DNA of 47,659 nucleotides from the NCBI GenBank assembly GCA_000989765.1, contig LBOW01000001.1, positions 1 to 47,659 of the forward strand, written 5' to 3'. Every line of letters starts with the position of its first letter. The stretch's first letter is position 1. Shown here in pieces: positions 1 to 47,659 of this stretch. The position numbers were made by a program, and so were the translations under genes. The notes under the pieces were generated by a model, which saw only the letters and a list, made by a program, of their open reading frames with translations, made no database searches and had not been told where the DNA came from. The stretch is from Candidatus Woesebacteria bacterium GW2011_GWB1_33_22. Lineage in GTDB: Bacteria; Patescibacteriota; Microgenomatia; UBA8517.

Positions 1-41
1 TTTGGGTGTTTGATTTTACCCCACACAAATTCACTTTTCAT
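1..41 (-). CDS. Partial 5' end of a leftward gene, product unknown
   Basis: The complement of positions 41-1 reads as an ATG followed by an open frame (MKSEFVWGKIKHP) that leaves the window. An AGGAG at 51-47 on the complement sits 5 nt before the ATG, one of only two convincing Shine-Dalgarno sites noticed in the window. The gene is divergent from the MFS transporter. Thirteen residues are too few to name a family, and the frame could still close just outside. Nothing else was recognised in positions 42-139 apart from possible promoter sequence. Confidence 0.45.
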   Translation of the reverse strand, partial: MKSEFVWGKIKHP

Positions 42-46
42 ACTAA

Positions 47-51
47 CTCCT
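47..51 (-). promoter_or_regulatory. Shine-Dalgarno site of the left-edge gene
   Basis: AGGAG on the complement, 5 nt from the ATG at 41. It stands out because nearly all other genes in this window lack such a site. Confidence 0.45.
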
Positions 52-139
52 GTTGAAATTGACATTATTCAATGTCGAATAAGTATCTGATCCTACACAG
101 ACTGATAGAATCAAAGGTTTAAAATTAAATAAAAGACTG

Positions 140-1285
140 ATGTTTGGAACTAGGTTTTTTATTGAATTAAAAACACTTAATGCTGTTATACAACTTTTTT
201 ATCTTTCAAGAGGATTAGATTTAGGCCAAATTATTTTTTTGAGTCTGGTCTGGACTGTAACTTCTTTTATTTGTGATGTTCCATCGAGTTTTTTGGCTGA
301 TAAATTTGGCCGAAAGAAATTAATTATAGCCGGAATTTTATTGACTTCACTTTCTACATTTTTACTATTTTTTGCTGCAGGTTTTCCATATTTTGTTCTG
401 ACTTATATTATTGGTGCAGCTGGATACTCATTTTTCATGGGTGCAGACCATGCAATTTTGTATGATTCCTTGAAAGAAACAGGCGAAGAAGATGGAGCTA
501 ATAGAGTTGCTGGTAAATATTTTTCATCTGCAAGTCTACCTAAGATTATTATGCCATTTGTGGGCAGTTTTATTGCTAAAAGTTTACTGCCTTCACAGTT
601 TTTAATAGTAATTGCAATTGATTTAATTGGTACAATAGTTTCCCTGGTTATTGCTAGCTTCATAACTGAGCCAAAAATAGAAAAGAGACAAAATCAAAAA
701 TCTAATTTATTAAGAGAAGGTTTGAAATTAATTCAATCTGATAAAATTCTATTAAAATTTGCATTAAACAAGATTATAATTTTTCAAGCAGCCTTTGTTT
801 ATTGGAGGGTTTACCAGGTGCTTCTTAAAAATGCTAACATGCCAACTGTTTATTTGGGATTAGTTTATACATTTTTCCAGGGGATATTATTTTTAATGTT
901 TTGGAATACTGAAAAAGTACAAAATAAATTAGGCGAAATGAATTTTATTTTATATCCACAGATTTTAGGACTTGTGGCAATTATTGCTTCATTTCTAACT
1001 TCGAATTTAATTATTTTGTTTTCTGCATGCGTTTTACTATTAATTGTTGGAACTATCAGAGACCCTTTATTTTTAGCTCAAATGCAGGCTCGCATTCCAT
1101 CTTTTAACAGAGCAACCGCAACCAGCACATTAAATACAATTAAAAATATTTCAGATATACCACTTCTTTTATTGGTTGGCTATCTTGCTAATATAAATAT
1201 AACTTATGTTTTAGTTATTTCTGGTATACTCTTTTTAATTCCGCTTTTGTTTATGAGGATTAAGAAAGAAGAACTTGTGATATAA
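140..1285 (+). CDS. MFS transporter
   Basis: A 381-residue hydrophobic protein with about 10-12 membrane segments. Residues 10-60 carry a Major Facilitator Superfamily signature: an N-terminal helix, a loop with DVPSSFLADKFGRKK (the family's loop 2-3 motif, P-S-x-x-x-D-x-x-G-R-K) and a GLxxxQI-like helix before it. The central loop near residues 180-200 is basic. The substrate cannot be read from the sequence; adjacency to dTDP-rhamnose genes hints at, but does not prove, a cell-surface role. The ATG at 140 is used because the frame upstream, open to about position 83, holds no other ATG, GTG or TTG. The stop at 1283-1285 lies inside the promoter-like box of the next gene. Confidence 0.8.
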   Translation: MFGTRFFIELKTLNAVIQLFYLSRGLDLGQIIFLSLVWTVTSFICDVPSSFLADKFGRKKLIIAGILLTSLSTFLLFFAAGFPYFVLTYIIGAAGYSFFMGADHAILYDSLKETGEEDGANRVAGKYFSSASLPKIIMPFVGSFIAKSLLPSQFLIVIAIDLIGTIVSLVIASFITEPKIEKRQNQKSNLLREGLKLIQSDKILLKFALNKIIIFQAAFVYWRVYQVLLKNANMPTVYLGLVYTFFQGILFLMFWNTEKVQNKLGEMNFILYPQILGLVAIIASFLTSNLIILFSACVLLLIVGTIRDPLFLAQMQARIPSFNRATATSTLNTIKNISDIPLLLLVGYLANINITYVLVISGILFLIPLLFMRIKKEELVI

Positions 1286-1286
1286 T
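1278..1286 (+). promoter_or_regulatory. Extended -10 promoter of rmlC-like gene
   Basis: TGaTATAAT, with TATAAT at 1281-1286, overlaps the stop codon of the MFS gene. It ends 10 nt before the ATG at 1297, so the predicted transcript would have a leader of only a few bases. Confidence 0.5.
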
Positions 1287-1296
1287 TTTAAAAAAT

Positions 1297-1884
1297 ATGA
1301 TGCGTTTTGACCCGGAGAAAAATATTGTAAAGACCTCAATTGAGGGTGTTGTTTTAATCCAAAGACCAATATTAGGAGATAGCAGGGGTTTTCTCCATGA
1401 ACCATATAATAAAGAAGAGTTAAAGGTAGCAACAGGAGTTGATTTTAGTCCTGTCCAATGGACTCATGCCTATATTAAACCAGGGGTTATAAAAGCAGTT
1501 CATAGTGAGAATTGGAATAAACTAATCTATCCTATTACTGGTATTTTATATGCTCCTATTGTTGATCTACGATCTGAAAGTGAAACATTTGGAAAAGTTG
1601 AATATATTACAATTGATAATACTAAAGAAGATTCGCCTCGTCAGGCATTATTTTTACCTAGTGGAGGTATAGGCAATTCTATTTGTACTTTAGGAACTGA
1701 GATGATGCATTATTTTTATCTAATTGATGAATATTGGGATGATACTAAGGCTAAGGGTGTAGCTTGGGATGACCCAGATTTAAACATTAAATGGCCAATT
1801 GATAATCCAATTCTTTCTGAAAGAGACAAGACAAATCCTAAATTAAGAGATTTGTTTCCTGAGAAGTTTGGAGGTTCAAAATGA
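1297..1884 (+). CDS. rmlC: dTDP-4-dehydrorhamnose 3,5-epimerase-like (RmlC family cupin)
   Basis: A 195-residue cupin matching RmlC, which epimerises C3 and C5 of dTDP-4-keto-6-deoxyglucose in dTDP-L-rhamnose synthesis. Visible family features: DSRGFLHE (28-35), the catalytic-type His in VHSENWNKL (His69), VDLRSESETFG (89-99) and the C-terminal WDDPDLNIKWP followed by LSERD. The usual P-x-G-x-x-H-G-F segment reads PSGGIGNS (121-128), so a normally conserved His is Asn; the protein may be a divergent epimerase. Start codons at 1297 and 1300 are both possible. Its stop overlaps the rmlD ATG by 4 nt (ATGA), indicating coupled translation. Confidence 0.82.
   Translation: MMRFDPEKNIVKTSIEGVVLIQRPILGDSRGFLHEPYNKEELKVATGVDFSPVQWTHAYIKPGVIKAVHSENWNKLIYPITGILYAPIVDLRSESETFGKVEYITIDNTKEDSPRQALFLPSGGIGNSICTLGTEMMHYFYLIDEYWDDTKAKGVAWDDPDLNIKWPIDNPILSERDKTNPKLRDLFPEKFGGSK
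1870..1874 (+). promoter_or_regulatory. Shine-Dalgarno site of rmlD
   Basis: GGAGG lies 6 nt upstream of the rmlD ATG at 1881, inside the last codons of the rmlC-like gene. It supports that start and is unusual for this window. Confidence 0.5.
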
Positions 1885-2777
1885 AGCGTGTGTTAGTGAT
1901 TGGTGCAACAGGTCTAATTGGTTCTAGGTTTGTAGAATTGGCTAAGAATATATTCGAAATTATTCCTGTTGATGAAAAAGTATTGGATATTACAAATCAG
2001 CAAGCAGTTGAAGAATATTTTTCTACAACTCAATTGGATGCTGTTGTTAACTTTGCAGCTTTTACCAACGTTGATGCTGCTGAAAAAGAAAGAAATGACA
2101 CAAAGGGCTTATGTTACAAGTTAAATGTAACTGGTGTTGAAAACCTTGCTTATGCTTCTAAGAAATATAATAAATTCTTAGTTCAAATTTCAACAGACTT
2201 TGTTTTTTCGGGAACTACTGATAATCCAGGACCATACGACGAACTATCACCTGTCCCCTACGAACTATTACCTAGTATGGGTTGGTATGGTTGGACTAAA
2301 AAAGAAGCAGAAGTGAAAATTGAAAATGCGAGAGCAAAAAGTGCAATAGTTAGAATCGTGTACCCATTTTCTTTTGGGAAATATGACTTGAAATTAGATT
2401 ATGCAAAAAATTTCTTAAAACTATATGACGATGGAAAACTTTTCCCAATTTTTACAGATCAAACAATAACTCTACTTTATATAGAAGACTTAATTAATCC
2501 ACTTTCCAAAATTTTGGAAGAGGAGTTGCAAGGCATTTTTCATATTGTATCAAGTGATATAGCGACCCCATTTGATTTTGTTGAATATTTGCTTTCTAAA
2601 GCAAGAAATGTAGAGGGTGTTGTTAAAAAAGGATCAATGGAAGAATTTCTAAAAACACCAGGTAGAACACCTAGACCAAGACTTGGGGGATTAAAAACAG
2701 AAATTACCCAACAAAAACTGGAAATGAAATTTAGGACTTGGAGAGAAATGGTTGATGAGTTTGCTTCAAAATTATGA
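1881..2777 (+). CDS. rmlD: dTDP-4-dehydrorhamnose reductase (RmlD, SDR family)
   Basis: A 298-residue extended short-chain dehydrogenase/reductase. It begins with a Rossmann loop GATGLIGS (8-15), then VVNFAAFTNVDAAE, the ISTDFVFSG strand and a catalytic Y-x-x-x-K (YGWTK, about residue 135). This is the RmlD pattern: NADPH-dependent reduction of dTDP-6-deoxy-L-lyxo-4-hexulose to dTDP-L-rhamnose in the cytoplasm. The C-terminal half carries the substrate-domain motif RTPRPRLGGLKT. Length is normal for the family. It is coupled by 4-nt ATGA overlaps to rmlC upstream and to the GT2 downstream, so rhamnose donor synthesis and a likely rhamnosyltransferase are made together. Confidence 0.88.
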   Translation: MKRVLVIGATGLIGSRFVELAKNIFEIIPVDEKVLDITNQQAVEEYFSTTQLDAVVNFAAFTNVDAAEKERNDTKGLCYKLNVTGVENLAYASKKYNKFLVQISTDFVFSGTTDNPGPYDELSPVPYELLPSMGWYGWTKKEAEVKIENARAKSAIVRIVYPFSFGKYDLKLDYAKNFLKLYDDGKLFPIFTDQTITLLYIEDLINPLSKILEEELQGIFHIVSSDIATPFDFVEYLLSKARNVEGVVKKGSMEEFLKTPGRTPRPRLGGLKTEITQQKLEMKFRTWREMVDEFASKL

Positions 2778-3703
2778 AAACGAAAGTCTCTATTATAATT
2801 TTAACAACTAACGCTCTTGCTATGACCAAAGAACAACTTCTAGATGTGGCAAAATTAGACACGGGGGATTTTGATTGTGAATGCTTAGTAGTTGATAATG
2901 CTTCAAATGACGGAACAGAAAAAGAAATAAAAAATTATAACTTGCCCAACATGAAATATAAATTCATGCAGAGTGGTGCAAACTTAGGTTTTGCTGGTGG
3001 AAATAATGTTGGAATTAAAGATTGTTTGAGGAGAAACTTTGACTACATTATTTTAATGAACAATGATTTGATATTACAAAAGGATATAGTGGTGAAACTT
3101 GTTAAATTCATGCAAAAGAATATAAATGTTGGTCTTGCATCGCCAAAGATGTATTTTGCAAAGGGGTATGAATTTCACAAAGACAGATATAAAGAATCCG
3201 AAACGGGTAAAGTTCTGTGGTATGCAGGCGGAATTGTTGATAAACAGAATGTTTATACAACTCATCGAGGTGTTGACGAGATAGATCATGGTCAATACGA
3301 CAAGATTGAGGAAACTGATGTTGCAAATGGAGCATGTATGATTACAAGAAAAGAAGTTTTTAAGAAAATTGGTCTTCTTGACGATTCATTCTTTTTGTAT
3401 TGGGAGGATGCCGACTTTTCTGAAAAAGTGAAACGTGCAGGATTTAAAGTTATATATTATCCCAAGACTTGGATGTGGCATAAGGTATCTGCAAGTACGG
3501 GAGGATCAGGAAGTCCTACAAATGATTATTTTTTAATTAGAAATAGATTTTACTTCGCATTAAGATACATGTTACCAAGAACAAAATTTGCCGTTATTCG
3601 CGATACTATAAAGCAGATATTTACAGGTCGAAAATGGCAAAAGTGGGGTGCAATTGATGCTCTATTAGGTAGAAAATATATGGGTCAGTGGAAATACAGA
3701 TAA
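2774..3703 (+). CDS. GT2 glycosyltransferase, WbbL-like
   Basis: A 309-residue GT-A fold transferase. Motifs: VSIIILTTN at the N-terminus, VVDNASNDGT (nucleotide site), GANLGFAGGNNVGI, the metal-binding MNNDL, and the acceptor-side LYWEDADFSEKVKRAG. This order is typical of WbbL-like rhamnosyltransferases, which use dTDP-rhamnose on lipid-linked glycans at the cytoplasmic face. Overlap with rmlD by 4 nt supports that donor, but specificity is inference. Only 6 bases separate its stop from the convergent GT2 at 3710, and no terminator hairpin is evident between them. Confidence 0.85.
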   Translation: MKTKVSIIILTTNALAMTKEQLLDVAKLDTGDFDCECLVVDNASNDGTEKEIKNYNLPNMKYKFMQSGANLGFAGGNNVGIKDCLRRNFDYIILMNNDLILQKDIVVKLVKFMQKNINVGLASPKMYFAKGYEFHKDRYKESETGKVLWYAGGIVDKQNVYTTHRGVDEIDHGQYDKIEETDVANGACMITRKEVFKKIGLLDDSFFLYWEDADFSEKVKRAGFKVIYYPKTWMWHKVSASTGGSGSPTNDYFLIRNRFYFALRYMLPRTKFAVIRDTIKQIFTGRKWQKWGAIDALLGRKYMGQWKYR

Positions 3704-3709
3704 ATTACC

Positions 3710-4636
3710 TCAAATACTTATTAATGCTTTTAAATATATTTTTGTAATATTTATTCTTCCCAAAAGTGTGTAGATTAATATTCTTAAAATTGTTCCAAGT
3801 TTGAGTAATAATTTCAAAATTGGAAGTTGCCATTTTGGCATATGTATTTTGTAAAAAAGTTTAAGGTTTTGCATTTCCATTATGGTTGCTTTTTCACTTC
3901 CGTTTGTGGCCATGCCGTAATGAAGAGTTTTCCATTTCGGTAAATACCAAGCCTCCCAACCCTTTTTTGTAAATCTATAAGCTAGTTCAACTTCTTCGAC
4001 ATAGAGGAAAAATTTCTCATCAAAAATCCCCGCTTGATCCATTGCTTCTTTTCTCATGAAGAAAAATGCACCTGTCACCCAGTCCTGTTTGTGGTTTTTT
4101 TTGTAATAATTCTCATTTGTATAGAAAGAAAATGGGTGCATAGGGTGGTATGGTTTAATCAGATTATCCAAAAATGGAATATCATCGATAAAAGTCATCC
4201 AAGCAATTATTTTTAGTAGTGTGGGAAAATATCCACCAGATCCTTGAAAATTTTTGAGATCTGGATTAACCAAACCACAGCTTGATAACCCTACTTTTGG
4301 ATGATTATCCATCCAAGAAATCATTTCTTTAAAAATATTTTTATCGATTATTTTTGTATCATCATTTAAAAGTAAAACATATCTGCCTTTAGCAATTCTC
4401 ATTCCCATGTTATTATTTTCCCCGAACCCGCCATTTACTTCACGCCTAATAATCTTGACTTCTGGAAACTTTTGTTTAATCTTTGTTCCAATTTTGTCAG
4501 GCGAAGCGTTATCAACAATTATTATCTCATTGGGAATGTTTTTTAGAGCTTGATAACATGTTATTAAACAATCACCCAAGTAATTAAGTTTGGATGAAAC
4601 AATTACAATTGATAGTTCTAAATTATTTTTTTGCAT
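3710..4636 (-). CDS. GT2 glycosyltransferase, WbbL-like, with variant acidic motif
   Basis: A 308-residue GT-A transferase, last of a three-gene leftward operon. It shows LSIVIVSSK, IIVDNASPD, NGGFGENNNMG and a metal-binding LNDDT. The catalytic segment reads LYVEEVELAYRF where relatives have E-D-x-D, so the two Asp positions are Glu. That may be tolerated or may signal changed activity. The C-terminal 60 residues contain a hydrophobic helix (LLKLGTILRILIYTLLG) suggesting membrane association. Its ATG lies 14 nt inside the end of the upstream gene, and no Shine-Dalgarno site precedes it. Confidence 0.82.
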   Translation of the reverse strand: MQKNNLELSIVIVSSKLNYLGDCLITCYQALKNIPNEIIIVDNASPDKIGTKIKQKFPEVKIIRREVNGGFGENNNMGMRIAKGRYVLLLNDDTKIIDKNIFKEMISWMDNHPKVGLSSCGLVNPDLKNFQGSGGYFPTLLKIIAWMTFIDDIPFLDNLIKPYHPMHPFSFYTNENYYKKNHKQDWVTGAFFFMRKEAMDQAGIFDEKFFLYVEEVELAYRFTKKGWEAWYLPKWKTLHYGMATNGSEKATIMEMQNLKLFYKIHMPKWQLPILKLLLKLGTILRILIYTLLGRINITKIYLKALISI

Positions 4637-5459
4637 AGAAATTTAATAGCTTTTGCCACTTTTGACCTGACCAAAGAATGGCATTAATTACATAATGATT
4701 AATAAAACCATGATAGATTTTACTTGAAGGAATTAGCCTTTTCCATCTTTCTGCTTCGTTTGCCATTTTCTTAAAAGTTGCCCCATGATAATGAGTAATT
4801 ACTGATTCTGGTAGGTAATATACTTTTAATCCTTGTTTCCAGCATTGTCTACAATAATCAATGTCTTCAAAGTATGCCCAATATCTTTCATCTAGAATTC
4901 CAACTTTTTCAGTCGCCTTTGGAGTTATCAAAAATACTGCTCCGACAACAGAGTCTACAGTTGATGGTTTACTGCCAAGCGGAGCGAATTTATCAAATAA
5001 TCCTTTCTTGCCAAAATAATATTCTAATATTGCATTTTTAATAGTCGGGAAGTTAAAACAAGACATTTGAAGAGTTCCATCGATATTTAATAATTTACTA
5101 CCAACAACACCCGCGTCAGGAGTTTTTTCAGCAAATTTGATTAAATTATTAAGTGAATTTTTGTAGACTATGGTATCATTGTTAAGTAAAAGTATATATT
5201 CTCCGTTTGATTTTTTGATTCCTTGATTATTCGCTTTGGCGTAGCCTGTATTATTTTTATTAAATAGGGTGTGGAAATTATTGTATTTTTTATCGTATCT
5301 TCTAAGCATTTCCACAGACCCGTCATTGCTTCCGTTATCTGTAACAAAAACTTCAAAAGAAAAATTAAGTTTGTGATCATAAATTGACTTAATACAACCC
5401 TCAGTCAATTCAACTGTGTTCAAGTTGACAATTATTATAGAAAGTTTTACTTTATCCAT
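4623..5459 (-). CDS. GT2 glycosyltransferase, WbbL-like
   Basis: A 278-residue GT-A transferase, middle gene of the leftward operon. It shows LSIIIVNLNT, VTDNGSNDGS, NNTGYAKANNQGIK, LLNNDT and the acidic AYFEDIDYCRQCWKQG. Sequence order and length fit the rhamnosyl/WbbL branch of GT2. It starts 2 nt after the stop of the upstream GT2 (5462-6352) and overlaps the downstream one by 14 nt, so the three are probably co-transcribed and act on the same glycan. The sugar is not predictable. Confidence 0.84.
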   Translation of the reverse strand: MDKVKLSIIIVNLNTVELTEGCIKSIYDHKLNFSFEVFVTDNGSNDGSVEMLRRYDKKYNNFHTLFNKNNTGYAKANNQGIKKSNGEYILLLNNDTIVYKNSLNNLIKFAEKTPDAGVVGSKLLNIDGTLQMSCFNFPTIKNAILEYYFGKKGLFDKFAPLGSKPSTVDSVVGAVFLITPKATEKVGILDERYWAYFEDIDYCRQCWKQGLKVYYLPESVITHYHGATFKKMANEAERWKRLIPSSKIYHGFINHYVINAILWSGQKWQKLLNFYAKK

Positions 5460-5461
5460 AT

Positions 5462-6352
5462 CTATTGGAACTGGGCAAAAATTGTTTCATCAGATACTTT
5501 TGATTCTTTGATTTCCTTTGTTCTTGCCTTAAGCATTATACTAAATCTCCCAAGCGCCATTATTATAATCCTAATATAACCTGGATGTTTAAACGATCTT
5601 GAGATTAAACCTAATAGATGTTTTTTAATTAAATTTCGGCTATGTATATTTTTCCAAAGCATTAGAAGTTGGTTTCTTTCTTTTACCCTAGCGACATATT
5701 TTTTAGGAAATTTAGAAATAGTTGATTCATGCTGATGAACTACCTGACCTTTTGGCTCCCATAAATTTATATAACCTCTTTTTGCGGCCCTAAAGCATAG
5801 ATCAATATCTTCCCAATAAAATGGTGAGAGCAGTCTTTCGTCCATACCCCCCAATTCTTGCCAAATAGTTTTTCTAAAGACTCCACTTCCACCACTGACA
5901 TAAAAACTTAGATGTGCATCCTCTGTTTCTTCATTCATTCCTAATTGTATGAATCCATCAGAGAAAGATCCTTTTGCTCCACCATAACCTTTTTCGTGTG
6001 TAGAAACAGCAAAAACTTTAGGATTTTTAAAATGGGGTAGAAGAGGTATTAAAAAATTTTTGTCTGGTATAACATCTGTGTTAATCAATAATAATAAATC
6101 TCCAATACTAGCTCGTACACCGGTATTTACTGCAGCGGAAAATCCTCTGTTTTTAGTATGTTTGATGAGTTTAATTTTATCTTTGTAGTTTTGATTGATA
6201 AAGGCAACACTGTCATCCCAACTTCCATCGTCAACAAGTATGACTTCAACAATTCTGTTTTGTGGATTGCTGACTGCCTCAAAAAGTTTGGGTAGATTTT
6301 TTTCTAAAATACTTTTACCATTAATATTTGGTATTACAACTGATACATTCAT
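5462..6352 (-). CDS. GT2 glycosyltransferase
   Basis: A 296-residue GT-A transferase, first gene of the leftward operon. It carries VSVVIPNING, ILVDDGSWDDS, RGFSAAVNTGVR, LLINTDV in place of the usual N-D-D, and YWEDIDLCFRAAKRG. The C-terminal part (KHLLGLISRSFKHPG) is basic and may sit on the membrane. It is divergent from the GT2 at 6391, with only 38 bp between the start codons; that gap holds promoter-like boxes for both directions. Confidence 0.84.
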   Translation of the reverse strand: MNVSVVIPNINGKSILEKNLPKLFEAVSNPQNRIVEVILVDDGSWDDSVAFINQNYKDKIKLIKHTKNRGFSAAVNTGVRASIGDLLLLINTDVIPDKNFLIPLLPHFKNPKVFAVSTHEKGYGGAKGSFSDGFIQLGMNEETEDAHLSFYVSGGSGVFRKTIWQELGGMDERLLSPFYWEDIDLCFRAAKRGYINLWEPKGQVVHQHESTISKFPKKYVARVKERNQLLMLWKNIHSRNLIKKHLLGLISRSFKHPGYIRIIIMALGRFSIMLKARTKEIKESKVSDETIFAQFQ

Positions 6353-6369
6353 ATGTTAAACTAACTTCA

Positions 6370-6379
6370 ATTGTAGCAT
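6370..6379. promoter_or_regulatory. Candidate overlapping divergent -10 boxes (6352- / 6391+)
   Basis: ATTGTAGCAT reads TAGCAT on the + strand (6374-6379) and TACAAT, preceded by TGC, on the complement (6375-6370). Predicted leaders are about 5 and 10 nt. The sequence closely resembles the trmD divergent box. Confidence 0.35.
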
Positions 6380-6390
6380 ATCTATATAAA

Positions 6391-7272
6391 ATGATTAGAA
6401 CAAGACTTTCGGTAATAATTTTGAATTACAATACAAAAGAACTCTTGTCAGATTGCCTAAAGTCTGTAAAAGCTTATATGGACGAAGTTTGCATGGAAGT
6501 TATTGTTTCTGATAACTCTTCAACTGACGGAAGTCAAGATATGATTAAAAAGAATTTTCCCTGGGTAAAATTTATTGAAGGTGAAAATGAAGGCTTTTCA
6601 AAAGGAAACAATAGGGCAAAACCGTTTGTAAATGGAGAATTGGTACTATTTTTAAATCCTGATACTATTGTTCATAAAGATGTTTTTGCAAAAACAGTTA
6701 GATATTTAGATGAACACCTAAAGGTCGGTGCCGTAACTTGTAAATTACTACTTCAAAACGGAGAAATGGACAAAGACATTAGAAGAAAGTTTCCAACTCC
6801 AAGAATATCATTTAACAAATTAGTCTTGGGTAAAACTCGAGAATATTATTACGAAGATATTCCTGAATCTGCAACTCACGAGGTTGAAGCAATACAAGGC
6901 GCTTTTTTCTTAACATACAAAAAATTACTCGATAAGGTTGGTTGGTTTGATGAAAGATATTTTTTTGACGGAGAAGATGTTGACCTTTGTTATCAAATAC
7001 ATAAAGCTGGATATACTTTAGTTTATTATCCTGATGTCTATATAACTCACCTAAAAGGTGTTACTAAGGGAAAGGTAAAAAAATGGAGATTTAAAGTAAC
7101 TGATGCACAGAGGAGAAAGTTAAGACTTGCGGGAGTAGCCTCGATGGAGTTGTTTTACAAAAAAAATCTTTGGGATAAATACCCACTATTATTTAACTAT
7201 TTTGTAATTTTAGGAATCAATTTATTTAAAATTATTAGATATATAAAAGTGGTAATTCTCTCGTTATACTAA
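6391..7272 (+). CDS. GT2 glycosyltransferase, WbbL-like
   Basis: A 293-residue GT-A transferase. The ATG at 6391 is chosen because the family sequence (LSVIILNYNT) begins six residues later; an in-frame ATG at 6328 would add an unrelated peptide inside the divergent gene. Motifs: VSDNSSTDGS, NEGFSKGNNRA, LFLNPDT and FFDGEDVDLCYQIHKAG. A hydrophobic C-terminal segment (YFVILGINLFKIIRYI) suggests membrane association. It is transcribed alone and meets trmD tail to tail with a 4-nt overlap. Confidence 0.85.
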   Translation: MIRTRLSVIILNYNTKELLSDCLKSVKAYMDEVCMEVIVSDNSSTDGSQDMIKKNFPWVKFIEGENEGFSKGNNRAKPFVNGELVLFLNPDTIVHKDVFAKTVRYLDEHLKVGAVTCKLLLQNGEMDKDIRRKFPTPRISFNKLVLGKTREYYYEDIPESATHEVEAIQGAFFLTYKKLLDKVGWFDERYFFDGEDVDLCYQIHKAGYTLVYYPDVYITHLKGVTKGKVKKWRFKVTDAQRRKLRLAGVASMELFYKKNLWDKYPLLFNYFVILGINLFKIIRYIKVVILSLY

Positions 7273-7898
7273 TTACTCTTTCTCCATTTTTCAATCTCAA
7301 CATGATTTCCCGTTAGTAAAACTTCTGGGACTTTTAACCCCTTATAATCCTCAGGTCGAGTATATTGTGGATATTCAGTATTCATATTGGAATACGATTC
7401 TTCAAGAAGAGACTGGGGTTTTATTACATTTGGAATTAAACGAGTAACAGTATCAGTAATTACCATTGCAGGAATTTCTCCACCCGTTAAAACGTAATCA
7501 CCTATTGATATTACTTCATCGACTAAATTTTCATGAACTCTATGGTCAATTCCTTCATAATGACCGCAAATTAAGATTAATTCATCAAGTTTAGAATATT
7601 TGTAGGCTTTTTTTTGCGTAAATTTTTTGCCAGTCGCGTCAAGCAAAACAGTCAACCGTGAGGTTTTAACTGTGGGCAGTGATTTCAGTGCACGGTCGAT
7701 CACGTCGACCCGTATTATCATTCCTGCCCCTCCTCCATACGGTCTATCGTCAACAGTTTTTCTCTCATCGATTCCAAATTGTCTTAAATCAACAATGTTA
7801 AATTCAACAAAATTTTTATCTTGAGCTCGCCAAAGAATAGACTCATTTAAAACATTTTCAAACATCTTAGGAAACAAAGTGAGAATATATATTTTCAT
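7269..7898 (-). CDS. trmD: tRNA (guanine37-N1)-methyltransferase TrmD
   Basis: A 209-residue SPOUT-class enzyme that methylates N1 of G37 in tRNAs using S-adenosylmethionine, preventing frameshifting. Diagnostic motifs: LTLFPKMFENVLNESI, DDRPYGGGAGMI, the trefoil-knot SAM site ICGHYEGIDHRV and IGDYVLTGGEIPAMV, and the C-terminal LLTGNHVEIEKWR. Many TrmD proteins run 230-250 residues; this one stops just after EKWR and lacks most of the terminal helical tail. It is separated from its common partners rimM and rplS and stands alone among glycosyltransferases. Confidence 0.95.
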   Translation of the reverse strand: MKIYILTLFPKMFENVLNESILWRAQDKNFVEFNIVDLRQFGIDERKTVDDRPYGGGAGMIIRVDVIDRALKSLPTVKTSRLTVLLDATGKKFTQKKAYKYSKLDELILICGHYEGIDHRVHENLVDEVISIGDYVLTGGEIPAMVITDTVTRLIPNVIKPQSLLEESYSNMNTEYPQYTRPEDYKGLKVPEVLLTGNHVEIEKWRKSN

Positions 7899-7904
7899 AA
7901 AAGT

Positions 7905-7914
7905 ATTGTATCAT
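7905..7914. promoter_or_regulatory. Shared divergent -10 boxes (trmD / DPM1-GtrA)
   Basis: ATTGTATCAT gives TATCAT on the + strand (7909-7914, 6 nt before the ATG at 7921). On the complement it gives TGaTACAAT (box at 7910-7905, 6 nt before the trmD ATG at 7898). Both transcripts are predicted to start at or next to the start codon. Confidence 0.5.
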
Positions 7915-7920
7915 TTAAAT

Positions 7921-9042
7921 ATGCAAAGAATAGTAATTGTGATGCCTGCATATAACGAAGCAGAGAATTTAAAGCTTATGATTCCTGAGCTTTTTGAAAA
8001 GCATTTTCCAGAAATTAATGGTGTTGATATGCATCTTTTGATAGTTGAGGACTATTCTCCTGATAAATCTGGAGAACTTGTGACGGAGTTTATTAAAAAA
8101 TACAAAAATCTTCATCTGTTACAGAAACAAAAAGAGGGTTTAGGTTGGGCTTATATTAAAGGTTTTCAATATGCTATGGATAAACTTTCTGCAGATGCGG
8201 TCATGGAAATGGATGCAGATTTCCAACACCCCCCAAAGTTTGTAAAATCAATGGTAGAAGCATACTTGAAAGGAGCTGATTACTGTATTGGTAGTCGTTA
8301 TGTAAAAGGTGGTTCAATCCCTAAAGAATGGGCATTTTTTAGGAAAGCCATTAGTTTTTTGGGAAATTTATTTATTAGAATTGTATTAGTAAAACCATCT
8401 ATTCACGATTTGACAACTGGATTTAGATTAACAAGAGTTAAAGGGGTGATGGACAAAATAGATCTAAATCATTTAATGGAACCTACCAGATTTGCTTATA
8501 AAGTGGACCTATTATATCAGTCAATTAAACTTTCTAAAAAGACTGTTGAGGTGCCTTTGGAATTTGCTTCTCGTACTAAGGAAAAATCAAAATTTAACCC
8601 CAAAGAGATGATTTCAACTTTCAAAGTAGCGATTATTTTAGGAATTAAAGATAAACAAAAGTTTATTAAATTCGGAACAGTTGGTTTTGTTGGTTATTTA
8701 ATTAACGCCTTTTTCTTAAATTTATTTTCTAAATCGGGTTTTCCTGAATGGGCATCATGGGGGTTATCTACTGAACTAGCTATAATTAATAACTTTACTT
8801 GGAATAATCTTTGGACATTTAAAACTGATGAAATTAAAGGAATTGGAAATATTGTAAAGAAGTTTTTGCAATTTAATTTTACATCTGCCGGAGCTTTACT
8901 TATTCAGACAATTTTAGGTACAATTGGAGTTTATTTCCTAGGCCCAGACAAAAGACAACTTATATTACCTTTCATCATTGTCTTTGTAGTTCTACCGTAT
9001 AACTATTTAATGTATACAAAGGTAATTTGGAAGAAAAAATAG
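7921..9042 (+). CDS. DPM1-like polyprenyl-phosphate glycosyltransferase fused to GtrA domain
   Basis: A 373-residue two-domain protein. Residues 1 to about 225 form a GT2 domain like dolichyl-phosphate mannose synthase: VMPAYNEAENL, IVEDYSPDKSG, the metal site MDADFQHPP and GSRYVKGGSI. From about residue 250, KFIKFGTVGFVGYLIN begins a GtrA-like four-helix membrane domain with NNFTWNNLWTF. The GT2 part would transfer a sugar from a nucleotide donor to polyprenyl phosphate, and GtrA-like domains are linked to movement of such lipid sugars. This would supply donors for the many GT-C enzymes nearby. The start at 7921 is preferred over an upstream in-frame ATG at 7879 because of the fold start and the promoter position. 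Confidence 0.87.
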   Translation: MQRIVIVMPAYNEAENLKLMIPELFEKHFPEINGVDMHLLIVEDYSPDKSGELVTEFIKKYKNLHLLQKQKEGLGWAYIKGFQYAMDKLSADAVMEMDADFQHPPKFVKSMVEAYLKGADYCIGSRYVKGGSIPKEWAFFRKAISFLGNLFIRIVLVKPSIHDLTTGFRLTRVKGVMDKIDLNHLMEPTRFAYKVDLLYQSIKLSKKTVEVPLEFASRTKEKSKFNPKEMISTFKVAIILGIKDKQKFIKFGTVGFVGYLINAFFLNLFSKSGFPEWASWGLSTELAIINNFTWNNLWTFKTDEIKGIGNIVKKFLQFNFTSAGALLIQTILGTIGVYFLGPDKRQLILPFIIVFVVLPYNYLMYTKVIWKKK

Positions 9043-9196
9043 TTGTCGTTTCACTGTGTATTTCAATTGGCCTTTCATCATTTTGGCAACCTTGGTGTTT
9101 TGGCCTTGGGGGAAATATTTTTGCATCACAATGAGGACACACTTCACCAATTAGAAATCTTTGTTTTCCTATTCTCCAATATCTTGGAATTTCCAT
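8975..9196 (-). pseudogene. DUF35-type zinc-ribbon fragment (N-terminal half only)
   Basis: The complement of 9196-8975 encodes 73 residues. Residues 1 to about 40 look like the N-terminal rubredoxin-like zinc ribbon of DUF35 OB-fold proteins: MEIPRYWRIGKQRF, then EVCPHCDAKIFPPR. The second metal pair is degenerate: the expected C-x-x-C appears as H-x-x-C (KHQGC). The OB-fold half is missing; after about residue 51 the frame runs antisense into the end of the DPM1-GtrA gene. DUF35 proteins usually have 120-150 residues and partner thiolase or HMG-CoA synthase enzymes; none is nearby. A remnant is most likely, though a small zinc-ribbon protein is possible. Confidence 0.55.
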
Positions 9197-9243
9197 ATCA
9201 GCATATAGTTAGTCTCAAAGAAAATTAAAAACCCACACAATAT

Positions 9244-9846
9244 TTAAAAACATAATACTTCTTGAAGTAAATTTCTGTAATATTTTTTTGCGCGTGGGCT
9301 TTTTTCAGGTGGAGACCATTTTGGAAACATTTCTTTATCAGTATTTTTGTCATAACCCCCTTCAGGATGTTGTTTTAGTTCCAAAACAACAAATGGACCA
9401 TCTGATACAACTGTATGTATTGCTCCAGTTTCAATAACAAATGTTTTTTGGGCATTAGGATCTTTTGCATCTAATTTGATTTTTTCCTTAATTTTTCCAT
9501 TTTCTTCAAAAATTACAATCCAAAGATGTCCTCTTTCAATAGTGAATGTTTCGCGCCTATCCTCAGCACTTATGTGTCTATGTGGAGGAACATAACTATT
9601 TTCATTAACTGCGTTTACTAAACACTGTAAATCTTCGCTAAGATTTTTATGAAGCATGAAATTAAATCTGTGGCGAGGAGATATTTGGGCCATTTCAGCA
9701 GCCAAGTCAATAAGTGGTGCAAATGTTTTAATTGCTGGGCCTCTATACTCAGCATCAACATTTTCAAGATGACTGGCTATAAATACAGATGAAAATTTCT
9801 TGTATCTATCATCATTTTTAATATTTTGGATAATCGTATTCTCCAT
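9244..9846 (-). CDS. WbuC-like cupin-fold metalloprotein
   Basis: A 200-residue protein resembling the WbuC family found in O-antigen clusters. It has an N-terminal helical part, RHRFNFMLHKNLSEDLQ, then a cupin core with the metal-binding PHRH followed by an acidic ETFTIERGHLWIVIFEENG, and a second motif with GAIHTVV. Its biochemical role is not established; relatives sit in surface-polysaccharide loci, as here. The ATG at 9846 is chosen because it begins 4 nt after the upstream stop; an ATG at 9876 would overlap the previous gene by 26 nt. About 200 bases beyond its end hold only the zinc-ribbon remnant. Confidence 0.72.
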   Translation of the reverse strand: MENTIIQNIKNDDRYKKFSSVFIASHLENVDAEYRGPAIKTFAPLIDLAAEMAQISPRHRFNFMLHKNLSEDLQCLVNAVNENSYVPPHRHISAEDRRETFTIERGHLWIVIFEENGKIKEKIKLDAKDPNAQKTFVIETGAIHTVVSDGPFVVLELKQHPEGGYDKNTDKEMFPKWSPPEKSPRAKKYYRNLLQEVLCF

Positions 9847-9850
9847 ACAC

Positions 9851-10981
9851 TTATAGAAAAGGTGTCCAGTCGGCAATTGGCATGACGTTTTGAGAAATGA
9901 AGGCTAAGGAGTAAAGATAAATTGGGATTATTATGACAAGCATTGCAATTTTAAACTCTTTCTTTAAAAGAGTATTTCTAAAAGCTATAAGCATAAATGG
10001 AACAATTGGAAGAGAATATCGAAGTAAATCTCTATGAGCTACAAACAGAAGTGAAGCAAAGAAAACCAGTGAAAAGTAAAAATAAGTTTTCATTTTTTCT
10101 TGCCATAGTTTGTAAATTCCCAAAACTGAAATCAAATATATAAAAATTACTTCTTCCAGCCAAAATGTTCCTACCCAAGGGGCCGAAAAATTAAAAATTT
10201 GAAACGGAGGAAAAAAAAGATGAATATTATCTCCTGATTTAAAATATGTAAAAAAGTCACCATACCTTACTGCATAAATTGAAAATACAGCAAAAAGACC
10301 TAATGGGACTAAAAGTAGGGGTAAATATTTTTTAAAATTAATCTGATTGAAATTGTGTAAGCGTGGAACCGTAACCTGTAGACAATAAACTATAAACAGA
10401 AGGATTGCTGGTGATTTTGTCATTGCTGCAAAAAAACCAGCAATTCCAGCAAAAACATATTTTTTCTTGGCAAAATAGTAAGTAGAAGATAAGATTAATG
10501 CTATAAAAAGTGGTTCTGGTGAACCGACACTTCTAACAATTAACCATCTGGCAGGAAATATTGAAAAAACTGCAGTTAAAAATAGGGCATTTTCTTTTGA
10601 TAAATATCTATTTGCATGTTGGTAGAAAAAATATAACGCAAAGACTGATGAAACAAAGGTAATAAATAACATTGAATACGGTTGTCCTAGGATGGGTGAA
10701 AAAAGCCTTATAAGTAATGGAAAAAGTGGAAAGTGTGCTGAATAATATTCATTTGATAATGGAAATTGGTAATTATCACCAAGGAGCTTGGGATTGTAAA
10801 ATGTTTTAGCTACAGCTAAATATAACGGTCCGTCATAATTGGCAACAATTGTAGCCATACCTTGCTGTGGCAATGGTATAGTCCAAAATGTTTTGAAACG
10901 AAGTAGAAAAGGAGCCCAGATAAGTAAAACTGGGATCAAACTTAACAGTATAATTGGGATCAAGCCTTTAATCTTAACCAT
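9851..10981 (-). CDS. GT-C membrane glycosyltransferase, PIG-V-like
   Basis: A 376-residue polytopic protein with about nine hydrophobic segments. After the first helix comes a long loop with NYDGPLYLAVAK and then AHFPLFPLLIRL; later SIFPARWLIVRSVGSPEPLF. This arrangement (an Asp early in the first loop, F-P-L-x-P-L, then P-x-x-x-x-x-x-x-x-S-E/P-P-L-F) resembles PIG-V-type mannosyltransferases, which take sugar from a dolichyl/polyprenyl-phosphate donor on the outer membrane face. The acceptor is unknown. It precedes the cupin gene by 4 nt and is divergent from the GT2 at 11003. Confidence 0.65.
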   Translation of the reverse strand: MVKIKGLIPIILLSLIPVLLIWAPFLLRFKTFWTIPLPQQGMATIVANYDGPLYLAVAKTFYNPKLLGDNYQFPLSNEYYSAHFPLFPLLIRLFSPILGQPYSMLFITFVSSVFALYFFYQHANRYLSKENALFLTAVFSIFPARWLIVRSVGSPEPLFIALILSSTYYFAKKKYVFAGIAGFFAAMTKSPAILLFIVYCLQVTVPRLHNFNQINFKKYLPLLLVPLGLFAVFSIYAVRYGDFFTYFKSGDNIHLFFPPFQIFNFSAPWVGTFWLEEVIFIYLISVLGIYKLWQEKMKTYFYFSLVFFASLLFVAHRDLLRYSLPIVPFMLIAFRNTLLKKEFKIAMLVIIIPIYLYSLAFISQNVMPIADWTPFL

Positions 10982-10986
10982 TAGTT

Positions 10987-10997
10987 TGATAATATCA
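10987..10997. promoter_or_regulatory. Nearly palindromic bidirectional extended -10 (10981- / 11003+)
   Basis: TGATAATATCA. On the + strand TGaTAATAT ends 7 nt before the ATG at 11003. On the complement TGaTATTAT ends 7 nt before the ATG at 10981. One 11-bp symmetric sequence can therefore drive both genes as leaderless transcripts. Confidence 0.55.
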
Positions 10998-11002
10998 TAA
11001 AT

Positions 11003-11707
11003 ATGGTCATAGATTCTCTATCTGTTTTTTTTCCTACTTATAATGAAGGGGCAAACATAAAAAGTACCATTGAAAAAGCAAGGGTAGTACTTTTAAAGAT
11101 AGTAAAAGATTGGGAGATAATTATTGTTAATGATGGTTCAACTGATGATACTAGAAAGATTGCGGAGGTTCTTTCAAAAGAAGATAATAGAGTAAAAGTT
11201 ATTAATCATGAAGTTAATAGAGGTTACGGAGTAAGTCTTCGATCTGGCTTTTACAGTGCAAAATACAGCTGGATTGCTTTTACTGATTCAGATGGACAAT
11301 TTGATTTTAGTGAGATAGTTAATTTTTTTCAAAAACAAAAAGAAACAAATGCTGATCTTGTTATTGGATACTACAAAAAACGCAGGGTAAGTAAATTCAA
11401 AATAATAACCTCAAGAATGTGGGAAATAGCTGTAACTGTTTTTTTTGGGTTAAACCTTCATGATATTGATTGTGGGTTTAAATTAATAAATAAAAAAGCT
11501 ATTAATGAGATTCCTAAACTGGAAAGTGAAAGGGGAGCATTTATTTCTTCTGAGCTATTAATTAAAGCAAAGAAAAAAGGATTTAAAATTGTTGAAGTTC
11601 CAGTGACACACCTACCCAGATTACAGGGTAAAGGAACTGGTCGAGACATAAAAGTTATAATTCAAAGTTTTGTAGATTTATTCAAACTATGGCGAAAATT
11701 AACCTAA
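11003..11707 (+). CDS. GT2 polyprenyl-phosphate sugar synthase-like (DPM family)
   Basis: A 234-residue single-domain GT2. Motifs: VFFPTYNEGANI, IIVNDGSTDDT, NRGYGVSLRSGFYSA, the metal site FTDSDGQFD and the later DIDCGFKLINK. These are hallmarks of the DPM/undecaprenyl-phosphate sugar synthase branch, which loads hexose on polyprenyl phosphate at the inner membrane face. There are no obvious membrane helices. It overlaps the next GT-C gene by 19 nt, consistent with a donor-making enzyme paired with a donor-using enzyme. Confidence 0.83.
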   Translation: MVIDSLSVFFPTYNEGANIKSTIEKARVVLLKIVKDWEIIIVNDGSTDDTRKIAEVLSKEDNRVKVINHEVNRGYGVSLRSGFYSAKYSWIAFTDSDGQFDFSEIVNFFQKQKETNADLVIGYYKKRRVSKFKIITSRMWEIAVTVFFGLNLHDIDCGFKLINKKAINEIPKLESERGAFISSELLIKAKKKGFKIVEVPVTHLPRLQGKGTGRDIKVIIQSFVDLFKLWRKLT

Positions 11708-13140
11708 TATCTTTTGTTAAAAATAATTGGGTATTGATTTTAATCTTAATAATTGGTTCTTTTTTTAGACTTTATGACATTAGTGGGTATATGACTTTTT
11801 TGGGTGATGAGGGAAGAGACTCCATAATTGTTAGAAACTTATTAGTTAAAGCAGATCCAATATTAATTGGTCCAGGCACTTCTGTTGGTAATATGTATTT
11901 GGGTCCGCTTTATTATTATTTTATGGCGCCGTTCTTACTTTTAGCCAACTTTTCTCCTCTTGGTCCAGCAGTTGCTGTTGCTTTATTAGGGACAGCAACG
12001 ATTTATTTGATATTTATTGTGGGTAGTGATTTGTTTTCTAAGAAATCTGGATTAATTGCAGCAGGATTATATGCGATAGCTCCAACAGTAATAATTTATT
12101 CTCGTTCGTCATGGAATCCCAACATCATGCCTTTTTTTTCATTACTTTCCATTTATGCAATTTGGAAGGTCTGGAAAGAACACAAATATAATTGGTTAAT
12201 AATTTGTGCAATTTCATTTGCCTTTGTTTTACAGTCTCATTATCTGGGAATTTTCATTGCACCAGTTTTGTTTATTTTCTGGTATTTGTCTCGTTCTCCT
12301 ACACGCCATACACTACTTGCTATAACCTTGTTTTTATTTTTGATGTCTCCACTTCTAATTTTTGACTTGCGTCATGATTTCCTAAACTCTAAAGCCTTGT
12401 TTGATTTTCTATCAAGTGAAGATAATACTGTGTCTGTTAATTTGTGGACAATATTTACTAAGTCTATTTCTAGTTTCATTGAAATAAATACAAGCTTACT
12501 AGTAGCTAAAAATATTGTTTTGGGGAAAATTTTATCACTATCACTATTTTTGTATATTATTTTGGTCAAAAAAAGTAAATCAATTTGGTTAATAATTTTG
12601 TGGTTTTTATTTGCAATTATTGGTTTGGGATTATACAAAGGAAATATTTATGATCACTACTTTGGATTTTTGTTTCCAGCATCATTTTTGTTGGTAGGAC
12701 ATTTGCTTAATAAAGTTTACGAAAGCAATATAAAAATATTTAGCATTTTATTTTTTGGAATTTTGCTTTTTGTAAATTTAATTAACAATCCTTTAAAATT
12801 TTATCCAAACAATCAAATGCAAAGAGCTCAAAATGTAAGCCGAAGAATTGTTGAGGAGTCAAAAAATAAACAATTTAATATTGCAGTAATTGCCGAGAGA
12901 AATTACGAAGATGGTTATCAATATTTTTTGGAAAAAGAAAATGCTAAATTTATTGAGATTGATGCTCAAGTTGTAGAATCAGTAGCTGATCAATTATTTG
13001 TAATTTGCGAAATGGAAGAATCTAAATGTGATCCGACTCACTCGCCAAAAGCTGAGGTTGCTAATTTTGGCTGGAGTAAAATTGAAAATCAATGGACAGT
13101 TGACGGTGCTATAATATACAAATTAATACATTCACAATGA
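11689..13140 (+). CDS. GT-C membrane glycosyltransferase (GT39-like, GDEGRD type)
   Basis: A 483-residue polytopic protein. After helix 1 the first outer loop carries GDEGRDS (39-45), the acidic pair expected for the catalytic loop of GT-C enzymes, then GPGTSVGNMYLGPLYYYFMA. The middle is strongly hydrophobic; the last 100 residues form a soluble outer domain. It is a paralogue of the proteins at 14116 and 25176, which have Asp-Gln at the acidic pair. It likely adds a sugar from a lipid-phosphate donor to surface glycans. Its ATG lies inside the previous gene and its end overlaps the DHH gene by 4 nt. Confidence 0.75.
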   Translation: MAKINLISFVKNNWVLILILIIGSFFRLYDISGYMTFLGDEGRDSIIVRNLLVKADPILIGPGTSVGNMYLGPLYYYFMAPFLLLANFSPLGPAVAVALLGTATIYLIFIVGSDLFSKKSGLIAAGLYAIAPTVIIYSRSSWNPNIMPFFSLLSIYAIWKVWKEHKYNWLIICAISFAFVLQSHYLGIFIAPVLFIFWYLSRSPTRHTLLAITLFLFLMSPLLIFDLRHDFLNSKALFDFLSSEDNTVSVNLWTIFTKSISSFIEINTSLLVAKNIVLGKILSLSLFLYIILVKKSKSIWLIILWFLFAIIGLGLYKGNIYDHYFGFLFPASFLLVGHLLNKVYESNIKIFSILFFGILLFVNLINNPLKFYPNNQMQRAQNVSRRIVEESKNKQFNIAVIAERNYEDGYQYFLEKENAKFIEIDAQVVESVADQLFVICEMEESKCDPTHSPKAEVANFGWSKIENQWTVDGAIIYKLIHSQ

Positions 13141-14135
13141 ATTATCAAAAATCACAACAAATTTTAGACGAAGTCAAAAAAGCAAAAAGGATTTTACTCA
13201 ATTGCCATTATGGAGCCGATCCTGATGGGATTGGTAGCACATTGGCATTAAAATTGGTTTTAGAAAAGTTAGGTAAAAAAGTAGATGTAATTTGTCCAAG
13301 CAAGAAACTTTCTCAACAAACTAATTTTTTAACAGGATTTAATGATATTACATTAGGTATTGATTTCTATTCATTTGATTTTGATAAATATGATCTTTGT
13401 ATGTTTTTAGATACATCGGATGTTGATGTATTAACAGGTCAAGATAGAGAATTAATTATTAATAAATTTATTGTTGTTATAGACCACCATCAGACATTTC
13501 ATCTAAAAAACGATTTAAAGATTTTAGATACAAATTCTTCATCTGTCGGGGAAATTCTATACAAAGTTTTTAAAGATTGGAATATTGAACTTGACCAACA
13601 AATTGCTGAGTGTTTATTAACTTCAATAATAGGAGATACTGGAACATTTTCATATACAGGAGCCACTTCTGAGACCTTAAGAATAGGATCTGATCTTATG
13701 TCTTTGGGAGCTGACAAATCTATGATTTCTGATCGAATTTATCGAGGTGAGGATTTTAGAATATTAAAGTTCTGGGCAGAAGTGCTTTCGAGGATTCAAA
13801 TAGATAAAGAATATGGTTTTGTGTGGTCAACAGTTCCTAATAATATTTACAAAGATTATGAGGATCTGCCTGCAGTTAAATCTAAAACTGCAAGTATTTT
13901 TGCTCCGATTGTAGACGGTACTGATTTTGGATTTATTGGCATTGAAGAAAAACCTAACACTTTTACAGTTAGTTTTAGAGGTAGAACCGATTTTGATACC
14001 TCAAGAATTGCTGAAGAACTGGGAGGTGGAGGACATCCAATCTCGTCTGCTGTTCGGATGGAGGATATAAATTTTGATGACGCTGTGGAAAAGGTTTTAA
14101 CTGTTTGCAGAAAATATGCTAACAAAAAAGTTTAG
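13137..14135 (+). CDS. DHH/DHHA1 family phosphoesterase (NrnA-like)
   Basis: A 332-residue protein with the DHH domain motifs NCHYGADPDGIGS (about 22-34), MFLDTSD, VIDHHQ (the DHH triad) and IIGDTGTFSYTGAT, followed by a DHHA1 domain with GGGGHPISSA. This matches NrnA-like enzymes, which cleave short oligoribonucleotides (nanoRNA), cyclic dinucleotide products or pAp with Mn2+. The exact substrate cannot be fixed. It sits between two GT-C paralogues with 4-nt and 20-nt overlaps, so it is co-transcribed with glycan genes, probably because of genome compaction rather than pathway logic. Confidence 0.86.
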   Translation: MNYQKSQQILDEVKKAKRILLNCHYGADPDGIGSTLALKLVLEKLGKKVDVICPSKKLSQQTNFLTGFNDITLGIDFYSFDFDKYDLCMFLDTSDVDVLTGQDRELIINKFIVVIDHHQTFHLKNDLKILDTNSSSVGEILYKVFKDWNIELDQQIAECLLTSIIGDTGTFSYTGATSETLRIGSDLMSLGADKSMISDRIYRGEDFRILKFWAEVLSRIQIDKEYGFVWSTVPNNIYKDYEDLPAVKSKTASIFAPIVDGTDFGFIGIEEKPNTFTVSFRGRTDFDTSRIAEELGGGGHPISSAVRMEDINFDDAVEKVLTVCRKYANKKV

Positions 14136-15570
14136 TATTTTACTAGTCTTAATACTTATTTTTGGTTTTTTTCTTCGTGTTTATAATATAGAAAATACAC
14201 TTGGTTTCTATTTTGACCAGGGGAGAGATGCCTTAATTATTTGGGATCTTTGGCATAATGGCAATTTATTTTTAATTGGTCCGACGACAGGAATTGCTGG
14301 AATTTTTAGAGGCCCATTTTATTATTATTTAATCGCCCCATTTTATTTAATAGGTGCTGGAAATCCTGTTTGGCCATCTGTATTTTTATCTATTACTACA
14401 GTAGTTGCTAGTTTTTTTGGTTTTTACTTGGGTAAAAAAATTCACTCTAATACTGCAGGAATTATAATGGCAGTATTTTCATCTGTTTCGTTTAATATTG
14501 TCATGGCTTCTAGGTGGCTTTCTAATCCCACCCCAATGTTACTTTTATCAATGTTACTTGTATTTTTTATGTTAGTGGTTGCAGAGGGTAAAAAATGGGG
14601 TTGGTATGGTATTTCAACAGTTTTAGGTCTATCTCTTTTTAGTTTTGGATCAGCATCAGAAGTTTTTTATTTATTGGCTATATTTATTTTTGCAATTTGG
14701 TATAGAAAGACTCTAGACAAAAAAAATATTCTTATATCACTTTTCCTTTTATTTCTAACCGTTTCCCCCCTTTTATTATTTGATTTTAAAAATAATTTTT
14801 TAATTACAAATAACATAAAAAAATTTATTCTTGAAGATGAAAGTTTTAAATTAGCAACATGGGCTTTTTCAACAGAAAAAATTGAAATGTATAAAAGAGT
14901 TTTTGGAAGCCTCATTTTCCATGGAAAAGAACCTCGTGAGATGTTTAGTCTTGGAGCGATAATCACGTTAATTATTTATTACTTTCGTGATTTATTAAGA
15001 CTAAATGGGGTAAAAATTCTTGTTTTACTTTTAAGTTCAGTCACCATCGGATTAATCTTTTTTCAAGGCAATGAGGGAAACTTTTATGATTATTATTTGA
15101 CAGGATACTACATGATATTTTTATTACTGTTTTCAATTGGCTTGGGTGAAATATGGAATAAAAAAATATTCGGTAAAGTTTTAATATTGCTTTTTCTTTT
15201 CCTTTTTTTAAATAACAACTTGAACGTTTTAAAGTTTAAATTAACAGATAATGTAGAAAGTTCAGGAAGTATTGCCTTAAAGTCTGAAATGCAGGCCGTA
15301 AATTGGATAAAAAATGACATAAGAGTAAGTGACTTTAATATTGATGTATATGTTCCGCCAGTTATATCTTACTCCTACGATTATTTATTTAAGTGGCAGG
15401 GAGTAAATCAATCGGACAAAATGGTTCCGCTTCTATATACTTTATATGAAGGTGATCCTAATAACTCTCAAAGGCTTAAAGAATGGTTAAAAAGACAAGA
15501 TGGATATGGTAAGGTTAAAGAGAAAGCACAATTTGGTGGTATTAGTGTAGAGAGAAGAATAAGATATTAA
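14116..15570 (+). CDS. GT-C membrane glycosyltransferase (GT39-like, FDQGRD type)
   Basis: A 484-residue polytopic protein paralogous to those at 11689 and 25176. The first outer loop has FDQGRDA (33-39) followed by IGPTTGIAGIFRGPFYYY. The acidic pair is Asp-Gln where the paralogue at 11689 has Asp-Glu, so only one of the usual two acidic residues is present. About ten membrane segments follow and a soluble C-terminal domain of about 95 residues. Predicted role: transfer of a sugar from a polyprenyl-phosphate carrier outside the membrane. Its start overlaps the DHH gene by 20 nt and no ribosome-binding site is visible. Confidence 0.73.
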   Translation: MLTKKFSILLVLILIFGFFLRVYNIENTLGFYFDQGRDALIIWDLWHNGNLFLIGPTTGIAGIFRGPFYYYLIAPFYLIGAGNPVWPSVFLSITTVVASFFGFYLGKKIHSNTAGIIMAVFSSVSFNIVMASRWLSNPTPMLLLSMLLVFFMLVVAEGKKWGWYGISTVLGLSLFSFGSASEVFYLLAIFIFAIWYRKTLDKKNILISLFLLFLTVSPLLLFDFKNNFLITNNIKKFILEDESFKLATWAFSTEKIEMYKRVFGSLIFHGKEPREMFSLGAIITLIIYYFRDLLRLNGVKILVLLLSSVTIGLIFFQGNEGNFYDYYLTGYYMIFLLLFSIGLGEIWNKKIFGKVLILLFLFLFLNNNLNVLKFKLTDNVESSGSIALKSEMQAVNWIKNDIRVSDFNIDVYVPPVISYSYDYLFKWQGVNQSDKMVPLLYTLYEGDPNNSQRLKEWLKRQDGYGKVKEKAQFGGISVERRIRY

Positions 15571-15587
15571 ATGTTTGGTTATACACA

Positions 15588-16346
15588 ATGAAAAAATTAA
15601 AAGAAAACATATATCTTTCTATAGTTATCCCTTCATATAATGAAGAAAATAATATAAGGACAGGATCGCTTTCTGGTATGGTTGATTATTTAAAAGAACA
15701 AGACTATTTATGGGAAATATTGGTTGTTGATGATGGATCTACTGATAAAACTGCAGAATTAGCTCTTAAATTTGCTAAAACTCACAAAAATATTAGAGTG
15801 TTAAAAGAGCCACATCGAGGTAAGGGTGGTTCAGTTATTGCAGGAATGCTTAAAGCAAATGGAGATATTGTCGTTTTTGATGATATGGACCAAGCTACAC
15901 CTATTGATCAGTTAGAAAAGATACTTCCCAAATTCCAAGATTCATACGATGTTGTTATTGGTTCTCGTGCAGGCAGAGAGGGCGCGCCTCTAATCAGAAA
16001 GATGATGGCCTATGGCTTCGCAATTTTAAGAAATCTAATACTTCAATTACCTTTTAAAGATACTCAATGTGGGTTTAAAGCATTTAATAGAGTTGCAAGT
16101 CAAAAGATTTTTAAGAAATTACAGATTTTTAATGAGAAACAAGAAACTCGTGGAGCATCTGTTTCAGCTGGTTTTGATTTAGAAGTTTTGTATATTGCCA
16201 AAAAACTTGGCTTAAAAATTGCTGAGGTCCCAGTTGTTTGGCACCATAAAGAGGGAACAAAAGTAAATCCGATTAAAGATTCATGGGAAGGGTTAAGAGA
16301 TTTATTAAAAGTAAAAATAAATGCTATTAAAGGTCTTTACAAGTAA
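15588..16346 (+). CDS. GT2 glycosyltransferase, ALG5-like (polyprenyl-phosphate glucose synthase type)
   Basis: A 252-residue GT2. It reads SIVIPSYNEENNI, VVDDGSTDKT, EPHRGKGGSVIAGM, VFDDMDQATPI (metal site with D-D-M-D), then GSRAGREGAPLIRK and DTQCGFKAFN. The order R-G-K-G-x-x-V-x-x-G-M and the T-Q-C-G-F-K motif are typical of ALG5/dolichyl-phosphate glucose synthase. It probably makes a polyprenyl-phosphate sugar, the donor class that GT-C enzymes need. It follows a GT-C gene by 17 nt. The 117 bases after its stop hold no gene, only a promoter-like stretch for the small gene at 16464. Confidence 0.85.
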   Translation: MKKLKENIYLSIVIPSYNEENNIRTGSLSGMVDYLKEQDYLWEILVVDDGSTDKTAELALKFAKTHKNIRVLKEPHRGKGGSVIAGMLKANGDIVVFDDMDQATPIDQLEKILPKFQDSYDVVIGSRAGREGAPLIRKMMAYGFAILRNLILQLPFKDTQCGFKAFNRVASQKIFKKLQIFNEKQETRGASVSAGFDLEVLYIAKKLGLKIAEVPVVWHHKEGTKVNPIKDSWEGLRDLLKVKINAIKGLYK

Positions 16347-16463
16347 ATATATTTTCAATTATTATTCCTGATGGATTTGATGGAACGAAGGGACTAAAAA
16401 CATTTGACGGTATCGGCCTCATCTGGCAAGGTATATAATATACAATAGATTTTAATTAAATAT

Positions 16464-16688
16464 ATGTCCAAAGATTTTTTAGAACCAAATGCTTATGGTG
16501 ACGAATATCAATCGGTTGAGGAGATATCGGCGAAGGTGCAACAAAGAATTGATCTTGGTCTACCACTGTATGGTCATGCGATAATTAATTTTCTCGACAA
16601 AGATGGGAATATTTCAAAAAGGACAGGTGCTCGTGTAACCCCCAATGGAGATATTATGGTGGGAGCACATTGTGAATGGATATACTAA
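16464..16688 (+). CDS. Small hypothetical protein (74 aa)
   Basis: A 74-residue soluble, acidic protein with no recognised family. The N-terminus is helical and charged (SVEEISAKVQQRIDLGLP). The rest looks like a small beta sheet: HAIINFLDKDGNISKRTG, ARVTPNGDIMV, ending HCEWIY. The D-K-D-G-N turn is reminiscent of calcium-type turns but is too short to claim. It stands apart from the glycan operons and is followed by 170 bases with palindromes and a partial direct repeat. TATAAT at 16434-16439 and TACAAT at 16441-16446 lie upstream within a short palindrome. Confidence 0.6.
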   Translation: MSKDFLEPNAYGDEYQSVEEISAKVQQRIDLGLPLYGHAIINFLDKDGNISKRTGARVTPNGDIMVGAHCEWIY

Positions 16689-16710
16689 TAAGATAAATAA
16701 TCATTCGGTT

Positions 16711-16731
16711 ATGAAAAATGCAATTTTGATA
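16711..16731 (+). repeat. Direct repeat copy 1 of the hydrolase gene start
   Basis: Twenty-one bases identical to 16859-16879, the first seven codons of the hydrolase gene. In this copy the frame closes soon after (MKNAILI, then unrelated residues and a stop), so it looks like a truncated duplication of the gene start, 148 bp upstream of the intact one. Confidence 0.8.
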
Positions 16732-16749
16732 AACCTGATTTACCTTGAT

Positions 16750-16775
16750 GTATCACTGTACTAGTACGATGATAC
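16750..16775. repeat. 26-bp inverted repeat C (GTATCA-N14-TGATAC)
   Basis: Outer arms GTATCA and TGATAC flank 14 bp containing the palindrome GTACTAGTAC. Arm sequence and total length match repeats A and B, but the inner arms differ and still pair. It lies between the truncated and intact copies of the hydrolase start. No T-run follows, so it is a poor intrinsic terminator. Confidence 0.6.
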
Positions 16776-16798
16776 AGGGAATTTAGTAGTGTTGCTAA

Positions 16799-16824
16799 GT
16801 ATCAATGAATCAATTCATTGATAC
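16799..16824. repeat. 26-bp inverted repeat A, candidate operator of the hydrolase gene
   Basis: Two perfect 12-bp arms, GTATCAATGAAT and ATTCATTGATAC, separated by CA. Its right end is 19 bp before the -10-like TATAAA at 16844-16849 and 35 bp before the ATG at 16859. The right arm includes TTGATA, which could serve as a -35. The position suits a dimeric repressor or activator. Confidence 0.65.
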
Positions 16825-16858
16825 AAAGTAAACAACTTAATAATATAAAAATATAAAT

Positions 16859-17425
16859 ATGAAAAATGCAATTTTGATACATGGAACTTGTGATAAAGAG
16901 GAATATTTTGACAGTAATCAACCTTCACTCTCAAATGCACACTGGTTTCCGTGGCTACAGAAACAACTTTTAGTAAATAGTATCTTTTGTCAGACACCTG
17001 AAATGCCTGATGCACATACGCCCGTATATGATAAATGGAAAAAGGAGTTTGAAAGATTTGAAGTAAATGAAGACACAGTTTTGGTTGGCCATAGTTGTGG
17101 TGGGGGATTTTTGATTAGATGGCTGACTGAAAATAAAATTAAATTGAATAAATTAATTTTAGTGGCCCCTTGGTTGGATCCAGACAGAGTAAAGACCTCA
17201 GGTTTTTTTGATTTTGCAATCGATTCTGAAATGATTAAACGCATAGGTGAGGTACATTTATTAGTATCGAACGATGATGATAAAGATATTCGTGATTCAG
17301 TAGAGAAAATAGTTACAAAATTACCCGATATCAAGGTTCATAAATTTGATAACATGGGCCATTTTACATTTGGACAGATGAAGACAGAAAAATTTCCAGA
17401 ATTGTTGAATTTGATATTGAGCTAA
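16859..17425 (+). CDS. Alpha/beta serine hydrolase, RBBP9/YdeN-like
   Basis: A 188-residue alpha/beta hydrolase. It starts with a short strand and oxyanion-type HGT (KNAILIHGT), has the nucleophile elbow LVGHSCGGG (Ser at about 79), an acidic SNDDDKDI near 140 and the catalytic His in NMGHFTFG (about 168). Size and order fit RBBP9/YdeN-like serine hydrolases; physiological substrates are unknown for most. There is no signal peptide, so it is cytoplasmic. It stands alone between two copies of a 26-bp palindrome, and its first seven codons are duplicated at 16711, a sign of local rearrangement. It is unrelated to the glycan genes around it. Confidence 0.83.
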   Translation: MKNAILIHGTCDKEEYFDSNQPSLSNAHWFPWLQKQLLVNSIFCQTPEMPDAHTPVYDKWKKEFERFEVNEDTVLVGHSCGGGFLIRWLTENKIKLNKLILVAPWLDPDRVKTSGFFDFAIDSEMIKRIGEVHLLVSNDDDKDIRDSVEKIVTKLPDIKVHKFDNMGHFTFGQMKTEKFPELLNLILS

Positions 17426-17451
17426 TTAGTATTACTAAAAGTTAATGTATT

Positions 17452-17477
17452 GTATCGATGAATCAATTCATTGATAC
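17452..17477. repeat. 26-bp inverted repeat B, candidate operator of the HAD gene
   Basis: Same sequence as repeat A except one base (GTATCG instead of GTATCA in the left arm; a G-U pair would keep the stem in RNA). Its right end is 19 bp before the TACAAT box at 17497-17502 and 34 bp before the ATG at 17511, matching the geometry of repeat A. Confidence 0.65.
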
Positions 17478-17496
17478 AGATAGAAACATGATATTG

Positions 17497-17502
17497 TACA
17501 AT
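17497..17502 (+). promoter_or_regulatory. -10 box of the HAD gene
   Basis: TACAAT preceded directly by TTG, 8 nt before the ATG at 17511, giving a predicted leader of about one base. Confidence 0.45.
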
Positions 17503-17510
17503 AAACAAAT

Positions 17511-17987
17511 ATGATTAAGGCAATAATATTTGATTTCTCGAGAACACTTCTGTTCCCTGTTGATGAAAATTATAAAGGGGGGCTTAATGATTTATACAGA
17601 TTAGTTAAGGATGAAGTCGATTTTAATTTCAATAATTATTTTTATCTAAATAAATCAGTTTTAGACGCTGCTAATAAACTTAAAAACTCTTTCAAGTTAT
17701 ATATTTTCACTACTGAAACAATTCAAGAGGACCCACAAATAAAAAATGAGATAGAAGGTATTTTTTCAAAAGTTTTTTCGGCCAAGTCAATTGGGTACAA
17801 TAAAAAGAATATAAAATCGTACCAATTTATTATTGATGAATTAGGCCTTAAACCTGAAGAAATTGTATTTATTGATGATTCTACTGAAAATTTGTTAGTT
17901 GCGAGAGAGGCTGGTATAACAACAATAATGTATGAAGGTTTTGAGAAATTTATACAAAAACTTCAAGAATTGGGCGTGAAATTTTAA
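17511..17987 (+). CDS. HAD-superfamily protein lacking the second catalytic Asp
   Basis: A 158-residue HAD-fold protein. Motif I reads IIFDFSRTLL: the nucleophile Asp8 is present but the general acid/base Asp two residues on is Ser10. Motif II Thr (IFTTET) and motif IV (FIDDSTENLLVAREAGI, about 119-135) are intact, with a small cap. Loss of the second Asp is typical of HAD members that are not ordinary phosphatases (haloacid dehalogenases, for example) or are inactive, so no phosphatase role is claimed. It shares a 26-bp palindrome upstream with the hydrolase gene, suggesting common regulation. Confidence 0.8.
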   Translation: MIKAIIFDFSRTLLFPVDENYKGGLNDLYRLVKDEVDFNFNNYFYLNKSVLDAANKLKNSFKLYIFTTETIQEDPQIKNEIEGIFSKVFSAKSIGYNKKNIKSYQFIIDELGLKPEEIVFIDDSTENLLVAREAGITTIMYEGFEKFIQKLQELGVKF

Positions 17988-17991
17988 TTTG

Positions 17992-18000
17992 TGTTAAAAT
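17992..18000 (+). promoter_or_regulatory. Extended -10 of the GT-C gene at 18008
   Basis: TGtTAAAAT ends 7 nt before the ATG at 18008, so the transcript is predicted to begin at the start codon. Confidence 0.5.
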
Positions 18001-18007
18001 TTTAAGT

Positions 18008-19534
18008 ATGGACTTCAAAGAAACATTCCACGAGTGGAAGTGGACGGGGTTGGGACTACTCGTAATACTTATAATTGGTTTTGGGATAAGAATCGTAAAC
18101 TTAACAATCCTACCTATCTTTGTAGATGAGGCAATATATGTCAGGTGGGCACAAGTAATGGCTTGGGAACCAACCTTAAGATTTCTTCCTCTTTCTGATG
18201 GCAAACAGCCGTTATTTATGTGGGTACTAATGTTTTTGATTAAGTATTTTCAAGATCCATTATTTATAGGTCGGTTGGTTTCTGTTTGTACGGGTGTGGG
18301 TACAATACTAGGGATATTTGTTTTTTCCAATTTATTATTTAAAAACAAATTAGTTTCACTTATTTCTGCTTTAATTTACAGTTTTTCCCCGTTTGCTGTC
18401 TTCTTTGATCGAATGGCATTAGTAGATTCAATGTTGTCTATGTTTGCTATATGGACTGCTATCTTTGGTTTTTTAACAGCTAAATACAAAAGATTAGATT
18501 TAGCAATGATGGCCGGGTTTACTTTAGGTTTTGCAATGCTTACTAAATCTCCAGCAATTTTTATAGCATTCTTACTCCCTAGTTTTTGGTTTTTAACCAA
18601 CTTAAAAGGTATATGGAGACTGGGAATAACTTATTTTATCGCTTTTGTTATGTATAATATTCAAAGACTGGGTCCTAATTTTGAGCTATTAACTTCTCGA
18701 ACTGGAGACTATATTTTACCAATCAGCCATATTTGGACAAACTTTAAAGACCCTCTACTTCCACACCTGAAAGACTTCTTGGTTTGGATGTGGAGTATGG
18801 GACCGTTAGCACTAATTCCCTTGATATTAATTGGAACATACATAGGATTTAAAAAATATTCTAAAGAAACCTTGCTTCTTTGTATTTGGTCGTTTTTGCC
18901 TGTATTTGTACAATCAGAATATGCAAAAGCTTACACAGCAAGATATATCTTTTTTACTTTACCCTACTTTTTTATTTTATCCAGTTTAACAATACTAGCT
19001 TGGCAAAAAACTGTTGCTAAATGTTTTTTAGCATTTATATTTTTAGCATTTATTTTTTCTTCTTTGCGATTTGATTACACACTTTTAACAAATCCAGAAA
19101 AAGCAAATTTACCACGAGGAGAAAGATCTGGGTATTTAGAAGAATGGACTGCAGGGCAGGGAATCAAAGAAATTTCTAATTATTTAAAAACTGAACACTT
19201 TAAAGATCCCGGTCAACAAATTGTAGTTGGAACTGAAGGATATTTTGGTACCTTGCCAAATGGATTACAAATATATGTTAATGATCTTCCAAACATTATA
19301 ATTATTGGTGTTGGTGTAATAATTGAAGATACTCCACAAAGTTTAAAAGAAGCATTGGAGGCGGGTAATAAAACATATTTGGTAGTTAATAAATCAAGAT
19401 TTAAGGGAAATCCTGATAAGCAGGGTTTTAAATTAATTAAAAAGTTTCCTAAAGTATTAAGACTTACAGATTCAAGACAATACCTTCATTATGGGCCACA
19501 AGAGGAGCTCTTCTTTTTTGAACTTGTAAAATGA
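18008..19534 (+). CDS. GT-C membrane glycosyltransferase (GT39/ArnT-like)
   Basis: A 508-residue polytopic protein. A short cytoplasmic start and helix 1 lead to an outer loop with FVDEAIYVRWAQ (about 37-48), the D-E catalytic pair of the PMT/ArnT superfamily, then SDGKQPLFMWVL, the K/R-x-P-L motif of the same superfamily. About eleven membrane segments follow, then a soluble C-terminal domain of about 130 residues. Relatives move a sugar from polyprenyl phosphate to lipid or protein acceptors outside the membrane. It opens the long rightward run of glycan genes; its stop (TGA) lies inside the promoter-like box of the flippase gene. Confidence 0.8.
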   Translation: MDFKETFHEWKWTGLGLLVILIIGFGIRIVNLTILPIFVDEAIYVRWAQVMAWEPTLRFLPLSDGKQPLFMWVLMFLIKYFQDPLFIGRLVSVCTGVGTILGIFVFSNLLFKNKLVSLISALIYSFSPFAVFFDRMALVDSMLSMFAIWTAIFGFLTAKYKRLDLAMMAGFTLGFAMLTKSPAIFIAFLLPSFWFLTNLKGIWRLGITYFIAFVMYNIQRLGPNFELLTSRTGDYILPISHIWTNFKDPLLPHLKDFLVWMWSMGPLALIPLILIGTYIGFKKYSKETLLLCIWSFLPVFVQSEYAKAYTARYIFFTLPYFFILSSLTILAWQKTVAKCFLAFIFLAFIFSSLRFDYTLLTNPEKANLPRGERSGYLEEWTAGQGIKEISNYLKTEHFKDPGQQIVVGTEGYFGTLPNGLQIYVNDLPNIIIIGVGVIIEDTPQSLKEALEAGNKTYLVVNKSRFKGNPDKQGFKLIKKFPKVLRLTDSRQYLHYGPQEELFFFELVK

Positions 19535-19540
19535 TACAAT
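19532..19540 (+). promoter_or_regulatory. Extended -10 of the flippase gene
   Basis: TGaTACAAT overlaps the stop codon of the preceding gene and ends 6 nt before the GTG at 19547. This supports GTG as the real start and a leaderless mRNA. Confidence 0.5.
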
Positions 19541-19546
19541 TTAAAG

Positions 19547-21004
19547 GTGGAAGAGGTAAATGTTGTTACAATTAAGGAAAGAGCGGTCAGGGGTATTGTT
19601 GTACTAACTGGTCGTACTTTTTTTCTTCAGGTTCTTTCTACAATTGCACTTTTTTTACTGTTTCAATATCTTGCTCCTAGTGAATACGGTGTGTTTATAA
19701 TTGTTAGTTCAGTAGTTAACTTTTTAGTTTATTTTTCAGATATTGGTTTGGCTGCAGCCTTGATCCAGAAAAAGGATATGCCTTCTGAAACAGATTTAAA
19801 AACCACCTTTACTGTCCAACAGATACTGGTGTTTACTTTAGTTTTGATTTTGTTTTTATGTGTCCCATTAATTACAAACCATTATTTGTTGACAAATGAT
19901 GGGAGAGATTTAATTTATGCTTTGGGAATATCACTAATTCTATCTTCACTTAAAAGTATTCCGTCTGTTCTGTTGGAAAGGAAATTGGAATTTATTAAGC
20001 TTGTCTTTCCGCAAATCTTGGAGCAGGTTGTATATAATATTATTTTAGTTTTTCTTGCAATGAAAGGTTTTGGACTAAAAAGCTTTTCGATTGCCGTAGT
20101 TGTGCGAAGCATTGTTGGGTTGGTGATGATTTATACTCTTCAACCTTGGAAGATGGGATTTGCATTTTCTTTTAGGGCATTAAGGGACTTATTTAAATTT
20201 GGTATACCTTACCAAATTAATACATTTATAGCCACACTAAAAGATGACGGCATCAATATTATTTTAGGTGGTATAATCGGTCCTTCTGGAATTGGGATTT
20301 TGTCTTTTGCACAAAAAGTGGCTCGTCTCCCGTTAACTTTCTTTATGGATACTGTAACCAAGGTTACTTTCCCCGCCTTTTCAAGATTACAAGACAAAAC
20401 TTCAGATCTAGAGAGAAGTGTCACAAGATCAATCTTTTTTATATGTCTTTTAGTTTTCCCAAGTTTAATTGGAATTGTGGTTTTAATGCCATGGGTAGTT
20501 GAACTTATACCTAGATATTCAAAATGGTCGGCAAGTTTAATTCCCCTCATTTTTATAAGCATTAATTTTGCTTTTGCTGCAGGAACTACCCAGTTAACTA
20601 ATATGTTAAATGCAATTGGTAAAATAAAAATAACTTTTTACTTGATGATAATGTGGACTGTTTTGTCGTGGGCTTTAATTCCTCTATTGGCCATTAAATT
20701 TAGTGTTAATGGAGCTTCATTTGGCTACAGTCTAGTTGGTTTGTCTTCAGTTATTGCGATATACATAGCTAAAAGATATGTAAACTTTTCTATTTTTGAA
20801 TCTATAATTAAACCTCTTATAGCCTCGATTATAATGATGGCCATTTTGCTTTTTGTTAAAAATTTCTTACCAATGAATTATTATTCATTAGGAATCTTGG
20901 TTCTAATTGGTGTTGTGTCCTATGGAGCCTCGATTGTAGGAATGATTGGGGTTAGTTTGATTGAAGATGCTAAAAAAGCTATGCATAATTTGTGGAAGAA
21001 ATAA
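19547..21004 (+). CDS. Wzx-like polysaccharide/lipid-oligosaccharide flippase
   Basis: A 485-residue membrane protein with about 12-14 helices in the MOP (MATE/Wzx) superfamily. N-terminal features such as GRTFFLQVLSTIALFLLF, LAPSEYGVFIIVSS and FSDIGLAAALIQ are typical of polysaccharide exporters (A-x-Y-G, then D-x-G-x-x-x-A-L-I). It would flip polyprenyl-diphosphate-linked oligosaccharide across the membrane. It starts with GTG; the position is fixed by the extended -10 just upstream. The next gene begins 38 nt before its stop in another frame. Confidence 0.85.
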   Translation: MEEVNVVTIKERAVRGIVVLTGRTFFLQVLSTIALFLLFQYLAPSEYGVFIIVSSVVNFLVYFSDIGLAAALIQKKDMPSETDLKTTFTVQQILVFTLVLILFLCVPLITNHYLLTNDGRDLIYALGISLILSSLKSIPSVLLERKLEFIKLVFPQILEQVVYNIILVFLAMKGFGLKSFSIAVVVRSIVGLVMIYTLQPWKMGFAFSFRALRDLFKFGIPYQINTFIATLKDDGINIILGGIIGPSGIGILSFAQKVARLPLTFFMDTVTKVTFPAFSRLQDKTSDLERSVTRSIFFICLLVFPSLIGIVVLMPWVVELIPRYSKWSASLIPLIFISINFAFAAGTTQLTNMLNAIGKIKITFYLMIMWTVLSWALIPLLAIKFSVNGASFGYSLVGLSSVIAIYIAKRYVNFSIFESIIKPLIASIIMMAILLFVKNFLPMNYYSLGILVLIGVVSYGASIVGMIGVSLIEDAKKAMHNLWKK

Positions 21005-22631
21005 ATATATATTCTTAGTAATAATCTTAGGAGTTATTACTTGGTCTTTAACCATGTTTCGAAGTGGAGTAGGGAAATCTTATGGTCTAGGTTTCTGGGG
21101 GGCAAATGGACATGATGGCATATGGCATATTGCTTTGTCTGAAAGTTTAGCAAGAGGGTCATTTAACAATCCTGTTTTTGCAGGAGAAGTTATAAAAAAT
21201 TATCATCTTGGTTTTGATATATTATTGGCGACAGTACATCGTCTAACAGGGATCAGTATTGATTCCCTGTATTTTCAAATACTACCTGTCATTTTTTCGT
21301 TTCTAATTGGAATTTTAACTTACAAATTAATTTTGCTTTGGAGAGGATCTAAAAGTGAAAGTATTTGGGCAACCTTCTTTGTCTATTTTGGTAGTAGTTT
21401 TGGATTTATAATTACTTATTTAAGAGATAAAACAATTACTGGTGAATCAATGTTTTGGTCTTCTCAATCTGTTTCAACCCTAGTTAATCCACCATTTGCG
21501 TTATCTTTAATATTTATTCTAGCAGGATTAATTTCTGTACTAAAAAATAAAAAATTACTAGCCATTTTATGCTTTGGTGTATTGATACAAATTAAAGCAT
21601 ATGCTGGCATACTTGTTCTTGGTGCACTATTAATTTCTGGGAATTTTGCAGTTTTTTTAGGAACACTATTAGTTTCAGTTTTAATTTTCTTACCATTTAA
21701 TAAAGAAGCTGTCTCTATTTTTACCTGGCAACCGTTTTGGTATTTAGAAACAATGATGTCCTATTCAGACAGATTGGATTGGGAAAGATTTTATTCAGCC
21801 ATGACCACTTATAAAATGGGGCATATGTGGTTAAAAGGAGTTTTAGCTTACGGAATTGCTTTTGTAATATTTATCATAGGCAATATGGGATTACGATTTT
21901 TTGGGTTTTATTTCTTTTTAAAAAAGCATAAACATGATTCACTTTTAATATTTATTCTTACAATTATTTTAATGGCTGTTATAATCCCAATGTTTTTTGT
22001 ACAGAAAGGTACACCGTGGAATACCATCCAGTTTTTTTATTATTATCTATTCTTCTTTTCAATTTTTGCTGGGATAGTTACAAGTTGGTCAACCACTTTA
22101 GTTAAAATTATAATTATAATATTTGCTATTTTCGGAACTTGGACCACACTTCAACACTATTTACCTCCAATGCCACAAGCCAAGATAACAACTGAAGAAT
22201 TAGAAGCCTTAAGGTTTCTAGAGAGACAGACTCAAGGAATTGTATTTACTTACCCATTTGATTCTAATAAAGCAAAAGAAGCACTCGGTAATCCTCCAAG
22301 ACCTATTTATGCATATGATTCGACGGCATATGTGTCGGCATATACTAAAAAAGATGTTTTTCTTGAAGACGAGGTTAATTTAAACATAATGGGATTTGAT
22401 TGGCAGACAAGAAAAACAGGAGCTTTATTGTTTATCTCTAATCTTGATATTGAAAAAGGAAAAAACTTTTTGAAAGATAACCAAATTAGATATTTATATT
22501 TAGTTAAAAATGCCTCATCTCTTTTTGGAGAGTATCTCAAGTTAGGGGCAGATGATTTGGGTTTAGAAAAGATTTTTGAGAATAAAGAAGCTATAATATA
22601 TGAGTATGCCAAAGATTTCGGCGGTAATTAA
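20967..22631 (+). CDS. Large GT-C-like membrane protein (GHDGxWHIAL family)
   Basis: A 554-residue protein with about ten membrane segments. The first outer loop contains GANGHDGIWHIALSESLA, then NPVFAGEVIKNYHLGFDILLA. The C-terminal 150 residues are soluble with AYDSTAYVSAY and MGFDWQTRK. It is a clear paralogue of the leftward gene at 35013-36842, sharing the G-H-D-G-x-W-H-I-A-L and N-P-x-F-A-G-E segments. The family is not one I can name; topology and context suggest a GT-C enzyme or polymerase with H-D in place of D-E. The ATG at 20967 overlaps the flippase gene by 38 nt; an in-frame TTG at 20961 is less likely. Confidence 0.68.
   Translation: MLKKLCIICGRNKYIFLVIILGVITWSLTMFRSGVGKSYGLGFWGANGHDGIWHIALSESLARGSFNNPVFAGEVIKNYHLGFDILLATVHRLTGISIDSLYFQILPVIFSFLIGILTYKLILLWRGSKSESIWATFFVYFGSSFGFIITYLRDKTITGESMFWSSQSVSTLVNPPFALSLIFILAGLISVLKNKKLLAILCFGVLIQIKAYAGILVLGALLISGNFAVFLGTLLVSVLIFLPFNKEAVSIFTWQPFWYLETMMSYSDRLDWERFYSAMTTYKMGHMWLKGVLAYGIAFVIFIIGNMGLRFFGFYFFLKKHKHDSLLIFILTIILMAVIIPMFFVQKGTPWNTIQFFYYYLFFFSIFAGIVTSWSTTLVKIIIIIFAIFGTWTTLQHYLPPMPQAKITTEELEALRFLERQTQGIVFTYPFDSNKAKEALGNPPRPIYAYDSTAYVSAYTKKDVFLEDEVNLNIMGFDWQTRKTGALLFISNLDIEKGKNFLKDNQIRYLYLVKNASSLFGEYLKLGADDLGLEKIFENKEAIIYEYAKDFGGN
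22592..22597 (+). promoter_or_regulatory. Intragenic -10 box before the GT2 at 22606
   Basis: TATAAT inside the last codons of the preceding gene, 8 nt before the ATG at 22606. It favours that start over the in-frame ATG at 22600 and suggests an internal promoter. Confidence 0.4.
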
Positions 22632-23511
22632 TACATATAATGACGAGAAAAGGCTTTCAAGGACCCTATCTTCATTAAAAGGCTTTGCAAGTGAAATAAT
22701 TGTTGTTGATATGATGTCAACTGACACAACGCCTGAAATTGCTAAAAGTTTTACTGCAAAGGTTTTTAAGCATAAAAAATTATCTTATGTCGAACCTGCT
22801 AGAAATTATGCAATTAGTAAGGCCAAAAATGATTGGATAATACTATTAGATCCTGATGAAGAATTGCCAGAAAGCTTAAAACTTTTTCTTAAGAAAGAGG
22901 TAAAAGAACCACAAGCAGACTTCTATAGAATTCCGCGTAAAAATGTTATTTTTGGTAAATGGATGAAGCATACTGGTTGGTGGCCTGACATGAATATTAG
23001 ATTTTTTAAGAAGGGAAGTGTTTCGTGGAATCAGATAATTCATTCTGTTCCTATAACAGTGGGTGCGGGTTTTGATTTGCCTTTAAAAGAAGAGTTTGCT
23101 ATTAAACATAAAGCTTATACCTCAATTGAGGAGTACATTATTAGAATGAACAGATACACCACTGTTCAAGCAAGAGAATTAAACAAAAATAATATTGAGT
23201 TTACCTGGACATTATTAGTTACCAAACCAACTTCTGAATTTTTGAGAAGATTTTTTGCTGAAGAAGGTTATAAGGATGGTGTTCATGGTTTAGCACTTTC
23301 ATTATTACAATCTCTATCAGAGGTTGTTTTGTATGCAAAACTTTGGCAGAAAAAAGATTTTAAGAAAAGGAAATTAAGTTTATCTGAATTTGAGCTAGAA
23401 TTTAATAAAACTATTAAGGGAATTAATTGGTGGTTCGTTGAAGCAAAACTAAATGAAATTAATAATATATTTATAAAATTATGGTTAAAAATAAAAAGAC
23501 GCCTCAGGTAA
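22606..23511 (+). CDS. GT2 glycosyltransferase, WaaE/KdtX-like
   Basis: A 301-residue GT2. It begins SAVINTYNDEKRLSRTLSSL, then VVDMMSTDTT, YVEPARNYAISKAKNDWI, the metal-site-like LDPDEE and the family signature FYRIPRKNVIFGKWMKHTGWWPD. This matches the WaaE branch, which adds a hexose to core oligosaccharide or similar lipid-linked acceptors. It is the first of two adjacent WaaE-type paralogues, with a third at 42746. It overlaps the previous gene by 26 nt and the next by 31 nt. Confidence 0.83.
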   Translation: MPKISAVINTYNDEKRLSRTLSSLKGFASEIIVVDMMSTDTTPEIAKSFTAKVFKHKKLSYVEPARNYAISKAKNDWIILLDPDEELPESLKLFLKKEVKEPQADFYRIPRKNVIFGKWMKHTGWWPDMNIRFFKKGSVSWNQIIHSVPITVGAGFDLPLKEEFAIKHKAYTSIEEYIIRMNRYTTVQARELNKNNIEFTWTLLVTKPTSEFLRRFFAEEGYKDGVHGLALSLLQSLSEVVLYAKLWQKKDFKKRKLSLSEFELEFNKTIKGINWWFVEAKLNEINNIFIKLWLKIKRRLR

Positions 23512-24224
23512 CCACAGTAAGCGCAATAGTCTTAGTTGGTGGATCAGTAGATCAACAACTTTTAAATAATTGCTTGAAATCTCTTTCTTGGTGCAATGAA
23601 GTAATTAAAATTGATACAACAAAAATTCTCGGTAGTTTTTCAGAATGGAGAAATGAAGGAATAAAAAAGGCTAAAGGGGATTGGCTTTTATATGTTGATA
23701 TAGACGAGGAAATAACAAATAATCTCCAGAAAGAGATTCAATTAACAATTACCAATTCGCAATTAACAAATACTGCATATGCCATACCAAGAAAGAACAT
23801 TATTTTTGGGCAGGAGTTTAAACATGGTGGGCAATGGCCTGATTATCAAATAAGACTTTTTAAGAGAAGCAGTTTAAAAAAATGGGTTGGTAATTTACAC
23901 GAACGACCTATATTTGCAGGAAATATGAACTATATAAAAAATTCAATAATTCACCATAAAAATATTACGGTTTCTCAAATGATTGAAAAAACAAACAAAT
24001 GGTCAGAAATTGAAAGTAGACTTTTATACAAATCAAAACATCCAAAAATGAATATATTTAGATTTATATCTGTAGCTTTTAGAGAATTTCAGTTAAGATT
24101 TTTAAGGCAACTTTGCTTTTTAGATGGATCAAAAGGTGTAATATACGGGATATATCAGATATATAGTAAATTAATAACTTACTCAAAATTATGGGAAAAG
24201 CAGCTATCTATAATCCATATTTAG
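23481..24224 (+). CDS. GT2 glycosyltransferase, WaaE/KdtX-like (diverged)
   Basis: A 247-residue GT2 paralogous to its upstream neighbour. The second half is well kept (AYAIPRKNIIFGQEFKHG, QWPDYQIRLFKRSS, LHERPI). The N-terminal part is diverged: the usual E-I-I-V-V-D-x-x-S-T-D-x-T is NEVIKIDTTKILGSFSEWRN, without the S-T-D motif, while LLYVDIDEEI keeps the acidic metal site. Changed donor specificity or reduced activity are both possible. Its ATG lies 31 nt inside the previous gene. Confidence 0.75.
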   Translation: MVKNKKTPQVTTVSAIVLVGGSVDQQLLNNCLKSLSWCNEVIKIDTTKILGSFSEWRNEGIKKAKGDWLLYVDIDEEITNNLQKEIQLTITNSQLTNTAYAIPRKNIIFGQEFKHGGQWPDYQIRLFKRSSLKKWVGNLHERPIFAGNMNYIKNSIIHHKNITVSQMIEKTNKWSEIESRLLYKSKHPKMNIFRFISVAFREFQLRFLRQLCFLDGSKGVIYGIYQIYSKLITYSKLWEKQLSIIHI

Positions 24225-25213
24225 ACACTCTTGGTGGTGGAGAGAGATATACTTTTTCTTTTGCCAAAGTATTAGCCGAAGAAGGATATGATGTTGACAT
24301 TGAATGGAAAAACCAGAAATTAAGAGAAAAAATAATAGAACGTTTTGGTCTTAAACTTTCGGAAAACATCAAATTTGTCGATAATATAAATCGAGGTGAT
24401 GGATACGATATTTGTTTCTGGGTAAGTGATGGAAGTATACCAACACTTCGAGCGAGAAATAACTACATTCATTTTCAGGTACCGTTTAAAGACGTTAATG
24501 GAAAATCACTTATCAACAAAATGAAGCTATTCAGAGTCAAGGGAATTATTTGTAATTCCCTTTTTACCAAAAAAATGATTGACAAGGAGTATGGGGTCTC
24601 ATCAGTTGTTGTTTATCCACCTATTGATGTTAAGTTCTTTAAACCAAAAAGAAAAGAAAACACTATTTTGTATGTAGGTAGATTTTCTGATTTAGTTCAA
24701 AATAAAGGTCATGAAATATTAATAAAAGCATTTAAAAAAATGAGGCTTGATAATTGGAAGTTGGTTTTGGCAGGTGGAATAGAGGTGGGAGCACCTGAAT
24801 ATTTAAAGAAATTAAAAATACAAGCTAAGGGATTTAATATAGAATTTATTGAAAGCCCAAGTTTTGATCAGATCATTGACATATATGGTAGAAGTAAAAT
24901 TTTTTGGTCAGCAACAGGTTTTGATGTTGATGAAAATAAAAATCCTGAAAAAGTTGAACATTTTGGAATTAGTTTAATAGAAGCAATGTCTGCAGGATGT
25001 GTTCCAATAGTCTATAAGGCAGGAGGTTACAAAGAAATAATTGATAATGAAAATTGTGGTTTTTTATGGGAGAATTTAGACGAATTAATAACTTTAACTA
25101 AGCAAATTATGACAGATTACACAAAATTGCGGGAAATATCTCAAAAGTCCCAACTAAAAAGTCAAAATTATTCATATGAGGAATTCAAAAAAAGCATCAA
25201 TAATATTATATAG
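24191..25213 (+). CDS. GT4 glycosyltransferase
   Basis: A 340-residue GT-B transferase. The N-terminus IYNPYLDTLGGGERYTFSF has the G-G-G-E-R loop seen in ALG11-like and other GT4 enzymes. The C-terminal domain has VYPPIDVKFF, LYVGRFSDLVQNKGHEIL and the donor-binding E-x7-E region EHFGISLIEAMSAGCVPIV. It would add a sugar from a nucleotide donor to the growing lipid-linked glycan in the cytoplasm. It overlaps the neighbours by 34 and 38 nt without ribosome-binding sites. ALG11-like mannosylation is a guess from the N-terminal loop. Confidence 0.85.
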   Translation: MGKAAIYNPYLDTLGGGERYTFSFAKVLAEEGYDVDIEWKNQKLREKIIERFGLKLSENIKFVDNINRGDGYDICFWVSDGSIPTLRARNNYIHFQVPFKDVNGKSLINKMKLFRVKGIICNSLFTKKMIDKEYGVSSVVVYPPIDVKFFKPKRKENTILYVGRFSDLVQNKGHEILIKAFKKMRLDNWKLVLAGGIEVGAPEYLKKLKIQAKGFNIEFIESPSFDQIIDIYGRSKIFWSATGFDVDENKNPEKVEHFGISLIEAMSAGCVPIVYKAGGYKEIIDNENCGFLWENLDELITLTKQIMTDYTKLREISQKSQLKSQNYSYEEFKKSINNII

Positions 25214-26702
25214 TATCTTATTTGCAATCTTTATTATTGCATTTTTTCTGCGTGTTTTGTTTTTGAAAGATAATAGTTTAACTTTTGGATATGATCAAGC
25301 AAGGGACGCTTTAATCACAAAACAAATATTATTAGGAGATATAAAAATTCAAGGTCCACCGTCTTCTGCACTTGGACTATATCATGGAGTTTTTTATTAT
25401 TATTTTTTGGCTCCAGCTTATTTCTTAGGGAATGGAAGTCCAATTTTTACAGCATATTATGTAGCCTTTTTCAATTCAATGGTTACTGTTTTAGTATTTT
25501 TTATAGCTAAACTTGCTACTAAAAATACAAAATTAGCATTATTGTCCTCATTTTTATTTGCCATTTCTTTTGAATCAAGCCAATATGCGACATGGCTTAG
25601 TAATCCTACAATTGCAATTTTTACAGTTCCTTTAATGTATTTAGGATTATGGATGTGGATCCAAAAAGGAAACAAATTAGCTCCAGTCATAACTGCTATT
25701 GGGCTAGGTCTTTCAATACAATCTGAAATTTTTTTAGGATATCACTTTATTCCTGTCATAATCTGGTTAGTAATTTATAAAAATAATATTACTAAGAAAA
25801 GTTTATATTATTTTTTTTCATTTTTTATTCTTTCTATTTTTACACTTATTCTTTGTGAATTTAAATTTGGTTTAAACAGTTTTGATGCAATTAAATCATT
25901 AGCCATTTCAAGTAGTGGAAATTTGGCATATGCAAAATCTGTGGGTGACTATTTGGTTCTTTATTTAAATCAAATAGGTAGAATATTTGCCTTTAATACT
26001 TATCCAGGAAATATTGGCTATGGAGGCTTTGTAATTATAATACTTGGGATTTATTCAATTAAACATTTTAAAGTTAACCCATATCCTGCTTTTCTAGCCA
26101 CTTGGTTATTTTCTCATTTAACGGTGGTGACAGTTGGTGGAACATCAACACCATTTTTAATGGTTGGTGTAGGTCCAGCGGTATCTTTGATGTTGGGGTA
26201 TTACATTTTCAAACTTTTTAAAACTAAAATAATATTATCAATTTTAGTTTTGTTACTAATTATTTATGGTAACTTAAATTTTATTTTTTCTCAAAACAAA
26301 TCAGGTTCAACTCTTTTTTCTATACAAAAAGATATGCTTTTATCAAAACAAATTCAGGCAATAAACTATACATATCGACTAGCCAAGGGAAAACCATTTA
26401 GTATTAGTAGTCTTACATCTCCACTTTGGATAAATATAGTTTGGACATATCTTTATAAATGGTATGGTTTTAATACTTATGGATATTTGCCTTTATGGCA
26501 TGGAAAAGATCAAATAGGACAATTAGATAGTTTAGAAAGAATTGATACACCTCTTGATAATTCGTTTTTAATTCTTGAACCAATGGCTGGAATCCCGCCT
26601 ATGTATTTACCAATTGCTGTAGGAGAAGAGGATGTAGATACAACACTAATTGAAGAAAAATCATTTGGTGAGATAATAGTACAATCTCGAAAATTAAAAT
26701 AA
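25176..26702 (+). CDS. GT-C membrane glycosyltransferase (GT39-like, YDQARD type)
   Basis: A 508-residue polytopic protein, third member of the family seen at 11689 and 14116. The first outer loop reads FGYDQARDALITKQ, followed by IQGPPSSALGLYHGVFYYYF. As in the 14116 copy, the acidic pair is Asp-Gln. About eleven hydrophobic segments precede a C-terminal soluble domain of about 120 residues with PLWINIVWTYLYKWYG. It is a likely outer-face sugar transferase using a polyprenyl-phosphate donor. The methyltransferase gene follows after 3 nt. Confidence 0.74.
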   Translation: MRNSKKASIILYSILFAIFIIAFFLRVLFLKDNSLTFGYDQARDALITKQILLGDIKIQGPPSSALGLYHGVFYYYFLAPAYFLGNGSPIFTAYYVAFFNSMVTVLVFFIAKLATKNTKLALLSSFLFAISFESSQYATWLSNPTIAIFTVPLMYLGLWMWIQKGNKLAPVITAIGLGLSIQSEIFLGYHFIPVIIWLVIYKNNITKKSLYYFFSFFILSIFTLILCEFKFGLNSFDAIKSLAISSSGNLAYAKSVGDYLVLYLNQIGRIFAFNTYPGNIGYGGFVIIILGIYSIKHFKVNPYPAFLATWLFSHLTVVTVGGTSTPFLMVGVGPAVSLMLGYYIFKLFKTKIILSILVLLLIIYGNLNFIFSQNKSGSTLFSIQKDMLLSKQIQAINYTYRLAKGKPFSISSLTSPLWINIVWTYLYKWYGFNTYGYLPLWHGKDQIGQLDSLERIDTPLDNSFLILEPMAGIPPMYLPIAVGEEDVDTTLIEEKSFGEIIVQSRKLK

Positions 26703-26705
26703 AAT

Positions 26706-27356
26706 ATGGATACAAAAACAATAGCTGAAGATTTACATGAACACGTGCCAGCAAATTGGTACTTCGAATCGATTAAAATTGATCCTTTTCAAAAATTTTG
26801 GCACAAAAGCAGGTTTAGAGAGGTTAAAAAAATATCATCTGATGCTGGATTGATCTTAGATGTAGGTTCTGCAGATGGAGTTTTTACAAATGTAATTTTA
26901 AAGACTACTAATGCAAGAAAAATTATAGGTCTAGAGGTTGTGAAAACCTCAATCGACTGGGCCAAAAAACACTGGAAAAATAATAAGAAAATGCAATTTA
27001 TTGTGGGGGATGCTCACAATTTAAAATTTGATAATTCCACTTTTGATGCTGTTTATTGTTTAGAGGTTCTGGAACATGTTGTTGATCCAGTAAAAGTTCT
27101 TTTGGAATTTAAAAGGGTCTTAAAAAAAGGTGGGTTCGGTATATTTTTAGTTCCTTCTGATAACAATCTGTTTAAGATTGTTTGGTGGTTATGGCTCCAT
27201 TTTTATCCTAGAGGTTGGGTTTGGAAAGATACTCATATTCAAACCTATAGAGGGAATTATTTGACAGTTGCTTGTAATAATGCAGGATTTAAGATAGAAA
27301 TAGATAAAAAATTTAATCTTGGAATGTTGCACCTAGTCAAAGTTAGGAAAATGTAA
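26706..27356 (+). CDS. Class I SAM-dependent methyltransferase
   Basis: A 216-residue Rossmann methyltransferase. Motif I is LILDVGSADGVFTNVI (about 49-64), the ribose-binding acidic residue is in IGLEVV, motif II/III is VGDAHNLKFDNSTFDAVYC, and LEVLEHVVDPVKVL is typical of Methyltransf_11-type proteins. The acceptor is unknown; inside a glycan locus a sugar or polyprenyl-linked substrate is plausible. The C-terminus has aromatic residues (WWLWLHFYPRGWVW) that might contact the membrane. It starts 3 nt after the upstream GT-C gene. Confidence 0.85.
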   Translation: MDTKTIAEDLHEHVPANWYFESIKIDPFQKFWHKSRFREVKKISSDAGLILDVGSADGVFTNVILKTTNARKIIGLEVVKTSIDWAKKHWKNNKKMQFIVGDAHNLKFDNSTFDAVYCLEVLEHVVDPVKVLLEFKRVLKKGGFGIFLVPSDNNLFKIVWWLWLHFYPRGWVWKDTHIQTYRGNYLTVACNNAGFKIEIDKKFNLGMLHLVKVRKM

Positions 27357-27368
27357 TCTCTTTTGTAG

Positions 27369-27374
27369 TAAAAT
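27369..27374 (+). promoter_or_regulatory. -10 box of the first PTPS-related gene
   Basis: TAAAAT, 6 nt before the GTG at 27381, in the 24-bp gap after the methyltransferase gene. It supports GTG as start with no leader. Confidence 0.45.
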
Positions 27375-27380
27375 AAATAA

Positions 27381-29048
27381 GTGAAACGATATATTTGGAT
27401 TATCCTTGTTATTTTATCTACAATTCCTGTTTGTTGGAACTTAATGCGTCCTGGATTTTTCTCTATGCAGGATGACCTGCAAGCATTTAGAGTTCAACAG
27501 CTTGATAAATGTTTGGAAGACTTCCAAATTCCCTGCCGTTGGGTTCCTGATGCAGGTTATGGTTATGGTTATCCTCAATTTAATTATTACCCACCCTCTG
27601 TTTATTATGTTGGAGCCATAATGCACCGTTTAGGTTTACAGTATATAGATACTGTAAAAATACTCTTTGTTTTGGGTTATGTTGCTTCAGCCTTGGCCAT
27701 GTTTGTCCTTATTGATTCAATATTGGGATCATGGCCTGCTTTTGTTTCATCAATTCTTTATACTTATGTTCCTTATAAGGCTGTAGAAGTTTATGTTAGA
27801 GGAGCAATGAGCGAATTTTGGTCTTTAACTTTCTTTCCTCTAATTCTTTGGGCAATTTATTTACTAATAAAAACAGATAAATATAAATATTTTATCTGGT
27901 TTTCTGTATCTTTGGGGTTACTTCTAACTACCCATAATTTAATGTCTTTAATTTTTGCGCCTATTGCGATATTTTGGACAGTCTTTTGGCTTTGGAAAGA
28001 AAAAAAGAAAAAGTGGATTGAGATATTTTTTTCAGGACTATTTGGAATAGGTTTGGCAGCCTTTTTTACGCTTCCCGTAATTATTGAGACAAAATTCGTT
28101 CATGTTGAATCAATGCTTGGTGGTTATTTTGATTATCGGGCTCATTTTGTTAGTTTATATAAACTATTTATTTCTCGCGAGTGGGGTTACGGATCCTCAG
28201 GTTTTCCAAATGAACTTCTAAATTTATCTACCGGTATAGTTCAATGGATAGTTGGTCTAATAGCAGTTGCCCTTGCATTGATTAATTATAAGCAAAGCTT
28301 GGCCGGCTTTGCCGGTAAAGCTAATAAAAAAATATCTGTTCTAACATTTTTAATTTTTATTTTTTCACTTTTAACTGTTTTTATGATTCATATGAAATCA
28401 AGCTTTATTTGGGCAAGATTACCTGTTCTTTGGTGGCTTCAGTTCCCTTGGAGATTTTTATCTATTAGTATATTTCTCTTATCAATTTTAGGTGGATTTG
28501 CTATCCACTTTTCTAAAAAATATAAATATTTATTGGGAGGAATAATTATTATTAGCGCTTTTGTTTTAAATATTTCATTTTTTGTTCCCAAAGACTGGTT
28601 AAATATAACAGATAAGGACAAGTTTGGAGGAATTAGTTGGCAGAAACAAATGACAATATCGATTTTTGATTATTTGCCAATTTATGCTACCCTTCCTCCA
28701 ATTAATGAAGCCCCTAGCGTTCCTGAAATTATGGATGGAAAGGCAGAAGTATCTAATTATAAAAAAGGTAGCGACTTTCAGACTGGAAATATCAAAGTAT
28801 TAGAAAATGCAACTATTAGATTACCCGTTTTTGATTTTCCTGGTATGAAAGTGACAGTTAATGGTAAAGTTATAAGTCATTACAATAATGATTGTAGAGG
28901 TGAAGAATTTTGTTACGGGCTAATTTCCTTTAAATTGCCCGATGGGAACCATATGGTTGAAGTCCGTTTAACAAATACCCCAATTCGTAAAATAGGAAAT
29001 TATATAACTTTAACTAGTATAATTATATTAATATGGTTAAGTTTTTGA
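27381..29048 (+). CDS. PTPS-related polytopic membrane protein (GT-C-like), copy 1
   Basis: A 555-residue protein, GTG start, first of three tandem paralogues. The outer loop after helix 1 has SMQDDLQAFRV, then IPCRWVPDAGYGYGYP and NYYPPSVYYVG. This is the signature of the 6-pyruvoyl-tetrahydropterin synthase-related membrane family, an annotation name only, with no pterin role implied. About eleven helices follow (SSFIWARLPVLWWLQFPWR before the last group). The C-terminal about 110 residues form a beta-rich outer domain with DFPGMKVTVNGK and a final helix. The D-D pair suggests GT-C chemistry with a lipid-phosphate sugar; function is unproven. Confidence 0.78.
   Translation: MKRYIWIILVILSTIPVCWNLMRPGFFSMQDDLQAFRVQQLDKCLEDFQIPCRWVPDAGYGYGYPQFNYYPPSVYYVGAIMHRLGLQYIDTVKILFVLGYVASALAMFVLIDSILGSWPAFVSSILYTYVPYKAVEVYVRGAMSEFWSLTFFPLILWAIYLLIKTDKYKYFIWFSVSLGLLLTTHNLMSLIFAPIAIFWTVFWLWKEKKKKWIEIFFSGLFGIGLAAFFTLPVIIETKFVHVESMLGGYFDYRAHFVSLYKLFISREWGYGSSGFPNELLNLSTGIVQWIVGLIAVALALINYKQSLAGFAGKANKKISVLTFLIFIFSLLTVFMIHMKSSFIWARLPVLWWLQFPWRFLSISIFLLSILGGFAIHFSKKYKYLLGGIIIISAFVLNISFFVPKDWLNITDKDKFGGISWQKQMTISIFDYLPIYATLPPINEAPSVPEIMDGKAEVSNYKKGSDFQTGNIKVLENATIRLPVFDFPGMKVTVNGKVISHYNNDCRGEEFCYGLISFKLPDGNHMVEVRLTNTPIRKIGNYITLTSIIILIWLSF
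29018..29023 (+). promoter_or_regulatory. Intragenic -10 box before PTPS-related copy 2
   Basis: TATAAT within the end of copy 1, 9 nt before the ATG at 29033. It could allow independent leaderless expression of copy 2. Confidence 0.35.
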
Positions 29049-30655
29049 GAAAACATTTGATTATAATTTTTATTTTTGCCTTGGGCCTTTCTGTCTCTTG
29101 GCCTTTAATGAAAAGCGGATATTTTTCCCATCAAGATGATCTTCAAATTATTCGAATTTTTGAAATGCGAAGGTGCTTTTTAGATTTTCAAATTCCTTGC
29201 CGTTGGGTTCCAGATATGGGATGGGGGAATGGAATGCCACTTTTTAACTTTTACGGCGTAGCCGCATATTATGTTGGGGGACTACTAAGTTTTATTTTTG
29301 GTTTTTTAGGCGCATCCAAATTGCTTTTTTTTGCAAGTTTAATGTTGGGAAGTATCGGAATTTATTTGCTAGTTAATAAATTGTGGGGAAAGTACGCGGG
29401 CCTAACTTCAGCAATACTTTATATGTTTGCCCCTTATAAAGCTCTTGATGTTTATGTCAGAGGAGCATTGTCTGAAAGTATTGCTTTAACTATTATTCCA
29501 TTTGTTTTCTATTTTTATTACAAAAAAGGATATATCCTAGCAACATTATTTTTGGCTTTATTTTTAATTACTCATAATATTATGACAGTAATTTTTTTAC
29601 CCGTTTTACTTCTCTGGATACTTTATTTGTTATACCTAAATAAATTTAAAGACATTAAACTAGTTTTTATTTCCTTATTTTTGGCTTTAGGAATGTCGTC
29701 CTTTTTTACACTACCTGCTTTTTTGGAAAAAGATTTAGTTCAAACTGAAAGCTTAACCAGATTTGAATTAGACTACAGAGCAAATTTCATTGGTGTTAAG
29801 CAATTGTTTTTGGATAGGGTATGGGGGTATGGAACCTCAATACCAGGGCCTGAGGGGAAAATGAATTTTCAAATTGGGTGGCCATATTGGTTACTATCAA
29901 TTAGTTCATTAGTTGTTGTGTTTCTAAAAAATTCAAAAAGAAGTACAAAGTACTTAATAATAGCAATCTTTTCAGTATTTATACTGTCGATATTCATGAC
30001 TCATAACAAGTCTTCATTTATTTGGGAAAGAATTAGTATTTTAAAATTTTTTCAGTTTCCTTGGAGATTTTTATCACTTTCAATTTTTAGTGCATCCATA
30101 TTGGGTGGGGCAATAATTTATTTTTTGGATGACAAATGGCAAAAAGTTATAAGTATTTTAATTATTACTTTGACGATTATTTTAAATTGGGGTTATTTTA
30201 GACCTAGAGAATATTACGACATTAATGATTCACAAAAGTTGACTGGAAATTTGTGGGAGGAACAAAGTCGTGGAGCACTTTTAGATTATCTTCCAAAAAC
30301 TGCTCTTGAACCAAGAGAGGGGGCACCAAGTGAACCATTAATTGTTTTAGGTAAAGCAAATATAACTAATTTTATTAATAAGACAAATAAGTTTTCATTT
30401 AATGTCGAGGTAGATGAAACTGTAGAAATTCATTTACCTATATATTATTTCCCAAATTGGAAGATAAAAGTAGATGGAAAAAATTACCCATTAGATCATG
30501 ATAATCTTTTGGGTAGAATTTCAATTTTATTAGCTCAAGGACAATATAAAGTTGTTGGAAACTTTAGAAATACCCCAATTAGATTATTTGCAAACATGAT
30601 ATCAATATTTAGTATTGTTGGTTTATTAATATGGTTAAAAAATACACGCTCTTAA
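29033..30655 (+). CDS. PTPS-related polytopic membrane protein (GT-C-like), copy 2
   Basis: A 540-residue tandem paralogue of the upstream gene. Equivalent motifs: SHQDDLQIIRI, IPCRWVPDMGWGNGMP, SFIWERISILKFFQFPWRF and the C-terminal outer beta domain with YFPNWKIKVDGKN and NFRNTPIRLF before the last helix. Close resemblance to copy 1 through the whole length points to duplication followed by divergence. It overlaps copy 1 by 16 nt and copy 3 by 25 nt. Predicted role is the same: outer-face sugar transfer or assembly, substrate unknown. Confidence 0.78.
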   Translation: MVKFLRKHLIIIFIFALGLSVSWPLMKSGYFSHQDDLQIIRIFEMRRCFLDFQIPCRWVPDMGWGNGMPLFNFYGVAAYYVGGLLSFIFGFLGASKLLFFASLMLGSIGIYLLVNKLWGKYAGLTSAILYMFAPYKALDVYVRGALSESIALTIIPFVFYFYYKKGYILATLFLALFLITHNIMTVIFLPVLLLWILYLLYLNKFKDIKLVFISLFLALGMSSFFTLPAFLEKDLVQTESLTRFELDYRANFIGVKQLFLDRVWGYGTSIPGPEGKMNFQIGWPYWLLSISSLVVVFLKNSKRSTKYLIIAIFSVFILSIFMTHNKSSFIWERISILKFFQFPWRFLSLSIFSASILGGAIIYFLDDKWQKVISILIITLTIILNWGYFRPREYYDINDSQKLTGNLWEEQSRGALLDYLPKTALEPREGAPSEPLIVLGKANITNFINKTNKFSFNVEVDETVEIHLPIYYFPNWKIKVDGKNYPLDHDNLLGRISILLAQGQYKVVGNFRNTPIRLFANMISIFSIVGLLIWLKNTRS

Positions 30656-32214
30656 TAATTTTAATTTTATCCATACCTGCAGTAAGGTATTTATTTGTTA
30701 ATGGTTATTTTGGTGTGTCCGATGATTTACATATTGGCTGGCTTTTTGAAATGGATAGAGTAATTAAGATGTTGCAGTTTCCACCTAGATATGTTCCAGA
30801 TTTAAGTTATGGTTTTGGCTATCCTCTTTTTACTTTTGTATATCCTCTTCCATTTTACATCGCAGAAATATTTCATTTGATAGGCCTTTCGCTGGTTAAC
30901 AGTGTGAAGTTGGTTTTTGGTTTGTCAGTACCTGTGTCGATGTACTTCATGTACAAACTTCTAAGAGTATATATGAAGGAGGACTTTTCACTAGCCGGTG
31001 CTGTTCTCTATGTCTATGCACCATATAGAGCTTTAGAAATCTTTGTTCGGGGGACAATAGGGGAGATAACGGCTTTTGTTTTCTTTCCACTAATTCTTTT
31101 ATTAGTCATAAAAAAGAGACCATATTTATTAGCATTATCAATTGCGGGTCTTATACTGTCGCACAACATTATGGCATATATGTTTATACCCTTCCTACTT
31201 TTATTTATGATTCTTAACAAAACCTTTCTAGTTTCTTTAAAAAGCCTGTTTTTGGGACTTTTGGCATCAAGCTATTTTTGGTTTCCAGCTATTTTGGAAA
31301 GTAAACTTATGCATTATGATACTGTTTTTAATTTTTATGATCACTTTCCTACACTTAGGCAATTTATAACTCCATATTGGGGATATGGGGCGTCTGTTCC
31401 TGGAAATTATGACACGATGTCTTTTTACATGGGTGCTGTGGGAATTTTAGTTGTGGTTATTGGTTCAATTATATTTCTCTTAAAAAGAAACAAATATTTA
31501 AACAATGAAAAGATATTTATTATTTGGTCAATATTGGTGTGTTTGGTAAGTGTCTTCATGATGAATTTTCGTTCAGCTTGGTTTTGGAGAAATTTTCCAC
31601 TTCTACCATACTTTCAATTTCCATGGAGATTTCTGGCAATGATTACATTAGTTAGTCCAATATTCTTATTAGTTTTTAGCAAGTTTAAAAAACTTAAATA
31701 TCTGCCATTTATTGTTATTTTTCTTGCGATTTTTCTTAATTTTAATTACTTTAGGACTAGTGAATATCTAGGAAGAAACGATGGTTATTATATAAATAGA
31801 TATATACCAATTCCTTCAGCAAGTAAGGAATATTTGAAAACTTCAGAAGAATATTTAAGACTTCCAAAAGGAACAGAAGTAAGGCCGGATAAAAATTACC
31901 CTAGAGCTTTTACAGAAAACAGTGACGCATTACTTGAAATCAAGGAGTTAAATCCCCTAGATGCAATTATTCAAACTGATAGTAAAAGTGAATTTGTGTT
32001 AAGTTATAATAAATATAAATACCCTGGCTTTGAAGCTAAAGTCGATGGTAGTCGTATTAAAATAGAAAGTGGAGAACCCTATGGACAAATTTCATTTATT
32101 GTTCCTAGTGGCAAGCATTTAGTTGAAGTAAGGTATAGGGAATCGCCATTAAGGCTTTTTTTTGATATAGTTTCATTGGTGGTAATTATTTATTTAATTA
32201 AAAAGTCTTTATGA
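30631..32214 (+). CDS. PTPS-related polytopic membrane protein (GT-C-like), copy 3
   Basis: A 527-residue, more diverged tandem paralogue. It keeps FGVSDDLHIGWLFEMDR, FPPRYVPDLSYGFGYPLF, SAWFWRNFPLLPYFQFPWRF and the terminal beta domain (KYPGFEAKVDGSRI, RYRESPLRLF). The Cys of I-P-C-R-W in copies 1 and 2 is Pro here (P-P-R-Y). It ends 4 nt into the next gene (ATGA). Together the three copies occupy 4.8 kb, a large investment for a small genome, which argues that each has its own substrate. Confidence 0.78.
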   Translation: MVKKYTLLIILILSIPAVRYLFVNGYFGVSDDLHIGWLFEMDRVIKMLQFPPRYVPDLSYGFGYPLFTFVYPLPFYIAEIFHLIGLSLVNSVKLVFGLSVPVSMYFMYKLLRVYMKEDFSLAGAVLYVYAPYRALEIFVRGTIGEITAFVFFPLILLLVIKKRPYLLALSIAGLILSHNIMAYMFIPFLLLFMILNKTFLVSLKSLFLGLLASSYFWFPAILESKLMHYDTVFNFYDHFPTLRQFITPYWGYGASVPGNYDTMSFYMGAVGILVVVIGSIIFLLKRNKYLNNEKIFIIWSILVCLVSVFMMNFRSAWFWRNFPLLPYFQFPWRFLAMITLVSPIFLLVFSKFKKLKYLPFIVIFLAIFLNFNYFRTSEYLGRNDGYYINRYIPIPSASKEYLKTSEEYLRLPKGTEVRPDKNYPRAFTENSDALLEIKELNPLDAIIQTDSKSEFVLSYNKYKYPGFEAKVDGSRIKIESGEPYGQISFIVPSGKHLVEVRYRESPLRLFFDIVSLVVIIYLIKKSL

Positions 32215-33290
32215 AAAAATATATTTTGATAATATTGAGTTTGGGAATTGTTTTAAGGATTTTACTTTCATTTATTTCGTACCACTCTGACATTGTTCCG
32301 TTTGATTTTGCAGGAAAAATAATTTCTCAAGGTAATATAACGAACTTCTATGATTATTTATGGGACCTTCCTGATAATCACCCTTATTTGAAAGTGTATC
32401 CAAAAAATTTATTTAACTATCCTCCACTGCCTTACTTTTTTTTGGGTGGAGCTTCATTATTAACTACCTGGATAGTAGATCCTGTTATACATAATAATTT
32501 TGTTCTAAATTTCTCTTCCACATTAGGCAACCCTCAGCTTAATTTACTGTTATTGTTAATGAAACTTCCATACTTTTTCTTTGATATAGCATTAGCTTTT
32601 GTATTGATGGGATTATTTAAAACAGAGAAAGAAAAAAAATGGGCATTTGCACTTGCAGGTTTTAAAATATTTCCACTGTTATTTATAATTCCTTTAGTCT
32701 TAGTTAAGACTGATTGGAGGGAAAGATTTAAAATATTATGCACTTCGGGGATTACATATTTGGTGTTTTCATTTCCGTTTATTTTATCAGAAGGTTTTAG
32801 AAGAACTGCAATGCTGGCAGGCCAAACAACAAAAAGTTTTTATGCCCAGATTCCAATATCAGGTGGAGAATCAATAATTTTATTTTTGGCAGTTGTTATC
32901 TTTTTTTACGTATTGTTTTTTTACAAAAAATCATCAATTGATGATTTATGGAAAAGATTTTTTGTAATGATTTTGATATTTTTTATCTTTACTCATTATC
33001 ATCCGCAGTGGTTTTTATGGACTATGCCATTTTTTACTATCGACTTAATTATTTCTAAGTTTAAACACTGGCCACTTTTCTTGGGCGTTTTAATAAGTTT
33101 TGTAGGATTACTCTTTTCTTTTGACCCAGGTCTTACTATTGGATTGTTTGCTCCGATTAATCCGTTACTTTATAATTTAGCGCCAATTTGGCAGTTATTA
33201 GGAATTAACATTGATTTAAATACCTATCGAAGTATATTTCAGACGATTTTTGTAGGTTTTGCAGTTTATTATATTTATGAACATAAGTAA
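32211..33290 (+). CDS. GT-C membrane glycosyltransferase (HSD loop, GT87-like), copy 1
   Basis: A 359-residue polytopic protein with about nine helices. The first outer loop starts SYHSDIVPFDFAGKIIS and continues to NLFNYPPLPYFFLGG. The pattern (helix, H-x-D, a long loop, then Y-P-P-L) resembles GT87/PIG-M-like mannosyltransferases. The C-terminal THYHPQWFLWTMPF is a second shared motif. The protein at 33277 is a paralogue with HPD in the same place. Its ATG overlaps the previous stop by 4 nt. Family assignment is by motif only. Confidence 0.66.
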   Translation: MKKYILIILSLGIVLRILLSFISYHSDIVPFDFAGKIISQGNITNFYDYLWDLPDNHPYLKVYPKNLFNYPPLPYFFLGGASLLTTWIVDPVIHNNFVLNFSSTLGNPQLNLLLLLMKLPYFFFDIALAFVLMGLFKTEKEKKWAFALAGFKIFPLLFIIPLVLVKTDWRERFKILCTSGITYLVFSFPFILSEGFRRTAMLAGQTTKSFYAQIPISGGESIILFLAVVIFFYVLFFYKKSSIDDLWKRFFVMILIFFIFTHYHPQWFLWTMPFFTIDLIISKFKHWPLFLGVLISFVGLLFSFDPGLTIGLFAPINPLLYNLAPIWQLLGINIDLNTYRSIFQTIFVGFAVYYIYEHK

Positions 33291-34479
33291 ATTATTAGTT
33301 TTAGCTATAGTTTTAAGACTTCTTGTTTCTGCCCTTTTGTTTCATCCTGATATTAAAACAATTGCATTTCAAACATCTTTTTTAAAACGAGGTGTAGTTA
33401 ATATATATCCTTATTTAATAAATAATAAGGCAATCCTGCCATTAAAAGAAGAGTTTGTTTATTTTCCACTTACTTACTTTACACTGGGTGGGTATCAAGC
33501 AATGATATCAACCTTTTTAGGCAAAGATTTTAACAGTTGGTTACAGGATGCTGGTGCAAATTCAGTTGTTAACAATCCTAATATATTTAAATATTTAATA
33601 TTTTTAAAACTTCCATTATTGATTGCCGATTTAGCAATCGCATTTATACTGCTTAAACTTTTTAAAGATAAAAAAGAAGGGGAACGGGCATTTACTTTGT
33701 GGTTATTTAATCCTTTTACAATAGTTTTGATTTATGCCTTTTCTAATATTGATCTTTTTGCAGTACTTCTTACATTAATTGCTTTTTTATATATTAAAAG
33801 AGAAAAGTTACTGACAGCTGCAGTTTTTATTGGTCTTGCTGTATCGTTTAAACTTTATGCGCTTCTTTTTGTACCGTTTTTGATACTTAAGGCAAAAAAT
33901 ACAAAAGAAAAGTTATTGGTTTTGGTAATTCCTTTATTAATGTTTCTAGTTACAATAATTCCGTTTTGGTCACAAAGTTTTCTTGATTCTGCACTTTTGT
34001 CTGGATTATCAACTAGACTTTTTGGACCAAGTTTTACAATAGGTTTTGGTGAATCAATTGTAATGGGTTTACTTTTAATGTCAGCCCTATTTTTTGCCGG
34101 CTTTGTTTTTGATCATAAGTTTCACTTATTTAATTATTTTGTTACTTTGCTTTTAATTATTTTTTCATTTTCTCATTTTCATATATCGTGGCTTCTTTGG
34201 ATTGCTCCATTTCTGATTATTTTAGTGGTTAAAAGACCAATATTGTCGTTACCGATATTCTTCTGGGCAATTTTTGCAATAAGTATTCCTTTATTTTATT
34301 CAGATCGCTTCATGACAATCTCACTATTTAGAATTTACACAACTTGGTACGATATGTTGCCAACCCCATTTTTAGCTATACAGAAATTCTACGACCCCTT
34401 TATTTTCCAAGGCATGTTGCACTCTGTCTTAGCAGGAATATCATTAGTAATTGGCTATAAAATAAACAAAAATGACTAA
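33277..34479 (+). CDS. GT-C membrane glycosyltransferase (HPD loop, GT87-like), copy 2
   Basis: A 400-residue paralogue of the preceding gene: LLFHPDIKTIAFQ, EFVYFPLTYFTLGGY, LWLFNPFTIVLIYAFSN and SHFHISWLLWIAPF align with the equivalent segments of copy 1. About ten helices are visible. The ATG at 33277 is preferred to an in-frame TTG at 33259; it overlaps copy 1 by 14 nt. A likely outer-face sugar transferase using polyprenyl-phosphate sugar; substrate unknown. Confidence 0.68.
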   Translation: MNISKLLVLAIVLRLLVSALLFHPDIKTIAFQTSFLKRGVVNIYPYLINNKAILPLKEEFVYFPLTYFTLGGYQAMISTFLGKDFNSWLQDAGANSVVNNPNIFKYLIFLKLPLLIADLAIAFILLKLFKDKKEGERAFTLWLFNPFTIVLIYAFSNIDLFAVLLTLIAFLYIKREKLLTAAVFIGLAVSFKLYALLFVPFLILKAKNTKEKLLVLVIPLLMFLVTIIPFWSQSFLDSALLSGLSTRLFGPSFTIGFGESIVMGLLLMSALFFAGFVFDHKFHLFNYFVTLLLIIFSFSHFHISWLLWIAPFLIILVVKRPILSLPIFFWAIFAISIPLFYSDRFMTISLFRIYTTWYDMLPTPFLAIQKFYDPFIFQGMLHSVLAGISLVIGYKINKND

Positions 34480-35035
34480 ATTTACTGTTATATCAATATT
34501 ATTTTTACTATTTGTGTTACCTATTTTCATGTTACTCCCAATTAAGATGGTTCCGAGTGGAGATCAGCCTGGGTATGGAGATATGGGTCGAGTTTCTATA
34601 TATGGTACCAGAACATTTGGTCAAGAATTTATCTCTAAGAATAATAATTTAATGGCTGTGGGAACAACAATTAAAAACCCAAATTTAAAAAATAAAAAGG
34701 ATATTAATTTTAAGTTGTTTGATGAAAAGAACAATTTATTAAGAGAAGTTATGCTAAATGGTTTTAATGTTGGAGATGGCGACTTTGTGAAAATTGTTTT
34801 TGATCCACTCTCTGGTTCAAAAAATAAAAAGTTTAAGTTTGTAATTTCTTCACCAACAGCAGGGGAAGAAGAAATAATAGAGTTATTTTTAATTGCTCCA
34901 ACTGATTCAGTTCTTAGCTATAATTACGGTGATGAAATAAAAGAAGGTGGAATTCCAATGGTTACATTTCATAAGTCAGGGGGCGTTCTTACGAACGTAA
35001 AAACAATCTACTCTAATTTACTTTCCAAATTATAA
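34472..35035 (+). CDS. Membrane-anchored outer-face beta-domain protein, unknown function
   Basis: A 187-residue protein with a single N-terminal hydrophobic helix (about 4-24; VISILFLLFVLPIFMLLP), probably an uncleaved anchor, and an outer domain rich in beta strands (RTFGQEFISKNNNLMAVGTT, FDPLSGSKNKKFKFVISS). The layout resembles accessory outer domains found in some PMT-type proteins, but no family is recognised. It overlaps the upstream GT-C gene by 8 nt, so it may assist that enzyme. Its 3' end overlaps the convergent gene at 35013 by 23 nt. Confidence 0.62.
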   Translation: MTKFTVISILFLLFVLPIFMLLPIKMVPSGDQPGYGDMGRVSIYGTRTFGQEFISKNNNLMAVGTTIKNPNLKNKKDINFKLFDEKNNLLREVMLNGFNVGDGDFVKIVFDPLSGSKNKKFKFVISSPTAGEEEIIELFLIAPTDSVLSYNYGDEIKEGGIPMVTFHKSGGVLTNVKTIYSNLLSKL

Positions 35036-36842
35036 CTTCTGAATTTTCAAAAAATTTTGATAAACCAAGTAATTCTGGATTGACTTTTGGTGCAACCGCT
35101 TTAGGATAATACAATATATTGGCATTGGTAGACTTTAGAGCTGTACTAATCTTGACAGCATCTAAGTTATCAAAAATTACTCTTTTTATTTCAAGACGGG
35201 GCTTATAATCATAGCCCATGATATCTACTTGTTCATAATCATCAAAATAGGTTCTTCGAGAAGAAAATGCAGACACATATGATGTATCAAACCAATCCCA
35301 AATATCAGGGGTAATCTTCTTTAGATCTAAATACTGATTGTATGGTGGGGTTAAAATTACAGCGTTTATGTCAGTATTATTTTTAATAAAATTTAAAGCT
35401 TCAATTTCTGATGCACTAATCTTCGCGAACGCTGATCGAGTGTAGTAACCATCTTCGATGTAGAACTCTTTCAATAAATTAATTTGAGTAGGAATCATTA
35501 ATAGAAAGATGACAGGGACTAGAATCTTGAATCTAGAAGTTAACTTAGCTGTTCCGATTCCAGCTAAAATTCCAAATAATAATATAAAGTATTGCAAAAA
35601 CTGTGCGGTGTTACTGGCTACACCTTTTTGTAAAAAGAGTAATGGAAAAATCAAAGAAAAGATAATTGAGATTTTAAAAATTGCATTGGTCTTTACAAAT
35701 TCCCAAAGGCCTAAAAATCTCATACCCAAATTTCCAAAAAAGAAAATTAAAAAGCCCATTCCTTCAAGCCAAATAACTCTTTTTAAGTTATGTTCGTAAA
35801 TATATGTTTGGCGTCTTAACTCCCAATCCAACAGATTAAGCCTTGAAGGCTCAACAATCATGGTTCGTATATACCACCAGGGTTCATAAATTAAAAACGA
35901 TCCAGTATTTGATGAGTTTGGTAAATAAAGGGCAAGAGCCATAATTCCACTTAAAAATGAAAGGAAAAATAATTTAGCATCTTTTTTAAATATTAAATTC
36001 CAAGTACCAATTATTGCTAAGGTTAAAAGAATAATTACCCCCGCATAAATTTTGAAGGCAGAGATTGTCCCTAGTAAAATAAAGGAGATAAAAAAGAATA
36101 ATTTTTGTTTTGACTTGTCATTATTTTGTAAAAATGTTATGACAAAATAAATAGCTGATAAAAATAAAAAGTTAGAAATGATTTGCGGTGGATTACCGCT
36201 TGAACTTTGAATTTGAGTGGCCCAAAAGACGCTTTCTCCCTTTCCAATTAGATAGCCAAAACTTCCCGCAAAATAAGTAAATATAGTTGCCCAAATAGAG
36301 GCTTGGAAGTTATTTGTTAGTTTTTTTGTTAGAAAATATACAGATGCTCCTAAAAATAGTGAATAAATTAATGGAAATATCCTAAAATACAAATTCTCGT
36401 TTGTAATCTTAGTATATTTACCAACTATTGCAGGTAAAATGTCAGAAAAAAAATGATAGTTAGTTAGTTTCTCTCCTGCAAAGATAGGGTTTTGAAGTGG
36501 CCATGTTTTTTTCATTTCTTCCATTAAAGCAATATGCCAAGTTCCGTCATGTCCGTGAGCGCTCCAAAATAAAAGATCGCCATTTTTGTAAGTTCCACTT
36601 GGTGAAATAACTGCAAGCTGGCCTATAATTCCGATTGAAAATACTAAAAGAACTATAAATGTTTGAAGATTCCAGACTATTTTTATATTTTTTATTGTTT
36701 TTGCTAATGGCTTAAAGCCAACAGCTAATAGCGCTATTGTTATGGGAATGATTAAATAGGGAATATTTAGTACAATTAGAATATATGATAGGAAAGTTAA
36801 TAGGGCAAATACAAAAATTGATCCCATTAGTAAGGTTTCCAT
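35013..36842 (-). CDS. Large GT-C-like membrane protein (GHDGxWHIAL family), copy 2
   Basis: A 609-residue protein with about twelve hydrophobic segments, the only leftward gene inside the 18-43 kb run. It shares with 20967-22631 the motifs SAHGHDGTWHIALMEEM, NPIFAGEKLTNYHFFSDIL, GMRFLGLWEF, and a C-terminal soluble domain with WDWFDTSYVSAFSSRRTYF and MGYDYKPRLE. The ATG at 36842 is chosen because TATAAT lies 6 nt upstream; a longer in-frame start at 36911 would reach further into the divergent gene. Function is unknown; a GT-C or glycan-assembly role is inferred from topology and context. Confidence 0.7.
   Translation of the reverse strand: METLLMGSIFVFALLTFLSYILIVLNIPYLIIPITIALLAVGFKPLAKTIKNIKIVWNLQTFIVLLVFSIGIIGQLAVISPSGTYKNGDLLFWSAHGHDGTWHIALMEEMKKTWPLQNPIFAGEKLTNYHFFSDILPAIVGKYTKITNENLYFRIFPLIYSLFLGASVYFLTKKLTNNFQASIWATIFTYFAGSFGYLIGKGESVFWATQIQSSSGNPPQIISNFLFLSAIYFVITFLQNNDKSKQKLFFFISFILLGTISAFKIYAGVIILLTLAIIGTWNLIFKKDAKLFFLSFLSGIMALALYLPNSSNTGSFLIYEPWWYIRTMIVEPSRLNLLDWELRRQTYIYEHNLKRVIWLEGMGFLIFFFGNLGMRFLGLWEFVKTNAIFKISIIFSLIFPLLFLQKGVASNTAQFLQYFILLFGILAGIGTAKLTSRFKILVPVIFLLMIPTQINLLKEFYIEDGYYTRSAFAKISASEIEALNFIKNNTDINAVILTPPYNQYLDLKKITPDIWDWFDTSYVSAFSSRRTYFDDYEQVDIMGYDYKPRLEIKRVIFDNLDAVKISTALKSTNANILYYPKAVAPKVNPELLGLSKFFENSEVIIWKVN
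36771..36776 (+). promoter_or_regulatory. -10 box of the GT39-like gene at 36785
   Basis: TACAAT, 8 nt before the ATG at 36785, located inside the coding sequence of the opposite gene. Confidence 0.4.
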
Positions 36843-38236
36843 ATATAAATTATATACTAATTGCCATACTTCTATTAGGTTTTGCAATTCGAGCCTACAA
36901 AATAACTTCACTGCCTTTATACGGAGACGAACTTACTATCGTCTATGATTCATATTCCTTGCTAAAAACTGGAATGGACCAAACAGGTGAAGCTTTGCCG
37001 TTAACTTTTAAAATGGGAGCAGGTAGACCTGCAGGCTATGTCTATGGCAGTATACCGTTTGTGGCTATCTTTGGTCCAGGTGTTTGGGGGGTAAGGGGAT
37101 TGTCTTTTGTGTCAGGCCTAGGGATTATCGTTTTAATGTACTTTTTAGCTAAGAAGTTATTCAGTAAAAGGGTTGGCCTTATTGCAAGTTTTTTAACTGC
37201 CATATCTATGTGGGATATATATCTCTCCCGAGCAGGATTTGAGGCCCATTTTGCACTTTTTCTAGCACTTTTTGCTGTAGTTTTGTTTTTATATAAAAAA
37301 TATGTGCCAATGGCTATTTTTTTTGGCTTAACAATTTTTACTTATCCTACATTTAAATTAACGCTTCCCCTGCTTCTCTTTTCTCTTATTGTTTTTGCAG
37401 GCATTAGAGAAATACTTAAAGACAAATTATTTATAATTGCTTTAATTATTTTGGCAATATTTGCATCTTTATCCATCAAGGAAACATTGAATGGTGGTTC
37501 AGAAGAAAGATTTTCAAGATTAAATATCTTGTCTGATGTTAAATTAAAAGAGGAATTAATTCAAAAAATAAACGAAGAAAGAACATTATCAACACTACCT
37601 GAAGTTGTGAAACCATTAGTTTACAATAAACCTTTAAATTACGGAAGATTGCTTTTTGAAAATTATATGGAAAACTTATCACCAGAATTTCTTTTCTTAA
37701 GAGGGGACAGAAACCCAAGACATAATCCAGGAGAATGGGGAATGTTATATCTGGTTGAATTACCCTTAATTTTGTTAGGTCTTTTTTACTTAGGTAAAAA
37801 AAACACCAAAGAACTATATTTACTTATTTCTTGGATTCTTATCGTTCCACTAGCCACTATGTTTTTAGGACAAACTCATGCTTTAAGAAATGCCTTTATG
37901 CTTCCTCCATTTTTATTAATTTCAAGTTTTGCTCTGACTAAAGTTTCTAAGAAAATATTATTTTTATTTGCTATACAACTAATTTATGTATTATTAACTA
38001 TTTATTATTATGCACCAAATAAATTTGGTTCTTTTTGGTCACTTACGGCAAAAGAGGCATCATTAGATGCTATCTCTAAACCTAACCAAAAAGTGATACT
38101 TTCAACAAGTATCGACAATATCGAATATGCTTATCCAGTTTATGCCAAAATTGATCCAAATTTAGTTATTTCCCAATATGGAAAATTCCCTAAAATATAT
38201 GGAAATGTAGTAATTACTGATCAAGATGAAAAGTAA
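36785..38236 (+). CDS. GT-C membrane glycosyltransferase (GT39-like), tandem copy 1
   Basis: A 483-residue polytopic protein, first of four tandem paralogues. An N-terminal cytoplasmic stretch of about 20 residues precedes helix 1; the outer loop has LYGDELTIVYDSYSLLKTG with the D-E pair, then GAGRPAGYVYGSIPF. A second family motif is RGDRNPRHNPGEWG near the middle. About ten helices and a short C-terminal soluble part follow. Transfer from a polyprenyl-phosphate sugar is inferred. The only plausible start, ATG 36785, makes its first 58 bases overlap the divergent gene head to head. Confidence 0.78.
   Translation: MIGKLIGQIQKLIPLVRFPYINYILIAILLLGFAIRAYKITSLPLYGDELTIVYDSYSLLKTGMDQTGEALPLTFKMGAGRPAGYVYGSIPFVAIFGPGVWGVRGLSFVSGLGIIVLMYFLAKKLFSKRVGLIASFLTAISMWDIYLSRAGFEAHFALFLALFAVVLFLYKKYVPMAIFFGLTIFTYPTFKLTLPLLLFSLIVFAGIREILKDKLFIIALIILAIFASLSIKETLNGGSEERFSRLNILSDVKLKEELIQKINEERTLSTLPEVVKPLVYNKPLNYGRLLFENYMENLSPEFLFLRGDRNPRHNPGEWGMLYLVELPLILLGLFYLGKKNTKELYLLISWILIVPLATMFLGQTHALRNAFMLPPFLLISSFALTKVSKKILFLFAIQLIYVLLTIYYYAPNKFGSFWSLTAKEASLDAISKPNQKVILSTSIDNIEYAYPVYAKIDPNLVISQYGKFPKIYGNVVITDQDEK
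36849..36854 (-). promoter_or_regulatory. -10 box of the leftward gene starting at 36842
   Basis: TATAAT on the complement, 6 nt before the ATG at 36842 and inside the coding sequence of the rightward gene. It is paired with the box at 36771. Confidence 0.45.
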
Positions 38237-39854
38237 ATTAATATTAATTTTAATTGTTTTTTTAGCATTTTTTTTAAGATTTTACAAAATTACTTCAATT
38301 CCACCTTCATTAAATTGGGATGAGACCTCAATTGCCTATAATGCATATTCGATATTAAAAACAGGTAAGGATGAATGGGGAGAAGTTTTGCCTCTTCATT
38401 TTAAATCATTTGGTGAATACAAATTACCAGCACAAATTTATGCCTCAATTCCAGCAATTGCAATCTTTGGACTAAACGAGTTTGGGGTTCGCATCACTCC
38501 TGTCGTTTATGGAACTTTAACAGTATTTCTTTTATATCTTTTAGTGCAAGAACTGTACAGAAAAAAAGAAATTTCTTTAATATCTTCGTTTTTGCTGGCA
38601 ATCTCGCCTTGGCACATTCAACTTACTCGCGCTTCGTTTGAATCATCATTCTCTCTGTTTTGGTTTTTGCTGGCCTTACTGTTTCTGGTTAAAGGTCTAA
38701 AACGACCTAGATTTTTAGTGGTTTCTATGATTCCATTTGTAATTTCAGTTTATACATATAATACAGCCAGAGTTTTTACACCACTGTTTTTACTTGTTTA
38801 CTATTTATTAAATATTAAGTTTTTATTCAAAAATTTCAAATATTTAGCATTTAGTTTTTTAACATTTGTGATTTTAGTAAGTCCTATTATTCCCTTTGTA
38901 CTCTCTGGAGACGCTACGGCTCGTTATAAATTAGTAAGTATCACTGATGATGCAGGACTAATCCCTAGAATTGAAGAAAGAAGAAATTTATCAAAATTAT
39001 CACCTATTATTACAAAGCTAATTCACAATAGGTATACATATAACACATATTATTTTAGTCAAAATTATCTTGCTCACTTTAGCCCAAGTTTTTTATTTCT
39101 TAAAGGTGCAGGTCACCATCAACATCATGTCCAAGGTGTGGGGGAACTTTATTGGTTCCAAGCGCCATTCTTATTATATGGATTATATTTATTAATAAAA
39201 CGAAAAAGCAAATCTTTAAAAATACTTCTTCCTTGGTTACTTTTGGCCTTTGTACCCGTTTCTATGACAAATGATAGTATTCCAAATGCACTTCGTACTC
39301 TAATTGTTGTCCCTGTTTATCAGATTTTTACTGCAATAGGAATATATGAATTTATTAAACTTAATAAATATACAAAAATTATATTACTTACAACATTTGT
39401 TTTATTTAGTATTAATTTTTATATATTAGCAAATAATCTTTATACACAATACCCTATACGTTATTCAAAAGATTGGCAATATGGGAATAAGCAAGTTGTT
39501 GAGTATATAAAAGAACATCAGGACGAATATAGTCTAATAGTCTTTTCAAGAACTTATGGAGAACCACACATTTTTACACTCTTTTATTTACAATATGACC
39601 CAGCTAGATTTCAGAACTCCAAAAACTTAGAAAGATTTGAAACTTTTGATTGGGTAAGGGTACTAAGATTTGATAGATTTTATTTTCCTGATCTAGGGGA
39701 TGAAGGTACAAAATACAACGATGTTATCAAAGCAAATAAAGGCAAAAAAATACTATTCATTGGAAAACCTGGTGATTTCCCACCTGAGGCCAAAATATTA
39801 GAAAGGATTAATTTCTTAGATGGCTCAGAAGCTTTTGAGATTACTACAAACTAA
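38226..39854 (+). CDS. GT-C membrane glycosyltransferase (GT39-like), tandem copy 2
   Basis: A 542-residue paralogue with LNWDETSIAYNAYSILKTG and WGEVLPLHFKSFGEYKLP in the first outer loop. The mid-protein family motif is altered to KGAGHHQHHVQGVGELYW, replacing G-D-x-N-x-R-H by a His-rich G-A-G-H-H-Q-H-H. About eleven helices are followed by a C-terminal outer domain of about 150 residues (LIVFSRTYGEPHIFTLFY). It overlaps copy 1 by 11 nt and copy 3 by 35 nt. The donor is probably a lipid-phosphate sugar; the His-rich loop may bind a different metal or acceptor. Confidence 0.8.
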   Translation: MKSKLILILIVFLAFFLRFYKITSIPPSLNWDETSIAYNAYSILKTGKDEWGEVLPLHFKSFGEYKLPAQIYASIPAIAIFGLNEFGVRITPVVYGTLTVFLLYLLVQELYRKKEISLISSFLLAISPWHIQLTRASFESSFSLFWFLLALLFLVKGLKRPRFLVVSMIPFVISVYTYNTARVFTPLFLLVYYLLNIKFLFKNFKYLAFSFLTFVILVSPIIPFVLSGDATARYKLVSITDDAGLIPRIEERRNLSKLSPIITKLIHNRYTYNTYYFSQNYLAHFSPSFLFLKGAGHHQHHVQGVGELYWFQAPFLLYGLYLLIKRKSKSLKILLPWLLLAFVPVSMTNDSIPNALRTLIVVPVYQIFTAIGIYEFIKLNKYTKIILLTTFVLFSINFYILANNLYTQYPIRYSKDWQYGNKQVVEYIKEHQDEYSLIVFSRTYGEPHIFTLFYLQYDPARFQNSKNLERFETFDWVRVLRFDRFYFPDLGDEGTKYNDVIKANKGKKILFIGKPGDFPPEAKILERINFLDGSEAFEITTN

Positions 39855-41196
39855 TTTTGTATTGATATTGATATGTCTACTTTTTTTAGGAACGAGACTT
39901 TTTAGAATTAGTGGAATTCCATCATCTGTTTACTGGGATGAGGCATCGATTGGTTACAACGCCTATTCAGTTTTAACTACAGGTAAAGATGAGTGGGGGG
40001 AATTTATGCCCTTACACTTTCGTGCCTTTGGAGAGTTTAAACTTCCTGTCTATATATACTCAGTTACGGCTAGTGAATTTATATTTGGTTTAACTCCCTT
40101 GGCTGTTCGTTTACCTGCGGTTATATTTGGACTTTTATCAATTATTGGTTTATATTTATTAGTTCTAAAATTAACTAGTAATAAATTATTATCTCTTATC
40201 TCCTCATTCTTATTTGCTATCTCGTCTTGGTTTTTTATTTTTTCAAGAACAGGCTATGAAGCAGTTGCTGGGTTATCCTTTTTTATATGGGCAACCTATT
40301 TTGGAATTTTAAGTTTTAAGAAAAAGTGGTTTTTTATTTTTTCAACTTTATCCTTTATATTATCGTACTATTCATACAACAGTTTCCGTGTTTTAACGCC
40401 TTTTGTTTTAATTCCCCTTCTGGTATTTTCATTTTATAAAAAGAAATTTGCTGAAGTATTGATATCCATCATTATATTGGTTGTCAGTATCATACCTATA
40501 TACAAGTTATATACAAAAGATTCAGGTCTATCTAGACTTCAAACAGTTGGTACTAAATCAAGTATTATTAGCAATTACATTAAAAATTTCTCTCCTGAGT
40601 TTTTGTTTGTTAAGGGGGATTCAAACCCAAGAAGTCAAATACCAGGAAATGGAGAACTATATTATCTTGATGCAATGTTTTTGTTGTTGGGGATTTTATA
40701 TATCTTAAAGTCCAAAAATTACAAATTTTACGCAATTCTTGGGATACTACTTATTGCCCCAATACCCGCTGCAATTACAAAAGAAAATCCACATGCACTG
40801 CGGGCTATTTTGATGAGTCCTATTTTGTCTGTAATTTGTGCAATGGGAATTTATTATTTTTCTAGCTTTTTTACTAAAAATAAAAATATATTATTAACAA
40901 TAATTATTGTATTTTACGTCCTGACTTTTGAAGGTTATATATATAAGTTTGGGACGGAGTATAACAATTTATCTCGTTCAGCTTGGCAATATGAGTACAA
41001 GCAAATTTTTGAAAACCAAAAAGAAGGCTGTGTCTCAGACGAGTTTGCCCAGCCTTATATCTTTGCACTTTTTTATCACAAGGTTGATCCTTACTATTTT
41101 AGACAAACAAAAATTTTAAATAAAGTTTCAGACTGGGGTTTTTCAACAGTAAAGTCATTTGGCAATTTTGATTTTCCTAAAATATGCAAAAATTAA
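39820..41196 (+). CDS. GT-C membrane glycosyltransferase (GT39-like), tandem copy 3
   Basis: A 458-residue paralogue: VYWDEASIGYNAYSVLTTG, WGEFMPLHFRAFGEFKLP, then the mid motif KGDSNPRSQIPGNGELYYL, all recognisable in copies 2 and 4. It ends with a short soluble domain (FAQPYIFALFYHKVDP, then DFPKICKN) containing two Cys within the last 60 residues. Its ATG lies 35 nt inside the previous gene, the longest overlap in this tandem run, with no ribosome-binding site. Predicted outer-face sugar transferase. Confidence 0.8.
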   Translation: MAQKLLRLLQTNFVLILICLLFLGTRLFRISGIPSSVYWDEASIGYNAYSVLTTGKDEWGEFMPLHFRAFGEFKLPVYIYSVTASEFIFGLTPLAVRLPAVIFGLLSIIGLYLLVLKLTSNKLLSLISSFLFAISSWFFIFSRTGYEAVAGLSFFIWATYFGILSFKKKWFFIFSTLSFILSYYSYNSFRVLTPFVLIPLLVFSFYKKKFAEVLISIIILVVSIIPIYKLYTKDSGLSRLQTVGTKSSIISNYIKNFSPEFLFVKGDSNPRSQIPGNGELYYLDAMFLLLGILYILKSKNYKFYAILGILLIAPIPAAITKENPHALRAILMSPILSVICAMGIYYFSSFFTKNKNILLTIIIVFYVLTFEGYIYKFGTEYNNLSRSAWQYEYKQIFENQKEGCVSDEFAQPYIFALFYHKVDPYYFRQTKILNKVSDWGFSTVKSFGNFDFPKICKN

Positions 41197-42758
41197 CTTA
41201 CTTTTTTTTGATATTAATTGTTTTACTTTCAGTATTTTTAAGGTTTTGGAAACTTGATCAAACACCACCTTCAATTACTTGGGATGAGGCAACCGTTGGT
41301 TATAATGCCTATACAATACTTAATTGGGGTAAAGATGAATGGGGAAGAACACTTCCTTTAACGTTTAAATCATTTGGAGATGACAAAAATCCAGTCCATG
41401 TATATTTAACTGTTCCTTTTGTTGGCCTTTTCGGTTTAAATGACTATGCAGTCAGGTCATCAGCTGCAACCTTTGGTGTATTAAATGTTATCTTAATATT
41501 TTTCTTGGTTAGAAGTATTTTTAAAAGTAATGGTTTAGGTTTAATTTCAAGTTTATTTTTAGCACTTTCTCCATTTAATATTCAATTCTCAAGATTCAAT
41601 CATGAATTAAACTTTGCAATGTTTTTCTTTTTACTTGGTCTTTATTTTTTCTATAAAGCCATAAATGGAAACATCAAATATATAATACCCAGCCTTTTAA
41701 TGTTTGGAGTTGATCTTTTAACATATCAAAGTGCCAAAGTGGTAACACCTGTACTGGTGTTTTTAATTTTATTTATAAATCTAAAATTGTTGTGGCAAAA
41801 CAAGAAATATTTATTCTTTGGGATTTCAATCTACGCACTATTTCTAAGTCTTTTGTTTATTAAACCTGAACTATTGGGCGGAGAAAGGCTTAAACAAAAC
41901 CAAATACCCAAAGAACAAATCGAAAAAATAGGATTAGCGAAAATAATTCTTGGACGCTATGAAAAATATTTCCAAACTCAATTTCTATTTATTACTGGGG
42001 ATACTAATTCAAGACACTCAATTCAAACAGTCGGTACTTTTTATTGGTTGGATTTACCGTTTTTAATAGTTGGGTTATTAGGTATTTTGGCAAGACTTTT
42101 TATTAAAAAAGACAAACAAATGCTACTAGTTCTAATATGGGCCTTAATTGCTCCGATTCCTGCAGTTGTAAGTTCCGAAGCTCCACATGTAGCTAGAGCT
42201 ATGTTTCTAACAGGCAGTTGGACAATAATATCTGCATATGGAGCTTATTTAGTAATTACAGCTTTTAAAAATAAATATTATCAGGTTTTAATGTCTATAT
42301 TATTGATTTTGGCAATAACCCCATATTTTTATAAATATTTAAAAAGTTATTACACTGAATACGCAAATAAATATGCAATTGAGTGGGTTTATGGCATGAA
42401 AGAGGTTGTTGAATTTAGTAAAAAACAAGATTTTTATAAAGTTTATATGACAGACATTAGAATGCAACCATACATTTTCTTTTTATATTACCTAAAAGTC
42501 CCACTCCCTGATTATTTAGCAACTGTTAAGTTTAATCAAACAAAAAGTAAACCATCAAATTTAATATCGATTTTTGATAATTATCAGTTTGTTTGGAATG
42601 AAATTTATAGCGAGCCCGGGGACGGAATTTTATATGTAATTAGCCCCAGCATTTATGACGGACTAGCCTTTAAAAATGACTTCGAGGTACTAAACTTGAT
42701 AAAATATCCTAATGGTAATGATGCCTTTTACTTAATATCAAAAAAATGGATACCTTAA
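41184..42758 (+). CDS. GT-C membrane glycosyltransferase (GT39-like), tandem copy 4
   Basis: A 524-residue paralogue: ITWDEATVGYNAYTILNWG, WGRTLPLTFKSFGDDKNP, mid motif TGDTNSRHSIQTVGTFYWL and a C-terminal outer domain with DIRMQPYIFFLYYL. About eleven helices. The close similarity of copies 2-4 in the first 90 residues, against divergent C-terminal domains, suggests a conserved catalytic loop with changing acceptor specificity. It overlaps copy 3 and the following GT2 by 13 nt each. Confidence 0.8.
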   Translation: MQKLTYFFLILIVLLSVFLRFWKLDQTPPSITWDEATVGYNAYTILNWGKDEWGRTLPLTFKSFGDDKNPVHVYLTVPFVGLFGLNDYAVRSSAATFGVLNVILIFFLVRSIFKSNGLGLISSLFLALSPFNIQFSRFNHELNFAMFFFLLGLYFFYKAINGNIKYIIPSLLMFGVDLLTYQSAKVVTPVLVFLILFINLKLLWQNKKYLFFGISIYALFLSLLFIKPELLGGERLKQNQIPKEQIEKIGLAKIILGRYEKYFQTQFLFITGDTNSRHSIQTVGTFYWLDLPFLIVGLLGILARLFIKKDKQMLLVLIWALIAPIPAVVSSEAPHVARAMFLTGSWTIISAYGAYLVITAFKNKYYQVLMSILLILAITPYFYKYLKSYYTEYANKYAIEWVYGMKEVVEFSKKQDFYKVYMTDIRMQPYIFFLYYLKVPLPDYLATVKFNQTKSKPSNLISIFDNYQFVWNEIYSEPGDGILYVISPSIYDGLAFKNDFEVLNLIKYPNGNDAFYLISKKWIP

Positions 42759-43627
42759 AACTCTCGGTAGTATTGGCAACAAGAAACGAGGAAGAAAATA
42801 TAACTAGATGTATTAATTCTGTTAAAGATATTGCTAGTGAAATAATTGTTTTTGATGAATATTCAACTGATAAAACCCGCGAATTGGCAGAAAAATCAGG
42901 GGCCAAAGTTTTTCTTGAACCACATCATGATATATTCCATATCACAAAGCAAAAAGCTCTCGAAAAAGCTAAAGGAGAATGGATTTTGCAACTTGATGCA
43001 GATGAAATTGTTACCCCAGAACTTGCCAAAGAAATTGGGAAAGTAATCTCCTCCGATGGTGGCCCGCAGGGACTTCTCGGAGGTGATAGTAATAAACAGA
43101 AATTATTTCTTCGTCACCAACAATTAATTGAAGAAAGGGATGGAAAAATAGGTAAAGATGGTGGAGAAATTGTTGGATATTTTATTCCCAGAAGAAATAT
43201 GTTTTTGGGAAAACCATTAATTCACGCAGGGGTATATCCAGATGGAGTAATACGCTTAGTTAAAAATAGATTTGCAAGATTTCCTCAAAAATCTGTACAT
43301 GAACAAATTGAACTTGATGGAAAAGTAGGCTGGTTAAATGGTGATTTATTGCATTACGATTCACCAACATTAAAAAGATATTTATCTCGTTTAAATCGTT
43401 ACACCGATCTTCATGCAGAAGAGTTGAGAGTTAAAAAAATACCAAAAAACGTTCTAAGTTTTTTGAAGTTTACCATACTACTTCCTACATACTACTTTCT
43501 ACTGTTATATATTCGTCATCTTGGTTTCCTTGACGGCGTTAATGGCTTTCTTTGGAGTTTTTTTAGTGCCCTCCATTTCCCAATTGCATATTTTAAATTC
43601 ATGACAGATAATAAAAATTATGATTAG
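42746..43627 (+). CDS. GT2 glycosyltransferase, WaaE/KdtX-like with an insertion
   Basis: A 293-residue GT2: LSVVLATRNEEENITRCI, VFDEYSTDKTRELAEKSGAK, KQKALEKAKGEWILQLDADE (metal site), then YFIPRRNMFLGKPLIHAG and YPDGVIRLVKNR. The N-terminal and C-terminal halves match the WaaE-type enzymes at 22606 and 23481. Between them, about residues 94-130, lies a charged insert (GGPQGLLGGDS, EERDGKIGKDGGE) that they lack. The C-terminus is hydrophobic (ILLPTYYFLLLYIRHLGF), suggesting membrane attachment. It is the last gene of the long rightward glycan run. Confidence 0.83.
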   Translation: MDTLKLSVVLATRNEEENITRCINSVKDIASEIIVFDEYSTDKTRELAEKSGAKVFLEPHHDIFHITKQKALEKAKGEWILQLDADEIVTPELAKEIGKVISSDGGPQGLLGGDSNKQKLFLRHQQLIEERDGKIGKDGGEIVGYFIPRRNMFLGKPLIHAGVYPDGVIRLVKNRFARFPQKSVHEQIELDGKVGWLNGDLLHYDSPTLKRYLSRLNRYTDLHAEELRVKKIPKNVLSFLKFTILLPTYYFLLLYIRHLGFLDGVNGFLWSFFSALHFPIAYFKFMTDNKNYD

Positions 43628-43784
43628 CCCAAAAGACATATTTGCGGGAAAAAGCGCAGGAATTACCACAGTTTCTTTTTATCCAGATGATAATAAAAGA
43701 TATTATTCTGAATACGATATAAAGTCGTACAAAGCTGATTTTATAATTAATAATTTAATGGACTTAGTAAAGATAGTAAACTAG
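43620..43784 (+). pseudogene. HAD-family C-terminal fragment (54 aa)
   Basis: A 54-codon frame starting MISPKDIFAGKSAGITTVSF and ending DFIINNLMDLVKIVN. This is the final part of a HAD phosphatase: motif IV (usually G-D-S-x-x-D-I-x-A-G-x-x-A-G-M/I) followed by the last strand and helix with A-D-x-I-I-x-x-L-x-D-L. The nucleophile, cap and the G-D of motif IV are absent; an in-frame stop lies 18 nt upstream. It overlaps the preceding GT2 by 8 nt. It is most likely the remnant of a deleted HAD gene; expression as a microprotein cannot be excluded. Confidence 0.6.
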
Positions 43785-43786
43785 GT

Positions 43787-43792
43787 TATAAT
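43787..43792 (+). promoter_or_regulatory. -10 box of the Pif1-like helicase gene
   Basis: TATAAT, 7 nt before the ATG at 43800, placing the predicted transcript start at the first base of the codon. Confidence 0.5.
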
Positions 43793-43799
43793 TCTTCAA

Positions 43800-45344
43800 A
43801 TGGCTTTAAAGATTGAGATTAATGAAAAGTTTAAGGAGGCAATTGGTGCAGTTAGAGACGCGAAAAATGTTTTCATAACTGGTAAAGCAGGAACTGGAAA
43901 ATCCACCTTACTTAAGGTAATTAGAAATAGTCTTGAAAAAAATAATGTAGTTTTAGCTCCAACAGGTGTTGCTGCCGTTAATATTGGGGGACAAACAATT
44001 CATTCCTTTTTTAAATTTAAGCCAGATATCACAATAGAAAAAGTCATAAAAAAATATAGAAATGTCAAAAACCCTGAAATTTATAAAAATTTAGAAATTT
44101 TAATTATTGATGAAATTTCCATGGTCAGGGCCGATCTTTTGAATTGTGTTAATACATTCTTAAAAATGCATGGACCAAAAAAGAATACTCCATTTGGCGG
44201 AGTCCAACTTGTGTTTATTGGAGATTTATATCAGCTTCCTCCTGTTGTAACTTACAAAGAAAAAGAAATATTTAGTTTACTGTATGAAAGCCCTTATTTT
44301 TTTGATTCCAAAGCTTTTAAAGAAACCAAGTTTATTTTAATTGAACTTGAGAAAATTTACAGACAAACTGAAGAAGACTTTATTAAAATTTTAAATGCTG
44401 TCAGGAATAGGTCAATCGATGATATTTTACTTGAAACTTTAAATAAAAACACTAATTTTAATTTTGAACCAAGGACTGACGAAGGGTATATTGAACTTGT
44501 AACAGTTAACGCAAAAGCTGACGAAATAAATTTTGCAAAACTTACCAATTTGGCTGGTAAGATGTTTACTTATGAGAGTGAAATCATCGGAGATTTTGAT
44601 GAAAAGGCTTTTCCTGCCCCACAGATACTGGACCTAAAAATTGGATCCCAAATAATGTTAACCAATAATGACAAATCAGGAAGATGGATTAATGGAACAG
44701 TAGGGAGGTTAGAAAAAATAAAAAAAGAAAATGATATTGATAAAATTTGGGTAAGACTTGAAAATAGAGAATTAGTTGATGTAACTCCTAACACCTGGGA
44801 AATGTATAAATTTTCATATGACTCTAAAAATAATAAAATAACAACAGAAACGACAGGCTCGTTTACCCAGTATCCAATAATATTATCCTGGGCTATAACA
44901 ATCCATAAATCCCAGGGCAAAACTTTTAACAAAGTAATTGTTGATATGGGTAGAGGATCTTTTGCTCATGGTCAAACGTATGTTGCATTATCAAGATGCA
45001 CTACACTTTCAGGACTTGTTCTTCGTGTTCCAATTAAAAAGAGTCATATTTTGCTTGACTTCCGAGTTGTTAAATTTTTGACAAGCTTTCAATATCAGTT
45101 ATCGGATAATAATATTTCACTTGATGTAAAAATAGAATATTTAAAGAAAAAACTTGACGAGCGAAGCTCTTGTGATATTGTTTACTTAAAATCTAACGAT
45201 GAAAAAACAAAGAGAACAATTTGGCCAAGAGAAATTGGCAAGATGGAGTATCTTGGCAAGGAGTTTATTGGAGTAATTGCAGACGACGACCTTCGTGGGG
45301 AAGAAAGAGTTTTCAGAGTAGATAGAATTTTGGAAATAAAATAA
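43800..45344 (+). CDS. Pif1-like SF1B DNA helicase with C-terminal WYL-like domain
   Basis: A 514-residue helicase. Walker A GKAGTGKST (28-36), then APTGVAAVNIGGQTIHSFF, Walker B IIDEISMV (about 102-109), GDLYQLPPV (about 141-149), a YRQ motif, and the C-terminal IHKSQGKTF and YVALSRCTTLSGL. These are the SF1B/Pif1 motifs for 5'-3' DNA unwinding, including G-quadruplexes and R-loops. Residues from about 455 (IVYLKSNDEKTKRTIWPRE to RVFRVDRILEI) resemble the end of a WYL domain, a ligand- or ssDNA-binding module known on some bacterial Pif1 proteins. It lies outside the glycan operons with its own promoter. Confidence 0.88.
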   Translation: MALKIEINEKFKEAIGAVRDAKNVFITGKAGTGKSTLLKVIRNSLEKNNVVLAPTGVAAVNIGGQTIHSFFKFKPDITIEKVIKKYRNVKNPEIYKNLEILIIDEISMVRADLLNCVNTFLKMHGPKKNTPFGGVQLVFIGDLYQLPPVVTYKEKEIFSLLYESPYFFDSKAFKETKFILIELEKIYRQTEEDFIKILNAVRNRSIDDILLETLNKNTNFNFEPRTDEGYIELVTVNAKADEINFAKLTNLAGKMFTYESEIIGDFDEKAFPAPQILDLKIGSQIMLTNNDKSGRWINGTVGRLEKIKKENDIDKIWVRLENRELVDVTPNTWEMYKFSYDSKNNKITTETTGSFTQYPIILSWAITIHKSQGKTFNKVIVDMGRGSFAHGQTYVALSRCTTLSGLVLRVPIKKSHILLDFRVVKFLTSFQYQLSDNNISLDVKIEYLKKKLDERSSCDIVYLKSNDEKTKRTIWPREIGKMEYLGKEFIGVIADDDLRGEERVFRVDRILEIK

Positions 45345-45355
45345 AGGTTTGGAAA

Positions 45356-46288
45356 TTATAAACCCAACAGAAATAAAATTAGTGCTTTTTGAACATGAAG
45401 TCTATTTTCAGCTTCTTGAAAGACAACAGATTTCTCTCCATCAATTACCTCACTGGTTACTTCATTTCCACGGTAAGCTGGTAAACAATGCATAAAAATT
45501 GCATTTTTCTTAGCAAGACTCATTAGCTTATTATTAACCTGGTATTTGGTAAATATTTTAAGTCGTTTTTCCTTTTCTTTTTCATCACCCATACTTACCC
45601 ATGTGTCAGTGATTACAACATCAGAATGAAAAATAGCTTCTTTAGGGTCTTGGGTTTCAGATATTTTGGATCCAGTTTTGGCAGCAATTTTTCTTGCAAT
45701 TGTACTTATTTCTTTTTTCATAAAATAACCTTTTGGGGAGGCACATTTAAAGTTAATACCTAAAATTGCTGAGGCAAGTGCTAAAGAATGGGTAACGTTA
45801 TTTTCACAATCTCCCACAAAAGAAATCGTTATGTTTTTAAATGTCTTTTTAACTTCATAAATTGTCATTAAATCGGCTAAAATTTGACATGGGTGTTCTA
45901 AATTAGAAAGTCCATTAATAATAGGAACTGTAGAATTTTCTGCTAGTTTAATAATTGATTCATGAGAAAAAGTACGTGCCATAATAATATCAGCTACTGA
46001 TGAAGTAACTTTAGCAATATCTTCTACTGGTTCTCTAGATCCCATTTGAATATCGTCTGGACCTAAATAAATTGCATGTCCTCCAAGTTGTGTCATTCCA
46101 ATTTCAAAGGAAATTCTTGTGCGTAGTGAGGGCTTTTCAAAGATCATTGTTAATGTCTTACTGTCAAGAAACTTTTTAACCTTTCGTTTTGTTTTTTGTT
46201 GCTTTTTTAAAACTATCGCTCTATCAATAATTTTTTTAATTTCATAAGCTGTAAGATCGGTAATTGAAGTTAGGTGTCTTAATTTCAT
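45356..46288 (-). CDS. argF: Ornithine carbamoyltransferase
   Basis: A 310-residue transcarbamoylase converting ornithine and carbamoyl phosphate to citrulline. The carbamoyl-phosphate loop is KPSLRTRISFE (usually S-T-R-T-R; here S-L-R-T-R), with GPDDIQMGSREP, the H-P-C-Q motif in LEHPCQILADL, the ornithine-specific DTWVSMGDE and HCLPAYRGNEV. These distinguish it from aspartate carbamoyltransferase. The ATG at 46288 fits the family N-terminus (MKLRHLTSITDL); an ATG at 46333 would extend into the divergent gene. No other arginine gene is visible, so biosynthetic and catabolic (deiminase-type) roles remain open. Confidence 0.93.
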   Translation of the reverse strand: MKLRHLTSITDLTAYEIKKIIDRAIVLKKQQKTKRKVKKFLDSKTLTMIFEKPSLRTRISFEIGMTQLGGHAIYLGPDDIQMGSREPVEDIAKVTSSVADIIMARTFSHESIIKLAENSTVPIINGLSNLEHPCQILADLMTIYEVKKTFKNITISFVGDCENNVTHSLALASAILGINFKCASPKGYFMKKEISTIARKIAAKTGSKISETQDPKEAIFHSDVVITDTWVSMGDEKEKEKRLKIFTKYQVNNKLMSLAKKNAIFMHCLPAYRGNEVTSEVIDGEKSVVFQEAENRLHVQKALILFLLGL

Positions 46289-46304
46289 TATTTCATTTTG
46301 TGAG

Positions 46305-46310
46305 ATTATA
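46305..46310 (-). promoter_or_regulatory. -10 box of argF
   Basis: TATAAT on the complement, 16 nt before the argF ATG at 46288, giving a leader of roughly 9 nt. A second complement box, TGaTATTAT, overlaps the divergent box at 46313-46325. Confidence 0.4.
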
Positions 46311-46312
46311 AC

Positions 46313-46321
46313 TGATATAAT
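46313..46321 (+). promoter_or_regulatory. Extended -10 of the VKOR-PyrD gene
   Basis: TGaTATAAT ends 6 nt before the ATG at 46328. It supports this start and a leaderless transcript, divergent from argF in a 39-bp gap. Confidence 0.55.
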
Positions 46322-46327
46322 ATCACT

Positions 46328-47659
46328 ATGCAAAAAGTACCTTTTATTGTTTTTGGAATATTTATTCTTTTAGGTCTTTCTGATTCTGTATTTTTAACTT
46401 GGGAACATTACACATTAACTTCAATTGGTTGCCCAATTAGCCCTTGGATTAATTGTTTAGCTGTGACATCTTCTAAGTATTCTGAAATCTTTGGTATACC
46501 ACTAGCGCTTTTGGGAAGTATTTATTATGTATTTTTATTTTTCTTTCTGACAAAAAGTAAGGAAAAAATGTTTAAGCATTTCTTTTTAATTACATCTAGT
46601 TTCGGAGTTTTATTTTCAATTTACTTAATTTATGTCCAAGCTTTTGCAATAGGACTATTTTGTCTTTACTGCTTAATATCTAGTGTGATTTCATTTTTAA
46701 TTTTCGGTTTAACCTTTTATTTTTTTGGCAGTGAATGGAAAACTTTAGTTGTTGATTCTTTTGGATATAGTTATGGATATATCATAAAACCTATTTTATT
46801 TTTGATTGACGCCGAAGTAGTTCACACTAACATGGTTAAGTTTGCTGAAATGTTACCAAAAAGTTTATTGAAACTATTTAAATTTATATTTGTTAACAAT
46901 TATACAAATTTAAAACAAAATATTCTAGGTATTAATTTTAAAACCCCAATTGGTCTTGCTGCGGGATTTGATTACGAGGCAAGACTTACGCAAACATTAC
47001 CATCCATTGGTTTTGGCTTTCAGACAGTTGGGACAATTACTAACATGGCTTATGGAGGCAATCCAGGACCAATGTTGGGTAGGCTTCCTAAATCAAAATC
47101 GTTACTTGTAAATAAAGGTTTTAAAAATCTAGGTATCGTAGAAACTCTCTCACGCCTTGTGGACAAGAGGTTTGTTTATCCTGTTGGAATATCAATAGGT
47201 AGAACAAACTCAGTTACATTAAATACCATTGGAAAATCTATAAATGACATTGCGACTGCGTTTAAAATTGTCAAAAAATCTAAACTAAATAATTCCTTTT
47301 TTGAATTAAACATTAGCTGTCCAAATATTATTCATGACCTTGGTATAAATTTTTACGAATTAACAAATTTAGAAAAACTTTTAATTGCTATAGATAAAGT
47401 TAATCCTAATAAACCAGTTTTTATAAAAATGCCAATTGATCAGACAGATAACCACACCATCTCAATGTTAAAATTAATAACCAGGCATAAAGTTAAAGGT
47501 GTTATTTTTGGAAATTTGCAAACCAATAAAAAACATAGAACACTTATTCAAAATGAAGTTAACAAATATAAAATGGGTAAATATTCAGGTAAGCCAACAT
47601 TTGAAGATTCTAATAGACTAATTAAACTTGCCTACAAGAATTTTAAAGATAGATTCATA
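46328..47659 (+). CDS. VKOR domain fused to quinone-type dihydroorotate dehydrogenase (partial at the right edge)
   Basis: An unbroken frame of 444 codons leaving the window. Residues 1-134 are a VKOR-family thiol:quinone oxidoreductase: about four to five helices, loop cysteines C35 and C43 (IGCPISPWINC) and the active CLYC (112-115). Residues about 150-190 match the N-terminal membrane helices of class 2 dihydroorotate dehydrogenase (KPILFLIDAEVVH). The barrel then follows: PIGLAAGFD (207-215), GFGFQTVGTIT, GNPGPMLGRLP, NISCPN (328-333), VFIKMP. No ATG, GTG or TTG suits a separate PyrD start before residue 151. PyrD oxidises dihydroorotate to orotate with FMN; both domains use quinone. The catalytic position is Cys331, where class 2 enzymes have Ser. 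Confidence 0.85.
   Translation, partial: MQKVPFIVFGIFILLGLSDSVFLTWEHYTLTSIGCPISPWINCLAVTSSKYSEIFGIPLALLGSIYYVFLFFFLTKSKEKMFKHFFLITSSFGVLFSIYLIYVQAFAIGLFCLYCLISSVISFLIFGLTFYFFGSEWKTLVVDSFGYSYGYIIKPILFLIDAEVVHTNMVKFAEMLPKSLLKLFKFIFVNNYTNLKQNILGINFKTPIGLAAGFDYEARLTQTLPSIGFGFQTVGTITNMAYGGNPGPMLGRLPKSKSLLVNKGFKNLGIVETLSRLVDKRFVYPVGISIGRTNSVTLNTIGKSINDIATAFKIVKKSKLNNSFFELNISCPNIIHDLGINFYELTNLEKLLIAIDKVNPNKPVFIKMPIDQTDNHTISMLKLITRHKVKGVIFGNLQTNKKHRTLIQNEVNKYKMGKYSGKPTFEDSNRLIKLAYKNFKDRFI

Follow-up and report, generated by a model that had tools for sequence, protein, structure and literature searches.

A conserved fusion of VKOR with a PyrD-type flavoprotein in Candidatus Woesebacteria and its relatives, and its possible role in disulfide formation

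What purpose could a membrane-embedded thiol-redox domain serve when it is joined, in one polypeptide chain, to a flavoprotein that resembles the dihydroorotate dehydrogenase (DHODH) PyrD? The question is raised by a gene of Candidatus Woesebacteria bacterium GW2011_GWB1_33_22 (here genome G000) that runs over the end of the analyzed stretch of 47,659 nucleotides (the window; positions 1 to 47,659 of contig LBOW01000001.1, here C1). From the ATG at position 46328, a single frame without stops extends to the end of the window, and the complete gene comprises 510 codons (C1:46328-47860, plus strand), 444 of which lie inside the window (46328-47659); the stop codon (C1:47858-47860, plus strand) is located 201 bases past the window end. 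A Pfam search with the full protein recovered a VKOR domain (residues 8-129, E = 2.9e-24; 46349-46714, plus strand) and a DHO_dh domain (residues 195-492, E = 2.7e-48) in the one 510-amino-acid product, which bears out the original prediction of a natural fusion of VKOR with a PyrD-type protein. The VKOR domain, a four-helix bundle according to Pfam, topology, and structural model, passed the curated cutoff of PF07884 (86.1 versus 27.5 bits). The second domain represents the PyrD-type FMN barrel, which starts at position 46910 on the plus strand and is cut at residue 444 by the window end (46910-47659).

The trivial explanation of such an architecture, i.e., an error of sequencing or assembly or the merging of two genes into one, is virtually out of the question. 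At least 40 related genomes share the single frame, and the full-length fusions stem from independent genomes, contigs, and named metagenome-assembled genomes. The joint, including the stretch between residues 134 and 151, where a masked stop had been considered, is open in 40 distinct fusions with a conserved linker, which eliminates a hidden stop or an assembly error. Nor are the homologues always encoded as two separate genes: among 374 genomes sampled from the class, 93 encode a PyrD-like protein, which is fused to VKOR in about 42 of them, and the fused form occurs in several families. Conservation was assessed with the 40 distinct full-length fusion proteins, whose identity to the G000 protein extends down to about 37%; the closest named genome, Candidatus Woesebacteria GW2011_GWB1_33_38, shows 76% identity across the full protein. 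On the scale of the phylum, a PyrD-like protein was detected in 78 of 380 sampled genomes. One further full-length fusion was found outside the class (G389:C16:46230-47762), and four additional genomes from outside the class (G393, G595, G649, and G672) harbor probable fusions, i.e., long open frames that match from residue 62-100. In the three f95 genomes among them (G595, G649, and G672), these frames have a length of 551-556 amino acids and are matched from residue 62 on.

Unfused PyrD-like forms also exist, and a few of them have VKOR as an adjacent gene (L233 and L014). VKOR and PyrD-like genes are direct neighbors at L233:5429-7009 (G349), where they are 3-4 nt apart, and at G376:C15:14653-16172; both pairs are probably recent splits of the fusion. 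In G025 (L014:1300-3712), a DsbA-like gene, VKOR, a tRNA gene recognized by eye, and an unfused PyrD-like gene are located on one strand, a gene order that possibly reflects a pre-fusion or broken-fusion state. A quick tree intermingles the fused and unfused forms and requires 14 changes by parsimony, and its starred branches force at least three fusion gains or losses. A strict single fusion event was rejected as a simple picture, since several gains or losses are implied by the tree.

The AlphaFold model of the entire chain, calculated with 54 homologues, has a mean pLDDT of 96.1 and a pTM of 0.92. The last VKOR helix leads into one further helix (residues 134-157; 46727-46798, plus strand), delineated by the model and by length conservation, and this connecting helix leads into the class 2-type quinone-tunnel helices (residues 162-188; 46811-46891, plus strand), whose H166 corresponds to H19 of E. 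coli PyrD. The tunnel helices, whose retention in the PyrD half had been proposed from the outset, are modelled at residues 162-175 and 178-188. Exactly 50 residues separate the CXXC motif of VKOR from this histidine in 32 of the 40 fusions. Because of this linker and the high pTM value, the geometry of the VKOR-PyrD joint looks constrained, as far as sequence and model can indicate. Four conserved cysteines and a near-constant linker are therefore further evidence that the joint is no accident of assembly. The PyrD part superimposes on human DHODH with a Z score of 48.7 and an rmsd of 1.6 over 350 residues (query 141-510); this structural alignment (VIA-align) covers the PyrD part alone, and the assignment of the VKOR part is based on its sequence. 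According to positive-inside counts, the N terminus, the loop between TM2 and TM3, and the PyrD domain are predicted to be cytoplasmic and the cysteines to face outward, with both termini of the VKOR domain on the cytoplasmic side.

All four VKOR cysteines, the outer-loop pair C35 and C43 (46430-46456, plus strand) and the active-site CXXC with C112 and C115 (46661-46672, plus strand), are located exactly at the positions originally given and are invariant in 40/40 fused homologues. Judged by their residues, both halves of the fusion look catalytically equipped. The fused copy is the sole VKOR above the cutoff in every fusion genome among 95 relatives. The search for DsbA or thioredoxin partners revealed a DsbA-like, membrane-anchored protein with a CPYC motif in G000 (C3:4989-5786, minus strand; locus L042), with TrxA and TrxB encoded nearby. 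The Thioredoxin_4 halves of this DsbA-like protein are swapped, with the C-terminal half preceding the CPYC half, as if it were circularly permuted.

The PyrD half is a DHODH by score. It has the class 2 fold with N-terminal tunnel helices, passes the NCBIfam equivalog model TIGR01036 for quinone DHODHs (215.3 versus 200 bits, full protein), and misses the cutoff of the class 1 model TIGR01037 (76.7 versus 270 bits); the only class 1-like trait noted is a cysteine at the position of the catalytic base. The pocket was compared in 88 members of the PyrD-like clade, 40 of them fused, by mapping residues on E. coli PyrD (Ec), and we take the roles of the mapped pocket and quinone-site residues to be established structural knowledge about DHODHs. 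As in class 2 PyrD, the quinone-site equivalents of Ec H19 (H166) and Ec R102 (R252) are kept (88/88), as are the FMN lysine Ec K217 in the clade and the ring-binding asparagines N328, N333, and N396 (Ec N172, N177, and N246). Unlike class 2 PyrD, the fusion protein has Y216 for Ec K66, V261 for Ec N111, C331 for Ec S175, L397 for Ec T247, and an isoleucine for Ec Y318. The exchange of Ec S175 for Cys is found in 88/88 PyrD-like proteins, that of Ec N111 for Val in 87/88 (39/40 fused), that of Ec T247 for Leu in 87/88 (40/40 fused), and that of Ec K66 for Tyr in all 40 fused forms; 12 unfused members retain the lysine, 10 of which constitute a fusion-free side clade. According to our own mapping, Y216 occupies the place of a lysine that the class 1A enzyme of R. 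arrhizus requires for DHODH activity (PMC10395836). The PyrD domain is part of a separate clade in which the dihydroorotate pocket is altered.

The genomic setting points in the same direction. The G000 genome, which comprises 860,025 bases and is 97% complete, was read completely. Searches with E. coli queries yielded no match for pyrC, pyrE, pyrF, and carB, a marginal match for carA (E = 0.004), and for pyrB a match to ornithine carbamoyltransferase alone. This ornithine carbamoyltransferase-type gene (45356-46333, minus strand; PF02729 and PF00185), the divergent neighbor of the fusion gene, is the sole carbamoyltransferase found in G000 and stands alone, outside any pyr operon, in a genome in which carB and the pyr genes are undetectable. 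A role in de novo pyrimidine synthesis would rely on carAB, pyrB, pyrC, pyrE, and pyrF, none of which was recognized in G000. The absence of pyrE from G000 was also seen in an HMM search that was positive in 14/14 control genomes, and this search gave no pyrE match in the fusion genomes G001, G007, G017, G029, and G046 either. These absences count against an ordinary quinone DHODH with an attached VKOR, which would oxidize dihydroorotate while each half on its own passes electrons to a common pool of scavenged quinone. Such an enzyme would agree with the score and with the close superposition on human DHODH, with the three conserved asparagines, and with the pyrE-like gene present in half of the fusion genomes (21/42 at E ≤ 1e-12), some of which could use the PyrD domain as a DHODH. 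However, four pocket residues are altered throughout the fused clade, and G061, G062, and G086 encode, in addition to their clade member, a separate DHODH beside pyrE. We regard this explanation as improbable: the DHODH assignment of the PyrD half is doubtful by pocket and setting, and the domain has probably been neofunctionalized.

The same searches of the full G000 genome with E. coli queries found none of men, ubiA, cyd, cyo, nuo, and sdh and only generic methyltransferase matches for ubiE; trxB, atpA, atpD, and tatC were found. The premise of a host with little or no respiratory chain is thus sustained, as no genes for an oxidase, complex I, or succinate dehydrogenase were recognized, and neither quinone synthesis nor a terminal oxidase was found in G000. 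The UbiA family, likewise absent from G000 in the HMM search, proved to be a misleading marker of quinone synthesis. Members of this family occur in nearly all genomes of the class (89/95), and three out of the four that were checked look like decaprenyl-phosphate phosphoribosyltransferase. To find UbiA in 41/42 fusion genomes is therefore hardly informative about quinones, and the lack of it in G000 may reflect a gap in the assembly. The original prediction had envisaged one quinone channelled between pyrimidine synthesis and disulfide chemistry. A joint quinone or electron economy of the two halves is plausible, whereas the link to pyrimidine synthesis is unsupported in view of the missing pathway, the clade-wide remodelling of the orotate pocket, and the separate pyrE-linked DHODHs.

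Which substrate might the altered pocket bind? The PyrD-type paralogue may act on a neutral ring, i.e., oxidize dihydrouracil or reduce uracil, with VKOR as its electron partner. The loss of the orotate-contacting Lys and Asn and the retention of the three ring-binding asparagines and the cysteine speak for such a substrate, but the missing Lys could be substituted by the invariant K263, which is adjacent to the position of the lost Asn. A precedent for another substrate in DHODH-like flavoproteins is provided by fungal paralogues annotated as class 1A DHODHs, which proved to be dihydrouracil oxidases (PMC10395836); these are soluble and oxygen-using, in contrast to the class 2-type, membrane-attached PyrD half of the fusion. 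On balance, we consider a neutral-ring enzyme of this kind rather unlikely, and it would overlap with the reading preferred below if uracil were the electron acceptor.

In which direction would electrons flow? An even-cysteine bias in exported proteins is the usual genomic sign of envelope disulfide formation. In G000, 47 of the 54 Cys-containing proteins classed as exported-like have an even count, compared with 109 of the 276 classed as cytosolic-like (Fisher P = 5e-11); the fusion genome G046 shows the same pattern (15/19 versus 43/124). Since the exported proteins carry even Cys numbers, disulfides form in the envelope and the VKOR of the fusion probably runs oxidatively. As proof that the fusion itself is the oxidant, the bias was rejected: G012, which has neither VKOR nor a PyrD-like protein, is biased likewise, with even counts in 23/23 exported proteins (G012:C1:1-400000, L307-L326). 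Disulfide formation in this class is therefore not dependent on the fusion, and another route to disulfides probably exists.

The neighborhoods of unfused PyrD-like genes are relevant in this context. There is a trend for these genes to adjoin redox genes and not pyr genes, with others located beside unrelated genes. The neighbors include DsbA-VKOR (L014), VKOR (L112, L233, and L238), a DsbD-like plus glutaredoxin gene and rhodanese (L020), DoxX (L111), and PNPOx-like genes at several loci. In two genomes, MsrB is located directly beside the PyrD-like gene (L218:7159-7566 and L220:5391-5780), and superoxide dismutase holds this position in one (L240:7089-7679). Crp/Fnr-type regulators are encoded near PyrD-like genes in six loci. 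The neighbors in family f1 hint at a surface-glycan role, and those in other families differ.

Some of these contexts, namely, the DsbD-like, glutaredoxin, and rhodanese genes and MsrB, are reductive and would suit a reverse flow, in which a cytosolic donor reduces the PyrD-type FMN and electrons pass via quinol and VKOR to envelope disulfides. The protein would then serve as a substitute for DsbD/CcdA or as an electron sink, a generalization of the originally proposed sink for dihydroorotate oxidation. Quinone reduction is the normal activity of class 2 DHODHs, and the tunnel residues equivalent to Ec H19 and R102 are kept. However, the reduction of DsbA by quinol is slightly uphill, and the exported proteins look disulfide-bonded. 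The even-Cys bias and the DsbA-like CXXC partner favor thiol oxidation, and operation of VKOR towards disulfide reduction is thus not favored. The VKOR proteins studied so far are, moreover, oxidizing partners of DsbA (PMC12453122). Taken together, reverse flow appears unlikely.

Our preferred reading, which we hold tentatively and at slightly less than even confidence, is that of a single-chain transmembrane redox enzyme that passes electrons from envelope thiols via VKOR, a quinone-like carrier, and FMN to a cytosolic acceptor; of this scheme, the direction, the nature of the carrier, and the acceptor are what we infer. The outward-facing VKOR half would reoxidize a DsbA-like thiol oxidase and thereby promote disulfides in exported proteins, a transfer from thiols to VKOR that is standard VKOR chemistry. 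Electrons would then reach a bound quinone-like carrier, located between the VKOR half and the tunnel of the PyrD half, a step that is proposed because the tunnel residues are kept and the geometry appears fixed. From the carrier, they would move to the FMN of the cytosolic PyrD-type domain and finally to a small cytosolic acceptor other than orotate. In this way, disulfide formation would have a complete electron circuit in a bacterium without a recognizable respiratory chain or quinone synthesis of its own, and the fusion probably serves to discharge, inside the cell, the electrons that folding proteins give up. Several observations stand against this transmembrane reading. Disulfide-type Cys parity occurs in G012 without the fusion, most PyrD-like proteins are unfused, and about 10 of 12 relatives with an unfused form lack any VKOR above the cutoff. 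The tree needs several fusion gains or losses, G000 yielded no gene for quinone synthesis, the PyrD half exceeds the cutoff for quinone DHODHs, and a pyrE-like match is found in 21 of the 42 fusion genomes. The stronger claim of a self-contained disulfide-forming machine that works without respiration, replaces the DsbB/VKOR-quinone-oxidase route, and uses a PyrD paralogue on a new substrate is accordingly put forward with more reserve, as a possibility that we rate at roughly a third of full confidence.

The VKOR-PyrD fusion is a new architecture built from two known families, and a search of the open-access literature found no paper on a VKOR-DHODH fusion, in line with the initial belief that none had been described. 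The closest parallels are the VKOR-thioredoxin/DsbA fusions (the Synechococcus type and CsVKOR-DsbA of Clostridium sp. [PMC12453122]), which likewise combine a four-cysteine VKOR and a redox partner in one chain, with the CXXC facing the envelope. In these proteins, a DsbA/Trx domain located in the envelope acts upstream of VKOR as the thiol donor, whereas the partner in the VKOR-PyrD fusion is a flavoprotein of the cytosol that lies beyond the quinone. From class 2 PyrD, with which it shares the FMN barrel and the tunnel helices, the protein differs further in its fusion to VKOR and in a host without a pyr pathway. Class 2 DHODHs with a Cys at the base position are rare and have been linked to anaerobic function in fungi, e.g., Ura9 of Schizosaccharomyces japonicus and the enzymes of Neocallimastigomycetes (PMC8520639). 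These are genuine DHODHs of pyrimidine synthesis without a VKOR fusion, and those of anaerobic fungi illustrate that the class 2 scaffold can work without respiration (PMC8520639).

For the VKORs of Clostridia, which lack quinone synthesis, a 2025 study suggested quinones of neighboring organisms or small thiols as oxidants and named as unresolved what oxidizes VKOR in bacteria without quinones (PMC12453122). How electrons from disulfide formation are disposed of without quinone synthesis or respiration is an open question, to which the conserved covalent link between VKOR and a flavoprotein offers a testable answer. In addition, a widespread clade is currently named DHODH by database rules, although neither the pocket nor the genomic surroundings favor dihydroorotate as the substrate, and this naming affects metabolic reconstructions of Patescibacteria.
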